Program-made: the position numbers and the translations under genes
DNA from: Hyphomicrobiales bacterium
GTDB taxonomy: Bacteria; Pseudomonadota; Alphaproteobacteria; Rhizobiales; Rhizobiaceae
Direction: 5' to 3'
Length of the DNA stretch: 64,000 nt
NCBI GenBank assembly: GCA_900473175.1
Contig: UCKM01000021.1
Span: 1 to 64,000 of the forward strand
The notes under the pieces: generated by a model
What the model saw: only the letters and a program-made list of their open reading frames with translations
Told to the model about the DNA's origin: nothing
The model's database searches: none
In this document: piece after piece, positions 1-64,000 of the stretch
Position numbering within the stretch: the stretch's first letter is position 1
Layout: each line of letters opens with the position of its first letter

Positions 1-785
1 ACCTCGAAGACGTCAATACCGGCACCGGCAACTTTGCCTGACTTCAGCGCCGCGACGAGATCCTTTTCGACGATCAAACCGCCGCGGGCGCAATTGATAA
101 TGCGCACTCCATCCTTCATCTTGGCGATGGCTTCAGCATTGATGATGCCGCGCGTCCTGTCAGTCATTGGCGTATGAAGGCTGATGAAGTCAGCGCGGGC
201 CAACAGCTCATCGAGCTCGACCTTTTCGACACCAAGCTCTTCCGCCCGGCCTTCGGACAGGAACGGATCGAAGGCGATCACATGCATTTTCAGGCCAACG
301 CCGCGCGTTGCGACGATCGAGCCGATATTGCCGCAGCCGATGACACCGAGCGTCTTGCCGGTGATTTCGACCCCCATGAAGCGGTTTTTTTCCCACTTTC
401 CGGCACGGGTCGAGGCGTCTGCCTCCGGCAGTTCGCGGGCGACAGCAAACATCAGCGCAACGGCGTGTTCCGCGGTGGTGATCGAATTGCCGAAGGGCGT
501 GTTCATGACGATGATGCCGCGGCGCGACGCCGCCGGGATGTCGACATTGTCGACGCCAATGCCGGCTCGGCCGATGACCTTGAGGTTGGTGGCGCCGTTA
601 ATGAGTTTTTCGGTGACCTTGGTAGCCGACCGGATGGCAAGGCCATCATATTGGCCGATCACTTCGAGCAGTTTGTCCTTGTCCTTGCCAAGATCGGGCA
701 GGTAGTCCACTTCGACGCCGCGATCCTTGAAGATCTGCACGGCCGTTTGGGAGAGGTTATCGGATACGAGTACGCGCGGTGCCAT
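1..785 (-). CDS. serA: D-3-phosphoglycerate dehydrogenase, 5' part (runs off window start)
   Basis: SerA oxidises 3-phosphoglycerate to 3-phosphohydroxypyruvate with NAD+, the first step of serine synthesis in the cytosol. About 261 N-terminal residues are visible; the family is usually about 530 residues, so the rest of the catalytic domain and the ACT/regulatory part lie outside. The frame opens MAPRVLVSDNLSQTAVQIF and contains the Rossmann motif GVIGCGNIGS and the substrate/NAD loop NCARGGLIVE near the window edge. A GGAGG lies five bases before the chosen ATG; another ATG three bases upstream sits too close to it. The gene follows serC on the same strand, the usual alphaproteobacterial serC-serA operon. 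Confidence 0.95.
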   Translation of the reverse strand, partial: MAPRVLVSDNLSQTAVQIFKDRGVEVDYLPDLGKDKDKLLEVIGQYDGLAIRSATKVTEKLINGATNLKVIGRAGIGVDNVDIPAASRRGIIVMNTPFGNSITTAEHAVALMFAVARELPEADASTRAGKWEKNRFMGVEITGKTLGVIGCGNIGSIVATRGVGLKMHVIAFDPFLSEGRAEELGVEKVELDELLARADFISLHTPMTDRTRGIINAEAIAKMKDGVRIINCARGGLIVEKDLVAALKSGKVAGAGIDVFE

Positions 786-863
786 CATGGCCTCCATCGT
801 TGAATCGGAAATGAATTGGGTGAACGTGGCCGCAAAAGTCTGCGGCCAGCTAGTAGCCGGAGG

Positions 864-2039
864 CTATGCTGCAGCCTTCAGGGCAGCCTTCTGCACAGCG
901 AAGGCCCAGTCGAGCCAGAGCGTCAGTGCCTCAAGATCGGCAGTCTCGACCGTCGCACCAGCCCATATGCGAAGGCCTGACGGCGCGTCGCGATAGGCGC
1001 CGATGTCATAGGCAACGCCTTCTTTCTCGAGCGCGGCGACAAGGTTCTTGGCGAAATTCGCCTGCGCATCGTTGTCGAGTGCGGTGACTTCAGGATCGAC
1101 AATCGTCAAGCATACCGAAGTATTCGACCGCGTCGCCGGAACCGTTGCGAGATTGGCGATCCACGGCGTCCGTTCGACAAAAGCGTCGATCAGGGCAAAG
1201 TTCTTGTCGGCCCGGCCTACGAGACCATCCAGTCCACCGATCGACTTCGCCCAGTTCAGCGCATCGAGGTAATCCTCGACGCAGAGCATCGACGGGGTAT
1301 TGATCGTTTCGCCGGCAAAGATACCTTCAATCAGTTTGCCGCCGGAGGTCAGACGGAAAATCTTCGGCAGTGGCCAGGCAGGCTTGTAGGTCAAAAGTCG
1401 CTCGACTGCGCGCGGGCTGAGGATCAGCATCCCATGCGCACCCTCGCCGCCGAGCACCTTCTGCCAGGAGAACGTCACGACATCGAGCTTGTCGAAATCG
1501 AGCCGCTGCGCGAAGGCGGCGGAGGTGGCGTCGCAGATCGTCAGGCCCTTGCGGTCAGCCGGGATGAAATCGCCATTCGGCACGCGTACACCCGAGGTGG
1601 TACCGTTCCAGGTAAAGACCACATCACGGTCGAAATCCACCTTGGAAAGGTCGGGAAGCTCGCCATATCCAGCTTCGATGGTGCGGGCGTCGGCGAGTTT
1701 CAATTGCTTGACGACATCCGTCACCCAGCCGGCGCCGAAGCTCTCCCAAGCGACCATGTCGACGCCGCGCTCGCCGAGGAGCGACCAGAGCGCCATCTCG
1801 ACAGCGCCGGTATCGGACGCGGGAACAATACCGATGAGATAATCGGCCGGAACTTGAAGGATCTCACGGGTAAGGTCGATTGCCTGCTTCAGCTTCGCCT
1901 TGCCAACCTTGGCACGATGCGAGCGGCCAAGCGGTGCGTCGGAAAGCGCAGAGAGCGACCATCCGGGACGTTTTGCACAGGGACCTGATGAAAAATTGGG
2001 GTTAGCCGGGCGCTGCGCCGGCTTCGAAAGCGTCGTCAT
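864..2039 (-). CDS. serC: phosphoserine aminotransferase
   Basis: SerC is the PLP-dependent aminotransferase that converts 3-phosphohydroxypyruvate plus glutamate to phosphoserine, the step after SerA. The protein is 391 residues from the ATG at 2039, which has GGAG seven bases upstream; an upstream in-frame start would add 18 unlikely residues. It is the long alphaproteobacterial SerC type, opening with [14 protein letters not shown]. The PLP-lysine region reads [16 protein letters not shown] at about residues 190-205. The C-terminus reads [18 protein letters not shown]. serA follows 78 bases downstream. The structured leader upstream probably controls the pair. Confidence 0.96.
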
Positions 2040-2112
2040 GTTTTCTCCTATCCTCACAGATAGCACGCCTCTCGTTGGGGAGAGGTGGCCCACTGCGGGA
2101 ACTAGGAGAAAT
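2040..2112 (-). promoter_or_regulatory. structured serC leader, candidate serC RNA motif
   Basis: Directly upstream of the serC ATG is a hairpin with arms 2068-2073 and 2080-2085 (CCTCTC/GAGAGG, 6-nt loop). The Shine-Dalgarno stretch TAGGAGAAA (minus strand, 2042-2050) has a perfect 9-base complement at 2103-2111, so it could be sequestered in a longer structure. A CTTGAC-like -35 lies further upstream, near 2132. If that promoter is used, its -10 overlaps the anti-SD copy and only the short hairpin would be transcribed. A conserved serC leader motif has been described in alphaproteobacteria. Assignment to it is by position and shape, not by a model search. Confidence 0.55.
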
Positions 2113-2190
2113 GTCGCTTGCAGTCAAGAAATATGTTTGGCTGCGACATAGAATTCTGTCGCTTTGGCGCGTCGGCACCGGCGTGGCTTC

Positions 2191-2223
2191 AAAATGGAAA
2201 CGGCAGGAGCGCTCTCCTGCCGT
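2191..2223 (-). terminator. intrinsic terminator after the outer membrane protein gene
   Basis: Ten-base-pair hairpin (arms 2200-2209 and 2214-2223, ACGGCAGGAG/CTCCTGCCGT, loop of 4). On the minus strand it is followed by a U-rich stretch (TTTCCATTTTG). It lies 22 bases after the stop codon of the porin-like gene. Confidence 0.75.
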
Positions 2224-2245
2224 GCCAATTCGCAGTTAGTACAAG

Positions 2246-3028
2246 TTAAAAGGCGTAGCGCACACCGACCTTGAAGTCGTGGGATGTGATGTCCTTGAAC
2301 TTGAATGGTTCTGGATCGGGGCGCGTTTGCGAACTGATGAAGTTGGAAGCATTTGCCGTCTGTCCGTCGCCAAGATCGACGTAGCTGTAGCCGAGGTCGA
2401 TCGTCATGCGGTCGGTCGCCTTGATGCCGACACCGGCGTGGAGTGCCCAGGCGAGTTCCCACTGCGAGTCGCTGCCTGCCCAGCCGCCACCGCCGGTGAT
2501 GATATTGTTGTCGACGAAGCCCGAGATCGTATTGCGCGATGCGCCGATACCAGCACCGACGTAAGGAGTGAAGCCGGCATAGGTGCCAAGATCGGCATAG
2601 GCATTGGCGAGGAACAGCCATTCCGATTTCTTGGCATGATATTCGTTCGTGGCCGCATCATCGGTGGTGCTGAGATCGCCATCGGTGTCGTAGAAATCGA
2701 GCGCACTGAATTCGGTCTTGCCGCGATACTGGGCCGTGACGTCGGCGCGCAGCCAATCATTGAACTGGTAACCAACGCCCACCTGTCCGGTGATGCCCGC
2801 ATCAAATTCGCCGTCATTGAACCAGGTATGATAAGCCGGGTCAGCGAAGCCGACATAGTCCAGCTTGTCGAACTGCTGGTTGCTCATGCCGATATCCCCA
2901 CGCAGATACCAACCGCTGAACGGCGCGACCTCGACGATCGGGTCCTGAATATCCGCTGCATGGACCGGGGCTGTACCCAGACAGAGAAGCGCTGCGCTCA
3001 CGACAGCGTGTTTATTGAAAGTGCTCAT
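2246..3028 (-). CDS. outer membrane beta-barrel protein, Omp25/Omp31 (RopB) family
   Basis: Predicted 260-residue outer-membrane barrel. The ATG at 3028 gives a signal peptide (STFNKHAVVSAALLCLGTAP, then VHA) cut before ADIQDP; a GTG five codons upstream is the alternative start. The mature protein alternates strands and turns (FSGWYLRGDIGMSNQ, GVGYQFNDWLRADVTAQYRG, PYVGAGIGASRNTI, DLGYSYVDLGDGQT) and ends in VGVRYAF, with the terminal Phe expected for BAM-dependent insertion. The family gives abundant, CtrA-controlled surface proteins in Brucella. A CtrA box lies about 85-100 bases upstream and a terminator follows the gene. The exact subfamily is uncertain. Confidence 0.88.
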   Translation of the reverse strand: MSTFNKHAVVSAALLCLGTAPVHAADIQDPIVEVAPFSGWYLRGDIGMSNQQFDKLDYVGFADPAYHTWFNDGEFDAGITGQVGVGYQFNDWLRADVTAQYRGKTEFSALDFYDTDGDLSTTDDAATNEYHAKKSEWLFLANAYADLGTYAGFTPYVGAGIGASRNTISGFVDNNIITGGGGWAGSDSQWELAWALHAGVGIKATDRMTIDLGYSYVDLGDGQTANASNFISSQTRPDPEPFKFKDITSHDFKVGVRYAF

Positions 3029-3111
3029 TTCCGTATCCCTCACAAGCCCATGATTGGAAGAAGCGCAGCGAATGCTACAAAAGTCTGTGAGGAGACTATG
3101 AGAGAGAAAAG

Positions 3112-3126
3112 TTAAGTCCCGCTTAA
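3112..3126. promoter_or_regulatory. CtrA box upstream of the porin-like gene
   Basis: TTAA at 3112-3115 and TTAA at 3123-3126 are separated by exactly seven bases, the full CtrA recognition pattern. The site is 84-98 bases before the start codon at 3028. A perfect 12-base palindrome GTTAACGTTAAC lies close by at 3148-3159. CtrA control of omp25 is reported for Brucella; its operation here is inferred. Confidence 0.6.
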
Positions 3127-3185
3127 CCGTGTTTATTCACCATGTCTGTTAACGTTAACGAACAGTGTGACTCGCGATGCAATTA

Positions 3186-3216
3186 AGCAAATGGGCCCGC
3201 AGCGGGGCCCATTTCA
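3186..3216 (-). terminator. intrinsic terminator after glmM
   Basis: Ten-base-pair hairpin with arms 3189-3198 (AAATGGGCCC) and 3205-3214 (GGGCCCATTT) and a six-base loop. It is followed on the minus strand by a short T-rich stretch and lies 27 bases after the glmM stop codon. Confidence 0.7.
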
Positions 3217-3240
3217 AACGCTTGTCGGATGAGCGCGGCC

Positions 3241-4587
3241 CTATGCGGCTGACGACGAAATCACTGAGATGATGTCATTGACTACCGACTCGACCAGCTT
3301 GCGATCGTCGCCCTCTGCCATGACGCGGATCAGGGGCTCGGTGCCCGACGGGCGAATGACGAGCCGACCTGCATTCCCGAGCCGATCACGCGCATCGTCG
3401 ATGGCGCTTTTCACCTTCTTGTTTTCGAGCGGCTTGCCGCCGGTGGTGCGTACGTTCTTCAACAGCTGCGGCACCGGGTCGAACTTGCGGCAGACTTCGC
3501 TTACCGGCCTTCCCTGCTCCTGCACGACCGCAAGGATTTGCAGGGCGGAAACCAGCCCATCGCCCGTTGTCGAGAAATCCGACAGCACGATATGTCCTGA
3601 CTGCTCGCCGCCCACGTTAAATCCATGGTTGCGCATATGCTCGACCACGTAGCGATCACCAACCTGCGTACGCGCCAAAGTCAGACCACGATCGACAAGG
3701 AAGCGTTCAAAGCCAAGGTTGGACATGACCGTCGCGACCACGCCGCCGCCGATCAGGCGCTCGGATTCCTGCCATGACTGCGCAATGACTGCCATAAGCT
3801 GGTCGCCATCGATGATGGCGCCGTTTTCATCGACGATGAGGACGCGGTCGGCGTCACCGTCGAGCGCGATACCGATATCGGCCCGTACCTCGTGCACCTT
3901 CTTGATCAGGCCGAGCGGATGGGTCGAGCCGCAATCCTCGTTGATATTGGTACCGTTCGGCTTGTCGTTGATCGTCACGACTTCAGCGCCGAGTTCCCAC
4001 AGGGCCGACGGGGCAACCTTATAGGCTGCGCCATTGGCGCAATCGACAACGATCCTCAATCCCGAGAGCGAAATATTCTTGGGCGTCGTCCGCTTGGCGA
4101 ACTCGATATAGCGATAGATGTCTCCATCGACGCGCTTGGCGCGGCCGAGATTGTCGAAACTCGAAAGGCGGTCGGAAAGGTCCTCGTCCATCAAACGCTC
4201 GATCTGGAGTTCGATCTCGTCAGACAATTTGAAACCATCCGGGCCGAAAAGCTTGATGCCGTTATCGAAATAGGGATTGTGCGAGGCCGAGATCATCACG
4301 CCGATATCGGCGCGCAGCGACCTGCACAGCATGGCAACCGCCGGCGTCGGAATTGGGCCGAGCAGAAAGACATCCATGCCGGTCGAGGTGAAGCCCGCAA
4401 CGAGGGCGTTCTCTATCATATAACCGGAGAGCCGTGTGTCCTTGCCGATAACTACGCGGTTTCGGTGTTCGCCGCGTTTGAATGTGAGGCCGACGGCCAT
4501 GCCGACTTTCATTGCGATATCGGGTGTCATTGGATAGGCATTTGCCTGTCCGCGAATACCGTCCGTACCGAAATATTTGCGCGCCAT
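3241..4587 (-). CDS. glmM: phosphoglucosamine mutase
   Basis: GlmM interconverts glucosamine-6-phosphate and glucosamine-1-phosphate in the cytosol, feeding UDP-GlcNAc for peptidoglycan and lipid A. The 448-residue protein has full family length. It opens [13 protein letters not shown]. The catalytic phosphoserine loop [12 protein letters not shown] puts the active Ser at residue 102. The metal loop DGDADRVL is near residue 243, and the phosphate-binding [15 protein letters not shown] near the C-terminus. It follows ftsH on the same strand, but a strong terminator separates the two, so it probably has its own promoter in the 4588-4757 interval. Confidence 0.97.
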
Positions 4588-4757
4588 ACTGGTTTATCCA
4601 AATCTTGGGCTGTGTGCGTTCGGGTCGAACTTGAATCCAGCCGCGTTGTGCCTGACCTTGGGTTGGCTCGGTCTCCGCTTATGGCAAAAGACCATCAATT
4701 CCGCATCTCACAATTTGTGTAGCGATTATACTTAGTTCCAATGCGTGAACAATTCGT

Positions 4758-4787
4758 ACAAACGGCCGGTTAATACCGGCCGTTTGT
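4758..4787 (-). terminator. strong intrinsic terminator after ftsH
   Basis: Thirteen-base-pair perfect hairpin with arms 4758-4770 (ACAAACGGCCGGT) and 4775-4787 (ACCGGCCGTTTGT) and a TAAT loop, starting 18 bases after the ftsH stop. There is no long U tract beyond the TTTGT of the stem. The rest of the 4588-4804 gap holds only the presumed glmM promoter. Confidence 0.75.
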
Positions 4788-4804
4788 AGAAGTTACATAC
4801 CCAT

Positions 4805-6739
<1,935 letters not shown>

Positions 6740-6786
6740 ATCGGGTCCCATCAATCACAACCGCATGTACGCGGAATTTACAGGTA

Positions 6787-6815
6787 ACATAGGTTCGAAG
6801 CATGGCCTTGCCAAG
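6787..6815 (-). promoter_or_regulatory. candidate RpoH (heat-shock) promoter of ftsH
   Basis: On the minus strand CTTG (6815-6812) is followed after 18 bases by CCTATGT (6793-6787). This fits the alphaproteobacterial heat-shock promoter pattern CTTG-N17/18-CYTATNT. The predicted start of transcription is about 40 bases before the ftsH ATG. ftsH is a classical heat-shock gene; use of this site is inferred. Confidence 0.5.
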
Positions 6816-6834
6816 GCTGGCGTTCAAACTGAGG

Positions 6835-8214
6835 TCAATTCTTGTTAATCTGGTTTACAGGAAAGCGCTTGTAGGCCTGTAGCCGGAAGATGTCTGCAAC
6901 GGATTGAGCCAAGGCTTCATCATAGCCGGAAAGGATATGGTCGAACAGGGCAAGGTGGCGCATCAGACCGATGCCCGGGGGCAATTTCGCGTGATCGGCA
7001 TTGGCGGCCACGCCAAAAATTTCGCCGTCAAAGTGAAGGGCTGGTGCTGATTGCAACGCCCTTGCGGGGACAACAGAAACGCCCCCTTCCTCGCGAGATC
7101 GCTCCCCGCCCGCGCCCATTGCCGTGATCTGGACGGGTTTGTCAGTGTCGTTGCAAATCCGGTAACGGCCGTCCCAGATCATGGCCTGACCTGCCTCCAC
7201 CGTGATTTGCGGGATCGAACGCATTTCCCGATAAATCAGGACTTTGCTCCGTTTGCTGTCGATGACGCACCGGCCAAGCGTCATGCGCCCGCCCGATTGA
7301 TCCTCTCCTTCCAGGAATCGAACGGCCCTTTCACAGATTTCGTGCGGTGGCAAAAACGACAATCCCCCCAATGCTGCGAGCAGCACGCCAATGGCAAGAC
7401 GCCGAACATCCTCGTCCTGGCTATTCCAGTATTTCCGGTCGATCTCAGCGCGCGTTCCGTCGCCAATTGAAACGCAATGCGGCAGCATGTGCGCGGTTCT
7501 GGCGTTTCGCGCGCGTCGCTGTGCGATCTTCTCGGCGATTTCTCGTTGTATGGCCGAGCGATCGGCGCTCCGAAGCGCCTGGCGAATGCGTACGCGTTCA
7601 TACTTTGCATCGTCGTTGGACGGATCATCTCGCCACGCCACGCCCTTCGCCCGCAGATAGTCGCGGAGCGCTTCGCGCGAGATTTCAAGCAAGGGCCGGA
7701 TCAGGAATATCTCGCGGTCGAGCAAAGTGACCGGCGCCATCCCTGCCAATCCACGTTCGCTGCCCTGCTCATGGGCGCGCGCCGAGCGCATGACAAAGGT
7801 CTCAATCTGGTCATCAAGAGTATGGCCCGTGAGGATGATGTCGGTGGCTGCATCCCGCGCCGCCTGGCACAAAAGGCCATAGCGGGCCGCGCGAGCCTTG
7901 GCCGGCAGGCCGCTATCACGCTTGGGGCCGACCCAATTCAGGATGCGGTGTGTGATACCAGCCTTTTTGCACAGGCTGGCGACATAGCGCGCCTCATCGG
8001 CCGATTCCGCGCGCAGACCATGGTCGATCGTCACGGCACAAATTTCTGGAAACGCCGGGCGTGAGGCTTTGTATTCGGTGAGAAGCGACAGCAGTGCAAG
8101 CGAGTCGCTACCGCCGGACACGGCGACGATGACCGACTTCAATCCTTCAAAACTGAATGCACGAAAAATGCCGGCTTCCTGGAGCCCTTCAGCACTTGTT
8201 GGCAGCACGCTCAT
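6835..8214 (-). CDS. tilS: tRNA(Ile)-lysidine synthetase
   Basis: TilS attaches lysine to C34 of the CAU-anticodon tRNA-Ile so that it reads AUA. The protein is 459 residues from the ATG at 8214. The PP-loop ATP motif SGGSDS is at residues 33-38, followed by the N-type ATPase fold (TIDHGLRAESADEA, LTGHTLDDQIETF) and a weakly conserved C-terminal domain. The start codon lies inside the last 26 bases of cpoB in another frame, so translation is probably coupled; the ribosome site is weak. An upstream in-frame start would give 29 extra residues overlapping cpoB further and is less likely. Order cpoB-tilS-ftsH is usual in this group. Confidence 0.95.
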   Translation of the reverse strand: MSVLPTSAEGLQEAGIFRAFSFEGLKSVIVAVSGGSDSLALLSLLTEYKASRPAFPEICAVTIDHGLRAESADEARYVASLCKKAGITHRILNWVGPKRDSGLPAKARAARYGLLCQAARDAATDIILTGHTLDDQIETFVMRSARAHEQGSERGLAGMAPVTLLDREIFLIRPLLEISREALRDYLRAKGVAWRDDPSNDDAKYERVRIRQALRSADRSAIQREIAEKIAQRRARNARTAHMLPHCVSIGDGTRAEIDRKYWNSQDEDVRRLAIGVLLAALGGLSFLPPHEICERAVRFLEGEDQSGGRMTLGRCVIDSKRSKVLIYREMRSIPQITVEAGQAMIWDGRYRICNDTDKPVQITAMGAGGERSREEGGVSVVPARALQSAPALHFDGEIFGVAANADHAKLPPGIGLMRHLALFDHILSGYDEALAQSVADIFRLQAYKRFPVNQINKN

Positions 8215-9193
8215 TCTTGACGCGTTCTTTGATCGCCGCGGAAATATTGGGATACCGCGTGCTGACCGATGCGAACGTTGCGCAAGCAACGTCGTGGTCA
8301 CGCATCTTGGCGAGCGTCATCCCAAGCTTGAGAAGGTTTTCCGGACTCTTCTTGGAATCCGGAAACTGCTTGTGGTTGTCGAGAAAAACCGAAGCCGCAT
8401 CCTGATAACGCCCCTGGCCGTAGAGCGATTCTCCCAGCCAGTAGCGTGCATCCGGATCGGCCGGGTCTTTCGGGAACCGGTCGACATGGCTGCGGAAGGC
8501 AACTTCGGCGCTCTTGTAGTCTCCAGACAGGAAGAGCTGATAGGCCTGGTTGTAGAGGACCTTGGGATCGTCGGTCTGCGGCAACGCAGCAACTGTCGTG
8601 TTGTCAGCCGGTTGTGAATCAACGTCGTTCTTATTGCCACCGATTACGTTGCCATTGGCGTCAAATTCGATCTGTCCGAGGTCGTGCGGCAGTTCGCCGA
8701 GCTGCAAGGAACTCGACGGATCGACTCGTGGATCAATGGCAGCGGAATCGGTGGCATCGGGTGACGCCGCTGGCGCGGCGCGGGTGGAACCGGTGGAGGC
8801 ATCAGTCGATGCCTCCGCTGTTGGTCGGGAAGAGGGGGCAGACGCTACGGTACGGTCACTCTTGCCGCTGGCATCCGACTTCTTGCCCTTTTCCATTTCC
8901 TGGAACCGGAACTCATTGTCTTCCTGTACCTTGCGCATCTGCTCTTGCATTTGCAGAATCTGGAAATTCAGCTCCTCGACTTTCCCGGTAAGCTGCCTGA
9001 TCTGTTCTTCCAGTTGGGTGATCCGCGGATCGCCCGCTTGCGCCAGCAGGACGGGTGCATTGCTGGACGCAATGTCCGCCTTTGGCACAGGCGGGAATAT
9101 CCCGCCACCAAGGCTTGAAGCATGGCCGACGCCGATTGCCAGAAATGGCAGCACCGTCAATGCCAGTACCATTCTCTTCAGTCGTTTGTTCAT
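8189..9193 (-). CDS. cpoB: Tol-Pal system protein CpoB (YbgF)
   Basis: CpoB is a periplasmic TPR protein that coordinates outer-membrane constriction by Tol-Pal with septal peptidoglycan synthesis. From the ATG at 9193 it has 334 residues. A signal peptide (RMVLALTVLPFLAIGVGHAS) is followed by a trimerising coiled coil (about residues 57-105, ITQLEEQIRQLTGKVEELN), a Ser/Thr/Ala/Asp-rich linker of about 80 residues, and C-terminal TPRs (YNQAYQLFLSGDYKSAEVAF, DARYWLGESLYGQGRYQDAA). It ends NERAANKC. A terminator after pal lies between it and pal, so it probably has its own promoter as well. tilS overlaps its 3' end. Confidence 0.94.
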   Translation of the reverse strand: MNKRLKRMVLALTVLPFLAIGVGHASSLGGGIFPPVPKADIASSNAPVLLAQAGDPRITQLEEQIRQLTGKVEELNFQILQMQEQMRKVQEDNEFRFQEMEKGKKSDASGKSDRTVASAPSSRPTAEASTDASTGSTRAAPAASPDATDSAAIDPRVDPSSSLQLGELPHDLGQIEFDANGNVIGGNKNDVDSQPADNTTVAALPQTDDPKVLYNQAYQLFLSGDYKSAEVAFRSHVDRFPKDPADPDARYWLGESLYGQGRYQDAASVFLDNHKQFPDSKKSPENLLKLGMTLAKMRDHDVACATFASVSTRYPNISAAIKERVKNERAANKC

Positions 9194-9305
9194 TCCTTTT
9201 ACCGCCCCTGATATGGGAATTGAAACACCGCGATGCTTTTGCGGCAGCCTATCTAACACGAGCATTGTGACTTCGGCCAAATTTTGTTTCGGCTGAAGTC
9301 AAAAC

Positions 9306-9333
9306 AAAAAAAGCGACCCGAAAGCCGCTTTTT
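9306..9333 (-). terminator. intrinsic terminator after pal
   Basis: Hairpin with arms 9308-9315 (AAAAAGCG) and 9326-9333 (CGCTTTTT), plus a possible inner G-U and G-C pair. It is followed on the minus strand by more T residues and lies 22 bases after the pal stop. It separates pal from cpoB. Confidence 0.75.
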
Positions 9334-9355
9334 CCGTGATACAATCCATTCAGGC

Positions 9356-9859
9356 TTAGCTGCCTGCCCCACCGAGAACGGTGATGGCACGGCGATTCTG
9401 CGACCAGCAGGATTCGCTGTCGCAGACGGCGACTGGGCGCTCGTTGCCGTAGGAAATGGTCTTGATGCGTGCCGCCGGCACGCCCTGCGAAGCAAGGTAG
9501 TTGCGGGTCGCTGCGGCGCGGCGCTGACCGAGGGCCAGATTGTATTCACGCGTGCCGCGTTCGTCGGCATGGCCTTCGACCGTGATCGCGTAGTTGGGAT
9601 AGCGCTTCAGCCATGCTGCCTGCTTGGACAAAGTCTGCTGCGCGTCGGCGCGGATGACCGAGGAGTCAACATCGAAGAAAATGCGATCGCCGACATTGAC
9701 CGTGAAGTCCTGGGTCGAGCCTGGCTTTGCGCTGCCTGCGAGACCGAGGTCACCGGCGCTGTTGGGCATGTTTTTCTTCGAGGCACAACCCGCAATGGCG
9801 AGAGACATGAAAAGTGCAACAAAAAGGGGACTGCGGGCGATCATTTCGAAGCGGCGCAT
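9356..9859 (-). CDS. pal: peptidoglycan-associated lipoprotein Pal
   Basis: Pal is an outer-membrane lipoprotein that binds peptidoglycan and TolB, forming the outer end of the Tol-Pal complex. The 167-residue protein starts at 9859 with GGAG eight bases upstream. The lipobox is LAIAGC with Cys25 lipidated. The OmpA-like domain spans about 60-165: FFDVDSSVIRADAQQTL, then EGHADERGTREYNLALGQRRA with the DAP-binding Asp/Arg pattern. The Cys pair in CDSESC near the end is typical of alphaproteobacterial Pal. Two TTAA-N7/N8-TTAA elements lie upstream, so CtrA control is likely. Confidence 0.97.
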   Translation of the reverse strand: MRRFEMIARSPLFVALFMSLAIAGCASKKNMPNSAGDLGLAGSAKPGSTQDFTVNVGDRIFFDVDSSVIRADAQQTLSKQAAWLKRYPNYAITVEGHADERGTREYNLALGQRRAAATRNYLASQGVPAARIKTISYGNERPVAVCDSESCWSQNRRAITVLGGAGS

Positions 9860-9941
9860 AGCCTGGACTCCTTAAGAATTGAATTGTTTCGGTGAACAAG
9901 CAGTAACCATATTGAGGTTAAGGCCAGCTCAAGAAACAGGG

Positions 9942-9969
9942 TTAATCCCCTCTTAAAACCAGGATTAAC
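9942..9969. promoter_or_regulatory. CtrA box(es) upstream of pal
   Basis: TTAA at 9942-9945 and 9953-9956 are seven bases apart, a full CtrA site. A third TTAA (9965-9968, as TTAAC) follows eight bases later. The array is 83-110 bases before the pal ATG, a position compatible with activation. Binding is inferred from the pattern. Confidence 0.55.
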
Positions 9970-10015
9970 GGCGAATCGAGGTGGTATTCTTACGTCCTTA
10001 TTGCAAACAATGCGG

Positions 10016-10061
10016 CGGAAAAACGACAATCGCGGCGATGTGGGCAGCACCGCCGCGATTG
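10016..10061 (-). terminator. intrinsic terminator after tolB
   Basis: Eleven-base-pair hairpin (arms 10027-10037 CAATCGCGGCG and 10051-10061 CGCCGCGATTG, loop of 13). On the minus strand it is followed by GTCGTTTTT. It begins 29 bases after the tolB stop and closes the tolQRAB unit, leaving pal with a separate promoter. Confidence 0.8.
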
Positions 10062-10089
10062 GCTACAACATGACGCTGCCGAGGCTTGG

Positions 10090-11406
10090 CTACTCGAGCA
10101 GCGGCGACCAGGCAGGGTCGGAAGAAAGGTTAGGAGTCTGAATCTGGCGAATGTTGCGTCCGGTCAGGTCGACGGTCATCAGATGCGGGCTGTTCGAGCC
10201 GGGGGGCTGGCGGAAGAACATCAGGACGCGGCCGTTCGGAGCCCAGGTCGGGCCTTCGTCATGATAGCCGCTCGAAAGAATGCGCTCCCCTGAACCATCG
10301 GTCTTCATCACACCGATCGAGAACTCGCCGCCGGATTGCTTGGTGAACGCAATCAGATCACCACGCGGTGACCATACCGGTGTCGAATAAGACCCATCGC
10401 CGAACGAAATGCGCTGCGGGTTCGATCCATCGGCACCCATCTTGTAGATCTGCGGACGCCCGCCACGGTCAGATTCAAACACGACCTGGCTGCCATCAGG
10501 CGAATAGGAAGCGCCGGTATCGATCGCGGACGTGCTCGTCAGACGGGTCGTCGTGCGGCTGCGCAAATCCATCGTGTAGATATTGGCGCTGCCATCTTCC
10601 TGAAGAAGGCTCATGACCACCTTCTGCCCATCGGGCGAGAAGCGCGGTGCAATGGTCATGCCCGGAAAATTGCCGACCAGTTCGCGCTGACCGGTCTCGA
10701 GCTGCAGGAGATAGATCTGCGGCTTGCCGCCCTCGAACGACATATACGTGATTTCCTGACGGCTCGGAGAGAAGCGCGGCGTCAGCACGAGGTCCTTGCC
10801 GTTCGTCAGATAGCGCGTATTTGCTCCATCCTGATCCATGATCGCGAGGCGCTTGACGCGCTTCTCTCTCGTACCGGATTCATCGACGAAAACGACGCGT
10901 GTGTCGAAGTAGCCATCCTCGCCAGTAAGTTCCTTATAGATGGCATCTGCGATAATGTGGGCGACGCGACGCCAGCTATCGGGCGACGTAAAGAACTGCT
11001 GCCCAATCAGCTGCTTGCCTGCGAACGTATCCCACAGGCGGAATTCAGCTTTCAGCCTGCCGTCGCCCTGCTTGGTTACCCGGCCTGTGACCAACGCCTG
11101 CGCGTTGATTACTTTCCAGTCCTCGAAGCGCGGAGCAGCATCGGGATTCGATATCTTTTCGATGAACGCGCCCTTGTCGATCGGCGCAAACAGGCCCGAA
11201 CGCTCAAGATCGGCAGCGACAACGCCGGAAATATTGGCACCTAGCTGATCACCGGAGAGGAAATCAGTAATCGCGATCGGCATGGGCTCGACAATACCTT
11301 TGGTGATATCAAGCTTAAGCTGCGCGCGCGCCGGCAGTGTTGCGATCGTCAACATTGCGACGATTACCGCAAGCGCTGAGAAAATAGTCCGGATCATTCT
11401 ATACAT
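10090..11406 (-). CDS. tolB: Tol-Pal system beta-propeller protein TolB
   Basis: TolB is a periplasmic protein that links TolA and Pal. The 438-residue product starts at 11406 (GAGGG upstream; a second Met at residue 4 is possible). It has a signal peptide ending near ATLPARAQ, an N-terminal alpha/beta domain ([28 protein letters not shown]) and a six-bladed propeller of repeated [40 protein letters not shown] blades. It lies 38 bases after tolA in the same operon and is followed by a terminator. Confidence 0.97.
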
Positions 11407-11444
11407 CAGTTCGGGGCCCTCTTTTGGCTGGCCTATGGTCGTGA

Positions 11445-12554
11445 TTAGGTCGCGCCAGGATGGAAGGTCAGTTCGACCTGTTCCCAGCTGTCATATTTGT
11501 CCTGTGGCAGGTTGAAGGGTACAGAGCGCATGACCGCTCTCAGTGCACCACTCTTGGCAGCGTTCAGCAGAGCGGGTTCGCCGCCGCTGCCACTGACTTC
11601 GGGACTACCGTCGATCTCGCCGCTCTGCGTCAGGCGGAATTTGACGGTAATTGTCATTTCAGGGAATTCTTCGGCGCCGACCGGCTTGTTCCAGTTTCCT
11701 TCGATGGCGCTCCGTAATGCATCCATTTCGCTCTGGCTGAGCTTGGAGCCGCCCGTCGCCTTGTCCGCACCCAGCGACGCCCTGTCGGTCGAGCGCTTGG
11801 CGCCGCCGGCAGACGGCTTTTGATTGTTGAGCAACTCGGCGACCTGATCGGCAATGCCCTTATCCTTGGACGGCGTCGATGCGGTCTGGGTCTGTTTGGT
11901 CTTCTCCGGCGTTTCCTTGCGGTCCGGCGTCTTCGCCGTTTGTGCGGGCGGCGTCGGCTTGGCCTCGGGTTTCGCCACATTTTCCGGCAGCTTGAACGTC
12001 TCCTCGGCAGGCTTTTCCGCCTGCGGGGTCGGTTCGGGCTTGGGTTCTTCCTTGGGCGCCGGGTCCGGCTTCACCTGATTGATCGCCTCTGCAACGGGGT
12101 CGGGCTTCACCTCCTGCTTGGGGGCAGGCTCCGGCTTGACCTCGGTCGCCGGCACGGGTTCGGGCTTCGGCTCCGGCTTCACTTCGGGCTTTGGCTCCGG
12201 CTGGGGTTCCGGCTTTGCGACCGGCGTCTCCGACGGCTTTGGGGCTTCGGCCGCTTCGACCGGCTTTGGCTTGGTCTCCGGCACCGGTTTGGTCTTGGTG
12301 TCGACCTCGCTGTCGCCGACATTCTGCGCATCAGCTATCGTCTGCGGCTTTTCGGCCGGCTTGGGCGCTGGCTTTTCCGCTTTCGGGGCCTTTTTGTCAC
12401 CCTGCTGCAGCTGGGTGATGGATTCGACCGGGACAATATCGATGGGCATGGATTCAACATCCGCGACCATTGGCGCGGGCGCAGAAAAGGTCAGCAGCCC
12501 CCAGCCGAGAATGGCGGCATGAATAACAGCAGAGGATATGACACTGCCTTTCAT
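11445..12554 (-). CDS. tolA: cell envelope integrity protein TolA
   Basis: TolA spans the periplasm and transmits the TolQR proton-motive signal to TolB-Pal. The 369-residue protein has one N-terminal membrane helix ([20 protein letters not shown]) and a long Pro/Glu/Lys-rich middle of imperfect [13 protein letters not shown] repeats (about residues 45-225). The C-terminal globular domain (about 260-369) carries [22 protein letters not shown] and the TonB-like end. The repeat region is low-complexity DNA that could change length by slippage. Placement tolQ-tolR-tolA-tolB confirms identity despite low expected sequence similarity. Confidence 0.92.
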
Positions 12555-12559
12555 TTCGC

Positions 12560-13012
12560 TCAGCTATCCTGCTCCTGAAGACTGACGAGACCGATGTTCT
12601 TGAACCCGGCCGCCGAAATACGCGCCATGACCTTCATGACCGCGCCGTAATCGGCGGTCTTGTCGCCGCGCACGAAAATGCGCTCGTTGTAGCCGGTCTT
12701 GGCGATTGCCTGCAGCTTGGGGACAACTTCCTCGATCGGGATTTCCGTGTCTTCGATGAAAATCTGCCCCTGCTGATTGACTGAAATCGTTATTGGCTTG
12801 GTGTCTGTATCGAGGGCTTTCGCCTGGGTGTCAGGCAGATCAATCGGCACGCCAACGGTCATCAGTGGCGCAGCGACCATGAAGATGATCAACAGTACCA
12901 GCATGACGTCGACCAGCGGCGTCACGTTGATTTCACTCATCAGCGCCTTGCTGGCCCGTCCGCGCCGGCGGCGCCCGCCTGAAGATCCGTTGTTTCCAAT
13001 TGACATGCCCAT
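12560..13012 (-). CDS. tolR: Tol-Pal system protein TolR
   Basis: TolR is an ExbD-family inner-membrane protein that forms the proton-driven stator with TolQ. The 150-residue product has a basic N-terminus (GGRRRRGRASK) and the typical SEINVTPLVDVMLVLLIIF helix with the essential Asp in LVDVML. A periplasmic domain follows (VGVPIDLPDTQ, IFIEDTEIPIEEVVPKL, RIFVRGDKTADYGAVMKVM). The stop is five bases before tolA. The ATG six bases downstream of the chosen start is an alternative. Confidence 0.95.
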   Translation of the reverse strand: MGMSIGNNGSSGGRRRRGRASKALMSEINVTPLVDVMLVLLIIFMVAAPLMTVGVPIDLPDTQAKALDTDTKPITISVNQQGQIFIEDTEIPIEEVVPKLQAIAKTGYNERIFVRGDKTADYGAVMKVMARISAAGFKNIGLVSLQEQDS

Positions 13013-13056
13013 GGCATCAAATCTCGCAATTCAGTATCGGTTACGCATGCGGTTGC

Positions 13057-13764
13057 TCAGGCCCGCGGCAGCTTCTCATCGATTTGCCGCGAGAGTATGG
13101 CGGAGAACTCGTCGGCGAAGCCTTCCATGCGCGCCGTCAGTTTGCCTGCATCACTTGACAGTTTGTTGTAGGCGATAACGGCGGGAATGGCCGCGACAAG
13201 GCCGATCGCCGTTGCGAGGAGCGCTTCGGCGATACCGGGAGCGACGACTGCAAGACTGGTCGATTTCGAGCCTGCGATCGCCATGAATGAGGTCATGATA
13301 CCAATGACGGTGCCGAACAGGCCGATGAACGGACCCGCGGAGCCGATGGTCGCGAGGAAGGTGAGGCGGGCGGCGAGATAATCGCTTTCGCGGGCCAATG
13401 CGACATCCATGGCCTTGTCGATACGCATCTGCAGTGCGATCGGCGAGCGGGCGCCCTTTTCGAAGGATTTCTTCCATTCCCGCATGGCGGCAATGAAGAT
13501 GGAGCCCATGCCGGTGGTCCGCTTCTCGCCGAGGTTGCGATAGAGTTCCTCAAGCGATTGGCCCGACCAGAATATCTGTTCGAAGCGATCGAAGGCGCGT
13601 TTGGCGCGACCAAATCCGAGCGCTTTGTCGATGATGATCGCCCAGGTCCAGATGGATGCACCAAGAAGCCCCACCATCACCAGCTTGACGATGAAACCGG
13701 CCTGCCAGAACAATCCCCACAAGGACGTGTCCGAGGCCTGAACGGCAACCGCTAAATTTTCCAT
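13057..13764 (-). CDS. tolQ: Tol-Pal system protein TolQ
   Basis: TolQ is the MotA/TolQ/ExbB-family proton-channel subunit of the Tol complex. It is 235 residues long with three membrane helices (about 17-38, 140-162 and 175-200). The conserved segment is TIGSAGPFIGLFGTVIGIMTSF, followed by APGIAEALLATAIGLVAAIPAV. GAGGG lies before the ATG. It is the first gene of tolQRAB. The 252-base gap to ybgC (13765-14016) must carry its promoter; it contains TTAACCAT-like half-sites but no full CtrA box that I can see. Confidence 0.96.
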   Translation of the reverse strand: MENLAVAVQASDTSLWGLFWQAGFIVKLVMVGLLGASIWTWAIIIDKALGFGRAKRAFDRFEQIFWSGQSLEELYRNLGEKRTTGMGSIFIAAMREWKKSFEKGARSPIALQMRIDKAMDVALARESDYLAARLTFLATIGSAGPFIGLFGTVIGIMTSFMAIAGSKSTSLAVVAPGIAEALLATAIGLVAAIPAVIAYNKLSSDAGKLTARMEGFADEFSAILSRQIDEKLPRA

Positions 13765-14016
13765 ATCACTACCCTCGAATCCGAAAACCCGGCATGTTGA
13801 CCGGGGCGCAATCGTCTCTCATTCCAGATGAGCCACGTTTTGAAACCGGATATTTCCAGTAACCACATAGCGGCTTCTCACGGTTAATTTTGGTAAAACG
13901 AAGGCGTTAACGCGAAACGCTTCGTTTGATGGCCTTATTCATGGTTTGTTATGGTTAAGGATCAGTTATCATGCAGGCAGATATGCCGATTTAAAGCAAA
14001 ACTGCTCTGCCCGCCC

Positions 14017-14481
14017 TCATGATTGCGGCTTGAAGAGCTTGATCCATTCTGCGGGAAACCTTCGCGGGCGGCCGGCATCATTAATCAGCGCCGCTTCCAC
14101 TTTGGCGAAGATCAGCAGTTCATCGCCGCGTTTGATCGCTTGCGCCATCCTTACCCGGGCGCCGGAAATCTCCGCGGTATGGGTCTCCACCGTCAGTACA
14201 TCGTCGATCCGCGCCGCCGATCTGAAGTCAATCTCCATGCGCCGCACGACCCAGACAATACTTTCGCCCAGTTTGCCATCGGCAAGCTCCGAATGATGCA
14301 CGCCGAGAAGCCGCAGATAGTCGGTGCGGCCGCGCTCGAGATATTCGAGGTAGCGGGCATGGTAGACGACGCCGGAAAAATCGGTGTCGGCATAGTAGAC
14401 GCGGGCCAGCATCCGGTGCCCGGCATCGGTCAGTTCGCCGGCAAGCCCGGCCGTTAAGCAAACGGAATGGTTTTCGCTCAT
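14017..14481 (-). CDS. ybgC: Tol-Pal-associated acyl-CoA thioesterase YbgC
   Basis: YbgC is a hotdog-fold thioesterase; family members hydrolyse short- or long-chain acyl-CoA, and the genetic link with Tol-Pal is conserved though its reason is unclear. From the ATG at 14481 (AAAGGA upstream) it has 154 residues. It contains VYYADTDFSGVVYHARYLEYLERGRTDYL, with the catalytic Asp in YADTDFSGVVYH. A start 17 codons earlier is in frame but has no good ribosome site. It is separated from tolQ by 252 bases. A plus-strand GH5 gene starts divergently just upstream. Confidence 0.93.
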   Translation of the reverse strand: MSENHSVCLTAGLAGELTDAGHRMLARVYYADTDFSGVVYHARYLEYLERGRTDYLRLLGVHHSELADGKLGESIVWVVRRMEIDFRSAARIDDVLTVETHTAEISGARVRMAQAIKRGDELLIFAKVEAALINDAGRPRRFPAEWIKLFKPQS

Positions 14482-14547
14482 GGTCCTTTCCTTTTGCCGG
14501 TTTGCCGGGCAGTTTGTCCAGACCGCCGACAAAAAGGACGCGAAGAA

Positions 14548-15786
14548 TTGATCAGGTTATTGTTTCGCGTCGTTTTTTTCCTTGCCATGAGCGCAGGTGC
14601 GGCAACCGCTTCTGCCACCGCATTCACCATGCAGCATGGCCTCAACCTCGATATCTGGACGACCTGGCCTGGCCCTCAACGCTGGGATGACGAAGCGATA
14701 ACCACCAATTTCCCCGAATGGCGGCGAAGCACCCGCATGGGCAATCTCGAGGAAATCAGGAAGGCGGGGTTTGATTTCGTGCGCATGCCGGTCGACCCCG
14801 CGATCTTCCTGGAGGATGCATCCGAAAAGCGGGTCACGGGACTGATTATACAAACGCTCAAGTCCGTCGACCTGTTGCACAGGGCCGGGCTCAAGGTGAT
14901 CGTCGACTTTCATAGCATTCCGAGTGAAAGCCGGAAGGTCGGGACCACACAGATCCTTGAGGACGAAACCCTGTTCGCGCGCTATCTGAAAATGGTCGAG
15001 CGCATCGGCCGTGCCGTCTCGATGACCGATCCTTCGACCACTGCCTTCGAACCGTTCAACGAGCCCGTGACCGATTGCGATCCTGGGCTAACGCCCAAAT
15101 GGCCAGCTCTGCTGAGCGAATTACACGCCGCGGCACGCAAATCAGCCCCGGTGCACACCTTGATTCTCTCTGGCGGTTGCTGGTCAAGCGCCTATGGTCT
15201 GACGAAAATCAATCCCTCGGCGATCGCCGATGACAATGTCATCTGGACCTTTCACTCCTATGAGCCCTATGTCCTCACCCACCAGGGTGCCAATTGGACA
15301 GGTGACTCCATGAGCTATGTCGAAGGTCTGCCCTATCCGCCTGATGCCTTGGGCGAAGAGGTGTTCAGGAAACGCGTTGCAACCATACGCCAGAACATCG
15401 AAACCAAGGCGCCACAAGACCAACGTGAGAAACTGCTCGCGAACTTCGATGAGATGGCGGCGGGCGCTTTCACCTATGACATGGTCCGGGCAAAGCTCAA
15501 TGAACCGTTCGACGCAGCGGAGGCATGGGGCAAAACCTACACGATACCGCCCGAGCGGATCTTTCTCGGCGAGTTCGGTATGATCCGCCAGGAACACAGC
15601 AAGGAATTTCGCGTGCCGCCCGCTTGGCGCGCTGCCTATCTGAAGGACATGACGAATGCTGCGCAAAAGCGCGGCTTCCCTTGGGCAGTGTGGTCATGGG
15701 GAGGCGCTTTCGGCATTACGCTGGACGACGAGGAGCGCGCGCTCGATCCAGTTATACTGAAAGGGCTCGGGCTCAGGGCCGAGTAA
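14548..15786 (+). CDS. secreted GH5-family glycoside hydrolase (cellulase-like)
   Basis: Predicted exported beta-glycosidase of the GH5 (endoglucanase-like) family. From a TTG at 14548 with AAGGA upstream it has 412 residues and a signal peptide (LIRLLFRVVFFLAMSAGAAT, then ASATA); an ATG 13 codons later is the alternative. Catalytic glutamates fit FEPFNEPV (acid/base, NEP motif) and ILGEFGM-like FLGEFGMIRQE (nucleophile). VIVDFHS is the early conserved His motif. The substrate is unknown; cellulose, xyloglucan or another beta-glucan is possible. It is the only plus-strand gene between ybgC and ruvB and ends three bases before the ruvB stop, which suggests insertion into an old operon region. 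Confidence 0.85.
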   Translation: MIRLLFRVVFFLAMSAGAATASATAFTMQHGLNLDIWTTWPGPQRWDDEAITTNFPEWRRSTRMGNLEEIRKAGFDFVRMPVDPAIFLEDASEKRVTGLIIQTLKSVDLLHRAGLKVIVDFHSIPSESRKVGTTQILEDETLFARYLKMVERIGRAVSMTDPSTTAFEPFNEPVTDCDPGLTPKWPALLSELHAAARKSAPVHTLILSGGCWSSAYGLTKINPSAIADDNVIWTFHSYEPYVLTHQGANWTGDSMSYVEGLPYPPDALGEEVFRKRVATIRQNIETKAPQDQREKLLANFDEMAAGAFTYDMVRAKLNEPFDAAEAWGKTYTIPPERIFLGEFGMIRQEHSKEFRVPPAWRAAYLKDMTNAAQKRGFPWAVWSWGGAFGITLDDEERALDPVILKGLGLRAE

Positions 15787-15789
15787 ACT

Positions 15790-16830
15790 TCAATCGTCTT
15801 CCTGGAACAGGTTGATCTGCTGCTGGACGATCTCGGCTGGCGCGCTGAGGCCAAGGTGCCGCCAGGCGTTGGCGGTTAGCACACGTCCGCGCGGCGTGCG
15901 CTGGATGAAACCCTGCTGGATGAGATAAGGCTCGATGATATCCTCGATCGCGTCGCGCGGTTCGGAGAGCCCAGCCGCAATCGTCTCGATCCCTACTGGC
16001 CCCCCCCCGAAATTGTGCGCGATCATCGAGAGATAGCGGCGATCAAGCTGGTCGAGCCCAAGCGCATCGACTTCGAGCCGAAGCAGTGCCGAATCGGCCG
16101 TCTCACGATCGATCTTGTCCTTGCCGTCGACAACGGCGAAGTCGCGCACGCGCCGGAGCAACCGTCCGGCGATGCGGGGGGTGCCGCGCGCACGGCGGGC
16201 AACTTCCAATGCGCCGTCATCGGTCATGCCGATGCCCATGATGCGCGCGCCGCGCCGCACGATATGTTCCAGTTCCTCGACCGTATAGAAGTTCAACCGG
16301 ATAGGGATGCCGAAGCGGTCGCGCAGGGGCGTGGTCAATAGTCCAAGCCGCGTCGTAGCCGCAACGAGCGTGAATTTGGCAAGATCGATCTTGACGGAGC
16401 GTGCCGCAGGACCCTCACCGATGATCAGATCGAGCTGATAGTCTTCCATGGCCGGATAGAGGATTTCCTCAACCGCCGGGCTCAGGCGATGGATCTCATC
16501 GATGAAAAGAACATCGTTTTCTTCAAGGTTTGTGAGAAGCGCGGCAAGATCGCCAGCCTTGGCAATCACCGGACCGGACGTCGAGCGGAAATTGACGCCG
16601 AGTTCCTTGGCCATGATCTGCGCCAGCGTCGTTTTGCCGAGACCGGGCGGCCCGACGAACAGCACATGGTCGAGGGCTTCGCCCCGCGATTTCGCTGCCT
16701 CGATGAACACTTTCAGATTGGCGCGCGCCGCCGCCTGCCCGACGAAATCGGCAAGGGTCTGCGGGCGCAGCGAGGTATCGAGATCCTCTCCGCGCTTGTC
16801 GGGCATAATCAGGCGGCTTGCATCGCTCAT
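15790..16830 (-). CDS. ruvB: Holliday junction branch migration helicase RuvB
   Basis: RuvB is the hexameric AAA+ motor that drives branch migration with RuvA. The 346-residue protein has Walker A GPPGLGKT, Walker B DEIHR, sensor 1 ATTRLGLL and a C-terminal winged helix ([19 protein letters not shown]). The gene carries a run of nine G residues (C9 on the plus strand at 16000-16008) coding the conserved FGGGPVG, and the frame is intact through it. It follows ruvA by 40 bases in a ruvCAB operon. Confidence 0.98.
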
Positions 16831-16870
16831 GCGCCTGTCCTTGCATAACGCGCTGCATCAGACAATGGCA

Positions 16871-17488
16871 TTAGCGCGAAAGCTCCTTGAGCCCCAGCCG
16901 GATGAGCTTGGTCGAATCGGCATCCTCGCCGGCAACCTTGAGCGCCGCTGCAACCGCAGTCGCCGCCTGGTCGCGCGAATAACCGAGATTGGTAAGGGCG
17001 GAAACCGCATCCGTAACCGGGCGGGATGCAACCCCCTCGCCAAGCTCCTGCTTGAGCCCGATTGTTCCGGACGCCTCGCCCGCAAAGGCGGGCGCCTTGT
17101 CCTTGAGTTCCGTGACGATGCGTTCGGCGACACGCTTGCCGACACCGGGCGCCCGGCTGACCATCGCGATATCCCGAAGTGCGATGGCGTTGGCGAGATC
17201 GGATGGCGTCAGCGTCCCGAGCACGCTCAAGGCCACCTTGGCGCCGATGCCCTGCACGCTCTGCAACAGGCGGAACCACTCGCGCTCGAGCGCCGTGCCA
17301 AATCCGAACAGCCGGATCAAATCCTCGCGCACATAGGTCTCGATCAGAAGCACCACCGCCTCGCCCGGCCCAGGCAGGTTCGACAATGTCCGTGCCGAGC
17401 AATAGGCGACATAGCCCACACCATGCACATCGACGATCACATGATCTTCACCGATTTCGTCTACCGTGCCCTTGAGTTTACCGATCAT
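16871..17488 (-). CDS. ruvA: Holliday junction DNA-binding protein RuvA
   Basis: RuvA tetramers bind four-way junctions and load RuvB. The 205-residue protein starts [12 protein letters not shown] at 17488 and its ATG overlaps the ruvC stop (ATGA, 17485-17488). The OB-fold domain comes first, then tandem helix-hairpin-helix motifs ([32 protein letters not shown]), a linker and the RuvB-binding C-terminal helices ([16 protein letters not shown]). An upstream in-frame start within ruvC is rejected because it adds a non-homologous arm. Confidence 0.98.
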
Positions 17489-18012
17489 CCGAGTGCCGCC
17501 AGTTTTTGTTCGATGGCTATGCGTCCGATGGCGCTTTGCCGGTGGTGCGCGTGACAAATGGCAACGGCGAGAGCATCGGCGGCATCGTCCGTATCGAACG
17601 TCGCCTTCGGCATCAGCACCTTCACCATCATGTGAATCTGTTGCTTTTCCCCATGTCCGACGCCGATAACCGCCTTCTTGACTGCATTTGGCGCATATTC
17701 GGCTACATGCAATCCGGCAAGCGCCGGCACGAGCAGGGCGATCCCCCTCGCCTGGCCAAGCTTCAAGGTTGCGGTCGCGTCCTTGTTGACGAAGGTATGT
17801 TCGACGGCCGATTCATGCGGAACCAATTGGTGAATGATGCCGGCCAGCCCATCGTGCAGCTGGCAAAGCCGCGAGGCGAGGTCGAGCTTGGCATCGGAAA
17901 CGATCGTGCCCGCAGCCACGAAGCGCAGCGAATTGCCGAGCGTCTCGATGATCCCCCAGCCGGTGCGGCGGAGGCCGGGATCGATACCTATGATACGAAT
18001 CGCTGCTTGCAT
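17485..18012 (-). CDS. ruvC: crossover junction endodeoxyribonuclease RuvC
   Basis: RuvC cuts Holliday junctions resolved by RuvAB. The 175-residue product has the RNase-H-like acidic residues: [14 protein letters not shown] (first Asp), the conserved EHTFVNKD (second acidic region) and [17 protein letters not shown] near the C-terminus. AAGG precedes the ATG. It is the first gene of ruvCAB. A near-match to an alphaproteobacterial LexA box lies 46-60 bases upstream. Confidence 0.98.
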
Positions 18013-18057
18013 GGTGAGACCTTAATCATCAGGCACGCATGTTGACAGCAGAAAGGT

Positions 18058-18072
18058 GAACAAAAGCGAAAC
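18058..18072 (-). promoter_or_regulatory. candidate LexA (SOS) box upstream of ruvC
   Basis: On the minus strand GTTT-N7-GTTC, one mismatch from the alphaproteobacterial SOS box GTTC-N7-GTTC. It is 46 bases before the ruvC ATG. ruvCAB belongs to the SOS regulon in many alphaproteobacteria. Confidence 0.45.
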
Positions 18073-18093
18073 AAATCTGTTTATGACGATTGA

Positions 18094-18624
18094 TTAGCGA
18101 TGTCCAAACGCGGTTGCGAGAAGCGTGATCTGGTCGGAAACCGGATTGGCCGAAAACATGCGCTCTTGGTTGCTTGAGGCAGTCTCATTATAGATTTCCT
18201 CGTCCATCTGGCGGACGCGGGCCTGCAGACGCAAGGAGCGATGCACGATATCGCAGTAGGAGAGTGGGATTTCATCCCAGCCAACAACCGTCTCGGGCGC
18301 TGAATCCGTATCGAGACGGACCTTCGCCTTTTCCGACAATACCTGTTCCAGTGTCATCTCGCCGCTGCGCGACGCGCGCTGCAAAAGCAGCCAGGACGCA
18401 ACCTGCATCAACCGCGTGGTCAGGCGCATGGATTCGGCGGCATAAAGGGTAGCGGCCGCCCGCGAAAGCCGGCGCGCCGCTTCGCGGCCCTCGCCATCAA
18501 GGTAACCGGCGGCTTCTTCCACGAGGCTCATGCCTTCGTCGTAGAGATGATTGAAACCTTCCGACCGGACCATGCGCTCTGCGAGCCTAATCGTGTTGTC
18601 CACGTGGAATTCCTGTTCAGTCAT
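18094..18624 (-). CDS. rcdA: RcdA-like regulator of CtrA degradation (DUF1465)
   Basis: Member of DUF1465, the family of Caulobacter RcdA, an adaptor that helps the CpdR-primed ClpXP protease take up CtrA and other cell-cycle proteins. From the second of two adjacent ATGs it has 176 residues and is predicted almost wholly helical (NTIRLAERMVRSEGFNHLYDEGM, AATLYAAESMRLTTRLMQVASWLL). The tail is flexible (ASSNQERMFSANPVSDQ). RcdA function comes from the family. Upstream, a CtrA box 150 bases before the start would close a feedback loop. ruvC begins 81 bases downstream on the same strand. Confidence 0.82.
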   Translation of the reverse strand: MTEQEFHVDNTIRLAERMVRSEGFNHLYDEGMSLVEEAAGYLDGEGREAARRLSRAAATLYAAESMRLTTRLMQVASWLLLQRASRSGEMTLEQVLSEKAKVRLDTDSAPETVVGWDEIPLSYCDIVHRSLRLQARVRQMDEEIYNETASSNQERMFSANPVSDQITLLATAFGHR

Positions 18625-18773
18625 CATATGCCCTGTTACCAATGCGCTGCCGCAAACCGCGATCTGTCAAAGCCTTGCACCCTTACTGGAACAGCAAGCG
18701 AGGCAGGACAACACGCGGCGGGCAGTATTCCCCAGCAACCTGCCTGCATACTCACATCAGCGCAAGTTTATCC

Positions 18774-18788
18774 TTAATAAAGGGTTAA
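18774..18788. promoter_or_regulatory. CtrA box upstream of rcdA
   Basis: TTAA at 18774-18777 and TTAAC starting at 18785 are seven bases apart, a full CtrA pattern. It lies about 150 bases upstream of the rcdA start. In Caulobacter rcdA is transcribed under CtrA control; the same is inferred here. Confidence 0.6.
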
Positions 18789-18817
18789 CGGCAGGGTCAT
18801 GGTGAAGATATGAACAT

Positions 18818-18848
18818 AAAAAAAGAGCCGCAAAAACATGGCGGCTCT
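18818..18848 (-). terminator. strong intrinsic terminator
   Basis: Perfect 8-base-pair hairpin (arms 18824-18831 AGAGCCGC and 18841-18848 GCGGCTCT, loop of nine). It is followed on the minus strand by seven T residues. It can end the acyl-CoA synthetase transcript, the proposed small RNA, or both. Confidence 0.88.
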
Positions 18849-18918
18849 CAGGAGTCTAACAGGGAGGCGTCAAACAAAGTGGCCAAACCACTTGGTAAGA
18901 ATCCAGAAAACTGGATGA
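18818..18918 (-). ncRNA. candidate CtrA-activated small RNA (about 100 nt)
   Basis: Between the acyl-CoA synthetase stop and the terminator lies a complete small transcription unit on the minus strand. A CtrA box (18954-18940) spans the -35 position of a -10 CTATAA (18929-18924), giving a start near 18918. The predicted RNA folds into an ATCCAG-TTTT-CTGGAT hairpin (18916-18901), an AAGTGG/CCACTT hairpin (18893-18877), a single-stranded stretch with CCTCCC (18868-18863) and the terminator hairpin with U7. A free CCUCCC could pair with ribosome-binding sites. No reading frame of note is present. No family is recognised. The alternative is read-through 3' UTR of the synthetase. Confidence 0.5.
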
Positions 18919-18939
18919 TCAATTTATAGATTGTAATGC

Positions 18940-18954
18940 TTAACAACCCGTTAA
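18940..18954 (-). promoter_or_regulatory. CtrA box of the candidate small RNA promoter
   Basis: TTAA (18940-18943) and TTAA (18951-18954) with a seven-base spacer. On the minus strand it is ten bases before the CTATAA -10 element, so the -35 position falls inside the box, the arrangement seen at CtrA-activated promoters. Confidence 0.6.
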
Positions 18955-19028
18955 CGCCGACAATCAAGTTGAACGGACCTGCAGCCAGACTCCGGTCAGC
19001 GGTCGTTTCCAAGGCCTTTGCTGCGGGA

Positions 19029-20678
19029 TCAGTCGCCCGAGAACGCCCTTGCCCGTTTGCGCAGTTCGAACTTTTGGATCTTGCCAGTCGATGTCTTCGG
19101 AATCGCCTCGAAAAGCACGTGCCTCGGACATTTGAACTTTGCGAGCAGCGTGCGGCTATGGGCGATGAGTTCGTCCGCAGTTGCTTCGCAGCCTGGCTTC
19201 AGCTCGACAAAGGCAAGCGGCGTTTCGCCCCATTTGTCATCAGGCCGTGCAACCACGGCACAGGCGCTGACTGATGGATGCTTGTAAAGCGCGTCCTCGA
19301 CTTCGATCGACGAAATATTCTCGCCGCCCGAGATGATGATGTCTTTTGAACGGTCCTTGAGCTGGATGTATCCGTCCGGATGCATCACACCGAGATCGCC
19401 CGAATGGAACCAGCCACCCGCGAAAGCCTCATCACTGGCAGCGCGGTTCTTGAGGTAGCCTTTCATGACGATGTTGCCGCGAAACATGACTTCACCAATG
19501 GTCTCGCCATCGGGTGGTACGGGCCGCATGGTTTCGGGGTCGAGGACTGCAAGATCTTCGAGCGCCGCATAGCGTACGCCTTGGCGCGCCTTCTTTGCGG
19601 TGCGCGATTGGGCCTCCAGCGCATCCCACTCATCCTGCCACTCATTGACCACAGCGGGCCCATAGGTTTCGGTCAGGCCATAGAGATGCGTGACGGCAAA
19701 GCCAGCATCGGCCATGCCGGCCAGGATCGACTCCGGCGGGGGCGCGGCGGCAGTATTGAACGTAACGGTCTGAGGAAAGCTGCGCTTGTCCGCCTCTTTC
19801 GCATTGATCAATGTCGACATGACGATGGGCGCTCCGCAAAGATGTGTGACACCTTGGTCGGCGATGGCATCAAATATCTGTTTCGCCCGCACCCAGCGCA
19901 GGCAGACATGTGTGCCGAACTGCAGCGCCAGCGTCCACGGAAAGCACCAGCCGTTGCAGTGAAACATCGGCAGCGTCCAGAGATAGACCGGATAGCGACC
20001 CATCCCGGATGCGATGACGTTGCCATAGCCCATCAGGGCTGCACCGCGATGATGGTAGACAACACCTTTGGGGTTTCCCGTCGTTCCGGATGTATAATTG
20101 AGCGTGATGGCATCCCATTCATCATCGGGCATCGACCAGGCGTAGTCAGGATTGCCGGACTGAACGAATGCTTCGTAATCAACAGCACCGAACGGCTCCC
20201 CCTGCGGGTAGGGCGCGTCCATTGGATATTGTGTGTCGACGAAATCGATGACCTTGGGTTTCACCCGCGCAAGCTTCAGCGCCTCGCGGAACACGGAGGT
20301 AAACTCGGTATCGACAATCGCGAGCTTGGTTTCGGCGTGATCAAGCTGGAATGCGATGACCGCGGCATCGAGACGTGTGTTCAGGCAGTGCAGCACCGCT
20401 TGCGCCATCGGCACGCCGAAATGGGCCTCCAGCATGGGCGGTGTATTGGAGAGCATGACGGTGACGGTATCGCCCTTGCCGATGTCGTGGCGAGCAAGGG
20501 CCGAGGCCAGTTGGCGCGCCCGCTGATAAAAAGTGCCGTAGTCGATGCGTTGCGTGCCGTGGATAATCGCGGTGCGGCTGGGATAGACCCGGGCCGCCCG
20601 CTCCAGGTAGGACAGCGGCGTCAGCGGCTGATGGTTTGCCGCGTTGCGCTCAAGGTCATGATCGAAAATACCGCGCAT
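19029..20678 (-). CDS. AMP-forming acyl-CoA synthetase (AlkK-like)
   Basis: Adenylates a carboxylic acid and transfers it to CoA; probably medium- or long-chain fatty acids or a related acid, but the substrate cannot be read from sequence. The 549-residue protein starts at 20678 after GGGAGGCGTTG. Motifs are the P-loop YTSGTTGNPKG (about 193-203), the adenine loop HLYGLTETYGP, the hinge region WFHSGDLGVMHPDGYIQLKDRSKDIIISGGENIS and the catalytic Lys near the end in TSTGKIQKFELRKRA. It is monocistronic, bounded by terminators on both sides. Confidence 0.92.
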   Translation of the reverse strand: MRGIFDHDLERNAANHQPLTPLSYLERAARVYPSRTAIIHGTQRIDYGTFYQRARQLASALARHDIGKGDTVTVMLSNTPPMLEAHFGVPMAQAVLHCLNTRLDAAVIAFQLDHAETKLAIVDTEFTSVFREALKLARVKPKVIDFVDTQYPMDAPYPQGEPFGAVDYEAFVQSGNPDYAWSMPDDEWDAITLNYTSGTTGNPKGVVYHHRGAALMGYGNVIASGMGRYPVYLWTLPMFHCNGWCFPWTLALQFGTHVCLRWVRAKQIFDAIADQGVTHLCGAPIVMSTLINAKEADKRSFPQTVTFNTAAAPPPESILAGMADAGFAVTHLYGLTETYGPAVVNEWQDEWDALEAQSRTAKKARQGVRYAALEDLAVLDPETMRPVPPDGETIGEVMFRGNIVMKGYLKNRAASDEAFAGGWFHSGDLGVMHPDGYIQLKDRSKDIIISGGENISSIEVEDALYKHPSVSACAVVARPDDKWGETPLAFVELKPGCEATADELIAHSRTLLAKFKCPRHVLFEAIPKTSTGKIQKFELRKRARAFSGD

Positions 20679-20749
20679 CAACGCCTCCCAACGTGACAGC
20701 AGGCAAAGCATAGACCCACGGAGCAAAGCGGCGCTACAGGTTTTTCACA

Positions 20750-20786
20750 TGGGCAAAACAAACCCGCCCTGATCCCTCAGCGCGGG
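20750..20786 (-). terminator. intrinsic terminator after the OpgC-like gene
   Basis: Hairpin of CCCGC/GCGGG (20763-20767, 20782-20786) extended by CTGA/TCAG (20769-20772, 20777-20780) across one C-C mismatch, loop TCCC. It is followed on the minus strand by TTTGTTTTG and lies 25 bases after the stop at 20812. Confidence 0.7.
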
Positions 20787-20811
20787 CCCGTTGCGACGAT
20801 GCAAAATGCGA

Positions 20812-22002
20812 TCAGGACAGGACGGCCCTTGCCGCTGGCTTTGCCGCGCCGACCGGCTTTCCCGTGATTACTGGCTTGGGCTTGGCAGACTGCTGAACGG
20901 GGCGGCCACCCCAGCCGAGACGCGGCAGCCACTCGAGGTAATAGGCCAGGGCGAACTGAGCCATGATACCGCTTGCAATCAGAAGTGTATCGTCCAACAC
21001 CCCGCCCGGGTCCATGGCTTTCACCACTTGCGCCACCATGGCAAGGATGGTCCCCGCCACGAAGACCGGCAGGGAGTGCTTGCCGAGGATTGCCAGTGGA
21101 TGGTCCACCGATGTCCGTGCAAGATTCGAAATAGCCGGAACCGAAACAATGACATAGGCAAGGGCGAGTACATGCGCGAGGCGCGTTAGCGACAGAAATG
21201 TCTTGTCGAAGCCGGTCACGACAGTAGGCAAACCAAGCGATGTATCGAGACCCCAGAGCGGCCAGCGCACCCAGACCAGGGCGATGATAATATAGGCGAT
21301 CGACAGCCCGAACAGATACTTGTTGAATGCTATGGTACCGCCGCGGCGCACATGTATGACGCCTGCGATGCCGATGACGAACAGGAACTGCCACGAAAGC
21401 GGATTGAGGAACCACACGCCACCAGTCGGATAGTTCGGCGGCGCAATCTGGTACACGCCGGAAATCAGCCATAGAACACCCGAAGCACCTACCAAAGCGG
21501 TAAGACTGACGCTCGCAATCATCAAGAACAACGGCAGCATCAACAACAGGACGCCGTACATCGACAGGATGTTATTGTAGCCAAGCTGGTGCCCCATGGT
21601 GGCAAGACCGATCAGCGCCTTTGCCGGCTGATCCATCAGCGGACCGATGTTGATGAACGACATGAGCTCAGGACGCTTCAGATAGATACCTGCCGCACAA
21701 AAAATCGCCAGGGTGGCGATCGACGTCAGGATATGCGTGCTGTAGAGCGTCGCCGCCCGGCGCCACGCCTTCAGCGTCATCAGGAAACGGCTGCCAGGTT
21801 CGAACTTCGACCCGTAGGCAAGTCCGACCGCTATGCCGGAGATCAGCACAAACGCTTCTGCAGAGTCAGAAAAGCCGAAATTCTTGTGGGTCAAATTCTC
21901 GTAGACCGTGCCCGGCACGTGATTGATGAAGATGGTCAGCAATGCCAAGGCCCGGAAAACGTCGATACGGGTATCCCGCTGTTTAAGCTGAATCTGTGTC
22001 AT
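20812..22002 (-). CDS. opgC: OpgC-type membrane acyltransferase (periplasmic glucan succinylation)
   Basis: Predicted polytopic inner-membrane protein of the OpgC family, which adds succinyl groups to osmoregulated periplasmic (cyclic) glucans in alphaproteobacteria. From the ATG at 22002 it has 396 residues and about ten helices. The N-terminal family signature is RIDVFRALALLTIFINHVPG, followed by FGFSDSAEAFVLISGIAVG. The tail after the last helix is basic and Ala/Pro-rich. The start 11 codons upstream is an alternative. No glucan synthase gene is nearby. Function is by family; the gene symbol is provisional. Confidence 0.8.
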   Translation of the reverse strand: MTQIQLKQRDTRIDVFRALALLTIFINHVPGTVYENLTHKNFGFSDSAEAFVLISGIAVGLAYGSKFEPGSRFLMTLKAWRRAATLYSTHILTSIATLAIFCAAGIYLKRPELMSFINIGPLMDQPAKALIGLATMGHQLGYNNILSMYGVLLLMLPLFLMIASVSLTALVGASGVLWLISGVYQIAPPNYPTGGVWFLNPLSWQFLFVIGIAGVIHVRRGGTIAFNKYLFGLSIAYIIIALVWVRWPLWGLDTSLGLPTVVTGFDKTFLSLTRLAHVLALAYVIVSVPAISNLARTSVDHPLAILGKHSLPVFVAGTILAMVAQVVKAMDPGGVLDDTLLIASGIMAQFALAYYLEWLPRLGWGGRPVQQSAKPKPVITGKPVGAAKPAARAVLS

Positions 22003-22138
22003 GGCGTTCACCGAATCCCTGCAATGCAAACTCAACTGCGCTCCCGTCCTGATGGGCGCGACTCATATATCTGGTTGTGGTTGGTAATGTTGGCATACGG
22101 CAAAAGTTGCGTTTCGCCTGATCAACTTTCGTTGAAAA

Positions 22139-22906
22139 TTATAACAGGCTGACGATTCCGTCGTAGGTCAGCTTGAGGCCCATCAGCAGGATCATCACAT
22201 ACATGAAGGGGTAAAATACTTCGGCGCGCATGCGTTTCACGATCCAGGCCCCGGCGAAGGTTGCTAGCGGCGCGAGCGGCATCAGGACGCCAGATGCCTT
22301 AAGGTTTGCCGTATCGAACTGGCCAAGCGCGAAGTAGGGAATGACCTTTACGGCGTTAACGATCGCGAAGAAAATGACGCTGGTTCCATTGTAGATCTTG
22401 GGGTCCTGACGCAGCGGCAAGGCGTAGACCTGGTAGGGTGGACCGCCGGCATGAGCGACGAAACTTGTGAAGCCGGCAAGGGTCGCCCAGAACGTCGCGC
22501 TTGCAGCGTTATGCGGATGCGCCAGGGCGCGTTTTGCGGCGCTCACAAAAACATAGCGGGCAAAAAAGACGATCGCGATTACGCCGACGATCAGCTTGAC
22601 CATATCGTCGGTGACAATCGAGGCCGTCAACCAGCCGATGCCAATGCCGAGCAGGGCTCCGGGCAGCATAAGCTTCAGCGTCTGATTGTCGCGATAGCCG
22701 CGCCATGACCAGAGGCTTGCTACATCCATGATGATCAGGATCGGCAGCATGATGGCCGCGGCCTGCACCGGCGGCATCACCAGCGCCATGAGCGGCACAC
22801 CTACCTGGCCCATTGCGCCGCCGAGCCCGCCCTTGGAGAGCCCGATCAGAATCGTGGCCGGGATGGCGGCAGCATAAAACCAGGGGTTCATGAGAAGATC
22901 GGGCAT
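22139..22906 (-). CDS. TSUP (TauE/SafE) family permease
   Basis: Predicted inner-membrane transporter of the TSUP family, whose members export sulfite or organosulfonates or take up sulfur compounds. The 255-residue protein has about eight helices with the internal two-fold repeat of the family. The first repeat opens IPATILIGLSKGGLGGAMGQVGVPLMAL and the second AGFTSFVAHAGGPPYQVYALPL. The substrate is unknown. It is divergent from the ThiE-like gene across a 216-base gap that must hold both promoters; I see no clear regulator site there. Confidence 0.85.
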   Translation of the reverse strand: MPDLLMNPWFYAAAIPATILIGLSKGGLGGAMGQVGVPLMALVMPPVQAAAIMLPILIIMDVASLWSWRGYRDNQTLKLMLPGALLGIGIGWLTASIVTDDMVKLIVGVIAIVFFARYVFVSAAKRALAHPHNAASATFWATLAGFTSFVAHAGGPPYQVYALPLRQDPKIYNGTSVIFFAIVNAVKVIPYFALGQFDTANLKASGVLMPLAPLATFAGAWIVKRMRAEVFYPFMYVMILLMGLKLTYDGIVSLL

Positions 22907-23122
22907 AGCGGGAAATCCGGAGGGAAAGACTTCTTTCCTTAGTCCCGCGCGTCCCGGTTGAAAAATGCTTTTTGGAATTATGCCCCGATTTGATACACAA
23001 CATTTGAATGGGCAGGGAGGGGCTGGTGCTATTCAAACCGATTGCCATCCTCTATGCCCGAATTCCATCACGATTGCCCATTCTATGGGGTATTCACGCA
23101 AGAACGATATAAGGTTGCAGCC

Positions 23123-23779
23123 ATGACTACCGAACCGACACCCCAACGCTGCCGAATCGTTCTTGTTGCACCGCATGCTGCAAGCGCCGAGGAGCTTGCC
23201 ACCCGTCTTGGCAAAGCACTTTCCGGCGGCGATGTCGCATCGGTACTATTGCCCGCCTATGACGTGGATGAGACCCTGTTCCAGATCTTTGCGGAGACAG
23301 CGGTCCCGGTGATCCAGAATGCTGGCGCCGCCGCCATCATTGTCGGGAACACACAGATAGCGGGCCGAGTCAAAGCGGATGGTTTGCACGTGGAGGGGCC
23401 TGTCGCCGATATCGCCGCCAATATCGAACGGTTCTCACCGAGGCTGATTGTCGGCACCGGCAATATCAAGAACCGCCATACGGCGCTCGAAATCGGCGAA
23501 GCACAGCCGGATTACGTTCTTTTCGGCAAGATTGGAGCCGACACCAAGCCGGAAGCGCACCCGCGCAATGTCGAGCTTGCTGATTGGTGGGCATCCATGA
23601 TCGAGATTCCGTGCATTATCCAGGCGGGCAACAGCCTCGAAAGCATCCCTGACGCGGTTTCGACGGGCGCTGAATTCGTCGCCCTTGGAGCAGCCATATT
23701 TGGCGGAACTGACCCCGAATCAGCTATCAGGGAAGCCAACAGGCTTCTCGACAAGCATGCGCCGAGGTTTGAGGAATGA
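23123..23779 (+). CDS. thiamine-phosphate synthase-like (ThiE/TenI) TIM-barrel protein
   Basis: A 218-residue TIM-barrel protein of the ThiE/TenI superfamily, starting at the ATG with AAGG nine bases upstream. Barrel-end motifs are recognisable: AAAIIVGNTQIAGRVKADGLHVEG (the ADGvHvG motif), GTGNIKNRHTALEIGEAQPDYVLFGKIGADT and IIQAGNSLESIPDAVSTGAEFVALGAAIF. The pyrophosphate-binding Gly/Ser loop of real ThiE is only partly matched and no thi genes are near, so its substrate may differ. Its stop overlaps the start of the Sel1 gene (ATGA), so the two are coupled. Confidence 0.75.
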   Translation: MTTEPTPQRCRIVLVAPHAASAEELATRLGKALSGGDVASVLLPAYDVDETLFQIFAETAVPVIQNAGAAAIIVGNTQIAGRVKADGLHVEGPVADIAANIERFSPRLIVGTGNIKNRHTALEIGEAQPDYVLFGKIGADTKPEAHPRNVELADWWASMIEIPCIIQAGNSLESIPDAVSTGAEFVALGAAIFGGTDPESAIREANRLLDKHAPRFEE

Positions 23780-24873
23780 TGTTGATGGGAGCGGGAGCAC
23801 GGAGACTTCGTTGCGCTATCGTTGCTGCGATGGCCATCCCGGCTTTCGCAATCGGCGCATTTGCCCAGACCGCGCCGCAAGCGCCTCCGACCCCCGAATC
23901 CACGCCCCTTGCAACGGAAAACCCGCTGCCAAAGCCATTCGAGCCGCAACCGATGGGCGCCCCTGTAACAACGACCAAGCAGGACAAGCCCAAATCTGCA
24001 AAAGACCATCCTCTCGACGCGGTGAACCCGACGCGATTCGGCAAAGCGCCCGCAGACGAAGCCTTCGGCGCCTATCAGCGCGGCCTCTACAAAACCGCAT
24101 ACAACTTGGCACTCCCACAAGCTGAAGCGGGCGACGTGCCGTCCCAGATATTGTTGGCCGAAATGCTGGCGCGTGGCCTTGGCGTGCCTATCAATATGGC
24201 CGAGTCGGCGAAATGGTATGGCAAGGCTGCAGCGCAGGGTGCGCCGGAGGCGCAGTTCCGCTACGGTGCGATCCTGCTTCAAGGCAAATACGCCCCGAAA
24301 GATCCGAAGCGAGCCAAGGAATTGATGAAGGCTGCCGCGGATGCAGGCAATGCGCCCGCCCAATTCAACTATGGCCAGATTCTTTTGCAGGAACGGCCCG
24401 GCCCGACGGGCGTCGAAAACGCCTATCCCTGGTTTCAGAAGGCGGCGGAGAAGGGCCTGCCTGACGGCGAATATGCGGTGAGCCAGGTGCTCGCCAATGG
24501 AACGGCGACGATCCCCCGCGACATGCCGAAAGCGAGGGAATATCTCGCCAAGGCCGCCATCAAGGGCTACGACACCGCCCAGCTCGACCTTGGCAGCTGG
24601 CTTGTCGCCGGGCTTGGCGGTCCGCACGAATATACGGCCGGCTTCGGCTGGATGCTGCGGGCAGCGACGGGTGGCAACGTGGCGGCGCAGGCGCGCCTCG
24701 CCAAGCTCTACCGCGATGGTATCGGCGTTGAAGGCGATTTCATCAAGGCAGCCGCTTGGTACATTGTTGCCAAGCGCGCCGGTCTCGACGATCCAGACCT
24801 CGATTCCTTCATGGACGGCCTTGATGACGACCAGAAAAACCAGGCAATCGCAGAAGCCAACAAGCTTCAGTAG
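23776..24873 (+). CDS. exported Sel1-repeat (TPR-like) protein
   Basis: A 365-residue protein with an N-terminal signal sequence (RRLRCAIVAAMAIPAFAIGA, then FAQ), a Pro-rich stretch (about 35-75) and five or more Sel1 repeats from about residue 95 to 345, for example AKWYGKAAAQGAPEAQFRYGAI, AKELMKAAADAGNAPAQFNYGQI and AREYLAKAAIKGYDTAQLDLGSW. Such periplasmic repeat proteins act as scaffolds, including ExoR-like regulators in rhizobia, but no specific role is evident. GAGG precedes the start, which overlaps the ThiE-like stop. Confidence 0.85.
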   Translation: MMLMGAGARRLRCAIVAAMAIPAFAIGAFAQTAPQAPPTPESTPLATENPLPKPFEPQPMGAPVTTTKQDKPKSAKDHPLDAVNPTRFGKAPADEAFGAYQRGLYKTAYNLALPQAEAGDVPSQILLAEMLARGLGVPINMAESAKWYGKAAAQGAPEAQFRYGAILLQGKYAPKDPKRAKELMKAAADAGNAPAQFNYGQILLQERPGPTGVENAYPWFQKAAEKGLPDGEYAVSQVLANGTATIPRDMPKAREYLAKAAIKGYDTAQLDLGSWLVAGLGGPHEYTAGFGWMLRAATGGNVAAQARLAKLYRDGIGVEGDFIKAAAWYIVAKRAGLDDPDLDSFMDGLDDDQKNQAIAEANKLQ

Positions 24874-24956
24874 AAGATGTTGCGTTGACGGATGATGCGC
24901 GCGGGACGTAGCTTCGCAGCGCTGTCGATACGCTCTAAGAAAGATGGGAATTCGAA

Positions 24957-26123
24957 ATGCCGCTGATCAACCGTGCTCATGACATGCAACAACACGTCGC
25001 CGAGTGGCGCCGCCACCTGCATGAAAATCCTGAAATTCTCTACGACGTGCATGAGACCTCGCGGTTCGCCGCCGAGAAGTTGCGGGAATTCGGCTGTGAC
25101 AGCGTCGAGACAGGCATTGGCCAGACGGGGGTGGTCGGCCTTATTCACGGCCGCCACGGCGATGGACCCGTCATCGGGTTCCGCGCCGACATGGACGCAC
25201 TGCCGATCTTCGAGGCCAGCGGCAAGCCCTGGGCATCGAAGACGCCCGGAAAAATGCACGCGTGCGGTCACGATGGCCACACGGCCATGCTCCTGGGTGC
25301 GGCCCAGTATCTCGCAGAAACCCGCAATTTCAAAGGCACGGTCGCGGTGATCTTCCAGCCGGCCGAAGAAGGCGGCGCCGGCGCCCGCGCCATGATCGAA
25401 GACGGCCTGATGGATCGCTTTTCTATTCGCCAGGTCTATGGCATGCATAATGCGCCAGGACTTCCCGTCGGCCAGTTCGCCACCCGCAAGGGCTCGATCA
25501 TGGCCGCCACCAATGAGTTCGAGATCACGGTCACCGGGCGCAGCGGCCACGCCGCCAAGCCGCACACCACGATTGATCCAGTGGTTATCGCAGCGCATAT
25601 CATCCTTGCCTTGCAATCGATCGTTTCGCGCGAGACCGACCCGCTCAAAGCGCTCGTCGTATCCGTGACGCAGCTCAATGGCGGCGGCGACGCTTCCAAC
25701 GTCATTCCCGATACAGTCAAGCTCGGCGGGACCGTTCGGACCCTCGTGCCCGAGATCAGGGAATTTGCACAAAAACGCGTAACGGAGATTGCCGAAACCA
25801 CAGCGGCTGTTTTCGGCGGCACCGCGCAAGTCAACTATCAACAAGGCTATCCTGTTACCTTCAATCACGACCGTGAGACGGAATTTGCCGTCAGCATTGC
25901 GCAGACCATTGTTGGCGACGCCGCAGTCAACGAAAATATGCCGCCGGTCATGGGCGCCGAGGATTTCTCCTATATGCTCGAAAGCCGACCCGGTGCCTTT
26001 GTCTTCCTCGGCAATGGCGACACGGCGGGCCTGCACAATTCGGCCTATGATTTCAATGATGACGCGATCCCCTACGGCATCAGCTACTGGGTTTCACTGG
26101 CCGAGACTGCACTGGCGGCCTGA
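24957..26123 (+). CDS. M20-family amidohydrolase (hippurate hydrolase/N-acyl amino acid deacylase type)
   Basis: Dizinc metal-dependent hydrolase of the M20D subfamily, cleaving N-acyl amino acids or related amides. The 388-residue protein starts [26 protein letters not shown]. Metal ligands are in [27 protein letters not shown] and [18 protein letters not shown] (catalytic Glu-Glu), with HNAPG and the C-terminal [10 protein letters not shown]. The dimerisation domain insert contains [17 protein letters not shown] precedes the ATG. It stands alone between the Sel1 gene and efp. Confidence 0.92.
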
Positions 26124-26269
26124 TCACCGCCTGGCTTGACAGCAGCGGGCGCGGCGCCTGTTTTCGCGCTCTCTCTTGCCTAATTCGCGAAATTGTGGTC
26201 TTGGAGGCGCCAATATTGGCCGTGCCGCGGAAACCGGCGCCAATTTCCAACACCAATCCGGATAGACAA

Positions 26270-26833
26270 ATGAAAATCAACGGGAATGAAATCCGTCCAG
26301 GGAATGTGATCGAGCACGATGGCGGTCTTTGGGTCGCCGTCAAGACCAATGCGGTCAAGCCTGGCAAGGGCGGCGCATACAATCAGGTCGAACTCAAGAA
26401 CCTGATCAATGGCACCAAGCTCAACGAACGCTTCCGCGCTGCCGAGACTGTCGAAAAGGTCCGCCTTGAGCAGAAGGACTTCTCGTTTCTCTATGAACAG
26501 GGCGAAGCACTGATTTTCATGGATACGGACAGCTACGAGCAGCTGGAACTCCAGAAGGATTTCGTCGGCGATCGTTCCGCCTTCCTGCAGGACGGCATGA
26601 TGGTTACCGTGGAGCTCTACGACGAAAAGCCGATCGGCATTTCGCTGCCCGATCAGGTTACGCTGGCCATCACCGAGGCCGATCCGGTCGTCAAGGGTCA
26701 GACTGCCGCCTCGTCCTACAAGCCGGCCGTCCTTGAAAACGGCATTCGCGTTCTTGTTCCACCGTTCATCTCGTCGGGTGAGCGCATTGTCGTCGACACC
26801 AACGAATTGACCTATATCCGCCGCGCTGACTAA
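26270..26833 (+). CDS. efp: translation elongation factor P
   Basis: EF-P relieves ribosome stalling at polyproline stretches. The 187-residue protein starts [19 protein letters not shown] and has the KOW-like domain I with the modifiable Lys in [15 protein letters not shown] (about residue 34), then two OB domains ending [29 protein letters not shown]. The longer frame upstream (25 residues) has no homology-like content. TolA and other Pro-rich proteins in the window are plausible clients. The modification enzyme is not in view. Confidence 0.97.
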
Positions 26834-26898
26834 GCCGGCTTGAAGGGTGCTGGCCCGCGCCTGCGCCCTCCACTTGATCTGACGGAGAAATAACCCGA

Positions 26899-27690
26899 AT
26901 GGCGCGTTCAGCGATTCTCAATGTAATGGTGCAGGCTGCCATGAAGGCTGGCCGCTCCCTGGCGCGCGATTTTGGCGAAGTGCAGAATCTGCAGGTATCG
27001 CTCAAGGGCCCGGGTGACTATGTCAGCCAGGCCGACAAGCGTGCCGAGGAAATCGTCTACACGGAACTGCGCCGTGCCCGCCCCGACTATAGCTTCCTCA
27101 TGGAAGAATCCGGCGTTGTCGAGGGCACCGACAGCCAGCACCGCTGGCTGGTCGATCCGCTCGACGGCACCACCAACTTCCTGCACGGCATTCCGATTTT
27201 CGGTGTTTCGATTGCGCTTGAGCGCCAGGGCCAGATCGTGGCAGGCGTCATCTTCAATCCGGCGATGGACGAGCTTTATACGGCCGAACGTGGCGGCGGT
27301 GCCTTCATGAACGATCGCCGCCTGCGTGTGGCGGGCCGCCTCAAGCTGGTGGATTCAGTCATCGGTACGGGCGTTCCCCATCTTGGTCGCGGTGACCATG
27401 GCAATTATCTCGTCGAACTGCGCAACGTCATGGGCGAGGTTTCCGGTGTTCGCCGCATGGGTGCGGCCGCTCTCGACCTTGCCTATGTGGCCGCGGGCCG
27501 TCTGGACGGCTTTTGGGAGACCGGACTTTCGCCTTGGGATATCGGCGCCGGCATCATTATGGTGCGCGAGGCAGGCGGCTTCGTCACCGGCTTCGATGGC
27601 GGGCAGGATGTTGTCGAAAGCAAATCCATCGTTGCCGGCAATGAGGCGATCCACCGCGCCCTGTTGAAGACCCTTAAGAAGCCGATCTAG
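26899..27690 (+). CDS. suhB: inositol-1-monophosphatase family protein SuhB
   Basis: Mg-dependent phosphatase of the inositol monophosphatase family; SuhB also acts in rRNA antitermination in enterobacteria. The 263-residue protein has the metal sites MEESGVVEG and WLVDPLDGTTNFLHG, plus WDIGAGIIMVREAGG near the C-terminus. GGAG lies about 12 bases before the ATG. It is 65 bases after efp. The stop TAG begins a short sequence (27688-27703) resembling the end of the palindromic element at 29.9 kb. Confidence 0.95.
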   Translation: MARSAILNVMVQAAMKAGRSLARDFGEVQNLQVSLKGPGDYVSQADKRAEEIVYTELRRARPDYSFLMEESGVVEGTDSQHRWLVDPLDGTTNFLHGIPIFGVSIALERQGQIVAGVIFNPAMDELYTAERGGGAFMNDRRLRVAGRLKLVDSVIGTGVPHLGRGDHGNYLVELRNVMGEVSGVRRMGAAALDLAYVAAGRLDGFWETGLSPWDIGAGIIMVREAGGFVTGFDGGQDVVESKSIVAGNEAIHRALLKTLKKPI

Positions 27691-27813
27691 AGCCTATCTT
27701 GCTCCCACAAGACCGAATTATTGCGCCTTCCATTTTCACCACAATTTCGGTTAGGGTCGCAAAAGTCGATTTGGCCTGACGGCGCAGCGCCGAGGCCCAA
27801 GCGGCGGGAAATT

Positions 27814-27832
27814 GTGCATTCGCAGAATGCAC
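27814..27832. promoter_or_regulatory. 19-base palindrome upstream of the MotA-like gene
   Basis: Perfect inverted repeat GTGCATTC-GCA-GAATGCAC, ending 27 bases before the start codon at 27860. It could be a regulator operator or a leader hairpin. No regulator is known to me with this site. The rest of the 27691-27859 gap shows nothing clear. Confidence 0.4.
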
Positions 27833-27859
27833 CCGGTTTGGCGATGCGGAGACGATGCA

Positions 27860-28882
27860 ATGGCTGATTTCAGTTCGACCCGCCAGGGTATGGACGGCGA
27901 CGAATATGACCCTTACCGGCTCTCCAGCCCGCGGCTCGTGCTCCTGTCCATGGCGATTTTTCTGGCGATCGTTGCCTTTCTCGCAGCCATTCTCTTCCGG
28001 CAAATCTCGGTCTTCTTCGTTACCAATCCGGGCCTCAACAGCCTGATCATCGGCGTTCTCGTCATTGGTATCCTGCTTGGCTTCGGCCAGGTCATCCGAC
28101 TCTTCCCGGAGGTGCGCTGGGTCAACTCCTTCCGCCGGGGCAACAACGATCCCAATGCGAAACCGGTCATGCTCGCCCCGATGCGCGCCTTGATCGGCCG
28201 GCGTCAATCGATGGCCCTGTCGACGAGCGCAATGCGGTCGATGCTCGATTCCATCGCGGCGCGCCTTGATGAAACGCGCGACATCTCCCGCTATCTCATC
28301 GGTCTGCTCGTGTTCCTTGGCTTGCTCGGCACCTTCTGGGGCCTTTTGGAAACTATCGGCTCGATCGGTCAGACCATCCAGTCGCTCGACCCGCGCGCTG
28401 GCGACGCCAATAGCGTGCTCGACTCGCTGAAGGCCGGTTTGCAATCGCCGTTGCGTGGCATGGGCACCGCATTTTCTTCGTCCCTCTTTGGTCTTTCAGG
28501 CTCGCTTATTCTCGGCTTTCTCGACCTTCAGGCTGGCCGCGCGCAAAACCGCTTCTACACCGAGCTTGAAAACTGGCTCTCCAGCGTCACCGATCTGGGC
28601 TCCGACCTGCACGCGCTCGATGCCGTAAGCAGCGGCACGTCAGACGAATTGCGCGCCCTTTCGGAGCGCCTGCAAAACATTCAGGAAACCGGCGGTTCGA
28701 GCCAGCGCACGACGGCAGCCCTTGCGAGCCTCGCTGAAGGCATTCAGGGCCTGGTCAAGAACATGCGCACAGAACAGCAGATGATGCGTGACTGGGTGGA
28801 AAAGCAGGCCGACGAGCAGAAATCCATCCGCCAGGCGCTGTCCAAACTCGGCGATGCCATCGCCAGGGATAAGGCGAACTAA
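27860..28882 (+). CDS. MotA/TolQ/ExbB-like membrane stator protein
   Basis: Predicted inner-membrane proton-channel-type protein. From MADFSSTRQG it has 340 residues, two N-terminal helices (about 24-46 and 58-80), then the TolQ/MotA core RYLIGLLVFLGLLGTFWGLLETIGSI and GMGTAFSSSLFGLSGSLILGFLDL. A C-terminal helical cytoplasmic tail of about 120 residues follows (ELRALSERLQNIQETGG, MRTEQQMMRDWVEKQADEQ). Its stop overlaps the next start by one base (TAATG), so the pair is made together. It is neither the flagellar MotA nor TolQ, which is elsewhere in this window. Role unknown; envelope stator is inferred. Confidence 0.8.
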   Translation: MADFSSTRQGMDGDEYDPYRLSSPRLVLLSMAIFLAIVAFLAAILFRQISVFFVTNPGLNSLIIGVLVIGILLGFGQVIRLFPEVRWVNSFRRGNNDPNAKPVMLAPMRALIGRRQSMALSTSAMRSMLDSIAARLDETRDISRYLIGLLVFLGLLGTFWGLLETIGSIGQTIQSLDPRAGDANSVLDSLKAGLQSPLRGMGTAFSSSLFGLSGSLILGFLDLQAGRAQNRFYTELENWLSSVTDLGSDLHALDAVSSGTSDELRALSERLQNIQETGGSSQRTTAALASLAEGIQGLVKNMRTEQQMMRDWVEKQADEQKSIRQALSKLGDAIARDKAN

Positions 28883-29913
28883 TGGCACTCGGTCGCAACC
28901 GCAAGGCAATACGGCACGTCGATTACTGGCCTGGCTTCGTCGACGCCCTGTCGACCCTCCTCTTGTCGATCATGTTCCTGCTGTCTGTGTTCGTGCTGGC
29001 GCAGTTTCTGCTCAGCCAGGAGATCACCGGCAAGGACGCCGTACTCAACCGCCTCAATGCCCAGATCAACGAACTGACGCAACTCCTGTCGCTCGAGCAG
29101 GGCAACAAGCAGGACCTGGAGGACACGATCGCCAATCTTCAGGCCTCGCTGACCAATGCACAGAACGAACAATCTCGGCTCCAGTCGCTGCTGTCGCAGG
29201 GCGCGGGCGCCGGTGCGGCGGCAGAGGGCAAAATCACCGAGCTCTCCACCGGGCTTGAAAACGAGAAGCAGATCAGTGCGCGGGCATTGTCGCAGGTGGA
29301 AATCCTCAATCAGCAGATCTCGGCCTTGCGCAAGCAGATCGGCGCCCTGGAAGATGCGCTCAACGCCTCGGAAAGCCGCGACAAGGAATCCAACGCCAAG
29401 ATCGCCGACCTCGGCAAGCGGCTCAACGTCGCCCTTGCGCAACGCGTGCAGGAACTCAACCGCTACCGCTCCGACTTCTTCGGCCGCTTGCGCGAGATCC
29501 TGTCCGATCGCGAGAATATCCGCATTGTCGGCGACCGTTTTGTTTTCCAATCCGAAGTGCTGTTTCCCCTCGGTTCAGCTGTTCTGAACGAGGCGGGCTC
29601 GGAAGAAATGAAGAAACTTGCGGTCGCCCTGATCGAATTGCAGAAAGAAATCCCCGACGATATCAACTGGGTTCTGCGCGTCGATGGGCATACGGATAAT
29701 ATCGCCCTCTCCGGAAGCGGACAGTTCAAGGACAATTGGGAGCTTTCGGCAGCCCGCGCCATATCGGTGGTCAAGTTCCTGATCGCCAACGGAGTTCCGG
29801 CGAACCGCCTCGTCGCGGCAGGTTTTGGGGAGTTCCAGCCACTTGAGCCCGGCGACTCGCCAGAAGTGCGTGGTCGCAACCGCCGCATCGAGCTGAAATT
29901 GACGGAACGCTAG
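28882..29913 (+). CDS. MotB/OmpA-like peptidoglycan-binding stator partner
   Basis: A 343-residue inner-membrane protein with one N-terminal helix (YWPGFVDALSTLLLSIMFLLSVFVLAQF) carrying the MotB-type Asp in FVDALST. A long coiled coil spans about 45-190 (QINELTQLLSLEQGNKQDLEDTI and similar), then an OmpA-family peptidoglycan-binding domain (about 215-343: QSEVLFPLGSAVLNEAG, VDGHTDNIALSG, NWELSAARAISVVKFLI, GRNRRIELKL). It pairs with the preceding MotA-like gene. The coiled coil is much longer than in flagellar MotB. Its TAG stop is the first triplet of the following palindromic element. Confidence 0.82.
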   Translation: MALGRNRKAIRHVDYWPGFVDALSTLLLSIMFLLSVFVLAQFLLSQEITGKDAVLNRLNAQINELTQLLSLEQGNKQDLEDTIANLQASLTNAQNEQSRLQSLLSQGAGAGAAAEGKITELSTGLENEKQISARALSQVEILNQQISALRKQIGALEDALNASESRDKESNAKIADLGKRLNVALAQRVQELNRYRSDFFGRLREILSDRENIRIVGDRFVFQSEVLFPLGSAVLNEAGSEEMKKLAVALIELQKEIPDDINWVLRVDGHTDNIALSGSGQFKDNWELSAARAISVVKFLIANGVPANRLVAAGFGEFQPLEPGDSPEVRGRNRRIELKLTER

Positions 29914-30184
29914 AGCCTTTCTTATTTAAATGGGAACAGTTCTGTTTCTCGGATGGCGAGACAATCCACGAGGAAGGTGGCGAGGCCGATGTTTGTTCAT
30001 CGGACGACGCCGCCTGACAAAGTGGGTGGCCGCCAGCCGGAAACCCGAAGGGCCGGGTGAATTTGGCCCAAATCCATCGGGCTTCGGCTTCGTCCGATGG
30101 AAAGACATCGGCCTCGCCAAACCCCTTGACCTTGAGCCGAATTCCCTCCGGCAGAACGATCCCATTTAAGCAAGAAAGGCTCTA
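29911..30184. repeat. 274-bp imperfect palindromic intergenic element
   Basis: The ends are inverted repeats: 29911-29935 matches the reverse complement of 30160-30184 at 23 of 25 bases, beginning TAGAGCCTTTCTT. A second inverted pair lies inside: 29979-30007 against 30090-30118, 26 of 29 identical. Each of these arms itself forms a CCGATG/CATCGG hairpin. The element fills the gap between two convergent genes, supplies the stop codon of the MotB-like gene and ends four bases before the ABC-transporter stop. It has no transposase. It resembles the small palindromic intergenic repeats (RIME-like or MITE-like) of Rhizobiales. It may also act as a two-way terminator. Confidence 0.75.
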
Positions 30185-30188
30185 AGCG

Positions 30189-31994
30189 CTATTCCGCCGC
30201 GCCCTTGAATGCATTGGCGCCGGCTTCGAATTGCAGCTTGGCAAGGCCCGCATAGATGCCGTTCTTCTTCACGAGCGTTTGATGCGTGCCTTCCTCGACG
30301 ATCCGGCCATTCTCCATGACGAGGATGCGATCGGCCTTGAGGACAGTTGCCAGCCGGTGGGCAATCACCAGCGTGGTTCGCCCCTGCATCAGGTGATCAA
30401 GCGCCTTCTGCACCAGCATCTCGCTTTCGGCGTCGAGCGCCGAGGTTGCTTCGTCGAGCAGCAGGATCGGCGCGTCGCGCAGGATTGCGCGGGCGATGGC
30501 GATACGCTGGCGCTGGCCACCGGACAAGGTCACGCCGCGCTCTCCGACCTGCGTGTCGTAGCCGTGGTCCAAGGCCCTGATGAACTCATGGGCGAGCGCA
30601 GCCTTTGCGGCGGCTTCGATCTCGTCTTTGCTGGCGCCGGGCCGGCCAAACTCAATATTATCGCGCGCACTCGTCGCAAATATCGTCGTATCCTGCGGTA
30701 CGATCGCGATCCTCGAACGCAGATCGGCCGGATCGGCGTCGCGCAGATCGACGCCATCCACTTTGATGCTCCCCGATACCGGATCGTAATAGCGCAGCAA
30801 CAACGAGAACACCGTGCTCTTGCCCGCGCCGGACGGTCCGACAATGGCAACGGTTTCGCCCGGCTTGACGACAAAATCGAGGCCCTTCAGCGCCGGTGCG
30901 TCGGGGCGGCTTGGATAGTTGAACCGCACGTCATCGAAGGCAACCGAGCCGACTGCCGGCTTGGGCATGGCGACGGGATGAACCGGCGCGGCAATGGCCG
31001 GTGCTTCCGCCAGTATTTCCATCAGGCGCTCGGCGGCTCCAGACGCCTGTGACAATTCTCCCCAGACTTCCGAGAGGGCGCCGAGCGCGCCGGCGGCAAA
31101 GACCGAATAGAGCAGGAACTGGCCAAGTGTTCCCGGCGTCATCGTGCCGGACAAAACATCGCGCGATCCGAACCAGAGCACGGCGACGACACTCGAAAAG
31201 ATCATGAAAATCGCAAAGGCGGTCAGGATCGCCCGTGCCATCACCGACGAGCGCGCCGCATCGAAAGCATCTTCGACCGAGGCCCCGAACCGCCGCATTG
31301 CGAGCCGCTCATTGGTGAAGGCTTGGAGTGTGCGCACCGAGATGATCGATTCATTGGCATAGGCGGTGGCGTTCGCCAGCCGGTCTTGCGCTGCACGTGA
31401 GCGCCGGCGCACCGAGCGGCCGAATGCAACCAGCGGTATGATGATCACCGGGATGGCAGCGATCACCAGGCCTGAGAGCTTGGGGCTGGTGATGACCATC
31501 ATTACAATCGCACCGAAGGCGAGAATGACATTGCGCAACGCAACAGAGGCCGTCGCCCCCACTGCTGACTTGATCTGCGTGGTGTCGGCCGTCAACCGCG
31601 AGACGATCTCACCTGATTGCGTACTGTCAAAAAACGCTGGCGAGAGCTTGGTCAGGTGGGCAAAGACATCGTGACGCAGGTCCGAAACGACCCGCTCACC
31701 CAGCGTGATGACAAAATAGTAGCGCCCACCCGATGCCAGCGCGAGCAGGGCGGCGAGCACGACCAGCATCCCGAAGTAGTTGTTGATGAACGCGCCATTG
31801 GCGCCGGTAAAGCCGTGATCGATCATGCGGCGCACCGCGAGCGGCAGCGTCAAGGTGGTCGCCGCCGCAACGGCCAGCGAAATCAGCGCACCCGCCATCA
31901 TGCCCTTGTAACGGGCCATATAGGGGAAGACGCGCCGCAAGGGCTGCAGCGAGCGCCGCTTCCTTTCCGCTTCTTCAAGCGCCGTATCGGCCAT
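30189..31994 (-). CDS. MsbA-like ABC exporter (fused permease and ATPase)
   Basis: Homodimeric type IV ABC exporter, 601 residues from the ATG at 31994 (GTG six codons upstream is possible). The six-helix membrane domain spans about 20-310. The ATPase has Walker A GPSGAGKS, signature [14 protein letters not shown], Walker [13 protein letters not shown] and the H-loop VIAHRLAT. The extracytoplasmic substrate could be lipid, glucan or drug; family members in rhizobia are annotated as MsbA-like or multidrug. It is convergent with the MotB-like gene and divergent from rpmE. Confidence 0.9.
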
Positions 31995-32198
31995 TGTATC
32001 GGTCTTCCTCACATCGCTTTGCGACTTTGCGGCCAGACGGCCTTGTTATTGCTTAAAGGCTGATGTATAGGCTCGCCAACAGTTTTGGAAGCCCACGGCC
32101 CTGTGACGTTTGGCTTCATCTCTACCAATCGGCTCCGGACCGGCCCGTCACGACTTAAGTGGCTCCCGTTTCGCGCCCTCTAGTTTAGGACAAGAAAG

Positions 32199-32420
32199 AT
32201 GAAAGCCAAGATTCATCCCGACTACCACACCATCAAGGTTGTCATGACCGACGGTACCGAGTACCTCACCCGCTCCACCTGGGGCAAGGAAGGCGATACG
32301 ATGAACCTCGATATCGATCCCTCCACGCATCCGGCTTGGACCGGCGGTTCGCAGCAGCTGACCGACCGTGGCGGCCGCGTCTCGAAGTTCAAGAGCCGCT
32401 TCGCCAATCTCGGTATATAA
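32199..32420 (+). CDS. rpmE: 50S ribosomal protein L31
   Basis: The 73-residue L31 starts [19 protein letters not shown] and ends RFANLGI. It lacks the CxxC zinc motif, so it is the zinc-independent form usual in alphaproteobacteria. The 204-base gap upstream to the ABC exporter must hold both promoters; a TTGTTA/TGTATA-like pair near 32044-32071 is a weak candidate. A strong terminator follows. Confidence 0.97.
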
Positions 32421-32445
32421 TACCGGCCAGCAGGCAGGATTTGAG

Positions 32446-32476
32446 AACGGCTCCGATCACTCGGAGCCGTTTTTGT
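32446..32476 (+). terminator. intrinsic terminator after rpmE
   Basis: Eleven-base-pair hairpin (arms 32446-32456 AACGGCTCCGA and 32461-32471 TCGGAGCCGTT, loop TCAC) followed by TTTTG on the plus strand, 26 bases after the rpmE stop. Confidence 0.9.
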
Positions 32477-32515
32477 TTGTGCGATGTGTTGCCCGACGTT
32501 TCTCTTGCATGTTGC

Positions 32516-32551
32516 TGCAAACAAAAATCCCGCCAGGCTTGCGGCGGGATT
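32516..32551 (-). terminator. intrinsic terminator after yebC
   Basis: Nine-base-pair hairpin (arms 32526-32534 AATCCCGCC and 32543-32551 GGCGGGATT, loop of eight). It is followed on the minus strand by TTTTTGTTTGC and lies 22 bases after the yebC stop. Confidence 0.88.
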
Positions 32552-32573
32552 GCACTTGCGATGGCGGCGATTA

Positions 32574-33323
32574 TCACGCGGCGCTGAGCTTGGCGAGAAC
32601 CTCGTCGCTGACTTCGAAGTTGGCATAGACGTTCTGGACATCATCATCATCGTCCAAAGTGGAAAGGAGACGCAGGACCGATTGGGCCTTCTCCTCGTCC
32701 ACGGGCGCCATGGTCTGCGGCTTCCAGATCGCCTTGACCGATTCCGCTTCGCCAAGCGTGGCCTCGAGTGCCTTTGACACCTCGCCAATGTCTTCGAAGG
32801 CGCACAGGATCACGTGGCCGTCTTCGTCGCTTGAAACGTCGTCGGCACCAGCCTCGATCGCAGCTTCCATGACCTTGTCGGCACTGCCGGCTTCGGGCTT
32901 GTAGGTGATTTCACCGACGCGGTTGAACATGAAGCCGACCGATCCGGTTTCGCCCATCGCGCCGCCGGCCTTGGTGAAGGCGGCGCGCACATTGGAGGCG
33001 GTGCGGTTACGGTTGTCAGTCAAAGCCTCGACGATAACGGCGACGCCACCCGGCCCATAGCCCTCGTAGCGCACCTCTTCATAATTATCACCTTCGCCGC
33101 CGGCTGCCTTCTTGATGGCGCGCTCGATATTGTCCTTGGGCATCGATTGCGCCCTGGCGTTCTGGACAGCCAGCCGAAGACGCGGATTCATTGCCGGGTC
33201 GGGCAAACCCTGCTTGGCGGCAACGGTGATTTCGCGACCGAGCTTGGAGAAGATTTTTGACCGAACGGCGTCCTGGCGCCCTTTGCGGTGCATGATGTTC
33301 TTGAACTGTGAATGGCCTGCCAT
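32574..33323 (-). CDS. yebC: YebC/PmpR family transcriptional regulator or translation factor
   Basis: YebC proteins bind DNA as regulators in several bacteria, and the family also contains ribosome-associated factors that relieve stalling. The 249-residue protein starts [19 protein letters not shown] at 33323 and shows [31 protein letters not shown] and the central [23 protein letters not shown]. Thirteen further residues upstream are rejected as non-family. The 210-base gap upstream holds a TGGACG-N16-CTATAA promoter-like pair and a CCGGCC/GGCCGG hairpin behind terC. Confidence 0.95.
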
Positions 33324-33533
33324 GGCACCCCTGCGTGCTTTGATAGTTACCCGCCGTTTCATGTCCGGGGCCCGGCACGATAACGCGGCGGGCTGCTCCT
33401 GACGGAAACATGCTTCTGGAATGGCGCCCCTTATAGGTAAAATCCCGCCGCTCGTCCAGCCGACAAGCGTGATTAGCTGTCACACTATTTTCAGGGACCG
33501 GCCTCACCGGCCGGCACCTGCACGCCTTAAAGG

Positions 33534-34277
33534 TCAGGCCTGCCTTCTTCGGCGGCGCGCCCACATGTTCAGTCCCTCCACGAGCGCCGAGAAACCCATT
33601 GCCGCGTAGATATAGCCTTTGGGAACATGGAAACCGAAACCGTCGGCGATCAGCGTCATGCCGATCATCAGGAGGAAGCCGAGCGCCAGCATGACGATGG
33701 TTGGATTGGCGGCGATAAAACGCGACAAGGGTTCCGCCGCAAGCAGCATGACGGCCACTGCAGCAAGAACTGCAATCACCATAATGGCGATTTCATCAGT
33801 CATGCCGACGGCGGTGATGATCGAATCCACCGAGAAGACGAGATCGAGCACGAGAATCTGCATGATTGCAGCACCCATCGTCAGGGTGACGGCCTTGCCG
33901 ATCACGTCCTCCTTGGCGTCCTCATGGTCCACCGTATGGTGGATTTCCTTGGTTGCCTTCCAAACCAGGAACAGCCCACCCGCAATGAGTATGAAGTCGC
34001 GCCAGGAGAATCCGTGCCCAAAGGCTTCGAAGACCGGTTCGGTCAGCTGTACGATAATTGAAATGGTGAACAGCAAGGCAAGGCGCAGAACCAGCGCGGC
34101 GCTGATGCCGAGCCGGCGCGCCCTCGCCTGCTGTTCCACCGGCAATTTGTTGGTGAGTATGGAAATGAATATGAGATTGTCGATGCCGAGCACCACCTCC
34201 ATCACGACGAGAGTGACAAGGGCGATCAGACCGGACGGCTGAAAGATGAAATCGAAATGGGAGAGAAGCGCTTCCAT
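33534..34277 (-). CDS. TerC family integral membrane protein
   Basis: A 247-residue TerC-family membrane protein with about seven helices and the conserved acidic membrane residues [21 protein letters not shown] and [17 protein letters not shown]. TerC proteins are linked to tellurite resistance and, more recently, to manganese efflux and metalation of exported enzymes; which applies here is not visible. AGGA precedes the ATG. It stands alone between ymdB and yebC. Confidence 0.9.
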
Positions 34278-34348
34278 GGGGGTCGTTCCTGCGTTGCTGT
34301 TGGCCCGGATGGTGCAAACCGATGAGAATATGATCTATGGATTGAGAA

Positions 34349-34396
34349 CTCAGTCTGAAGACTGAGGTGACCGCAAGGTGGTGTGCCACTGCGGTC
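34349..34396 (-). terminator. tandem hairpins after ymdB, possible terminator
   Basis: Two adjacent inverted repeats: GACCGCA/TGCGGTC (34369-34375, 34390-34396) extended by GTGG/CCAC, and CTCAGTCT/AGACTGAG (34349-34356, 34359-34366). They lie just after the ymdB stop. No proper U tract follows, so the terminator role is uncertain. Confidence 0.4.
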
Positions 34397-34404
34397 CCGT
34401 CAAC

Positions 34405-35229
34405 TCATTTCCAGAAAGATGGGATTGTCTCTTCCAGCCGCGGGCCGAGCCGCAGCGGCGCAATTTTTTCGGCAAGGCCGGTCCGGTCGGAAATTTCGAC
34501 GCCTACGCCACAGATCGTCGCCTTGCCGCTCGCTGCCTCGAACCGACCTTTCGGCACTTTGGAAAGGAACCGGTTGAGTGGCTCCTCCTTGTCCATGCCG
34601 AGCGAGGAATCATAGTCGCCGCACATGCCGGCATCCGACATATAGGCGGTGCCGCCATTGAGTATCTGGGCATCCGCCGTCGGCACATGCGTGTGAGTGC
34701 CAACCACGAAACTTGCCCGGCCATCGACAAAATGGCCGAAGCACTGTTTTTCGCTCGTCGCTTCCGCGTGGAAGTCGAAGACCACCGCGTCCGCCTGTTC
34801 GCCAAGTGGGCAAGCGGTCAGGATTTCCTCGGCAATAGTGAAGGGGTCATGCAGGTCGGGGTGCATGAAGACCCGGCCCATGATGTTGGCAACAAGAACG
34901 CGTGCGCCGTTCTTGGCAAGGAAAAGGCCCGATCCCTTGCCTGCCGTGCCGAGCGGGAAATTGGCCGGCCTCAGGAAGCGTTCCTCGCGCGCGGCAAAAA
35001 TCAGCGCCTCACGTTGATCCCATACGTGATTGCCCGTTGTGACGACGTCGGCACCGGCATTGACCGTCTCGTGGAAGATTTCTTCGGTGATGCCGAAGCC
35101 GCCCGCCGCATTCTCGCCGTTGACAATGGTGAAATCGAGTTTCAGGTCGGATATGAGCCCGGGCAACTGCTCGTAAACAGCTGTCCGCCCGGAACGACCC
35201 ACCATATCACCAAGAAAAAGTAATCTCAC
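34405..35229 (-). CDS. ymdB: YmdB-family metallophosphoesterase (TIGR00282)
   Basis: Dimetal phosphodiesterase of the YmdB family; Bacillus YmdB hydrolyses 2',3'-cyclic nucleotides. The 274-residue protein starts at a GTG (VRLLFLGDMVGRSGR) with AGGATAT upstream. Metal ligands fit FLGDMVG, VNGENAAGG, TTGNHVWD and VVGTHTHVPTAD, with FDFHAE in between. It lies 42 bases after the 5-FTHF cyclo-ligase gene on the same strand, probably in one unit with 6S RNA and the ligase. Confidence 0.93.
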   Translation of the reverse strand: MRLLFLGDMVGRSGRTAVYEQLPGLISDLKLDFTIVNGENAAGGFGITEEIFHETVNAGADVVTTGNHVWDQREALIFAAREERFLRPANFPLGTAGKGSGLFLAKNGARVLVANIMGRVFMHPDLHDPFTIAEEILTACPLGEQADAVVFDFHAEATSEKQCFGHFVDGRASFVVGTHTHVPTADAQILNGGTAYMSDAGMCGDYDSSLGMDKEEPLNRFLSKVPKGRFEAASGKATICGVGVEISDRTGLAEKIAPLRLGPRLEETIPSFWK

Positions 35230-35271
35230 GCGTATATCCTGGTTGTGAGGCCCCGTTGGTGAGCCTCGCAA

Positions 35272-35880
35272 TTATGAGATGGCTTTATCTGTCTGTTTGA
35301 AACTGCGCAACCCGCTTTCCGTCAGGATGGCTTCGAGCGGCATGTCATGCGGCTCATCAGGGACGATTTCGACTTCTTGGCAATCGAACGCTACACCGAT
35401 AAGGCGCGGATTGACGCCCTTGTCTTCGAGATGCGCGATTGCCCGGTCGTAATAGCCAGCACCATAGCCGATACGATGACCCCTCGCGTCGAAGGCGGCG
35501 AGCGGCACCAGCATGAAAGTCGGATCAAGTACAGCAGCGTCCTCCGGCGGGCCTGCCGTTCCGAAACCGGTCTCGATCATCGGTGCGCCGCGAACCAGTT
35601 CGCGGAACAGAATGGTCTTCTTGTCGATGATGACCGGCAGGCAAAGCTGGGCGCCACGTTCACGCAGTCCGAAGAGCAGCGGCCGCAGATCAACCTCGGA
35701 GCGGATCGGCCAGAAGCCCGAGACAATGGCGCCGGGGCCAGGGTAAAACGATGCAAGCCCGATGTCGGCAATGCGCATCGATGCTTCAATGCGCGCCTCC
35801 GTGGTCAGTGCGTCGCGCCGGGCAAGTGCCTCGATACGGAGATTTTTCTTCAGCTCTTTGATGGGGGAATGGTGCTTCAC
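35272..35880 (-). CDS. 5-formyltetrahydrofolate cyclo-ligase
   Basis: MTHFS/YgfA family: ATP-dependent conversion of 5-formyl-THF to 5,10-methenyl-THF. The 202-residue protein has KELKKNLRIEALARRDALT (N-terminal basic motif), SGFWPIRSEVDLRPL (substrate) and the C-terminal LVPLAAFDARGHRIGYGAGYYDRAI with the GYGxGYYD signature. The 6S RNA gene ends 60 bases upstream on the same strand, the linkage known from gammaproteobacteria (ssrS-ygfA). Confidence 0.95.
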   Translation of the reverse strand: MKHHSPIKELKKNLRIEALARRDALTTEARIEASMRIADIGLASFYPGPGAIVSGFWPIRSEVDLRPLLFGLRERGAQLCLPVIIDKKTILFRELVRGAPMIETGFGTAGPPEDAAVLDPTFMLVPLAAFDARGHRIGYGAGYYDRAIAHLEDKGVNPRLIGVAFDCQEVEIVPDEPHDMPLEAILTESGLRSFKQTDKAIS

Positions 35881-35940
35881 GGCGACGATTTCATGAGGCG
35901 CTAGCTTGAGCTAGCTCGGATGGATCAGGAACCCTGAAAA

Positions 35941-36105
35941 CAAAAGTGGCGTCCACACAACCGATGGAGAAGTCGATCCCGGGAACCTACAAAGTAGGTG
36001 GGTGCCGTGTGAGGAAGCCCACGGGCCTCCCCAGGGACAGCTCCCTAAGGGATCATTAAGGCCCCGGGGAATATGTCTCTCCTGTCGAGAAGCGCAGAGC
36101 GCCAC
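35941..36105 (-). ncRNA. ssrS: 6S RNA
   Basis: Predicted 165-nt RNA that binds and holds the housekeeping RNA polymerase holoenzyme in stationary phase. The ends form a closing stem, GTGGCG at the 5' end (36105-36100) with CGCCAC near the 3' end (35951-35946), followed by TTTT. Inside are the 6S-type arms: CCCCGGGGCC, GAGCTGTCCCTGGGGAGGCC and CCTCACACGGCACCCACC. The central part alternates short pairings around an open bubble. A -10 CTATAT (36116-36111) places the start at the first G of the closing stem. It is next to the 5-FTHF cyclo-ligase gene, its classical neighbour. Confidence 0.85.
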
Positions 36106-36110
36106 GCCGA

Positions 36111-36116
36111 ATATAG
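36111..36116 (-). promoter_or_regulatory. -10 element of 6S RNA
   Basis: CTATAT on the minus strand, six bases before the predicted 6S start. The -35 region (about 36134-36139) is a poor match (CTGGTG). The rest of the gap to the MoxR gene (36117-36218) also holds that gene's promoter. Confidence 0.55.
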
Positions 36117-36218
36117 GACGGATGGCTTGCTTGCACCAGTGGCAACGCCGGCTAATTTCAACCTCTTGCCCTTGCCTTGCAGCGTCCCTAATCTCGCCCG
36201 GTCACGAAAGGGATGATG

Positions 36219-37061
36219 ATGCGGTTTGAAGGTACAGCGGCCTATGTGGCCGACAAGGATTTGATGGTCGCGGTCAACGCCGCGATCGCGCTGGAGCGCC
36301 CGCTCCTCGTCAAGGGTGAGCCCGGAACCGGCAAGACCGAATTGGCGCGTCAGATCGCTTCGGCACTCGGCCTCGATCTGATCGAGTGGAACGTCAAATC
36401 GACCACGAAGGCTCAGCAGGGCCTCTACGAGTATGACGCGGTCAGCCGCCTGCGCGATTCGCAACTTGGCGATGCGCGCTTCAACGCCATCGCCAATTAC
36501 ATCAAGCCGGGCAAGCTGTGGCACGCATTCACCGCGGACAAGAAGGTAGTGCTGCTGATTGACGAGATCGACAAGGCCGACATCGAGTTCCCGAACGATC
36601 TGCTGCAGGAACTCGATCGCAACGAATTCTTCGTCTACGAAACCGGCGAGACCATTCGTGCCCTGCATCGCCCAATCGTCATCATCACGTCCAACAACGA
36701 GAAGGAACTGCCTGACGCTTTCCTGCGGCGCTGTTTCTTCCACTATATCAAATTCCCGGATGTCGGGACGCTGACAAGGATCGTCGAGGTACACTATCCA
36801 GGCATCAAGCAGAACCTCGTGCGCGCCGCCCTCACCCAGTTCTACGAAATCCGCGAGGTACCCGGCTTGAAAAAGAAGCCGTCAACCTCCGAAGCGCTTG
36901 ACTGGATCAGGCTGCTGGTTGCCGACGATATCACGCCTGAGGATCTGCGGGCCGATCCGAAGAATGCCTTGCCAAAACTGCACGGAGCGTTGTTGAAGAA
37001 TGAGCAGGACGTGCACCTGTTCGAGCGTTTGGCTTTCATGGCAAGGAGGCAGGGATCATGA
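36219..37061 (+). CDS. MoxR-family AAA+ ATPase
   Basis: MoxR ATPases act as chaperones that mature or activate partner proteins, typically with a VWA-domain protein. The third of three consecutive ATGs has the best spacing from AAAGGGA and gives 280 residues. Motifs are Walker A GEPGTGKTEL (about 32-41), Walker B VVLLIDEIDKAD, sensor IITSNNEKELPDAFLRRCFFH. The next gene overlaps by four bases (ATGA), and a VWA/CoxE partner follows, so this is a MoxR-VWA system with a GNAT gene between. Confidence 0.93.
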   Translation: MRFEGTAAYVADKDLMVAVNAAIALERPLLVKGEPGTGKTELARQIASALGLDLIEWNVKSTTKAQQGLYEYDAVSRLRDSQLGDARFNAIANYIKPGKLWHAFTADKKVVLLIDEIDKADIEFPNDLLQELDRNEFFVYETGETIRALHRPIVIITSNNEKELPDAFLRRCFFHYIKFPDVGTLTRIVEVHYPGIKQNLVRAALTQFYEIREVPGLKKKPSTSEALDWIRLLVADDITPEDLRADPKNALPKLHGALLKNEQDVHLFERLAFMARRQGS

Positions 37062-37504
37062 GCGTTGAAATTCGCCCTTTGGTCAAATCCGACGAAGCCG
37101 AATGGCGCCGGCTGTGGACCGGCTATCTGACCTTCTACGAGACAAGCGTCTCTGAAGAGGTCTACCAGACGACCTTCGCGCGGCTGACCTCCGGAGCGGA
37201 CCACGAATATCGCGGTTTAATTGCCCAGATCGACGGCAGGCCCGTGGGCCTCACCCATTACCTGTTTCATCGTCACTGCTGGAGCATCGAGAATGTCTGC
37301 TATCTGCAGGATCTCTTTGCCGATCCGGCAGTGCGCGGCAAAGGTATCGGCCGCGCCCTGATCGAGGCGGTGCATGCGGAAGCGACGAAGGCTGGCGCGC
37401 ATTCGGTCTACTGGACGACCAACCAGAACAATGCGACGGCCCGCCAACTCTATGATCGTATCGCCAAAGTCACCCCGTTCATCAAATATGTGAAGATGGT
37501 TTGA
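37058..37504 (+). CDS. GNAT family N-acetyltransferase
   Basis: A 148-residue acetyl-CoA-dependent acetyltransferase. It contains the acetyl-CoA loop LFADPAVRGKGIGRALIEAVHAEA (V-R-G-x-G-x-G/A) and ends with the usual strand and helix (VYWTTNQNNATARQLYDRI). The substrate is unknown. It overlaps the MoxR gene by ATGA and lies seven bases before the VWA gene, so it is translated within the MoxR-VWA operon. It could acetylate an operon client, but that is speculation. Confidence 0.9.
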   Translation: MSVEIRPLVKSDEAEWRRLWTGYLTFYETSVSEEVYQTTFARLTSGADHEYRGLIAQIDGRPVGLTHYLFHRHCWSIENVCYLQDLFADPAVRGKGIGRALIEAVHAEATKAGAHSVYWTTNQNNATARQLYDRIAKVTPFIKYVKMV

Positions 37505-37511
37505 GGGCCCG

Positions 37512-38702
37512 ATGTTCATCCCGTTCTTCCTTGAACTGAAAGCGGCCAGTATTCCCGTCTCCTTGCGCGAATATCTGACCTTGCTTGAGGGCATGGAGGC
37601 GGGGCTTGTCACTTACGATGTCGAGGGCTTCTACTATCTCGCTCGCTCCACCCTCGTGAAAGACGAGCGCTATATCGACCGTTTCGACCAGGTCTTCGCC
37701 CATGTCTTCAAGGGCATCGAGGCCTTGGGTGCCGAAGGCGGCATCGATATCGCCAACCTTCCCGAGGAATGGCTGCGCAAGCTTGCGGAAAAGCACCTGA
37801 CCGAGGAAGAGAAGAAGCTGATCGAGGCGCTTGGCGGTTTCGACAAGCTGATGGAAACCCTGCGGCAACGTCTCGAAGAGCAGCAGGGGCGGCATCAGGG
37901 TGGTTCGAAATGGATCGGAACTGCCGGCACGTCGCCCTTCGGCGCCTATGGCTACAATCCGGAGGGCGTGCGGATCGGCCAGGACGAAAGCCGCCACCGC
38001 CGCGCGGTCAAGGTCTGGGACAAGCGCGAGTTCAAGAATTTCGACGACAGCGTCGAGCTCGGTACCCGCAACATCAAGGTCGCGCTGAAGCGGCTGCGGC
38101 GCTGGGTGCGTGAGGGGGCCGAGGATGAGCTTGACCTCTCAGGCACAATCAGATCAACGGCGGAACATGGCTACCTCGACGTCCAGACCCGGCCGGAACG
38201 GCGCAACCACGTGAAGCTACTGATGTTCTTCGACGTCGGTGGTTCGATGGACGAGCATATCAAGGTTGCCGAGGAGCTGTTCTCCGCTGTGCGGTCCGAG
38301 TTCAAACACATGGAGTATTTCTACTTCCACAACTGTCTCTACGAGGCAGTGTGGAAGGACAATCGCCGCCGCTACACGCAAAGTATCCCGACCATGGATG
38401 TCATCCACAAATATGGTCCGGACTACAAGGTCATCTTTGTCGGTGACGCGGCGATGGCGCCCTACGAGGTCTCGCATCCGGGCGGGTCCGTCGAGCACTG
38501 GAACGAGAAAGCTGGCGCTGTCTGGCTCGCACAGGTGCTCAACCAGTGGAAAAATACCGTCTGGCTCAACCCGACCAAGGAGGCCTATTGGGACTATACC
38601 GCGTCAACGGCGATGATCCGCAACCTGTTCGGGCATCGCATGTATCCATTGACCCTGGCGGGGATCGAAACGGCGACGCGCGAACTCTCGCGCCGCCATT
38701 GA
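37512..38702 (+). CDS. VWA-containing CoxE-like protein
   Basis: A 396-residue protein with an N-terminal helical CoxE-type region (PFFLELKAASIPVSLREYLTLLEGMEAGL) and a C-terminal von Willebrand A domain (about 225-390). The MIDAS-like motif reads LLMFFDVGGSMDEH, with D-x-G-G-S rather than the usual D-x-S-x-S. Partner of the MoxR ATPase upstream; such pairs insert metals or remodel complexes (as in CO dehydrogenase maturation). GAGGG precedes the ATG. It is convergent with phoB. Confidence 0.92.
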   Translation: MFIPFFLELKAASIPVSLREYLTLLEGMEAGLVTYDVEGFYYLARSTLVKDERYIDRFDQVFAHVFKGIEALGAEGGIDIANLPEEWLRKLAEKHLTEEEKKLIEALGGFDKLMETLRQRLEEQQGRHQGGSKWIGTAGTSPFGAYGYNPEGVRIGQDESRHRRAVKVWDKREFKNFDDSVELGTRNIKVALKRLRRWVREGAEDELDLSGTIRSTAEHGYLDVQTRPERRNHVKLLMFFDVGGSMDEHIKVAEELFSAVRSEFKHMEYFYFHNCLYEAVWKDNRRRYTQSIPTMDVIHKYGPDYKVIFVGDAAMAPYEVSHPGGSVEHWNEKAGAVWLAQVLNQWKNTVWLNPTKEAYWDYTASTAMIRNLFGHRMYPLTLAGIETATRELSRRH

Positions 38703-38713
38703 TCAATTAGGCT

Positions 38714-39400
38714 CTAGCCGAAAGAGTAGCCTGCGCCACGAACCGTGCGGATCGGATCGACGGAACGGCCGATATTGATCGCCTTGCGCAAGCGGCCGAC
38801 ATGCACGTCGACGGTGCGGTCGTCGACATAGATGTCGGCACCCCAGACATTGTCGAGCAGCTGGCCGCGGGAAAACACCCGTCCCGGCGACTGCATCAGG
38901 AACTCGAGCAGGCGAAATTCCGTCGGACCGAGCTTCAATTCGCGCTCCTTGCGGAAGACGCGGTGTTGCTCGCGGTCGAGCTTCAGATCGCCGAAGCTCA
39001 GCACATGCGACAAGAGGCTCGGATTGACCCGGCGCAGCATGGCCTTGATGCGGGCGAGCAGTTCTGGCGTCGAGAACGGCTTGACCATGTAGTCATCGGC
39101 ACCGGTTGCGAGGCCCCGCACCCGTTCGCTCTCCTCGCCGCGCGCCGTCAGCATGATGATCGGCAGGATTTCCGTCTCGCGCCGGGTGCGCAGCCGCCGG
39201 CAAAGCTCAATTCCCGAAAGACCAGGCAGCATCCAGTCGAGGATCAAAAGGTCCGGCACCTTTTCGCGGAGTGCGATTTCGGCTTCGTCGCCCCGCGTGA
39301 TCGTCTCGACAACATAGCCTTCAGCTTCAAGATTGTAACGGAGAAGGACGCTCAAGGCTTCCTCATCCTCCACAACGGTGATTTTGGGGGCTATCGCCAT
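38714..39400 (-). CDS. phoB: phosphate regulon response regulator PhoB
   Basis: OmpR-family response regulator of the Pho regulon. The 228-residue protein has the receiver acidic pair EDEE, phospho-Asp in LLILDWMLPG (about residue 55), the conserved Thr and Lys (MLTARGEE, YMVKPFST) and a winged-helix output domain ending DVHVGRLRKAINIGRSVDPIRTVRGAGYSFG. It is the last gene of pst-phoU-phoB. No phoR is in this window. Confidence 0.96.
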   Translation of the reverse strand: MAIAPKITVVEDEEALSVLLRYNLEAEGYVVETITRGDEAEIALREKVPDLLILDWMLPGLSGIELCRRLRTRRETEILPIIMLTARGEESERVRGLATGADDYMVKPFSTPELLARIKAMLRRVNPSLLSHVLSFGDLKLDREQHRVFRKERELKLGPTEFRLLEFLMQSPGRVFSRGQLLDNVWGADIYVDDRTVDVHVGRLRKAINIGRSVDPIRTVRGAGYSFG

Positions 39401-39418
39401 GGTTTATCTATCCTGGAT

Positions 39419-40144
39419 TTACGGGTGTCTGGCTTCATCGACAATGATGCTGTGGGTCTGGTCTTCCTTCGGCCGCTCCGCCGGCAGTTGCGAGCCGGTG
39501 ACGATGTAGTAGACAGACTCGGCAATGTTGGTTGCGTGGTCGCCGATCCGCTCGATGTTCTTGGCACAGAACAGAAGGTGGGTGCAGGCCGAGATATTGC
39601 GCGGATCTTCCATCATGTAGGTGAGAAGTTCCCGGAACAGCGAGGTGTAGAGCGCGTCGATCTCATCATCCCGCTCACGGACGATATTGACCTGCTGCAC
39701 GGAGCGCGTCGCATAAGCGTCGAGCACGTCCTTCAACTGCGTCAGCGCAAGTTCGGCGATGGTCTGCAAGCCGCGATAGACCGACAAGGTCTGGCGCGTA
39801 TCCGTAACCGCGACGACGCGCTTGGCGATGTTCTTGCCAAGATCGCCAATGCGTTCGAGATCGGACGAAATGCGGATCGTGCCAATGATCTCGCGCAGGT
39901 CAATGGCCATCGGCTGGCGCTTGCCGATGATGGTAATCGCCTTTTCGTCGATCTCGCGCTGGCCGGCATCGAGGATCAGGTCATCCGAAATCACCCGCTG
40001 CGCGAGTGCATTGTCGGAATTGACCATGGCGGTGACCGCCTGTTCGACCATGCGCTCCGCATGGCCGCCCATCTCGGCGATCTTGTGGGTGAGGAACTTC
40101 AGTTCATCGTCATAGGAGCGCACAGTGTGCTGCAATTCGGTCAT
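39419..40144 (-). CDS. phoU: phosphate signalling protein PhoU
   Basis: PhoU dampens PhoR/PhoB signalling when phosphate is taken up through Pst. The 241-residue helical protein has two PhoU repeats with metal-binding E/DxxxD patterns: AVTAMVNSDNALAQRVISDD with DLREIIGTIRISSDLERIGDLGKNI, and NISACTHLLFCAKNIERIGDHATNI. GAGGAAA precedes the ATG. It sits between pstB and phoB. Confidence 0.96.
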   Translation of the reverse strand: MTELQHTVRSYDDELKFLTHKIAEMGGHAERMVEQAVTAMVNSDNALAQRVISDDLILDAGQREIDEKAITIIGKRQPMAIDLREIIGTIRISSDLERIGDLGKNIAKRVVAVTDTRQTLSVYRGLQTIAELALTQLKDVLDAYATRSVQQVNIVRERDDEIDALYTSLFRELLTYMMEDPRNISACTHLLFCAKNIERIGDHATNIAESVYYIVTGSQLPAERPKEDQTHSIIVDEARHP

Positions 40145-40167
40145 GTTCTTTTCCTCATTCCCTGAGA

Positions 40168-40989
40168 TTAGCCGAAGCGCCCGGTGATGTAGTCCTGGGT
40201 CCTTTTTTCGGACGGATTGGTGAACATCATTTCCGTATCGCCCACCTCAACCAGATTGCCGAGATGGAACATGGCTGTCCGCTGCGACACGCGTGCCGCC
40301 TGCTGCATCGAGTGGGTCACGATAACGATCGTATAATTCTGGCGCAGTTCATCGATCAGTTCTTCCACCTTGGCGGTGGCAATGGGATCCAGCGCCGAGC
40401 ACGGCTCATCCATCAGGATGACTTCCGGACTGACCGCGATGGCGCGAGCAATGCACAGGCGCTGCTGCTGACCGCCCGAGAGTCCTGTTCCGGCCTCATG
40501 CAGGCGATCCTTGACTTCGTCGAACAGGCTGGCGCGGCGCAGGCTCTTTTCGACGATTTCCTGAAGCTGCTGGCGGTTCTTGGCAAGACCATGAATGCGC
40601 GGACCATAGGCAACGTTTTCGAAGATCGATTTCGGGAAAGGATTGGGCTTCTGAAACACCATGCCGACACGGGCGCGCAGCTCGACCACGTCGATCTTCG
40701 GATTGTAGATGTCCTCGTCGTCGAGCGTGATCTTGCCGCCGATCTTGCAGCCTTCGATCGTATCGTTCATGCGATTGAGACTGCGCAGGAACGTCGACTT
40801 GCCGCAACCGGACGGACCAATCAGGGCGGTCACCATCTTTTCCGGCACGTCGAGGCTGACACCGAACAAGGCCTGCTTGTCGCCGTAGTGAACGGTCACT
40901 TCCTTGCCTTGCATCTTGATCGCGTTGGGCTGGGCGTTCATTTTGTCGTTTACCGCCTTTTCGAGATTTCGTTCGGTCATAAGATTCAT
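40168..40989 (-). CDS. pstB: phosphate ABC transporter ATP-binding protein PstB
   Basis: ATPase of the high-affinity phosphate importer. The 273-residue protein has an N-terminal extension, Walker [10 protein letters not shown], signature [14 protein letters not shown], Walker [16 protein letters not shown] and H-loop [19 protein letters not shown] precedes the first ATG. It continues the pst operon 22 bases after pstA. Confidence 0.97.
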
Positions 40990-41011
40990 AACTAGGTCCT
41001 CTCTCGAGCCG

Positions 41012-42328
41012 TTACCAGCGACGCTCGAAGCGCCGGCGCAGAATGATTGCTGTGATGTTCATGACCGCGAGGAAGAGGAGCAGCACGATGATAGCACCGG
41101 ACGTCCGTTCGACGAAGGCACGTTCCGCCTCATTGGCCCACATATAGATCTGCACCGGCAGAGCGGTCGCAGGATCGAGCGGCGTTACCGGATTATTGGC
41201 GACGAACGCGACCATGCCGATCAAAAGCAGCGGTGCGGTTTCGCCGAGCGCATGGGCGAGACCGATGATTGTCCCGGTCAGGATGCCGGGCGCCGCCAGC
41301 GGCAGCACATGGTGGAACACCATCTGCGTCTTCGAAGCGCCGATGCCAAGCGCTGCGGCGCGGATTGACGGCGGGACGGCACGCAGCGCGGCGCGGGTGG
41401 CGATGATGATCGTCGGCAGGGTCATGAGGGTCAGGACGAGGCCGCCGACCAGCGATGCCGAACGCGGCATGTGCAGGAAATTGATGAAGACGGCAAGGCC
41501 GAGCAGACCGAAGACGATTGAAGGGACGGCCGCGAGATTGTTGATGTTGACCTCGATAATGTCCGTCAGTCGGCTCTTCTTGGCATATTCCTCAAGATAG
41601 ATCGAAGCGGCAACGCCAATCGGCAGGGAAAGGCAAAGCACGATCAACATCATGTAGAGCGAGCCGATGAGTGCCACGCTCAGACCCGACGTTTCGGGGC
41701 GGCTCGATGCGCCATAGGTGAACAGACCGGTGTTGAAGCGCTGGGCCATGGCGCCCTCGCCCTTCAGCTTGTTCATCCACTCGACCTGCTTGTCGGAAAC
41801 CTTGCGTCGCGTCTGATCGACGCTGAGATCGATCTGGCCCTTGAAGGCGGAGTCGATGTCGGCGCCGGTAAGTACCCAGACATTCTGCGTCGTGCCGATG
41901 AGCGCCGGATTGCCGGCGACCAGTTCACGCAACTGTCCCCGCACACCATCCGAGAACAGCTTGCCGAGTTCGCGCAGGCCTGGCTTGTCGCTCTGGCTCA
42001 CGCCCAGCTTTTCGGCCAGGGCATTGCGGGCGAGAAGCGGGTAGTTGGCCGTCAGCAATACGTTGGGATCGGTGGCGCGCTTGTTGTCGGGGTCGATGAT
42101 CTTCGGGTCGAGATTGATCGAAAGATTGACCTCGGTCTGCCAGAACGCGGTGTAACCGTTGGAGAACACCGAATAGAGCAGGGCAAACAGGAAGAAAATG
42201 CCGATCGCAATGGCAATGATACCGTAAAGCCTGAAGCGGCGCTCGGCCGCATAGCGGCGCTTGAGGCCAATGTCACGGCGGGCAGGCCTGGCTGAGACAG
42301 CAGCGGGATTGAGGGCTATGTCGGTCAT
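41012..42328 (-). CDS. pstA: phosphate ABC transporter permease PstA
   Basis: Membrane subunit of the phosphate importer. The 438 residues include an N-terminal extension of about 150 residues after the first helix (periplasmic, DUF3333-like, found in alphaproteobacterial PstA), then the usual five-helix permease with the EAA loop [26 protein letters not shown]. The start overlaps the pstC stop (ATGA, 42325-42328). Confidence 0.95.
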
Positions 42329-43791
42329 TCGTACTGCTCCCGGTACTTGCGCACGATGTAGAGCGCGAAAATATTCATCGCCAGCGTGATGAAGAAAAGG
42401 GTGAGGCCGAGGGCGAACGCCACCAGGGTTTGCGGCGAGTTGAACTCGAGGTCGCCCGTCAGCTGATTGACGATCTTGACGGTGATCGTCGTCATCGCGT
42501 CAAACGGGTTGATGTTGAGGTTGGCTGCGACACCGGCCGCGAGCACCACGATCATGGTCTCGCCGATGGCACGCGATGCTGTGAGCAGCAGCGCCCCCAC
42601 GATGCCGGGCAGCGCTGCGGGGAGCACCACGCGGCGGATCGTTTCGGAGCGGGTCGAGCCCAGTCCGAGCGAACCGTCGCGAAGCGAGCCTGGCACGGCC
42701 GTAATGATATCGTCCGAGAGCGATGACACGAACGGGATCAGCATGACGCCCATGACAATCCCGGCGGTGAGAACACTCTGGGCCATGATGAAGGCGTAGC
42801 CGCCCGAAATCGCGGCGCTGAGATCGCGCAGGAACGGCCCAACCGTGACAAGCGCGAAGAAGCCATAGACGATCGTCGGGATGCCGGCGAGCACTTCAAG
42901 CATGGGCTTGACCACGGAGCGAACATTGCGGCTGGCATATTCGGCCATGTAGATTGCGGAGAACAAACCGACCGGAACCGCAAACAGCATGGCGACGAAG
43001 GCGATGTAGATCGTGCCGGCGAGGAGCGGGATAAGACCGAACTGACCTTGTGATCCGCCGGACCCGGCAGCGGCAAAGCGTGGGTCCCACACGGTTCCGA
43101 AGAAGAAGCTTGTCGGGGAAACCGACTGGAAGAACGTCAATGTCTGGAACAGCATCGACAGAATGATGCCCACGGTCGTGAGGATGGCGATCGTCGAGGC
43201 GGCGATCAATCCAGCGAGAATGACGCGTTCGACATTGTTGCGCGCCCGCGCCCGCACGTGGACGCCCGAAATACCGAAGATCGCGCCGGCAAGGGCAAGC
43301 ACAAGGGCGATGCCACCGCCAATCGTACTTGCCCGTACGCTATTCTTGTTCCATTCGACGGCAATGGGGATCATGAAATCCTGACCGTCCGGCGCGAGTG
43401 CCACACCCTTGCTGGAAAGAAGCGGGCGAAGTTCGGCAAAGGTCTGCGGAAGGTTGGCCTTCTCTTCACTGGTGAGCTTGTCGAGACCGCGCGCAATGCC
43501 GCTGACCATTCCAAGTTCGAGACTTTGGCTGGCAATGACCGAATCGGCGGTATGCGCAGGCAACTCGGCAATGGCGGAGCGTTCGAGATAGATGCTCGTG
43601 GCGCCGGCCCAGAGGGCGAGAAACAGGATAGCCGGCAGCGCCGAAGCCAGGAATACCCACCAGCCATGATAGTGGGGCAACGAGTGGGCCTTGATGCTTC
43701 CATTGTCCTTGCCGACCGCGCGCTGGCGCCCGAGGAAGTATCCGACAACACCAATTGCAACGACAATGACAAATACCAATGAAGTGGACAT
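42325..43791 (-). CDS. pstC: phosphate ABC transporter permease PstC
   Basis: Second membrane subunit of the phosphate importer, 488 residues from MSTSLVFVIVVAIGVV at 43791, which has GAGGAAGC upstream. Two N-terminal helices and a periplasmic insert precede the permease core (EYASRNVRSVVKPMLEVLAGIPTIVYGFFAL, LPAALPGIVGALLLTASRAIGETMIVVL). The longer form is typical of rhizobia. A longer in-frame opening upstream runs into the attenuator hairpin and is rejected. Confidence 0.95.
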   Translation of the reverse strand: MSTSLVFVIVVAIGVVGYFLGRQRAVGKDNGSIKAHSLPHYHGWWVFLASALPAILFLALWAGATSIYLERSAIAELPAHTADSVIASQSLELGMVSGIARGLDKLTSEEKANLPQTFAELRPLLSSKGVALAPDGQDFMIPIAVEWNKNSVRASTIGGGIALVLALAGAIFGISGVHVRARARNNVERVILAGLIAASTIAILTTVGIILSMLFQTLTFFQSVSPTSFFFGTVWDPRFAAAGSGGSQGQFGLIPLLAGTIYIAFVAMLFAVPVGLFSAIYMAEYASRNVRSVVKPMLEVLAGIPTIVYGFFALVTVGPFLRDLSAAISGGYAFIMAQSVLTAGIVMGVMLIPFVSSLSDDIITAVPGSLRDGSLGLGSTRSETIRRVVLPAALPGIVGALLLTASRAIGETMIVVLAAGVAANLNINPFDAMTTITVKIVNQLTGDLEFNSPQTLVAFALGLTLFFITLAMNIFALYIVRKYREQYE

Positions 43792-43838
43792 CAAAGCTTC
43801 CTCGATCTGTCCTGTAAACGTACGGAATTCAAACGGGA

Positions 43839-43863
43839 ATGCGGGCAGCCAAGCCGCCCGCAT
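43839..43863 (-). promoter_or_regulatory. intercistronic hairpin between pstS and pstC
   Basis: Eight-base-pair inverted repeat ATGCGGGC/GCCCGCAT (43839-43846, 43856-43863) with a nine-base loop, 15 bases after the pstS stop. There is no U tract, so it more likely stabilises the pstS mRNA or partly stops transcription, giving more binding protein than permease. Confidence 0.6.
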
Positions 43864-43877
43864 CACCAGTTCAAATT

Positions 43878-44921
43878 TTAGTTCTTCATTGTGGTCCCGG
43901 CAGCAAAAGCATCGCGCTGTGCCTTGCGTTCGGCATCCGGAGCAGCAACCAGGCCATACTCGACGAGCGGGCTGTCGTCACCGATCATCTGATCGCTGAG
44001 GAAGAAGTCGACATATTCCTTCAGGCCGGGGATGACGCCCAGATGCGCCTTCTTGACATAGAAGAACAGCGGACGCGATACCGGATACTTGCCGGTGGCA
44101 ATTGTTTCGGTGCTTGGAACGACATCGGAAACCGATGCGACCTTCAGCTTGTCGGCATTGTTTTCGTAGAATGCGAGGCCGAATACGCCAACACCGGTCT
44201 TGTTGGCATCGATGCGAGCCAGCGTTTCCGGATAGTCGCCATCAATGTCGATCGCCTTGCCGTCCTTGCGGATCTTGACGCAGGCAGCGGCGGCGGCCTT
44301 GTCATCGAGGCCGAGCTTCTTGATAGCGTCGGCGGCGCCGGTTGCCTTGCAACCGCCGGTCATCAGCTTCTCTTCGAAGACTTCGCGAGTGCCGTGCTTT
44401 TCGCCAGGAATGTATGCGGCGATATCCCAATCCGGAAGGTTCGGATTGACCTGGTTCCACTTGGCATTCGGATTGTCGACGAGCTTGCCGTCAACAACGA
44501 TCTGTGCGGCGAGCGCCAGGTAAATGTCCTTCGGTGTGATCTTCCAGTCCGGACCCTTGATATCAGTCGCGAAGACGATGCCGTCATAACCGATGCGGAT
44601 TTCTTCAACATCCTTGACGCCGGCGTCGACGCAGGACTTCAACTCGGCGTCCTTGATGGGACGGGAAGAATTGGCAATGTCGATCGTTTCTTCACCAACG
44701 CCCTTGCAGAATTCTTTGATGCCTGCGCCCGATCCACCGGACTCAACGACCGGCGTTTTGAAGTTGGGGAATGTCTCACCGAACGATTCGGCCACGATCT
44801 TGGCATAAGGCAGCACCGTCGAGGAGCCTGAAACCTGGATCTGGTCGCGGGCGGATGCGCCAACTGTCGATGCGGCCACCGCAATTGCAAGCAATGCGGC
44901 CGTGGAAATTAGCTTGTTCAT
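43878..44921 (-). CDS. pstS: phosphate-binding periplasmic protein PstS
   Basis: Periplasmic phosphate receptor of the Pst importer. The 347-residue protein has a signal peptide (STAALLAIAVAASTVGASA) and begins RDQIQVSGSSTVLPYAKIVAESF. Phosphate ligands come from SGSSTVLP, ESGGSGAGIKEFC and NSSRPIKD. GGAGC lies before the ATG. A Pho box 68-96 bases upstream controls it. Confidence 0.97.
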   Translation of the reverse strand: MNKLISTAALLAIAVAASTVGASARDQIQVSGSSTVLPYAKIVAESFGETFPNFKTPVVESGGSGAGIKEFCKGVGEETIDIANSSRPIKDAELKSCVDAGVKDVEEIRIGYDGIVFATDIKGPDWKITPKDIYLALAAQIVVDGKLVDNPNAKWNQVNPNLPDWDIAAYIPGEKHGTREVFEEKLMTGGCKATGAADAIKKLGLDDKAAAAACVKIRKDGKAIDIDGDYPETLARIDANKTGVGVFGLAFYENNADKLKVASVSDVVPSTETIATGKYPVSRPLFFYVKKAHLGVIPGLKEYVDFFLSDQMIGDDSPLVEYGLVAAPDAERKAQRDAFAAGTTMKN

Positions 44922-44988
44922 AGGAGCAGCTCCTGTTGGTTTAATTCTTGTGACGCCTCCGACGTCGGCTGCGGTCTATCGAACCTTT

Positions 44989-45017
44989 ATTACAGTCGTA
45001 TGACAGTAATGTAACAG
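44989..45017 (-). promoter_or_regulatory. PhoB-binding site (double Pho box) of pstS
   Basis: Three 7-base direct repeats on the minus strand, CTGTTAC, CTGTCAT and CTGTAAT, spaced by 11 bases (45017-45011, 45006-45000, 44995-44989). They form two overlapping Pho boxes. The other side of the 44922-45350 gap carries the GntR gene promoter; the middle (about 45040-45280) shows no recognised element. Confidence 0.85.
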
Positions 45018-45287
45018 TTGTGTAGCAGCGATTGTGTGCGGGTCCATCTGCGACTTGAATAAAAAACGCCTCTGAAACCAGAAAGTTACCCGTCTACTGA
45101 ATTGGATGTAGAAGGCGCCGCGTCAGATCGCCAACGATTCCAGTAACTTCTCGCATTTTAATTGCGACGGCGGCCCATTCATCGCCGGGGTGCGGCCGCC
45201 GCAGCCCCTGCCTCGCTCAGTTTCGCTTGCACATGTGCCATCGGGAGCGCGTTTTTCTCAGCCAAACATCTTTGTCACAATCCTATG

Positions 45288-45316
45288 TTGACACATCGCA
45301 ATGCGCATCATATTCC
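45288..45316 (+). promoter_or_regulatory. sigma70-type promoter of the GntR-MFS operon
   Basis: Consensus -35 TTGACA (45288-45293), 17-base spacer and a weaker -10 TATTCC (45311-45316) that runs into the operator palindrome. Confidence 0.55.
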
Positions 45317-45342
45317 TCAAGTCATCCGATGACTTGAGGAAT
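45312..45342 (+). promoter_or_regulatory. operator palindrome for the GntR regulator
   Basis: Perfect 14-base inverted repeat ATTCCTCAAGTCAT / ATGACTTGAGGAAT around a CCG centre, covering the -10 and transcription start region and ending eight bases before the GntR ATG. This position predicts autorepression. Confidence 0.75.
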
Positions 45343-45350
45343 GGTCAATC

Positions 45351-46028
45351 ATGCAACCTGCAGCGCGCACCAATTTGGCGGAAACGGCGGTTAACAATAT
45401 CCGGGCCGAGATCACTGCCAATCGCTGGCAGGTCGGCGATCGCATTCCTAACGAGGCGACGCTCGCCGACATGCTCGGCGTCAGCCGCGGCACGGTGCGG
45501 GAAGCGGTGCGGGTTCTGGTCTCGCAAGGCTTCCTTGAGACACGCCAGGGATCTGGAACCTATGTGCGATCCGTTATCGATGCGGACGACAGTCTTTTGA
45601 GGATGCGGCGCACCGGCCTGCGCGATCAGATCGAAACACGCTGCGCGCTTGAAGTCGAGGCGGCTCGCCTCGCCGCCATGCGCCATACGCCTGCGATCAT
45701 CGCCGAGCTGCGCCAGCTGCTTACTGATCGCGGCGAATATGACCCGGCTCACCATGATCGTTACGTCCAGCGCGATCTTGCCTTCCACAAGGCGGTTGTT
45801 GCCGCCTCGGGCAACCGTGCCTTTGTCGAGGTCTATGAGTTCTTCGCGGCCTCCATTCAGGAGGTTATCAAGGCGACTGTGACTGGCGAACTTCCTGAAC
45901 CGGACATGGCCGCGCATTTGTCGATTGTGGACGCGATCGCGTCCGGCAATCCCGACCGTGCGGCAGCCACCACCCGCGCCTTCATGGCGCCGATCCTTGA
46001 AGAGATCGACAGGCTTCTCGCATCATGA
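45351..46028 (+). CDS. FadR-subfamily GntR transcriptional regulator
   Basis: A 225-residue regulator with the GntR winged helix at the N-terminus (DRIPNEATLADMLGVSRGTVREAVRVLVSQGFLETRQGSGTYV) and a C-terminal FCD ligand domain of helices with metal/ligand residues (DQIETRCALEVEAARLAA, YVQRDLAFHKAVVAASGN, LSIVDAIASGN). The effector is unknown. A palindromic operator precedes it. The MFS gene overlaps its stop by ATGA, so it most likely controls that transporter. Confidence 0.92.
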   Translation: MQPAARTNLAETAVNNIRAEITANRWQVGDRIPNEATLADMLGVSRGTVREAVRVLVSQGFLETRQGSGTYVRSVIDADDSLLRMRRTGLRDQIETRCALEVEAARLAAMRHTPAIIAELRQLLTDRGEYDPAHHDRYVQRDLAFHKAVVAASGNRAFVEVYEFFAASIQEVIKATVTGELPEPDMAAHLSIVDAIASGNPDRAAATTRAFMAPILEEIDRLLAS

Positions 46029-47311
46029 TGAACTACATGGCCGCCACCCCCCGTGCTGACAGCGCCGTCAGCGAGCAGCTGATCAATGCCGAAGCGGACA
46101 GCATTCCGCCGCCGCGCGCGCCGGTTTTTGCAAGCCGCCCCGCCGCGATCATCACAGGCCTCAGCCTCGTTCTGATCGCCTTCAATCTTCGCCCCGTCTT
46201 TTCAAGTGCTTCTGCGCTGCTGCCGGAGATTATCGCGCATACCGGTCTCTCCTCGTTTGGCGCCGGCGTATTGACGACGCTGCCGGTCGTATGTCTCGGC
46301 CTGTTTGCCCCGCTCGCGCCAAGACTCGCACAGCGCATTGGCGCCGAACGTACCCTGCTCGCTGTCCTGTTGCTTCTGGCATTCGGCACCGCCTTGCGCG
46401 GATTTCAATCCCTGCCGCTGCTCTTCGTCGGGACAGCGCTTGCAGGGGCCTGCATCGCCATCGGCAATGTCCTTTTGCCCGGGTTGGTAAAGCGCGACTT
46501 TGCCAGTCGAACCGGCATGATGACCGGCCTCTACACGATGGCGCTATGCGCCGGCGCTGCCAGCGCCGCCGGTTTCACGCTTCCGCTGCAGCGGATGCTG
46601 GGCGGCTCCTGGTCACTGGCGCTCGGGGCCTGGGCGATACCGGCGCTGTTGGTGGCATTGATCTGGTTCCCGCATGCCTTTTTCAGAAAGGTCCGGACCA
46701 AACATGCCGGCTTCAGGGTCGAAGGTCTCTGGCGGGACCCGCTCGCCTGGCAGGTCACCCTTTTCATGGGCCTGCAATCCGCCCTCGCCTACTGCGTCTT
46801 CGGCTGGCTTTCCCCAATCCTGCGCGAGCGCGGTCTCGACGGCGTGACCGCTGGTGTTGTCGTTTCTGTATCGGTGATGGTGCAGGTGTTTGCCTGCCTC
46901 TTTGTGCCGTCGATTGCCGTGCGCTGCAAGGACCAGCGCTTTGTCAGTCTCAGTCTCATTGCCCTCGCCGTGACCGGTCTGCTCGGCTTCCTTTTCGCGC
47001 CTTTGTCCACTGTCTGGCTGTGGGCCATTGTACAGGGCCTCGGACAAGGCGGGCTGATCGCCGTCGCCATGACAATCATTGTCCTGCGGTCAGCCGATGC
47101 GCACATAGCCTCGCATCTCTCCGGCATGGCGCAATGCATCGGCTATATGCTTGCCGCTGTCGGCCCGTTGCTCGTCGGGCTCATCCACAGTCTCACGGGG
47201 AGTTACAGCGCCACCGCGGTTCTGTTCGTTCTGCTTGGGCTGGGTGTGGCGATTTTCGGCTGGGGCGCAGGCCGGGCGGCCCACGTCAATGCCCGGACTA
47301 TCGCGATTTAG
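46025..47311 (+). CDS. MFS transporter of the CynX/NimT family
   Basis: A 428-residue, twelve-helix major facilitator related to CynX (cyanate) and NimT (nitroimidazole) transporters: ALNLRPVFSSASALLPEII-like opening (IAFNLRPVFSSASALLPEII), GLFAPLAPRLAQRIGAERTL loop and GQGGLIAVAMTIIVLRSAD. The substrate is unknown. Two adjacent ATGs (46025, 46028) are possible starts; the first overlaps the GntR stop. No cyanase gene is nearby. Confidence 0.88.
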   Translation: MMNYMAATPRADSAVSEQLINAEADSIPPPRAPVFASRPAAIITGLSLVLIAFNLRPVFSSASALLPEIIAHTGLSSFGAGVLTTLPVVCLGLFAPLAPRLAQRIGAERTLLAVLLLLAFGTALRGFQSLPLLFVGTALAGACIAIGNVLLPGLVKRDFASRTGMMTGLYTMALCAGAASAAGFTLPLQRMLGGSWSLALGAWAIPALLVALIWFPHAFFRKVRTKHAGFRVEGLWRDPLAWQVTLFMGLQSALAYCVFGWLSPILRERGLDGVTAGVVVSVSVMVQVFACLFVPSIAVRCKDQRFVSLSLIALAVTGLLGFLFAPLSTVWLWAIVQGLGQGGLIAVAMTIIVLRSADAHIASHLSGMAQCIGYMLAAVGPLLVGLIHSLTGSYSATAVLFVLLGLGVAIFGWGAGRAAHVNARTIAI

Positions 47312-47340
47312 AAATATCGGCATAATATGCTACGGAAGTA

Positions 47341-47365
47341 GGAACCAATTATAGTCTCCGGCATT
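47341..47365 (+). promoter_or_regulatory. EcfG-like (general stress) promoter of ku-ligD
   Basis: GGAAC (47341-47345), 16 bases, then CATT (47362-47365), one base from GGAAC-N16-CGTT and matching GGAAC-N18-TT. It lies 28 bases before the ku start. The rest of the gap after the MFS gene shows nothing else. Confidence 0.5.
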
Positions 47366-47392
47366 TGTTGCGTTAGCCTAAGGAGTTGAGTA

Positions 47393-48241
47393 TTGGCGCC
47401 ACGTGCGAACTGGAAAGGTTATCTGAAGGTCGCGGAGCTTACCTGCCCCGTTGGCCTTTACACAGCCGCATCAACCTCTGACCGCATCGCTTTTCATACG
47501 ATCAACCGCGCCACGGGCCACCGCGTCCAGCGCCAGTTCATCGATGGCGATACCGGCAAGCCGGTCGAAAAGGAAGATCAGGTCAAGGGCTACGAGGTCG
47601 GCTCCAATGACTATATCATCCTGGAGCCCGATGAGGTGGCCGCAGCAATCCCGGAAAGTGACAAGACCCTTTCCGTTGACGCATTCATCTCCTATGACGA
47701 CCTCGACGATCTCTACTTCGACAAGCCCTATTATCTGACGCCGAGCGACAAGAATGGCCAGGAAGCCTTTGCACTGATCCGCGATGGGCTCAAAGCCAAG
47801 AACGTTGCGGCGCTGGCCCAGACGGTGCTTTTCCGGCGTGTCCGCACGCTCCTTATCCGTGCCGATGGTGCGGGCCTGACGGCAACAACCTTGAACTATG
47901 ATTATGCGGTGCGCTCCGCCAAGGATGCGTTCAGCGATATTCCCGAGATAAAGATCAAGGGAGAAATGCTTGAGCTTGCCAAGCACATTATTGAAACGAA
48001 GCAAGGCACGTTCAATCCGGCGGAATATACGGATCGCTACGAGGCGACACTGGCCGAATTGGTCAAGGCCAAGCTTGAAGGCAAGGCGATCCCCACGCGC
48101 AAGCCGCAGAAATCCGAAAAGGTCGTTGATCTGATGCAGGCCCTGCGCGAAAGCGCGGGCATGATGAAGAAGCAGCCCGCCACGAAGAAGGCCGCAACCG
48201 GAAAGGCCAAGGCCGAGCCTGCGCGCCGGAAAGCGAGTTAG
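47393..48241 (+). CDS. ku: non-homologous end-joining protein Ku (first copy)
   Basis: Ku binds DNA double-strand ends and recruits LigD. The 282-residue protein starts at a TTG (MAPRANWKGYLKV as translated) with GGAG seven bases upstream. The Ku core beta-barrel is recognisable (LKVAELTCPVGLY, RIAFHTINRATGHRVQRQFIDGDTGKPV, KGYEVGSNDYIILEPDE, LDDLYFDKPYYLTPSDKNG). The C-terminus is Lys/Ala-rich, a non-specific DNA-binding tail. ligD follows ten bases later. Confidence 0.95.
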   Translation: MAPRANWKGYLKVAELTCPVGLYTAASTSDRIAFHTINRATGHRVQRQFIDGDTGKPVEKEDQVKGYEVGSNDYIILEPDEVAAAIPESDKTLSVDAFISYDDLDDLYFDKPYYLTPSDKNGQEAFALIRDGLKAKNVAALAQTVLFRRVRTLLIRADGAGLTATTLNYDYAVRSAKDAFSDIPEIKIKGEMLELAKHIIETKQGTFNPAEYTDRYEATLAELVKAKLEGKAIPTRKPQKSEKVVDLMQALRESAGMMKKQPATKKAATGKAKAEPARRKAS

Positions 48242-48251
48242 GCCGTAATCG

Positions 48252-50801
48252 ATGGTTGCGCTCGAAACCTATCGGAAGAAACGCAATTTCAAGACGACAC
48301 CGGAGCCCAAGGGGCGCAAGGCCAGCAAAGCCGGCCACAGTTTTGTCGTCCAGAAGCATGATGCGACAAGGTTGCATTATGATTTTCGCCTTGAGATGGA
48401 CGGCGTTCTGAAAAGCTGGGCCGTTACGCGCGGTCCAAGCCTCGTTCCTGGCGAGAAGCGCCTCGCGGTTCACGTCGAAGACCACCCGCTCGAATATGGC
48501 GATTTCGAAGGCACGATCCCCAAAGGCGAATATGGCGGCGGAACCGTCATCGTTTGGGATCGGGGCACCTGGACACCTGTAGAGGATCCCGACCGCGGTT
48601 ACGCCAAGGGCCATCTGGAATTCGAGCTTCACGGCAGGAAGCTTTCCGGGCGATGGCATCTCGTCCGCATGCATGGCAGACCGCGCGAGAAGCGTGAGAA
48701 CTGGCTGCTGATCAAGGCCGAGGATGATGCCGCACGCACGCCCGGCGACGCCGACATTCTCGAAGAAATGCCAAAGTCGGCCAAGACGGGCCGCGACATT
48801 GCCGAGGTCGCGGGCGAGGAACCCGGATGGTCGTCGAAGACCGGCAAGATCGACAAGAGCCTCCCCAAGGCCAAGACGCCGAGGAAAAAGCCAGCCGCCA
48901 TTGCCGAGATTGAGACCCCGGATCCTTCCAGCATCAAGGGAACCAAAAAAACGCGCCTTCCTGTCTTTGTCGAGCCGGCCTTGGCTACGCTCGCAACCAA
49001 GCCGCCTGCCGGGGAGCGTTGGGTTCACGAAATAAAATTCGATGGCTACCGGCTGCAGGCCCGCATCGAGGCCGGACGCGTCAAGCTCCTCACCCGCAGC
49101 GGTCTCGACTGGACCAAGAAATTCGGCAAGGAGATCATCGCCGCGCTTCAGGAACTTGCAGTGGGCACGGCATTGATCGATGGCGAGCTGGTGGTAGAAC
49201 CGGCTGCCGGCGCCTCGGATTTTTCCGCCCTCCAGGCCGATCTCAGCAATGACCGGACAGATCGCTTCATCTTCTATGTCTTCGACCTTCTTTACCTCGA
49301 CGGCTACGACCTGCAGGCTTTACCGCTCCTCGAACGCAAGGCGATCCTGCAGAAGATCGCCGGAGACGGGACTGGCATGATCCGCTTCAGCGAGCATTTT
49401 GAAGGAGATGGCGCGATCGTGCTCGCCCATGCCTGCCGGCTCAGCCTCGAGGGAATCGTCTCGAAACTGCGTGATGCACCCTACCGTTCCGGCCGCGTCA
49501 AGAGCTGGGTCAAGGCGAAATGTTCCAAGAAGCAGGAGTTCGTCATTGCCGGTTACGTTCCGTCGACCACGTCGCGCAGGGCCATCGGCTCTTTGGTCAT
49601 GGGGGTCTACAACGGCAAGAAGCTCGAGCATGTCGGGCGGGTGGGCACCGGATATAGCACGTCGATGGCTGAGGAACTTTTTCGCAAGCTCGAGCGTATC
49701 CGCCAACCTGAAAGCCCCTTTGCCGAACGGCTTAGCGCAGACGCCGCAAGGCAGGTGCGCTACACCAAACCGCAACTCGTCGCCGAGGTGGAGTTCCGGA
49801 CCTGGACTGCCGACGGGAATCTGCGCCACGCGTCGTTCCGGGGCCTTCGTGAAGATAAGTCCCCACTCGACGTTGTCAGGGAAACGCCGCAATCGGCTGC
49901 CTTGCCGAAAACGCAGAGGTTTACCGTGAAACTCACCCATCCCGACCGCATCTATTGGCCCGAGCAGGGCGTCACCAAACAGGGGCTGGCCGACTATTAC
50001 ACCGATGTCTGGCCTTATATCGAGCCTTTTGTCGTCAATCGCCCGCTCGCCCTATTGCGCAGTCCAGAGGGCATCACCGGCCAATCCTTTTTCCAGAAGC
50101 ACGCCTGGAAGGGACTGAACTCGAATATCGGTCTCGTCAAGGACCCCAAGGACAAGGACGATGAACCGCTGATCTGCATAAAGGATCTCGACGGGCTGAT
50201 CGGGCTCGTGCAATCGGCAGTCCTGGAGATTCACCCTTGGGGCTCAACCGTCGCCGACTGGGAACATCCGGACATGATCATCATGGACCTTGATCCCGGC
50301 GATGGTGTGCCTTGGGAACAGGTGATCAGGGCGGCGGAGGAAACGCGCGAGCGGCTGGAGCAAACCGGTCTCAAGGCCTACCTCAAGACTTCGGGCGGCA
50401 AGGGCCTCCACATCGTCTCTCCGGTGAAACCGAAGGCCGCCTGGCCGGATGTAAAGGCGTTCACCAAGGCCATTGCCGATTCCATGGCGTTGGACAGCCC
50501 CGACCTTTACGTGTCGACCATTACCAAGTCGAAGCGCCACGGCAAGATCCTCATCGACTATCTGCGCAACCAACGCGGCACCACGGCCGTCGCGCCTTAC
50601 TCTACCCGGGCACGCCCGGGCGCGGCAGTGTCGATGCCGCTCGAATGGAGCGAACTTACGCCAGGGATAGGTCCCGCCTATTTCACCGTATTGAATGCGC
50701 CGATCCGCGTCGCCTCGTACAAGGCCGATCCATGGGCGGATTTTCGCGCCTCCGCCGTCCCCATCGAAAGACCGAAGGCGACGCGCAAGAAGAGCAGCTA
50801 G
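48252..50801 (+). CDS. ligD: ATP-dependent DNA ligase D (phosphoesterase-ligase-polymerase)
   Basis: Multidomain end-processing and ligating enzyme of bacterial NHEJ, 849 residues. Domain order is 3'-phosphoesterase (about 1-190: QKHDATRLHYDFRLEMDG, HVEDHPLEYGDFEGTIPKG), ligase (about 235-540) and polymerase/primase (about 560-840). The ligase has the AMP-binding Lys in EIKFDGYR, DGELVVEP, FYVFDLLYLDGYDL and VKSWVKAKC. The polymerase has HPDRIYWPEQGVTKQGLADYY and the metal pair MDLDPGDGV. This order is the Pseudomonas/Agrobacterium type. It is co-transcribed with ku and convergent with the second ku. Confidence 0.96.
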   Translation: MVALETYRKKRNFKTTPEPKGRKASKAGHSFVVQKHDATRLHYDFRLEMDGVLKSWAVTRGPSLVPGEKRLAVHVEDHPLEYGDFEGTIPKGEYGGGTVIVWDRGTWTPVEDPDRGYAKGHLEFELHGRKLSGRWHLVRMHGRPREKRENWLLIKAEDDAARTPGDADILEEMPKSAKTGRDIAEVAGEEPGWSSKTGKIDKSLPKAKTPRKKPAAIAEIETPDPSSIKGTKKTRLPVFVEPALATLATKPPAGERWVHEIKFDGYRLQARIEAGRVKLLTRSGLDWTKKFGKEIIAALQELAVGTALIDGELVVEPAAGASDFSALQADLSNDRTDRFIFYVFDLLYLDGYDLQALPLLERKAILQKIAGDGTGMIRFSEHFEGDGAIVLAHACRLSLEGIVSKLRDAPYRSGRVKSWVKAKCSKKQEFVIAGYVPSTTSRRAIGSLVMGVYNGKKLEHVGRVGTGYSTSMAEELFRKLERIRQPESPFAERLSADAARQVRYTKPQLVAEVEFRTWTADGNLRHASFRGLREDKSPLDVVRETPQSAALPKTQRFTVKLTHPDRIYWPEQGVTKQGLADYYTDVWPYIEPFVVNRPLALLRSPEGITGQSFFQKHAWKGLNSNIGLVKDPKDKDDEPLICIKDLDGLIGLVQSAVLEIHPWGSTVADWEHPDMIIMDLDPGDGVPWEQVIRAAEETRERLEQTGLKAYLKTSGGKGLHIVSPVKPKAAWPDVKAFTKAIADSMALDSPDLYVSTITKSKRHGKILIDYLRNQRGTTAVAPYSTRARPGAAVSMPLEWSELTPGIGPAYFTVLNAPIRVASYKADPWADFRASAVPIERPKATRKKSS

Positions 50802-50804
50802 TTC

Positions 50805-51611
50805 CTATTCCTTCTTCGGCTTGCTTTCGCTGGCAATGCTCTTGCGCAAAGCGTCCATGATGTTGATGACGTTACTGGGCTGCTCGGTCTCGCCTGCCTG
50901 TGGCTTGGCCGGGCGCTTCTTGCCCTTCTTCTTGGCCGCAATGATTTCGAGCAGCCGATCCTGGACAGGATCGTCTACCATCTTCGGGTCCCAGGGTTTG
51001 GTACGTTCGTCGATCAATGTCTTCACCAGCGCCATCAACTGCGCGTCGGTCTTCCCGGTTGGAATGTCGCCGAAATAGCCCTCGCGATCGCGCACCTCAT
51101 CGCCATAGCGTAGCGTCCACAGCACGATGCCGCGTCCGCGTGGCTCGAGCATCACCGCTCGCTCGCGCCGGTACATGACGAGGCGCGCGATACCGACCCT
51201 CCCCGTCGCTTCCATGCCGGCGCGGATCACCGAAAAGGCTTCCTCCCCGACGGGGTCGTCGGGGGTCAGATAATGGGGTTTGTCATACCAGATCCATTCG
51301 ATGCTTTCGCGGGGCACGAACATCTCAATATCGATCGTGCGCGTACTTTCCAGCGCCACCGCGTCGATTTCGTCATCCTCGAGCACGACGTATTCGTCCT
51401 CGCCGCGCTGATAACCTTTCACTTCATCGTCCTCGTCGACCGGCTTGCCGCTAACAGAGTCGATATACTGGCTGACCACGCGATTTCCGGTTTTCCGGTT
51501 GAGCGTATGAAACCTTATCTTCTCTTCATCGGTCGTCGCTGGCACCATCGCCACCGGGCAGGTGACGAGCGAAAGCTTGAGATAGCCTTTCCAGAATGAA
51601 CGTGGAGCCAT
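50805..51611 (-). CDS. ku: non-homologous end-joining protein Ku (second copy)
   Basis: A 268-residue Ku paralogue distinct from the first: MAPRSFWKGYLKLSLVTCPVAMVPA, KIRFHTLNRKTGNRVVSQYIDSVSGKPV, WIWYDKPHYLTPDDPVGEEAF. The C-terminus is shorter and ends ESKPKKE. It is encoded convergently with ligD, three bases apart, and has an excellent EcfG-type promoter. Multiple ku genes are known in rhizobia; the two proteins may form a heterodimer, which is inference. Confidence 0.95.
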   Translation of the reverse strand: MAPRSFWKGYLKLSLVTCPVAMVPATTDEEKIRFHTLNRKTGNRVVSQYIDSVSGKPVDEDDEVKGYQRGEDEYVVLEDDEIDAVALESTRTIDIEMFVPRESIEWIWYDKPHYLTPDDPVGEEAFSVIRAGMEATGRVGIARLVMYRRERAVMLEPRGRGIVLWTLRYGDEVRDREGYFGDIPTGKTDAQLMALVKTLIDERTKPWDPKMVDDPVQDRLLEIIAAKKKGKKRPAKPQAGETEQPSNVINIMDALRKSIASESKPKKE

Positions 51612-51639
51612 TGACGCACCTTCCCCGAAGTTCTGCGAA

Positions 51640-51664
51640 AACGACTAAACCAGCAATTCGTTCC
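51640..51664 (-). promoter_or_regulatory. EcfG-type promoter of the second ku gene
   Basis: On the minus strand GGAAC (51664-51660), 16 bases, CGTT (51643-51640): a perfect match to the alphaproteobacterial EcfG/RpoE2 consensus. It is 29 bases before the ku start codon. Confidence 0.75.
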
Positions 51665-51676
51665 CGAGGCGAGCCC

Positions 51677-51976
51677 TCAGGGCAATTTTGCAGCGAGCAC
51701 ATCCAGCTTGTGGATCTGCGGCGCAGTGGCGAAAAGCTCATCCGCCCGCCCCATCAAGGCTGCCGCAACCTTACCGGAAAGATGCGCGCCGCGCCCCTCC
51801 TCGTCCGCAAACGCGTCGAAGATGGCAAAGTTGCTCTTGCCCGTCCGGATCGCGAACCAGGCGATGGTGCCCGGCTCGTCATTAACGAGCGGAAGTGCGG
51901 ATTTCAGAAACGCAGCGACCTCCTCTTCCTTCCCGGGCTTGGCTTCGAGCGGCACGTAGAGAGCAAGCTTGACCAT
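51677..51976 (-). CDS. antibiotic-biosynthesis-type monooxygenase (ABM/YgiN-like)
   Basis: A 99-residue ferredoxin-like protein of the ABM superfamily, cofactor-free quinol or aromatic monooxygenases such as YgiN. It starts MVKLALYVPLEAKPGKEEEV after GGAGGAACGATC. Family features are VPLEAKPGKEEEVAAFL, TIAWFAIRTGKSNFAIFDAFADEEGRGAHL and a C-terminal helix-strand. The substrate is unknown. Its end lies 65 bases upstream of the second ku on the same strand, with the EcfG promoter in the gap. Confidence 0.85.
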   Translation of the reverse strand: MVKLALYVPLEAKPGKEEEVAAFLKSALPLVNDEPGTIAWFAIRTGKSNFAIFDAFADEEGRGAHLSGKVAAALMGRADELFATAPQIHKLDVLAAKLP

Positions 51977-52072
51977 GATCGTTCCTCCGCTGGGCGTGGG
52001 GTCCATCGCCACCAGGGCCTGGCCTCTGGCATCCGGACGCTTTCTTCACGTTGCGCCTTTTTGACGGTCAAG

Positions 52073-52098
52073 GGAACTGTCGTGCATGGATCGACGTT
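52073..52098 (+). promoter_or_regulatory. EcfG-type promoter of topoisomerase IB
   Basis: GGAAC (52073-52077), 17 bases, CGTT (52095-52098), followed by the ATG at 52125. It matches GGAAC-N16/17-CGTT, and its position argues for the downstream ATG rather than the ATG at 52086. Confidence 0.65.
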
Positions 52099-52124
52099 TC
52101 GGGCAGCGGAGATGTGGAAACAAG

Positions 52125-53135
52125 ATGAAGCCGGATCACCAATATTATGCGAGTGAACTTGGCCTGAAGCTGGTCGATCCGGAAGAATTTGCCCTGAAGC
52201 GCGACCTCCATAAAGGGACGTTCCGCTATGTCCGCACCAACGGACGGCCCATCTCAAGGAAAGACGAAGAGCGCATCATTGGGCTGGTCATCCCTCCCGC
52301 TTGGACAGAAGTCATTTGCTGCGATGATGCCGATGGCCATATCCAGGCGGTTGGCAAGGATGCTCTTGGACGTCGTCAATATATCTACCATCCCGAATGG
52401 GAGCAGGTCCGCAATAGTATGAAAACCCATCGCCTGCTCACGTTCGGCAAGGCGCTTCCGCGCATCCGCAAGCGCATCCTCAACGACATGCGCCGCGAAC
52501 CGATTTCAAGCCGGCCGCTGGCTGCCCTCGCAATCAAGCTGATCGATCAGAAGGTTTTTCGCGCAGGACACGAAAAATACGCCAAGGATGGAGGCCGCGG
52601 GATCGCCTCGCTCAAGAGCAGCGACCTGAAGATCAATGGCAATATCGCCAGCTTCATCTTCGACGGAAAGTCAAAGAAAAAGAATGAGATAATCATCAAG
52701 GACCGCTCCGCAGTGAAGCGATTGCGCACGTTGAAAAGACGGGGAAGGTTGTTCCAATACAAGGACGACCGCCGCTGGCGCAACCTACATGCGGATAAGC
52801 TCAATGAATATCTGCGCGAGATTTCCGGCTCAAAGGTCAGCGCCAAGGATTTCCGGACGTTTCATGGCTCCGCCCGTGCGCTGGCCTTTCTTGCCGAGAT
52901 CGATGCGCACAGCGAAGCTGCCAGGAAACGCGCCATCGCGGCCGCGATGCGCAACGTTGCAGAGTTCCTGCGCAACACGCCCGCCGTAACGCGATCGAGC
53001 TATGTCCACCCGCTGGTGATCGATTGTTTCAACGCGGGAGAACTTAGCAAATCTCTCCTGCGTGCTCCCTACCGCAAGGGCCTCAACGGTCCCGAAACCG
53101 GCTTGATGCGTCTGCTGGAGGCGGCCCAGGCGTGA
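52125..53135 (+). CDS. DNA topoisomerase IB (poxvirus-type)
   Basis: Relaxes supercoils by nicking one strand through a 3'-phosphotyrosine. The 336-residue protein starts MKPDHQYYASELGLKLVDPEE. It contains IPPAWTEVICCDDADGHIQAVGKDALGRRQYIYHPEW (N-terminal domain), the catalytic pentad region HEKYAKDGGRGIASL and KSKKKNEIIIKDR, the conserved KDFRTFHGSA and the active Tyr in VTRSSYVHPLV. Bacterial copies are scattered and often stress-related. It neighbours the NHEJ genes and has an EcfG-like promoter. Confidence 0.93.
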   Translation: MKPDHQYYASELGLKLVDPEEFALKRDLHKGTFRYVRTNGRPISRKDEERIIGLVIPPAWTEVICCDDADGHIQAVGKDALGRRQYIYHPEWEQVRNSMKTHRLLTFGKALPRIRKRILNDMRREPISSRPLAALAIKLIDQKVFRAGHEKYAKDGGRGIASLKSSDLKINGNIASFIFDGKSKKKNEIIIKDRSAVKRLRTLKRRGRLFQYKDDRRWRNLHADKLNEYLREISGSKVSAKDFRTFHGSARALAFLAEIDAHSEAARKRAIAAAMRNVAEFLRNTPAVTRSSYVHPLVIDCFNAGELSKSLLRAPYRKGLNGPETGLMRLLEAAQA

Positions 53136-53381
53136 CCATTCAAAGCGGTTTTCCAGAATGCGCCAACAGCAATTTTTTTGACCCGAGCGGAAGGCCAGCA
53201 ACCCGTTGCTAGAATTCGTTCCCAAAGGGGAGATTCTGCATTGCGGTAAGTGGTATCAAATACTGATCAATTAGATTCGATTTGCTGCGGCGGCGGAAAT
53301 GCGCTTAGCTTTTCGATATCACCAGCGGGAAACGGCGGCCCGCCTCAAGGTGGGTTCTCGCCTGAAAATTTGGAGCGTGTC
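53136..53381. other. intergenic stretch without a recognised element
   Basis: A 246-base gap after the topoisomerase gene. It contains a short T run (53172-53178) that could end the topoisomerase transcript, though no stem of note precedes it. I see no other gene or motif. Confidence 0.4.
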
Positions 53382-53681
53382 ATGGCCTTCTTTGATCGCG
53401 ATCGACGCATTTTCACGACCACTGATTGGGAAACCATGCAGCGTGCCCATAACAAGGCTTCGCTCTTGCTGGACCGCTGTCCCAAGACAGATGCAAGGTG
53501 CAATGAACTTGCCCGCGTCATCATGGCGATCTTCGAAAGTGGCGTTCGCGATGAAGACGACCTCGCTGCGATGGCGGCAAACCGTGAGCTCAATTTCCTC
53601 GCGGCCCGCGGGCTTTTTCAGAAGCCATTTCCATTCGGAAATGCCAAGGCGCCCCCTCGGGAAGCTCCCCTCAAGCACTAG
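53382..53681 (+). CDS. small conserved-type hypothetical protein
   Basis: A 99-residue soluble protein starting MAFFDRDRRIFTTTDWETM, with GGAG six bases before the ATG. It is mostly helical (MQRAHNKASLLLDRCPKTDARC, ELARVIMAIFESGVRDEDDLAAMAA) with a Pro-rich tail. I do not recognise the family. Small proteins of this shape are common in rhizobial genomes. Its 3' end overlaps the converging PAS-GGDEF-EAL gene by 11 bases. Confidence 0.6.
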   Translation: MAFFDRDRRIFTTTDWETMQRAHNKASLLLDRCPKTDARCNELARVIMAIFESGVRDEDDLAAMAANRELNFLAARGLFQKPFPFGNAKAPPREAPLKH

Positions 53682-55446
53682 GCTCGGGACCTGACATTTG
53701 TTTCTTTTGCTCTTTCAGCAATTGCGCCAACAAATCCATTGAAGGAACGGGGCGGGCGATCGCATAGCCCTGTAGCGCGTCGCAGCCGAGCTTGCGCAGG
53801 AGCTTGGCGTGTTCCAGTGTTTCTACGCCTTCCGCAATCACTTCTATGTCGAGCGTTTTGGCTATGTCGACGATCGACCTGACAAGACTTTGCTGTTCAG
53901 GCGAGATTGTGATGGGCATGACGAGACGCCCGTCAATTTTCAACCGCTTCGGCTTGAGCTTCAACAGTCCGATGATCGAGGCATGCCCAGAGCCGAAATC
54001 ATCGACCTCGATATCGATCTTCATCTGTTTCAGCAGCGATATGTTCAGGAGAACTTCGTCTTCGATCTCATCGAGAAAAATTGTCTCCAGCAATTCGAAG
54101 GAAATCGTGTGCGGCTTGATCTTCAGCTGCCGCAATTGGTCGACCAGCGTTGGGTCTGAGAGTCGGGCCGCCGACGTATTGACGGCAATACGCGGAACAA
54201 CAAGGCCCAATTCCTCCCACGACTGCCGGTCGCGCAGCACCGCCTCCAGGATGGCAGCATCGAACTCGGCCATCAATCCAAGGGTCAGGACCACTTTCAT
54301 GAACGACTCGGGCGCAAGCAGTCCCCGTCTTGGATGCTGCCAACGCGCCAAGGCCTCTATTCCGACGACACGCCGCGTTCGAGCATCGACCTGTACCTGA
54401 TAGAAGGGGGCGAACTCGCCTCGCCCCAAACCGCGTTTGACATGTTCGGCAATCCGCCGGTCGCGAAACATCTCCGTTTTCAGATGCGGCGCGAAAAATT
54501 CGACCCTGTTGCGTCCAAGCTTCTTGGCGCGGTAGAGCGCGATGTCGGATTCGGCCAACAGGCTTGCGGCGTTTCCGTCATTCACCCAGGCAACACCAAT
54601 CGACGCGCCCGTTTGCAACAGCGTCCCGCCGTGGGATACGCCCTGCTTGAGCAAGCGGACAACGTGCTCTGCCACGACTTCCAGTTCCCGTATCGTCGAG
54701 AAATTCGACAGCAAAATGATGAATTCGTCGCCCCCCATGCGGGCAACGAACCCACCCTCCGGAACGACCGATGCAATCATCAGCGCCGCGGATTTGAGCA
54801 CGGCATCGCCGGCGGCATGGCCCGCCGTATCGTTGACCTGCTTGAAATAATCGAGATCGATATGGAGCAGCGCCAGCCGCTCGCGAGTGCCGTCATTCGA
54901 CAGTTCGCCAAGACGCCTGTCGAAGAACCGGCGGTTGGGCAGCCCCGTAAGGTAGTCATGTTCGGCCGCATATTCGATCTGTGCCGAACTGGCTTCCAGA
55001 GCGATTGTTCTCGCCTCTGCAATCGCCTTCTGGTGTGAAAGCTCCCGCGCCAGCATGACGTCCGTCGTCACGTCCCACTCCGCGCCAATGAACGTCCCCG
55101 ATGCACCGTCATCATAATAATGCGCCCTCGATCTGAGATGGCGTATGTCCCCATTCGGCAGGACAACCCTGAATTCGGACTGGTAGTCACCCTTGCGCAG
55201 AACCGCGTCTTCGAAATCCAGTTCGGCCCTGGTGCGGTCATCGGGATGTATCGCTCCAATCCATTGATCAGCAGTGACCCTTCGCTGGGTCAGGCCAGTC
55301 GCGTAGAGCCTGTGCATCTGCAAATCCCAGAGCAGTTCGCCAGTTTCGACATTGTGTTCCCACACCCCGATCTGGGACGCATCAAGCGCAAGCTCCAGCC
55401 GGCGAAGGAGGTTCTGGAATTCCTGCTCTGATCTTTCCGGGTTCAT
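53671..55446 (-). CDS. PAS-GGDEF-EAL cyclic-di-GMP protein
   Basis: A 591-residue soluble protein with a PAS sensor (about 10-135: SQIGVWEHNVETGELLWDLQMHRLYATG, HPDDRTRAELDFEDAVLRKGDYQSEFRVVLPNGDIRH), a GGDEF domain (about 165-325, active motif MGGDEF) and an EAL domain (about 335-580). The EAL catalytic set looks complete: EALARW, NTSA, ELLET, DDFGSG, KIDGRL and EGVET. No RxxD inhibitory site precedes GGDEF. It could make or break c-di-GMP; with all EAL residues present, phosphodiesterase activity is likely. It has no membrane helix. Confidence 0.93.
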   Translation of the reverse strand: MNPERSEQEFQNLLRRLELALDASQIGVWEHNVETGELLWDLQMHRLYATGLTQRRVTADQWIGAIHPDDRTRAELDFEDAVLRKGDYQSEFRVVLPNGDIRHLRSRAHYYDDGASGTFIGAEWDVTTDVMLARELSHQKAIAEARTIALEASSAQIEYAAEHDYLTGLPNRRFFDRRLGELSNDGTRERLALLHIDLDYFKQVNDTAGHAAGDAVLKSAALMIASVVPEGGFVARMGGDEFIILLSNFSTIRELEVVAEHVVRLLKQGVSHGGTLLQTGASIGVAWVNDGNAASLLAESDIALYRAKKLGRNRVEFFAPHLKTEMFRDRRIAEHVKRGLGRGEFAPFYQVQVDARTRRVVGIEALARWQHPRRGLLAPESFMKVVLTLGLMAEFDAAILEAVLRDRQSWEELGLVVPRIAVNTSAARLSDPTLVDQLRQLKIKPHTISFELLETIFLDEIEDEVLLNISLLKQMKIDIEVDDFGSGHASIIGLLKLKPKRLKIDGRLVMPITISPEQQSLVRSIVDIAKTLDIEVIAEGVETLEHAKLLRKLGCDALQGYAIARPVPSMDLLAQLLKEQKKQMSGPEPSA

Positions 55447-55687
55447 TTTCTTTTTTCGTGTGATCTCCGCCCGCTCGACTCATATCCTGAAACGGCCGTC
55501 CCGAGAAATAAAGCCTTTCTGAAGAAGCTGATGCCCGAACACGCAAAAATGGCGCTGACAAAACAATTCAATGCAACCGGAAGTGTTTAAGATAAATCAA
55601 GCATGTTGGTATTTATCGGTCGCTGCTCATAGATTGTTCATCTGATCCGGGTGATTCTGCGATCAGCAGGTTCTGGGGACAATGGAC

Positions 55688-56440
55688 ATGAAGACAATAA
55701 TTCTGGCGGCGGCGATTGTCGCCCTCGCAAGCGCGGCTTCGGCCGAGGAATTAAAACTGAGAGTTGCAACGGAAGGCGCCTATCCGCCCTTCAACTCAGT
55801 GGATGCTTCCGGAAACCTTGTCGGGTTCGATGTCGATATTGCCAAGGCGGTTTGCCAGGAAATGAAAGCCGAATGTTCATTCGTCGCTGTTCCGTGGAAT
55901 GACATCATCAACCGGCTGGAAAAGAACGACTACGACCTCATCGTCGCCAGCATGTCTTTCACCGAGGAACGCGCTACAAGGATGGAGTTCTCCACTTCCT
56001 ATTACCGGTCGCACTCGGCCTTCGCCGGCGATCCGAACAAGTTCAAGGACATATCTCCAGCAGCGCTGGCGGGCTTTCGCATCGCAGCAGGCAACCAGAC
56101 GATACAGTCGGAATATCTGCAGAAGGTCTACACGGACAGCAAGATCGTGCTGACGAAGGACGAGCCCGAAGCGCAGAAGCTGCTTCAATCGGGCGCTGTC
56201 GACCTGATCCTGGCGGATTCCATCGACCTGCTCACCTTTCTTCAGTCGCCGGAGAATTCGAAGTTCGACTATGTCGGCGACCCCGTAACCAACGGCTTTC
56301 TGAAAAGCTCGGCACACATAACTGCCCATAAGGGCAATACGGAACTGATCAGCAAAGTCAATATCGCGATCGACCGGATAAGGCTTAACGGCACCTATGA
56401 TCGCATCAACAACACCTATTTTCCCTTCAGCATCTACTAG
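55688..56440 (+). CDS. periplasmic amino-acid-type solute-binding protein without permease
   Basis: A 250-residue exported binding protein of the polar amino acid family (SBP_bac_3). It has a signal peptide (TIILAAAIVALASAASA) and the fold LRVATEGAYPPFNSVDASGNLVGFDVDIAKAV, with NDIINRLEKNDYDLIVASMSFTEER and the Asp/Arg region for alpha-amino and carboxylate groups. No permease or ATPase gene is nearby; instead a membrane diguanylate cyclase starts 14 bases later. This suggests a sensory receptor role. An ATG two codons upstream is an alternative start. The 55447-55687 gap holds the divergent promoters. Confidence 0.85.
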   Translation: MKTIILAAAIVALASAASAEELKLRVATEGAYPPFNSVDASGNLVGFDVDIAKAVCQEMKAECSFVAVPWNDIINRLEKNDYDLIVASMSFTEERATRMEFSTSYYRSHSAFAGDPNKFKDISPAALAGFRIAAGNQTIQSEYLQKVYTDSKIVLTKDEPEAQKLLQSGAVDLILADSIDLLTFLQSPENSKFDYVGDPVTNGFLKSSAHITAHKGNTELISKVNIAIDRIRLNGTYDRINNTYFPFSIY

Positions 56441-56454
56441 GTCTTAGACGGGAC

Positions 56455-57816
56455 ATGGCGGCACAAAAAAAAGGAATGCAGATATCGATGGCGGCGGCAG
56501 GCAGGCTGCTCATCGGATTCGTGCTTCTTTACGCGATCGTCGCCGCCGGATTTTCCATTGTGTTCCTGCGCAAGATCGAAAGCGACGCCCGCTATACGCA
56601 GGAGCAGCAGTTGCCGCTTGTGTTGAGCCAGAACCGCAATGCGATCAAGGTCGAGCGGCTGGCTTCTCTGGCCCGGTCGATCTATCTCGCCAGGGATCGC
56701 GAACTTGAACGCCAGCTGCAGTTGCAGACTCACGTGCTCGCGCAGAGTTTCACCCTCGACGAGAATGATGAACTGGCAATGGGCGTCCAGCAGGTGAGCG
56801 GGCACGTCAAGCAGATCGTCGCGATCCGGGACCAGATCCGCAAAATGGATTCCGGCGACGCGAGCCCCGATCCAGCCGTGCGCGCCAACCTGGAAAGGCA
56901 GGCGCTGGAAACCTATCAGAGCGCCATGCACGTCACCGACAAGCTCAGCCAGTCCATTGTCAGCGATGCAGCAGTGCTCGCCTACGGCATGTCCGGCGAC
57001 ATCCAGCGAACCGCCAAGATGATTCAGATCGCGTGGATCATCATCCTGATACTTCCCGTCGCAACGGCAATCGGCGCGATCTACGTCGTGGGCAGGCATA
57101 TTGTTGCGCCGATCAATTCGGCTATCGAAGGGCTCCGGTCTATCGATCGCTACGAAACACGCACTGTAAAGCTGCGCCGGCCGTTGTTCCGCGAATTGTC
57201 CACGATCTATAGGGCTATCGAGTCCTATGGACGGGTATCCAGCGATCTGTTGCGGGCAAATTCAATTCTCCAGGCCCTGTCGGAAGAAGATGGCTTGACG
57301 ACGCTTGCCAACCGCAGGAGCTTCGAGAAGCGCCTCGGCGATGAGTTTGCCAAGGCGACGCAAGGTGGAACCGACCTGGCGATCCTGATGGTCGACCTTG
57401 ACCATTTCAAATCAATCAATGACCGCTATGGCCACCAGATGGGCGACACGTGCCTCAAAATGACGGCGAACGTGCTGCGCAGCGTGGGTGCCGACCGCGA
57501 ATGTCATGCTGCGCGCTATGGCGGCGAAGAGTTTTCGATATTGTTCCCAGGGTGCAATCTCAAGGAGGCAATTGCCGAAGCGGAGAAGATCCGGTTGTCC
57601 ATCGCCAGCCTGCTCATCAAGACGGGCTACGACGAAGTTATCCGCATAACCGCAAGCGTCGGCGTCGCCACGGTCACCAGTGCAAAATTTGAAACCTCGG
57701 CCCAACTGCTCGAAAACGCCGATCGCGCGCTTTATCTTGCCAAGCACAGTGGACGAAACATCGTGAAATCACTCCCCTCTCAGGGACGAACAGATTTGAA
57801 ATCCATAACCGCCTGA
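56455..57816 (+). CDS. membrane diguanylate cyclase with periplasmic sensor
   Basis: A 453-residue protein with an N-terminal helix (about 15-38), a helical periplasmic domain of about 155 residues (four-helix-bundle type), a second helix (about 193-215), a HAMP-like link (VVGRHIVAPINSAIEGLRSID) and a C-terminal GGDEF domain with active RYGGEEF. No RxxD I-site is seen. It should make c-di-GMP in response to periplasmic input. The solute-binding protein upstream, 14 bases away, is the likely ligand receptor. The ynb-like genes follow 39 bases later on the same strand. Confidence 0.9.
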   Translation: MAAQKKGMQISMAAAGRLLIGFVLLYAIVAAGFSIVFLRKIESDARYTQEQQLPLVLSQNRNAIKVERLASLARSIYLARDRELERQLQLQTHVLAQSFTLDENDELAMGVQQVSGHVKQIVAIRDQIRKMDSGDASPDPAVRANLERQALETYQSAMHVTDKLSQSIVSDAAVLAYGMSGDIQRTAKMIQIAWIIILILPVATAIGAIYVVGRHIVAPINSAIEGLRSIDRYETRTVKLRRPLFRELSTIYRAIESYGRVSSDLLRANSILQALSEEDGLTTLANRRSFEKRLGDEFAKATQGGTDLAILMVDLDHFKSINDRYGHQMGDTCLKMTANVLRSVGADRECHAARYGGEEFSILFPGCNLKEAIAEAEKIRLSIASLLIKTGYDEVIRITASVGVATVTSAKFETSAQLLENADRALYLAKHSGRNIVKSLPSQGRTDLKSITA

Positions 57817-57855
57817 TATTATGCAGGCTGCGGCACAATCATGGGGGATGATTTC

Positions 57856-58473
57856 ATGCCAACGCTCTACTCGATCAAGCCTGCATTCCAGAACGTGCTG
57901 CGTCCACTCGTTGGCCGTCTTGTCAAACGCGGGGCGACGGCAAATCAGGTAACCATTGCCGCCCTGGTGATCTCGGTTGTTGCGGGCGCATTGATCGCGG
58001 CCTTTCCTGATCATGCTCGGCTTTTCTGGATACTTCCTTTGGTCCTGTTCGTCCGCATGGCGCTCAATGCCATCGACGGGATGATGGCCCGCGAATTCGG
58101 CCAGGCATCGAAACTGGGCGCCTACCTTAATGAACTTGGCGACGCGCTATCCGATATGGCACTCATCCTGCCGTTTGTCTTGGTCCCGCCATTTTCACCA
58201 CCCGGCGTCGTCGGCTTCGCCATAACCGCGCTAATGGCGGAATATGCCGGAGTCCTAGGTGTGATGGCCGGCGGCGGCAGAGGCTATGACGGTCCATTCG
58301 GCAAGAGCGACCGGGCCTTGGCGCTCGGTATTATCGCCGCGTTGATCGCAAGCGGCGTTGTCCTCCCCGCCTGGTTTGGCTGGGTCTTCCCGCTCATGGC
58401 GCTGCTCTCGGTCTACACCATTGCCAACCGCATCCGTGCCGGCCTGCGCCGGGCTGAAACGGTGGTTGCCTGA
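57856..58473 (+). CDS. ynbA: YnbA-like CDP-alcohol phosphatidyltransferase family protein
   Basis: A 205-residue inner-membrane protein of the CDP-alcohol phosphatidyltransferase family, which joins a CDP-activated lipid or alcohol to an alcohol. It starts MPTLYSIKPAFQNVL after GGGGGA. The signature is recognisable around ALNAIDGMMAREF and GAYLNELGDALSD, but the first and third metal Asp of D-x2-D-G-x2-A-R-x8-G-x3-D-x3-D are both Asn. Whether this is the rule in YnbA proteins should be checked. It heads the compact operon with hydrolase-methyltransferase, phosphatase, acyltransferase and cytidylyltransferase. Its substrate is unknown. Confidence 0.85.
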   Translation: MPTLYSIKPAFQNVLRPLVGRLVKRGATANQVTIAALVISVVAGALIAAFPDHARLFWILPLVLFVRMALNAIDGMMAREFGQASKLGAYLNELGDALSDMALILPFVLVPPFSPPGVVGFAITALMAEYAGVLGVMAGGGRGYDGPFGKSDRALALGIIAALIASGVVLPAWFGWVFPLMALLSVYTIANRIRAGLRRAETVVA

Positions 58474-58501
58474 ATGATCTTTGCGACCGGAGCAGACCAC
58501 A

Positions 58502-60280
58502 ATGCGCGCTGAACTCTCCCCCGATCCCTCAGCGTCCCGCACGGTCGAAGAGGCATTTTTCCGGACCCATGACGGGACGGAGCTTTTTTACCGCAAATGG
58601 CCGGCGCATTCCGGTGCGCCGAAAGGCGCAGTCGTGCTCTTGCACCGGGGCCACGAGCATGGCAGGCGCGTGGCGCATCTGGTCGATGAACTCGGTCTCG
58701 GCGACTTCGCGTTCTATGCATGGGACGCGCGCGGCCACGGCCGGTCCCCTGGCCCTCGCGGCTTTTCGCCATCCTTCGCTGCGTCGGTGCGGGACCTTGA
58801 CAGTTTCGTCCGGCATATCAGCGTTACGGATGGCATTGCCATCGAGGACGTGGCAGTCATTGCGCAATCGGTGGGCGCCGTTCTCGCCGCGACCTGGGTT
58901 CATGATTACGCGCCGCCGGTCCGGGCGCTGGTGCTCGCGTCGCCTGCCTTCAGCGTCAAGCTCTACGTTCCGTTCGCCCGGCAAGGCATCTCTCTCTGGC
59001 AACGGCTAAAGGGTCAGTTCTTCGTCAATTCCTATGTCAAGGCGAAATTCCTTACTCACGATCCTGAGCGGATCGCTTCCTTTGAACGCGACCCGCTGAT
59101 CACCCGCGCGATTGCCTCCAACATCCTGCTTGATCTCTACAATGCCGCCGAGCGTGTCGTGGCCGACGCCCGGGCGATCATCGTCCCGACGCAATTGCTG
59201 ATCTCCGGCAGCGACTGGGTCGTCCGCCATGCTCCGCAGCACCGATTCTACGAGAATCTCGCGCATCCTTTAAAGGAGCGGCATGTCCTCAAAGGTTTTT
59301 TCCACGACACGCTCGGCGAAAAGGATCGCGCAATCGCGATCGCTTACGCCCGCCGCTTCATCCTTGATCGCTTCGCAGCAGAACCGGCAAAATTGGACGT
59401 GACCGATGCGCATGCGACGGGTTTCACGCGCGACGAGCAGGACCGGTTGTCCTCGCCGCATGATCTGCTATCGGCGAGGGGGCTTTACTGGGCCGCCTAC
59501 CGGGCGTCCATTCGTTTTGCCGCACTGTCTTCGCTCGGATTGAAAACGGGTGTCCGAACCGGTTTCGATTCCGGCTCCACCCTCGACTACGTCTACGAGA
59601 ACGAGCCGCGCGGATTTGGACCGGTTGGCAGGTTGATCGACCGGCATTTCCTCGACGCGATCGGATGGCGGGGCATCCGCCAGCGCAAGCTTCATCTGCA
59701 GGAACTGATCGGGCTTGCACTCGCCCGCCTGCAGGAAAACGGCCGTTCGACACATATGCTCGATATTGCAGCGGGTCATGGCCGTTACGTGCTCGACGCC
59801 GTCGCCAGAGCAGAAGTGAAACCTGACAGCATCCGCATGCAGGACTATGTGCAGATTAACGTCGATGCCGGACGAAAACGCATTGCCGAGCGCGGCCTTG
59901 AAGACGTCGCGACTTTCCATCAGGCCGACGCCTTCGACGGTGACGGTCTGGCGGCAACCTCGCCCGCTCCGGACCTCGCCATCGTCTCCGGCCTCTATGA
60001 GCTGTTTCCCGACAACAGTTTGATCGAGCGTTCGCTCAATGGGCTGGCGAGAGCCATGCAGCCCGGAAGCCTCCTGATCTATACGAACCAGCCGTGGCAT
60101 CCGCAGCTCGAAATGATCGCGCGGGCACTCACTTCGCATCGGGGCGGGAAGGCGTGGGTCATGCGGCGGCGCACCCAGGCGGAAATGGACCAGCTGGTGG
60201 CGGCCGCGGGCTTTCACAAGATCGAGCAGCGCATCGATGAATGGGGCATCTTCACGGTTTCGCTCGCGGAACGGCTATGA
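58502..60280 (+). CDS. ynbC: YnbC-like alpha/beta hydrolase-methyltransferase fusion
   Basis: A 592-residue two-domain protein. The N-terminal alpha/beta hydrolase (about 1-300, monoacylglycerol-lipase or serine aminopeptidase type) has LLHRGHEHGRR, YAWDARGHGRSPG and the nucleophile elbow VIAQSVGAVLAATW (A-x-S-x-G), then Asp in LISGSDW and His in KGFFHDTLGE. The C-terminal SAM-dependent methyltransferase (about 380-592) has motif I HMLDIAAGHGRYV. The start at 58502 has GGAG ten bases upstream. The next gene overlaps by ATGA. A lipid or head-group substrate is inferred from the operon. Confidence 0.88.
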   Translation: MRAELSPDPSASRTVEEAFFRTHDGTELFYRKWPAHSGAPKGAVVLLHRGHEHGRRVAHLVDELGLGDFAFYAWDARGHGRSPGPRGFSPSFAASVRDLDSFVRHISVTDGIAIEDVAVIAQSVGAVLAATWVHDYAPPVRALVLASPAFSVKLYVPFARQGISLWQRLKGQFFVNSYVKAKFLTHDPERIASFERDPLITRAIASNILLDLYNAAERVVADARAIIVPTQLLISGSDWVVRHAPQHRFYENLAHPLKERHVLKGFFHDTLGEKDRAIAIAYARRFILDRFAAEPAKLDVTDAHATGFTRDEQDRLSSPHDLLSARGLYWAAYRASIRFAALSSLGLKTGVRTGFDSGSTLDYVYENEPRGFGPVGRLIDRHFLDAIGWRGIRQRKLHLQELIGLALARLQENGRSTHMLDIAAGHGRYVLDAVARAEVKPDSIRMQDYVQINVDAGRKRIAERGLEDVATFHQADAFDGDGLAATSPAPDLAIVSGLYELFPDNSLIERSLNGLARAMQPGSLLIYTNQPWHPQLEMIARALTSHRGGKAWVMRRRTQAEMDQLVAAAGFHKIEQRIDEWGIFTVSLAERL

Positions 60281-61617
60281 CTGCACCGAGCGCTACGCCG
60301 ATCGGACAATGGCGACTGAACCAGGTCGTGGCAAAGCGCGCCTTCCTCTGGCTGCTGATACTCGCCCCACTCTTCTACATCACTTATGGAGCAGCCAACT
60401 GGCTTGCCGCGCAGCGGACGAGCGTTCCCAACATCACTTTTGCTTGGGAACACGCCATTCCCTTCATGGCATGGACGATCTTTCCCTATTGGTCGATCAA
60501 TCTCTTCTACGGGCTCTCGCTTTTTCTCAATGAGAGCATTGCCGACGTCGATCGCCTGGCAAAGCGCTATCTGACGGCGCAGGTGATTGCGGTCCTCTGT
60601 TTCATCGCCTTTCCGCTCACTTTCATTTTCCAGAAACCACCGACGAGCGGCGCGTCCGGCTTTCTGTTCGACCTGCTCGGCGGCTTTGACAAGCCCTTCA
60701 ACCAGGCCCCTTCGCTGCACATAGCCCTGCTCGTCATTATCTGGGACCACTGGCGACCGCGCCTGTCAGGAGCGGTTCCGTGGATCTGGCACGTGTGGTG
60801 CCTGCTGATCGGCATTTCGGTACTCACAACCTATCAGCATCATTTCATCGACATCCCGACAGGCATATTGCTTGGCCTTTTTGCCCTGTGGCTGTTTCCG
60901 GCCGATGCGCCCTCCGCATTGGCGGGCTTTCGCATGACCGGCGACGCCAAGACCCGACGAATCGGCTGCTATTATGCTTTCGGCAGCATGGTTCTTCTCA
61001 TCCCCGTCGTGGCCGGAACGGCTTCATCCGCTTTGTTCCTGTTTCTGCTGTGGCCCTCGTTGGCGCTCGCCATCGTTGCGTCCGGCTATCTCGGGGCAGG
61101 TCCCGGCGTTTTTCAGAAGCGTCCGGATGGAACAGTGTCCTTTGCCAGCCTGTGGCTGCTTGCGCCCTATCGCCTCGGCGCGGTTGTCAACCGCTATTGG
61201 TGGACGCGCAAGCTCGTGCCCTCCGTTCTAATTTGCCGCGGGGTACACCTCGGCCGCTTTCCGAAACGGTCGGAGCTCCCGGCCTATGCTGCGGTCATCG
61301 ATCTCACCAGCGAGATGACAAGGCCCTTGGGCTGCGAGAATGACTGGCACGCCTTTCCGACCCTCGACCTCATTCCGGTTCCGCCGGGCAATCTTGAAAA
61401 GGCGGCCGAAGCCATCGAACATGCCCGCAGCAAAGGGCCGGTTCTTGTCTGCTGCGCACTCGGCTTCCAGCGCAGCGCGGCTGCGGTCGCGGTCTGGCTT
61501 TTGCGCTGTGGTCACGCAAACACTGCTACCTGCGCGATAGGCCTGATTGAATCCAAAGGCAGGCGGGTCCATTTGACAGAAGAGATGATTGCCACGGGAG
61601 AGAAAGCCGATGGATGA
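60277..61617 (+). CDS. ynbD: YnbD-like PAP2-dual-specificity phosphatase fusion
   Basis: A 446-residue membrane protein with a PAP2-type core of about six helices and a C-terminal cytoplasmic dual-specificity phosphatase domain. The PAP2 residues fit KPFNQAPSLHIALL (PSLH) and TTYQHHFIDIPTGILLG (H-x3-D). The phosphatase loop is CCALGFQRSA, which has the C-x5-R-S signature. The N-terminal helices come after MTAPSATPIGQWRLN. Two different phosphatase chemistries are therefore joined. The start overlaps the YnbC stop and the next gene overlaps its stop by eight bases. Confidence 0.88.
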   Translation: MTAPSATPIGQWRLNQVVAKRAFLWLLILAPLFYITYGAANWLAAQRTSVPNITFAWEHAIPFMAWTIFPYWSINLFYGLSLFLNESIADVDRLAKRYLTAQVIAVLCFIAFPLTFIFQKPPTSGASGFLFDLLGGFDKPFNQAPSLHIALLVIIWDHWRPRLSGAVPWIWHVWCLLIGISVLTTYQHHFIDIPTGILLGLFALWLFPADAPSALAGFRMTGDAKTRRIGCYYAFGSMVLLIPVVAGTASSALFLFLLWPSLALAIVASGYLGAGPGVFQKRPDGTVSFASLWLLAPYRLGAVVNRYWWTRKLVPSVLICRGVHLGRFPKRSELPAYAAVIDLTSEMTRPLGCENDWHAFPTLDLIPVPPGNLEKAAEAIEHARSKGPVLVCCALGFQRSAAAVAVWLLRCGHANTATCAIGLIESKGRRVHLTEEMIATGEKADG

Positions 61618-62032
61618 AGATGCAGGGACATTTGCCGCCCGGCTGACACGCAAGGCGCATACCTATGGCTTCCTGACTTGCCTGCTATTGGTCGCTTCCT
61701 CAATCGCCGGCGATGCCGGGGGCAAGCTTTTCGGCTGGCTCTGGCCGCTTTTCATTGTGGCCGGACTGGTCACGCTCTTCCTCGCCATCTATCTGCGTTT
61801 CGACGCGGCCCTCTTCCACTATATTGCCTCGCACGAGGACGTTTCCGACGGTTGCCGCGCAGCCGACAAGCTTCTTGAGCGCATGCACCTGCGCAAATGT
61901 CCCGAGGTCACACGCACGCTGCGCGCGCGTATTGCGGGCACCAACCGTCTGCTTATGAAGCTCCACCTTGCATTTGCAGGTTTTCTTGCTCTATTCGCCG
62001 CTGCGACGGCTTATGGATTGTGGATGACGTAA
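61610..62032 (+). CDS. small membrane protein of the ynb-like operon, unknown function
   Basis: A 140-residue protein starting MDEDAGTFAARLTRKAHTYG, with GAGAAAG upstream and an 8-base overlap with YnbD. Two N-terminal helices (about 18-55, with GDAGGKLFGWLWPLFIVAG) and one C-terminal helix (KLHLAFAGFLALFAAATAYG) flank a charged middle (HEDVSDGCRAADKLLERMHLRKCPE). I recognise no family and it is not part of the E. coli ynb set as I know it. Its place suggests a subunit or scaffold of the membrane complex. Confidence 0.65.
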   Translation: MDEDAGTFAARLTRKAHTYGFLTCLLLVASSIAGDAGGKLFGWLWPLFIVAGLVTLFLAIYLRFDAALFHYIASHEDVSDGCRAADKLLERMHLRKCPEVTRTLRARIAGTNRLLMKLHLAFAGFLALFAAATAYGLWMT

Positions 62033-62061
62033 CGCATTTCCAAAAGCATGGGGGAAACTCG

Positions 62062-62721
62062 ATGATCGACGCAAAACCCGTCATGCGACGGGGAGCCGCC
62101 ATGGTGCTTGCGGGATTGGCGCGCGCGATCACCGGCGTACGGCCGATCTGGCAAGGCAGCGCGCCGCAGGGCGGGCAGCGCATCTATTTCGCCAACCACG
62201 CCAGCCATGGCGATTTCATCCTGCTTTCAACCTGCTTGCCGCCGCAAGAGCGGGAGCGCACCCGCGCTGTCGCTGGCGCCGACTACTGGCGCAGGAATCG
62301 TATCCGCCATGTTCTCGCGCGCGATCTGCTCAATACGGTATTGGTCGAGCGCAACTGGATCGAACGGTCGCAGGATCCGATGGTCATCATGCTCGATGCG
62401 CTGAAGGACGGCCATTCGCTGATCATCTTTCCGGAAGGAACACGCAACATGACCGAGGAGCCGCTGCTGCGTTTCCGCTCCGGCATCTACAATCTTGCCC
62501 TCGCCCGGCCGGACGTCGAGCTCATCCCGTGCTGGATCGAGAACATGTCGCGCGTGCTGCCAAAAGGCGCGTTTCTGCCCGTGCCATTGCTATGCCGCGT
62601 CATCTTCGGTGCTCCGGTCGGCCTCGAACCGGATGAAGATCGCCACGCCTTCCTGGCGCGATCGCGCCAGGCCCTGCTTGATCTCAGTCCGGAACGGCAA
62701 AGAGAGCTCGATCATGGTTGA
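62062..62721 (+). CDS. PlsC-like lysophospholipid acyltransferase
   Basis: A 219-residue acyltransferase of the PlsC superfamily, which moves an acyl chain from acyl-CoA or acyl-ACP to a lysophospholipid. It starts MIDAKPVMRRGAAMVLAG after GGGGAAACTCG. Conserved boxes are H-x4-D in FANHASHGDF, the second box DLLNTVLVERNW, FPEGTRNMTEEP and ELIPCWIENMSRVLPKG. Its ATG comes 29 bases after the small membrane protein and its end overlaps the CdsA-like start by eight bases. Confidence 0.88.
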   Translation: MIDAKPVMRRGAAMVLAGLARAITGVRPIWQGSAPQGGQRIYFANHASHGDFILLSTCLPPQERERTRAVAGADYWRRNRIRHVLARDLLNTVLVERNWIERSQDPMVIMLDALKDGHSLIIFPEGTRNMTEEPLLRFRSGIYNLALARPDVELIPCWIENMSRVLPKGAFLPVPLLCRVIFGAPVGLEPDEDRHAFLARSRQALLDLSPERQRELDHG

Positions 62722-63652
62722 GACGGTGTGGCTGTTCCTCGGCCTCTTGGCCATACTCACTGCGGCGAGCGCGATCGCCACCATGCTCACCTGGAAAAAT
62801 ACGCGCAACGGCGACGTCCTGCCTGCCACACTCGCCAATCTCAATGCGCGCATCAAGGCCTGGTGGATCATGGTCGGCGCCATTTCCATTGCCTTTCTGT
62901 TCGGCAAGGGCGGCGTCATCTTGCTGTTCGCCTTCGTCTCCTTCGCGGCCCTGCGCGAATATGTGACACTCACCCACACGAGGCGCGGCGATCACTGGAT
63001 ACTGCTCGGCATGTTTCTCGTCATCATTCCGGTGCAATACTATCTGCTCTGGATCGAATGGTACGGGCTGTTTGCAATCTTCGTGCCGGTCTACTGTTTC
63101 CTCGCCATGCCCGCGCTCACCGCGATCTCCGGCGATACCGCCCGCTTTCTTGAGCGCGTCAGCGAGCAGCAATGGGGCATCATGCTTTCCGTCTATTGCC
63201 TCAGCCATGTGCCGGCCCTGCTGACACTGGCCATACCTGGCTTCGCCGGCAAGGGCTTGCTGCTCATTGCCTTCCTCATTGCCACCGTGCAGGGCAGCGA
63301 CGTCCTTCAATATGTATTCGGCAAGCTCCTCGGCCGGCATAAGGTGGCACCGAGAATATCCCCCTCGAAAACCTGGGAAGGGCTCATCGGCGGCATCGTC
63401 AGCGCCTCCCTGCTTGGCGCCGCGCTGTCCTGGCTGACACCGTTCACGCCTGTACAGGCGGGACCGATGGCAGGTTTCGCCTGCATCATGGGTTTCTTCG
63501 GCGGACTGGTCGCCTCGGCGATCAAGCGTGATCGCGGCGTCAAGGATTGGGGCCACATGATCGAGGGACATGGCGGCATGCTCGACCGGGCGGACAGCCT
63601 CGTCTTCGCCGCACCGGTCTTCTTTCACATGGTCCGCTATTTCTGGACCTGA
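62714..63652 (+). CDS. ynbB: YnbB-like phosphatidate cytidylyltransferase (CdsA family)
   Basis: A 312-residue polytopic membrane protein of the CdsA family, which makes CDP-diacylglycerol from phosphatidic acid and CTP. It starts MVETVWLFLGLLAIL. The C-terminal family signature is clear: SAIKRDRGVKDWGHMIEGHGGMLDRADSLVF, with the K-R, K-D and H-G-G-x-x-D-R residues. It differs from the housekeeping CdsA expected elsewhere. It closes the ynb-like operon, its stop immediately adjoining the converging FAH gene. Confidence 0.9.
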   Translation: MVETVWLFLGLLAILTAASAIATMLTWKNTRNGDVLPATLANLNARIKAWWIMVGAISIAFLFGKGGVILLFAFVSFAALREYVTLTHTRRGDHWILLGMFLVIIPVQYYLLWIEWYGLFAIFVPVYCFLAMPALTAISGDTARFLERVSEQQWGIMLSVYCLSHVPALLTLAIPGFAGKGLLLIAFLIATVQGSDVLQYVFGKLLGRHKVAPRISPSKTWEGLIGGIVSASLLGAALSWLTPFTPVQAGPMAGFACIMGFFGGLVASAIKRDRGVKDWGHMIEGHGGMLDRADSLVFAAPVFFHMVRYFWT

Positions 63653-64000
63653 TTAGAGCAATTCTGCCTTGGCGAGATCGCGCAGCAGATGGCTCGCTCC
63701 GTAGGTCCACGGCGCGCATTCGGTCGACAGTCGGACCCGGTTCGACAGCGTGCCGAGTGATGGCGTTGAAATCGAGACGATGTCGCCGAGCTTGTGGGTG
63801 AAACCCTTGCCCGGGCCATCGCGATCCTTGACCGGCGCGAACATCGTGCCGAGGAACAGTACCAGCCCGTCGGGATACTGATGATGCCGCCCGATTGTTG
63901 CATCCACCAATGATTCTGGCGTGCGCGAAATCTTCGCCATGTTGGAATGCCCGTCTAGCACGAAGCCGTCCTCGCCCTCCACCCGCATGCTGAGCTCCGC
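63653..64000 (-). CDS. fumarylacetoacetate hydrolase family protein, C-terminal part
   Basis: Only the last 115 or so residues lie in the window; the gene continues past 64000. The visible part is FAH-fold: DGHSNMAKISRTPESLVDATIGRHHQYPDGLVLFLGTMFAPV and the closing FTHKLGDIVSISTPSLGTLSNRV, as in C-termini of FAH-family hydrolases and hydratases. The substrate cannot be assigned. Its TAA directly follows the YnbB TGA, so the two genes are convergent with no gap. Confidence 0.8.
   Translation of the reverse strand, partial: AELSMRVEGEDGFVLDGHSNMAKISRTPESLVDATIGRHHQYPDGLVLFLGTMFAPVKDRDGPGKGFTHKLGDIVSISTPSLGTLSNRVRLSTECAPWTYGASHLLRDLAKAELL

Follow-up and report, generated by a model that had tools for sequence, protein, structure and literature searches.

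In the window analysed here, the whole 64,000-nucleotide stretch from a Hyphomicrobiales bacterium (contig UCKM01000021.1), we identified a compact six-gene operon that, on a modest balance of probability, specifies a dedicated, non-housekeeping phospholipid pathway in which the products of P and B would supply YnbA, followed by YnbD and YnbC (Table 1). The six open reading frames are as tightly packed as an earlier note on this DNA had described, with gaps of 28 bases between A and C and of 29 between S and P, and overlaps of 4 bases at C/D and of 8 at both D/S and P/B. The same note had matched A, C, D and B to E. coli YnbA, YnbC, YnbD and YnbB, and the match holds: the clustered E. coli K-12 genes (ynbABCD, b1408-b1411) encode homologues of all four, with identities of 46%, 57%, 40% and 40%, respectively, and an N-x2-DG...N signature common to both loci. 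All six genes are also clustered in named genera that we take to be alpha- and betaproteobacteria, and in two Acidobacteria MAGs; together with the E. coli locus, this excludes chance clustering. A phage-defence role was considered and dropped, as a PADLOC phage-defence scan of the operon matched 0 of the 6 proteins.

Table 1. Genes of the operon (order A-C-D-S-P-B, positions 57856-63652 of the window).
Gene	Predicted product	Coordinates	Strand	Length (aa)	Alternative start
A	YnbA-like CDP-alcohol transferase homologue	57856..58473	+	205	in-frame ATG at 57841
C	YnbC-like hydrolase and SAM methyltransferase fusion	58502..60280	+	592	possible upstream TTG at 58481
D	YnbD-like PAP2-type membrane domain, hydrophobic linker and dual-specificity-type phosphatase	60277..61617	+	446	
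S	Small membrane protein, uncharacterised family	61610..62032	+	140	
P	PlsC-like acyltransferase	62062..62721	+	219	
B	CdsA/YnbB-like phosphatidate cytidylyltransferase	62714..63652	+	312	

Of 568 confirmed relatives in the contig scan, the best 80 were retained, so that Rhizobiales are over-represented; removal of 4 duplicates from 117 loci left 113, and with a further 12 that were short of flank set aside, 101 were counted. The full six-gene set is present at 82 of these 101 distinct C-bearing loci, a figure weighted towards Rhizobiales, and the 12 flank-poor loci hold ADSPB (6), AD (4), APB (1) or ADPB (1). In an evenly drawn phylum sample, all six genes occur at 22 of 26 loci other than the window's own, 21 of them in the window's order, and the co-occurrence of the PlsC-like and small membrane genes with ynbA-ynbC-ynbD, which the earlier note had proposed as a check, is thus borne out. 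That note had regarded P and S as additions to the E. coli set; given their prevalence, the relationship is the reverse. A set of six is the norm, and the E. coli locus, ordered A-B-C-D and without counterparts of S and P, is a reduced version of it.

The recurring core of these loci is A, or its sister CDP-alcohol transferase A2, together with P and B. P-B pairs adjoin YnbA or A2; A2 is rare in a class draw, in which 2 of the 142 genomes had a match at E 1e-15. Other genomes carry A-P-B or A-S-P-B with neither C nor D. Six genus-mates carry S-P-B without A, C and D, and a seventh carries A-S-P-B. The clustering supports the conserved lipid operon that had been proposed, with the amendment that the set is modular, so that methylation and YnbD dephosphorylation are optional and lie outside the core. 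Some genomes divide the set: one Rhizobium-group genome (G101) has A-C-D-S at one place and A2-P-B elsewhere, a second (G309) has the same arrangement with only a remnant of A2, and G046 has A and P-B at separate places. In one genome (L022), S is reduced to a remnant beside A, C, D, P and B. P-B may serve other purposes too, as the S-P-B genus-mates lack A, and one of them (G006) has no match to A or A2 at E 1e-10. S and D are both present at 94 of the 101 C-bearing loci and both absent from 4, with D lacking S at 3 and S lacking D at none; this association is misleading because all 101 loci were found through C, and the idea of an obligate partnership between S and YnbD was dropped in view of the D-free loci of the seven genus-mates.

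The products of P and B retain the features of their families. P matches Acyltransferase (PF01553) at 63.9 bits (cut-off 23) and keeps conserved acyltransferase residues that we take to be the HX4D and EGTR motifs, its active-site-type residues being invariant in 17 sequences; it does not reach TIGR00530 (41.7 bits, cut-off 102.95). B matches CTP_transf_1 (PF01148) at 228.3 bits (cut-off 24) and the structure 4q2g at E 3e-27, and its motif residues between S268 and D294, presumably the C-terminal CDP-diacylglycerol synthase signature, are invariant in 16 sequences, although the equivalog PRK11624 is not reached (106.3 bits, cut-off 385). At least two CdsA-family matches occur in each of the 36 genomes that have a ynbC-family locus, which identifies B as an extra CdsA copy. 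The operon thus has the same three reaction types as the housekeeping PlsC-CdsA-PgsA pathway in dedicated extra copies that lie together, whereas PgsA (over the NCBIfam cut-off), PssA (by length and motif only) and a second CdsA-family gene (G000:C44) lie elsewhere in the window's genome. The predicted model of S has three long helices and one short (mean pLDDT 90.6); the window protein matched no Pfam family, 16 members of its family gave five weak one-member matches, and a fold search returned no PDB match at E 1e-3 or better.

In the available portions of two papers (PMC6362211, PMC7018664), E. coli YnbB is described as having CDP-DAG synthase activity in vitro and a role in MPIase synthesis; it does not complement cdsA, and loss of ynbB causes no lipid defect. 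The earlier statement that no pathway is known for the Ynb proteins consequently needs correcting for YnbB. It stands for YnbA, YnbC and YnbD: in the literature searched, which covered few subscription journals, none of the matches listed described the operon or its product, and no product or activity was found for these three proteins, P or S. The YnbB findings could point to a back-up route to MPIase, a membrane-protein-integration glycolipid, in which B would make CDP-DAG and then GlcNAc-PP-DAG while the operon supplies or tailors this glycolipid. This would agree with the rise in MPIase on YnbB overproduction and with the failure of YnbB to replace CdsA for bulk phospholipid, but the same portions of these papers report a marginal or nil effect of the ynbB knockout (PMC6362211, PMC7018664), and the repeated company of B is a CDP-alcohol transferase and PlsC, while none of the other largest flanking families listed keeps a fixed place across taxa. 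We consider this route distinctly unlikely.

The feature that tells most about the operon is the metal site of YnbA, which departs from that of the usual CDP-alcohol transferases. Class I CDP-alcohol phosphotransferases carry the signature D-x2-DG-x2-AR-x8-9-G-x3-D-x3-D; the window protein, which matches CDP-OH_P_transf (PF01066) at 31.5 bits (cut-off 22), reads N71-x2-DG-x2-AR-x8-G-x3-N92-x3-D96, so that D1 and D3 are Asn. The available part of PMC4634129 assigns the signature aspartates roles as metal ligands. Asn occupies both D1 and D3 in 111 of 112 YnbA sequences, and the remaining one ends before the last Asp. In a non-random CDP-AP control of 52 loci, comprising the 30 best matches (including the genome's own PgsA), 19 from the weak tail of 119 matches and 3 own-genome loci, 47 have Asp at both positions, 4 have Asp at D1 with D3 unresolved, and the single N/N protein is a YnbA homologue. 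YnbA thus departs from the canonical class I signature, although the fold and Pfam profile of the class fit, and we place it in a divergent subfamily of class I, as a non-canonical member. With two of three metal-ligand aspartates replaced, the enzyme may have low activity, a different mode of metal use or another role. The altered site, which does not figure in the earlier note, is a natural experiment on the part that these conserved aspartates play in CDP-alcohol transferases.

The closest solved relatives of YnbA act on phosphorylated inositol. Its predicted model (mean pLDDT 90.7) has PgsA1 6h5a as the top Foldseek match (E 2e-4, TMq 0.66), and phosphatidylinositol-phosphate (PIP) synthases are its top matches both by profile and by fold. 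NCBIfam likewise places the inositol-phosphate class at the top for three YnbA proteins and three of A2, none of which reaches the cut-offs: the window YnbA scores 51.5 bits against NF045883 (phosphatidylinositol-phosphate synthase, cut-off 170), 75.6 against NF040950 (archaetidylinositol phosphate synthase, cut-off 180) and 20.5 against TIGR00560 (phosphatidylglycerophosphate synthase, cut-off 109.1). PgsA1, RsPIPS and archaetidylinositol-phosphate synthase have in common with YnbA the fold, the best profile matches and two arginines. According to the available part of PMC4634129, Mt R155 and R195 grip the phosphate of the acceptor in PIP synthases. R192 of YnbA lies opposite Mt R195 in both profile alignments (read by eye), R153 lies opposite Mt R155 in one and is one residue off in the YnbA-only profile, and both arginines are invariant in sets of 19 and of 26 sequences.

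This kinship, together with an Arg at the Mt K135 position in A2, though not in YnbA, is what speaks for an inositol lipid pathway with YnbA as the PIP synthase and YnbD as the missing PIP phosphatase. YnbA differs from PIP synthases not only in its D1/D3 Asn and its NF045883 score but also at the inositol-contact positions, where Mt S132/K135 face E129/G132 in one alignment or G132/G135 in the YnbA-only profile, neither being kept. Furthermore, a search for inositol-phosphate synthase (PF07994) in the 36 genomes that have a ynbC-family locus gave no match, while the control was positive in 5 of 14 and exceeded the cut-off in 3 of these. It was mainly on this count that an inositol lipid was dropped as the product; we consider it highly improbable, and the acceptor, X, is probably other than inositol.

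YnbD falls below the Pfam cut-off for both of its domains (DSPc, 25.1 bits against 33.5; PAP2, PF01569, 19.8 bits against 27.2), but its catalytic-type residues are invariant in 17/17 homologues and its profile matches solved PTP/DSP phosphatases with a best E of 2e-12, which together support the two-domain make-up. The putative PAP2-type region contains PSxH148 and HHxxD192, with H148, H188, H189 and D192 invariant in the 17; the C1 and C3 arginine motifs, features of PAP2 enzymes, are not evident. The phosphatase loop, C393-x5-R399 (Cys-x5-Arg-Ser), and the upstream D364 are equally invariant. Residues 229-415, covering the linker and DSP domain, match positions 6-203 of PRK12361, a family whose cut-off was exceeded in 1 of 60 genomes drawn. 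In one PRK12361 member (L161), the linker-DSP half is joined to a diacylglycerol-kinase domain in place of the PAP2 domain of YnbD, which points to lipid substrates.

A phosphatase coupled to a transferase of phosphorylated-acceptor type could also serve a redundant phosphatidylglycerol route, in which YnbA would use glycerol-3-phosphate, a universal metabolite, to form PGP and the DSP domain of YnbD would convert this to PG in the manner of mitochondrial PTPMT1. In its favour, the PTPMT1 chain 3rgo is among the matches to the YnbD profile (E 4e-8), with other PTP/DSP chains scoring better. We judge this route unlikely, since the pgsA model matches YnbA weakly (E 5e-4 for the window protein, 3e-7 for that of E. 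coli), PGP synthase structures rank far below PIP synthases for the YnbA model, the genome has its over-cut-off PgsA elsewhere, and the methyltransferase is left unexplained.

YnbC scores well above the cut-offs for both Hydrolase_4 (222.7 bits, cut-off 27) and Methyltransf_20 (PF12147; 480.8 bits, cut-off 21). The hydrolase half is a monoglyceride-lipase-like alpha/beta hydrolase with invariant S123, D238 and H268, which we take to be the catalytic triad, and the active-site-type residues of the protein are invariant in a 19-sequence alignment. Comparison with solved structures for the substrate of the methyltransferase gave only generic weak matches (best E 5e-4), and among the flanking families listed there was no conserved neighbour, fixed in place across taxa, from which the substrate might be named. 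As a lipase-like domain and an acyltransferase share one operon, lipid recycling was also weighed: YnbC would deacylate and P reacylate, B and the PAP2 domain would bring phosphatidic acid back in, and YnbA would act in a repair loop. C is missing from the A-P-B, S-P-B and A2-P-B loci, however, and at two loci a methyltransferase is present but the hydrolase is missing (L025, judged by Pfam; L026, judged by length). The lipase therefore lies outside the core, and recycling appears quite improbable. At one locus, C and D are separated by an inserted gene for a WG-repeat protein.

From the gene content, its conservation, the intact catalytic-type residues and the altered YnbA metal site, we infer all of the reactions of the dedicated phospholipid pathway that we favour. 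Going by their families, P would acylate lysophosphatidic acid and B would activate the resulting phosphatidic acid with CTP, giving the operon its own CDP-diacylglycerol. YnbA, judged by its fold, nearest relatives and two phosphate-binding arginines, would then move the phosphatidyl group onto X, a phosphorylated small alcohol or sugar, to yield phosphatidyl-X-phosphate with release of CMP. The DSP-type domain of YnbD would strip the phosphate from X, comparable to PTPMT1 acting on phosphatidylglycerophosphate, and its PAP2 domain may target a second lipid phosphate or transfer a head group. In either order, the methyltransferase of YnbC would methylate the product, or else a precursor of it, and the lipase-like domain of the same protein may remove an acyl chain. 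S could be a small helical partner in the membrane and might act as a scaffold at the P-B end of the pathway, as its retention with P-B weakly suggests. A more specific proposal, to which we give somewhat less than even chances, is that YnbA and A2, both with an Asn-Asp-Asn metal site, make up a class of CDP-alcohol transferases not described before, and that each is paired with a PlsC and a CdsA of its own. They would make a phosphatidyl-X-phosphate whose head group is unreported in bacteria and which YnbD dephosphorylates and YnbC methylates, and E. coli K-12 would have a reduced, so far unnoticed form of the pathway.

In the available part of PMC11300592, an alternative lipid is proposed for a four-gene Parabacteroides cluster of a nucleotidyltransferase, an alcohol dehydrogenase, a CDP-alcohol transferase and a lysophospholipid acyltransferase; compared by description only, that cluster lacks CdsA, YnbC, YnbD and S, and resembles the operon in its extra CDP-alcohol transferase and acyltransferase. 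For expression, the form with six genes is preferable, as it comes with a substrate supply of its own. Phospholipid synthesis in E. coli counts as well known, yet of 5426 complete E. coli genomes, 4242 contain ynbABCD along 80% or more of its length; most of them thus carry a second, unexplained CDP-DAG-type gene set, and if a new lipid is made, the textbook E. coli membrane misses a component.

The operon comprises genes for a YnbA-like CDP-alcohol transferase (A), a YnbC-like hydrolase-methyltransferase (C), a YnbD-like PAP2-dual-specificity-type phosphatase (DSP) fusion (D), a small membrane protein (S), a PlsC-like protein (P) and a CdsA/YnbB-like protein (B), the functions of all but S being assigned from domain scans. 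All six are genuine open reading frames, as tightly packed as the earlier note had described, with, in the order A-C-D-S-P-B, a gap of 28, overlaps of 4 and 8, a gap of 29 and an overlap of 8 nucleotides (contig G000:C37 of a 4.88-Mb genome). Apart from S, the operon brings together enzyme families that are already known, in a conserved pathway whose key enzyme, YnbA, is divergent; no description of this pathway stood among the papers listed in literature searches for the gene set. All four E. coli YnbABCD proteins have homologues in the operon (40-57% identity); the E. coli locus lacks S and P. Directly upstream of A lies a two-gene pair, presumably encoding a periplasmic amino-acid-binding-like protein and then a GGDEF protein, that also precedes A in one relative's locus (L179).

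Using the YnbC methyltransferase family as a marker, we identified relatives in 27 of 398 genomes drawn evenly from the phylum and in 8 of 20 from the genus, both counts including the window's own genome. The co-occurrence of P and S with ynbA-ynbC-ynbD, which the earlier note had proposed examining, was borne out, as the full window order is present at 21 of the 26 non-own phylum loci (in one of them 2.3 kb is inserted between C and D, and in three an additional weak P match lies upstream). The other five comprise one rearranged six-gene locus, two without P and B, one A-C-P-B and one A-C. A wider set of 113 loci was obtained by adding 80 named loci (the best 80 of 568 relatives), ten from closer relatives and E. 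coli, and dropping four duplicates. Among the 101 with enough flank, all found through C, 82 carry all six genes in varying strand and order, 12 are A-C-D-S, three lack D but have A, C, P and B, and A-B-C-D (E. coli), A-C, A-C-D-P-B and C-D occur once each. Hosts among the best 80 of 568 include Rhizobium, Shinella, Mesorhizobium, Brucella/Ochrobactrum, Variovorax, Zoogloea and Acidobacteria MAGs. YnbC relatives are found on 29 of 72,556 plasmid records (13 from Shinella), which places C on secondary replicons as well. Some loci are altered: a 717-aa WG-repeat protein separates C from D in genome G446, S is a remnant of ~31 residues beside A, C, D, P and B in genus-mate G004, and in a plasmid copy from Rhizobium sp. 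RCAM05350 (L086) D, S, P and B each seem to be split between frames, through either decay or sequencing error.

When relatives were searched with A, B and D instead of C, six genus-mates were found to carry S-P-B without A, C or D, always adjoining the gene, which we take to be fumarylacetoacetase-like, that converges on the operon in the window and, in all, at 7 of the 8 operon-bearing loci of the genus. A seventh genus-mate has A-S-P-B; A-P-B occurs at three loci and A-B-P at one, and A lies apart from P-B in G046. At two loci C accompanies A, B and P as a methyltransferase without the hydrolase (L025) or, judging by length, methyltransferase only (L026, where A is split between two frames). 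A second, sister family of CDP-alcohol transferases (A2) shares 20-25% identity with the window's YnbA and has the same Asn at the first and third signature positions (motif N-LLDGMVA[IV]E...N[ED]xPD). It precedes a P-B pair outside the main A-C-D-S locus of G101, and a 57-residue A2 remnant precedes such a pair in G309; other A2 genes adjoin B, mostly with P (see table). A2 also stands alone in genus-mates keeping S-P-B at another place (L187-L190). L170 retains no more than a remnant of it. Since A or A2 recurs with P-B while C, D and S are missing at various loci, the recurring core is A (or A2), P and B, with C, D and S as additions. The observation was confirmed, and the earlier note's proposal of a lipid operon pointed the right way but was incomplete: the six-gene set is the common form, of which the E. 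coli locus is a reduced version, and it is modular.

Features of the operon, its surroundings and related loci
Locus	Coordinates	Strand	Feature
Window	57856-63652	+	Operon A-C-D-S-P-B
Window	55682-57816		Pair upstream of A
Window	63653 on		Convergent neighbour gene
L006	6654-7913	-	Its equivalent
Window	47393-51611		Putative NHEJ set
L169	3595-4395		A2 beside P and B
L184	6897-7739		A2 beside P and B
L185	6184-6921		A2 beside P and B
L192	1459-2130		A2 beside P and B
L191	1378-2160		A2 beside B
L161	1495-3156		PRK12361-type protein
L077	9708-11861		WG-repeat gene (G446)
L022	8390-8580		S remnant (G004)

The predicted structure of YnbA (pLDDT 90.7) best matches phosphatidylinositol-phosphate (PIP) synthases and AF2299, with phosphatidylserine and PGP synthases as worse matches. 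In PIP synthases, metal is coordinated by signature aspartates 1-3, aspartate 4 probably serves as the base, and a pair of arginines is credited with gripping the phosphate group of the inositol phosphate acceptor (PMC4634129). YnbA aligns with aspartates 2 and 4 and both arginines retained (the first arginine one residue off in one alignment), and positions 1 and 3 are Asn in 111 of 112 YnbA sequences, the remaining one being truncated. Among 52 sampled CDP-alcohol transferase loci, 47 have Asp at both positions, four have Asp at the first with the third unresolved, and the sole Asn/Asn locus is a YnbA homologue adjoining a B gene. The two retained phosphate-gripping arginines point to an acceptor that carries a phosphate. 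This is unlikely to be inositol phosphate, the synthase of which was found in 0 of the 36 genomes with a ynbC-family locus; the ring-proximal positions of PIP synthases are also not kept in either of two alignments.

Among the remaining proteins, P has intact PlsC motifs and B keeps its catalytic motif; all 36 genomes hold at least two CdsA-family matches. YnbD retains both active-site-type residue sets in 17 of 17 homologues. Its linker and DSP half match a PRK12361-type family, one member of which (L161) carries this module joined to a diacylglycerol kinase; YnbD may accordingly act on lipid phosphates. PTPMT1, the mammalian PGP phosphatase (PMC12136173), is among the YnbD profile matches, though not the best. 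YnbC joins a monoglyceride-lipase-like domain to a methyltransferase with weak and generic matches to solved structures, pointing to no particular substrate. S yields a confident helical membrane model (pLDDT 90.6) and matched no known family in profile and fold searches.

From gene content, conservation and residues, we infer each reaction of the simplest route, in which PlsC (P) would feed CdsA (B), then YnbA and finally the DSP of YnbD, with YnbC as an optional trimming and methylating step. The role reported for E. coli YnbB in synthesis of the glycolipid MPIase (PMC6362211, PMC7018664) shows that CDP-DAG can be made by B but leaves the association of B with A and P unaccounted for. Elsewhere in the window, a LigD-like gene lies between two Ku-like genes, which we take to be an NHEJ set.
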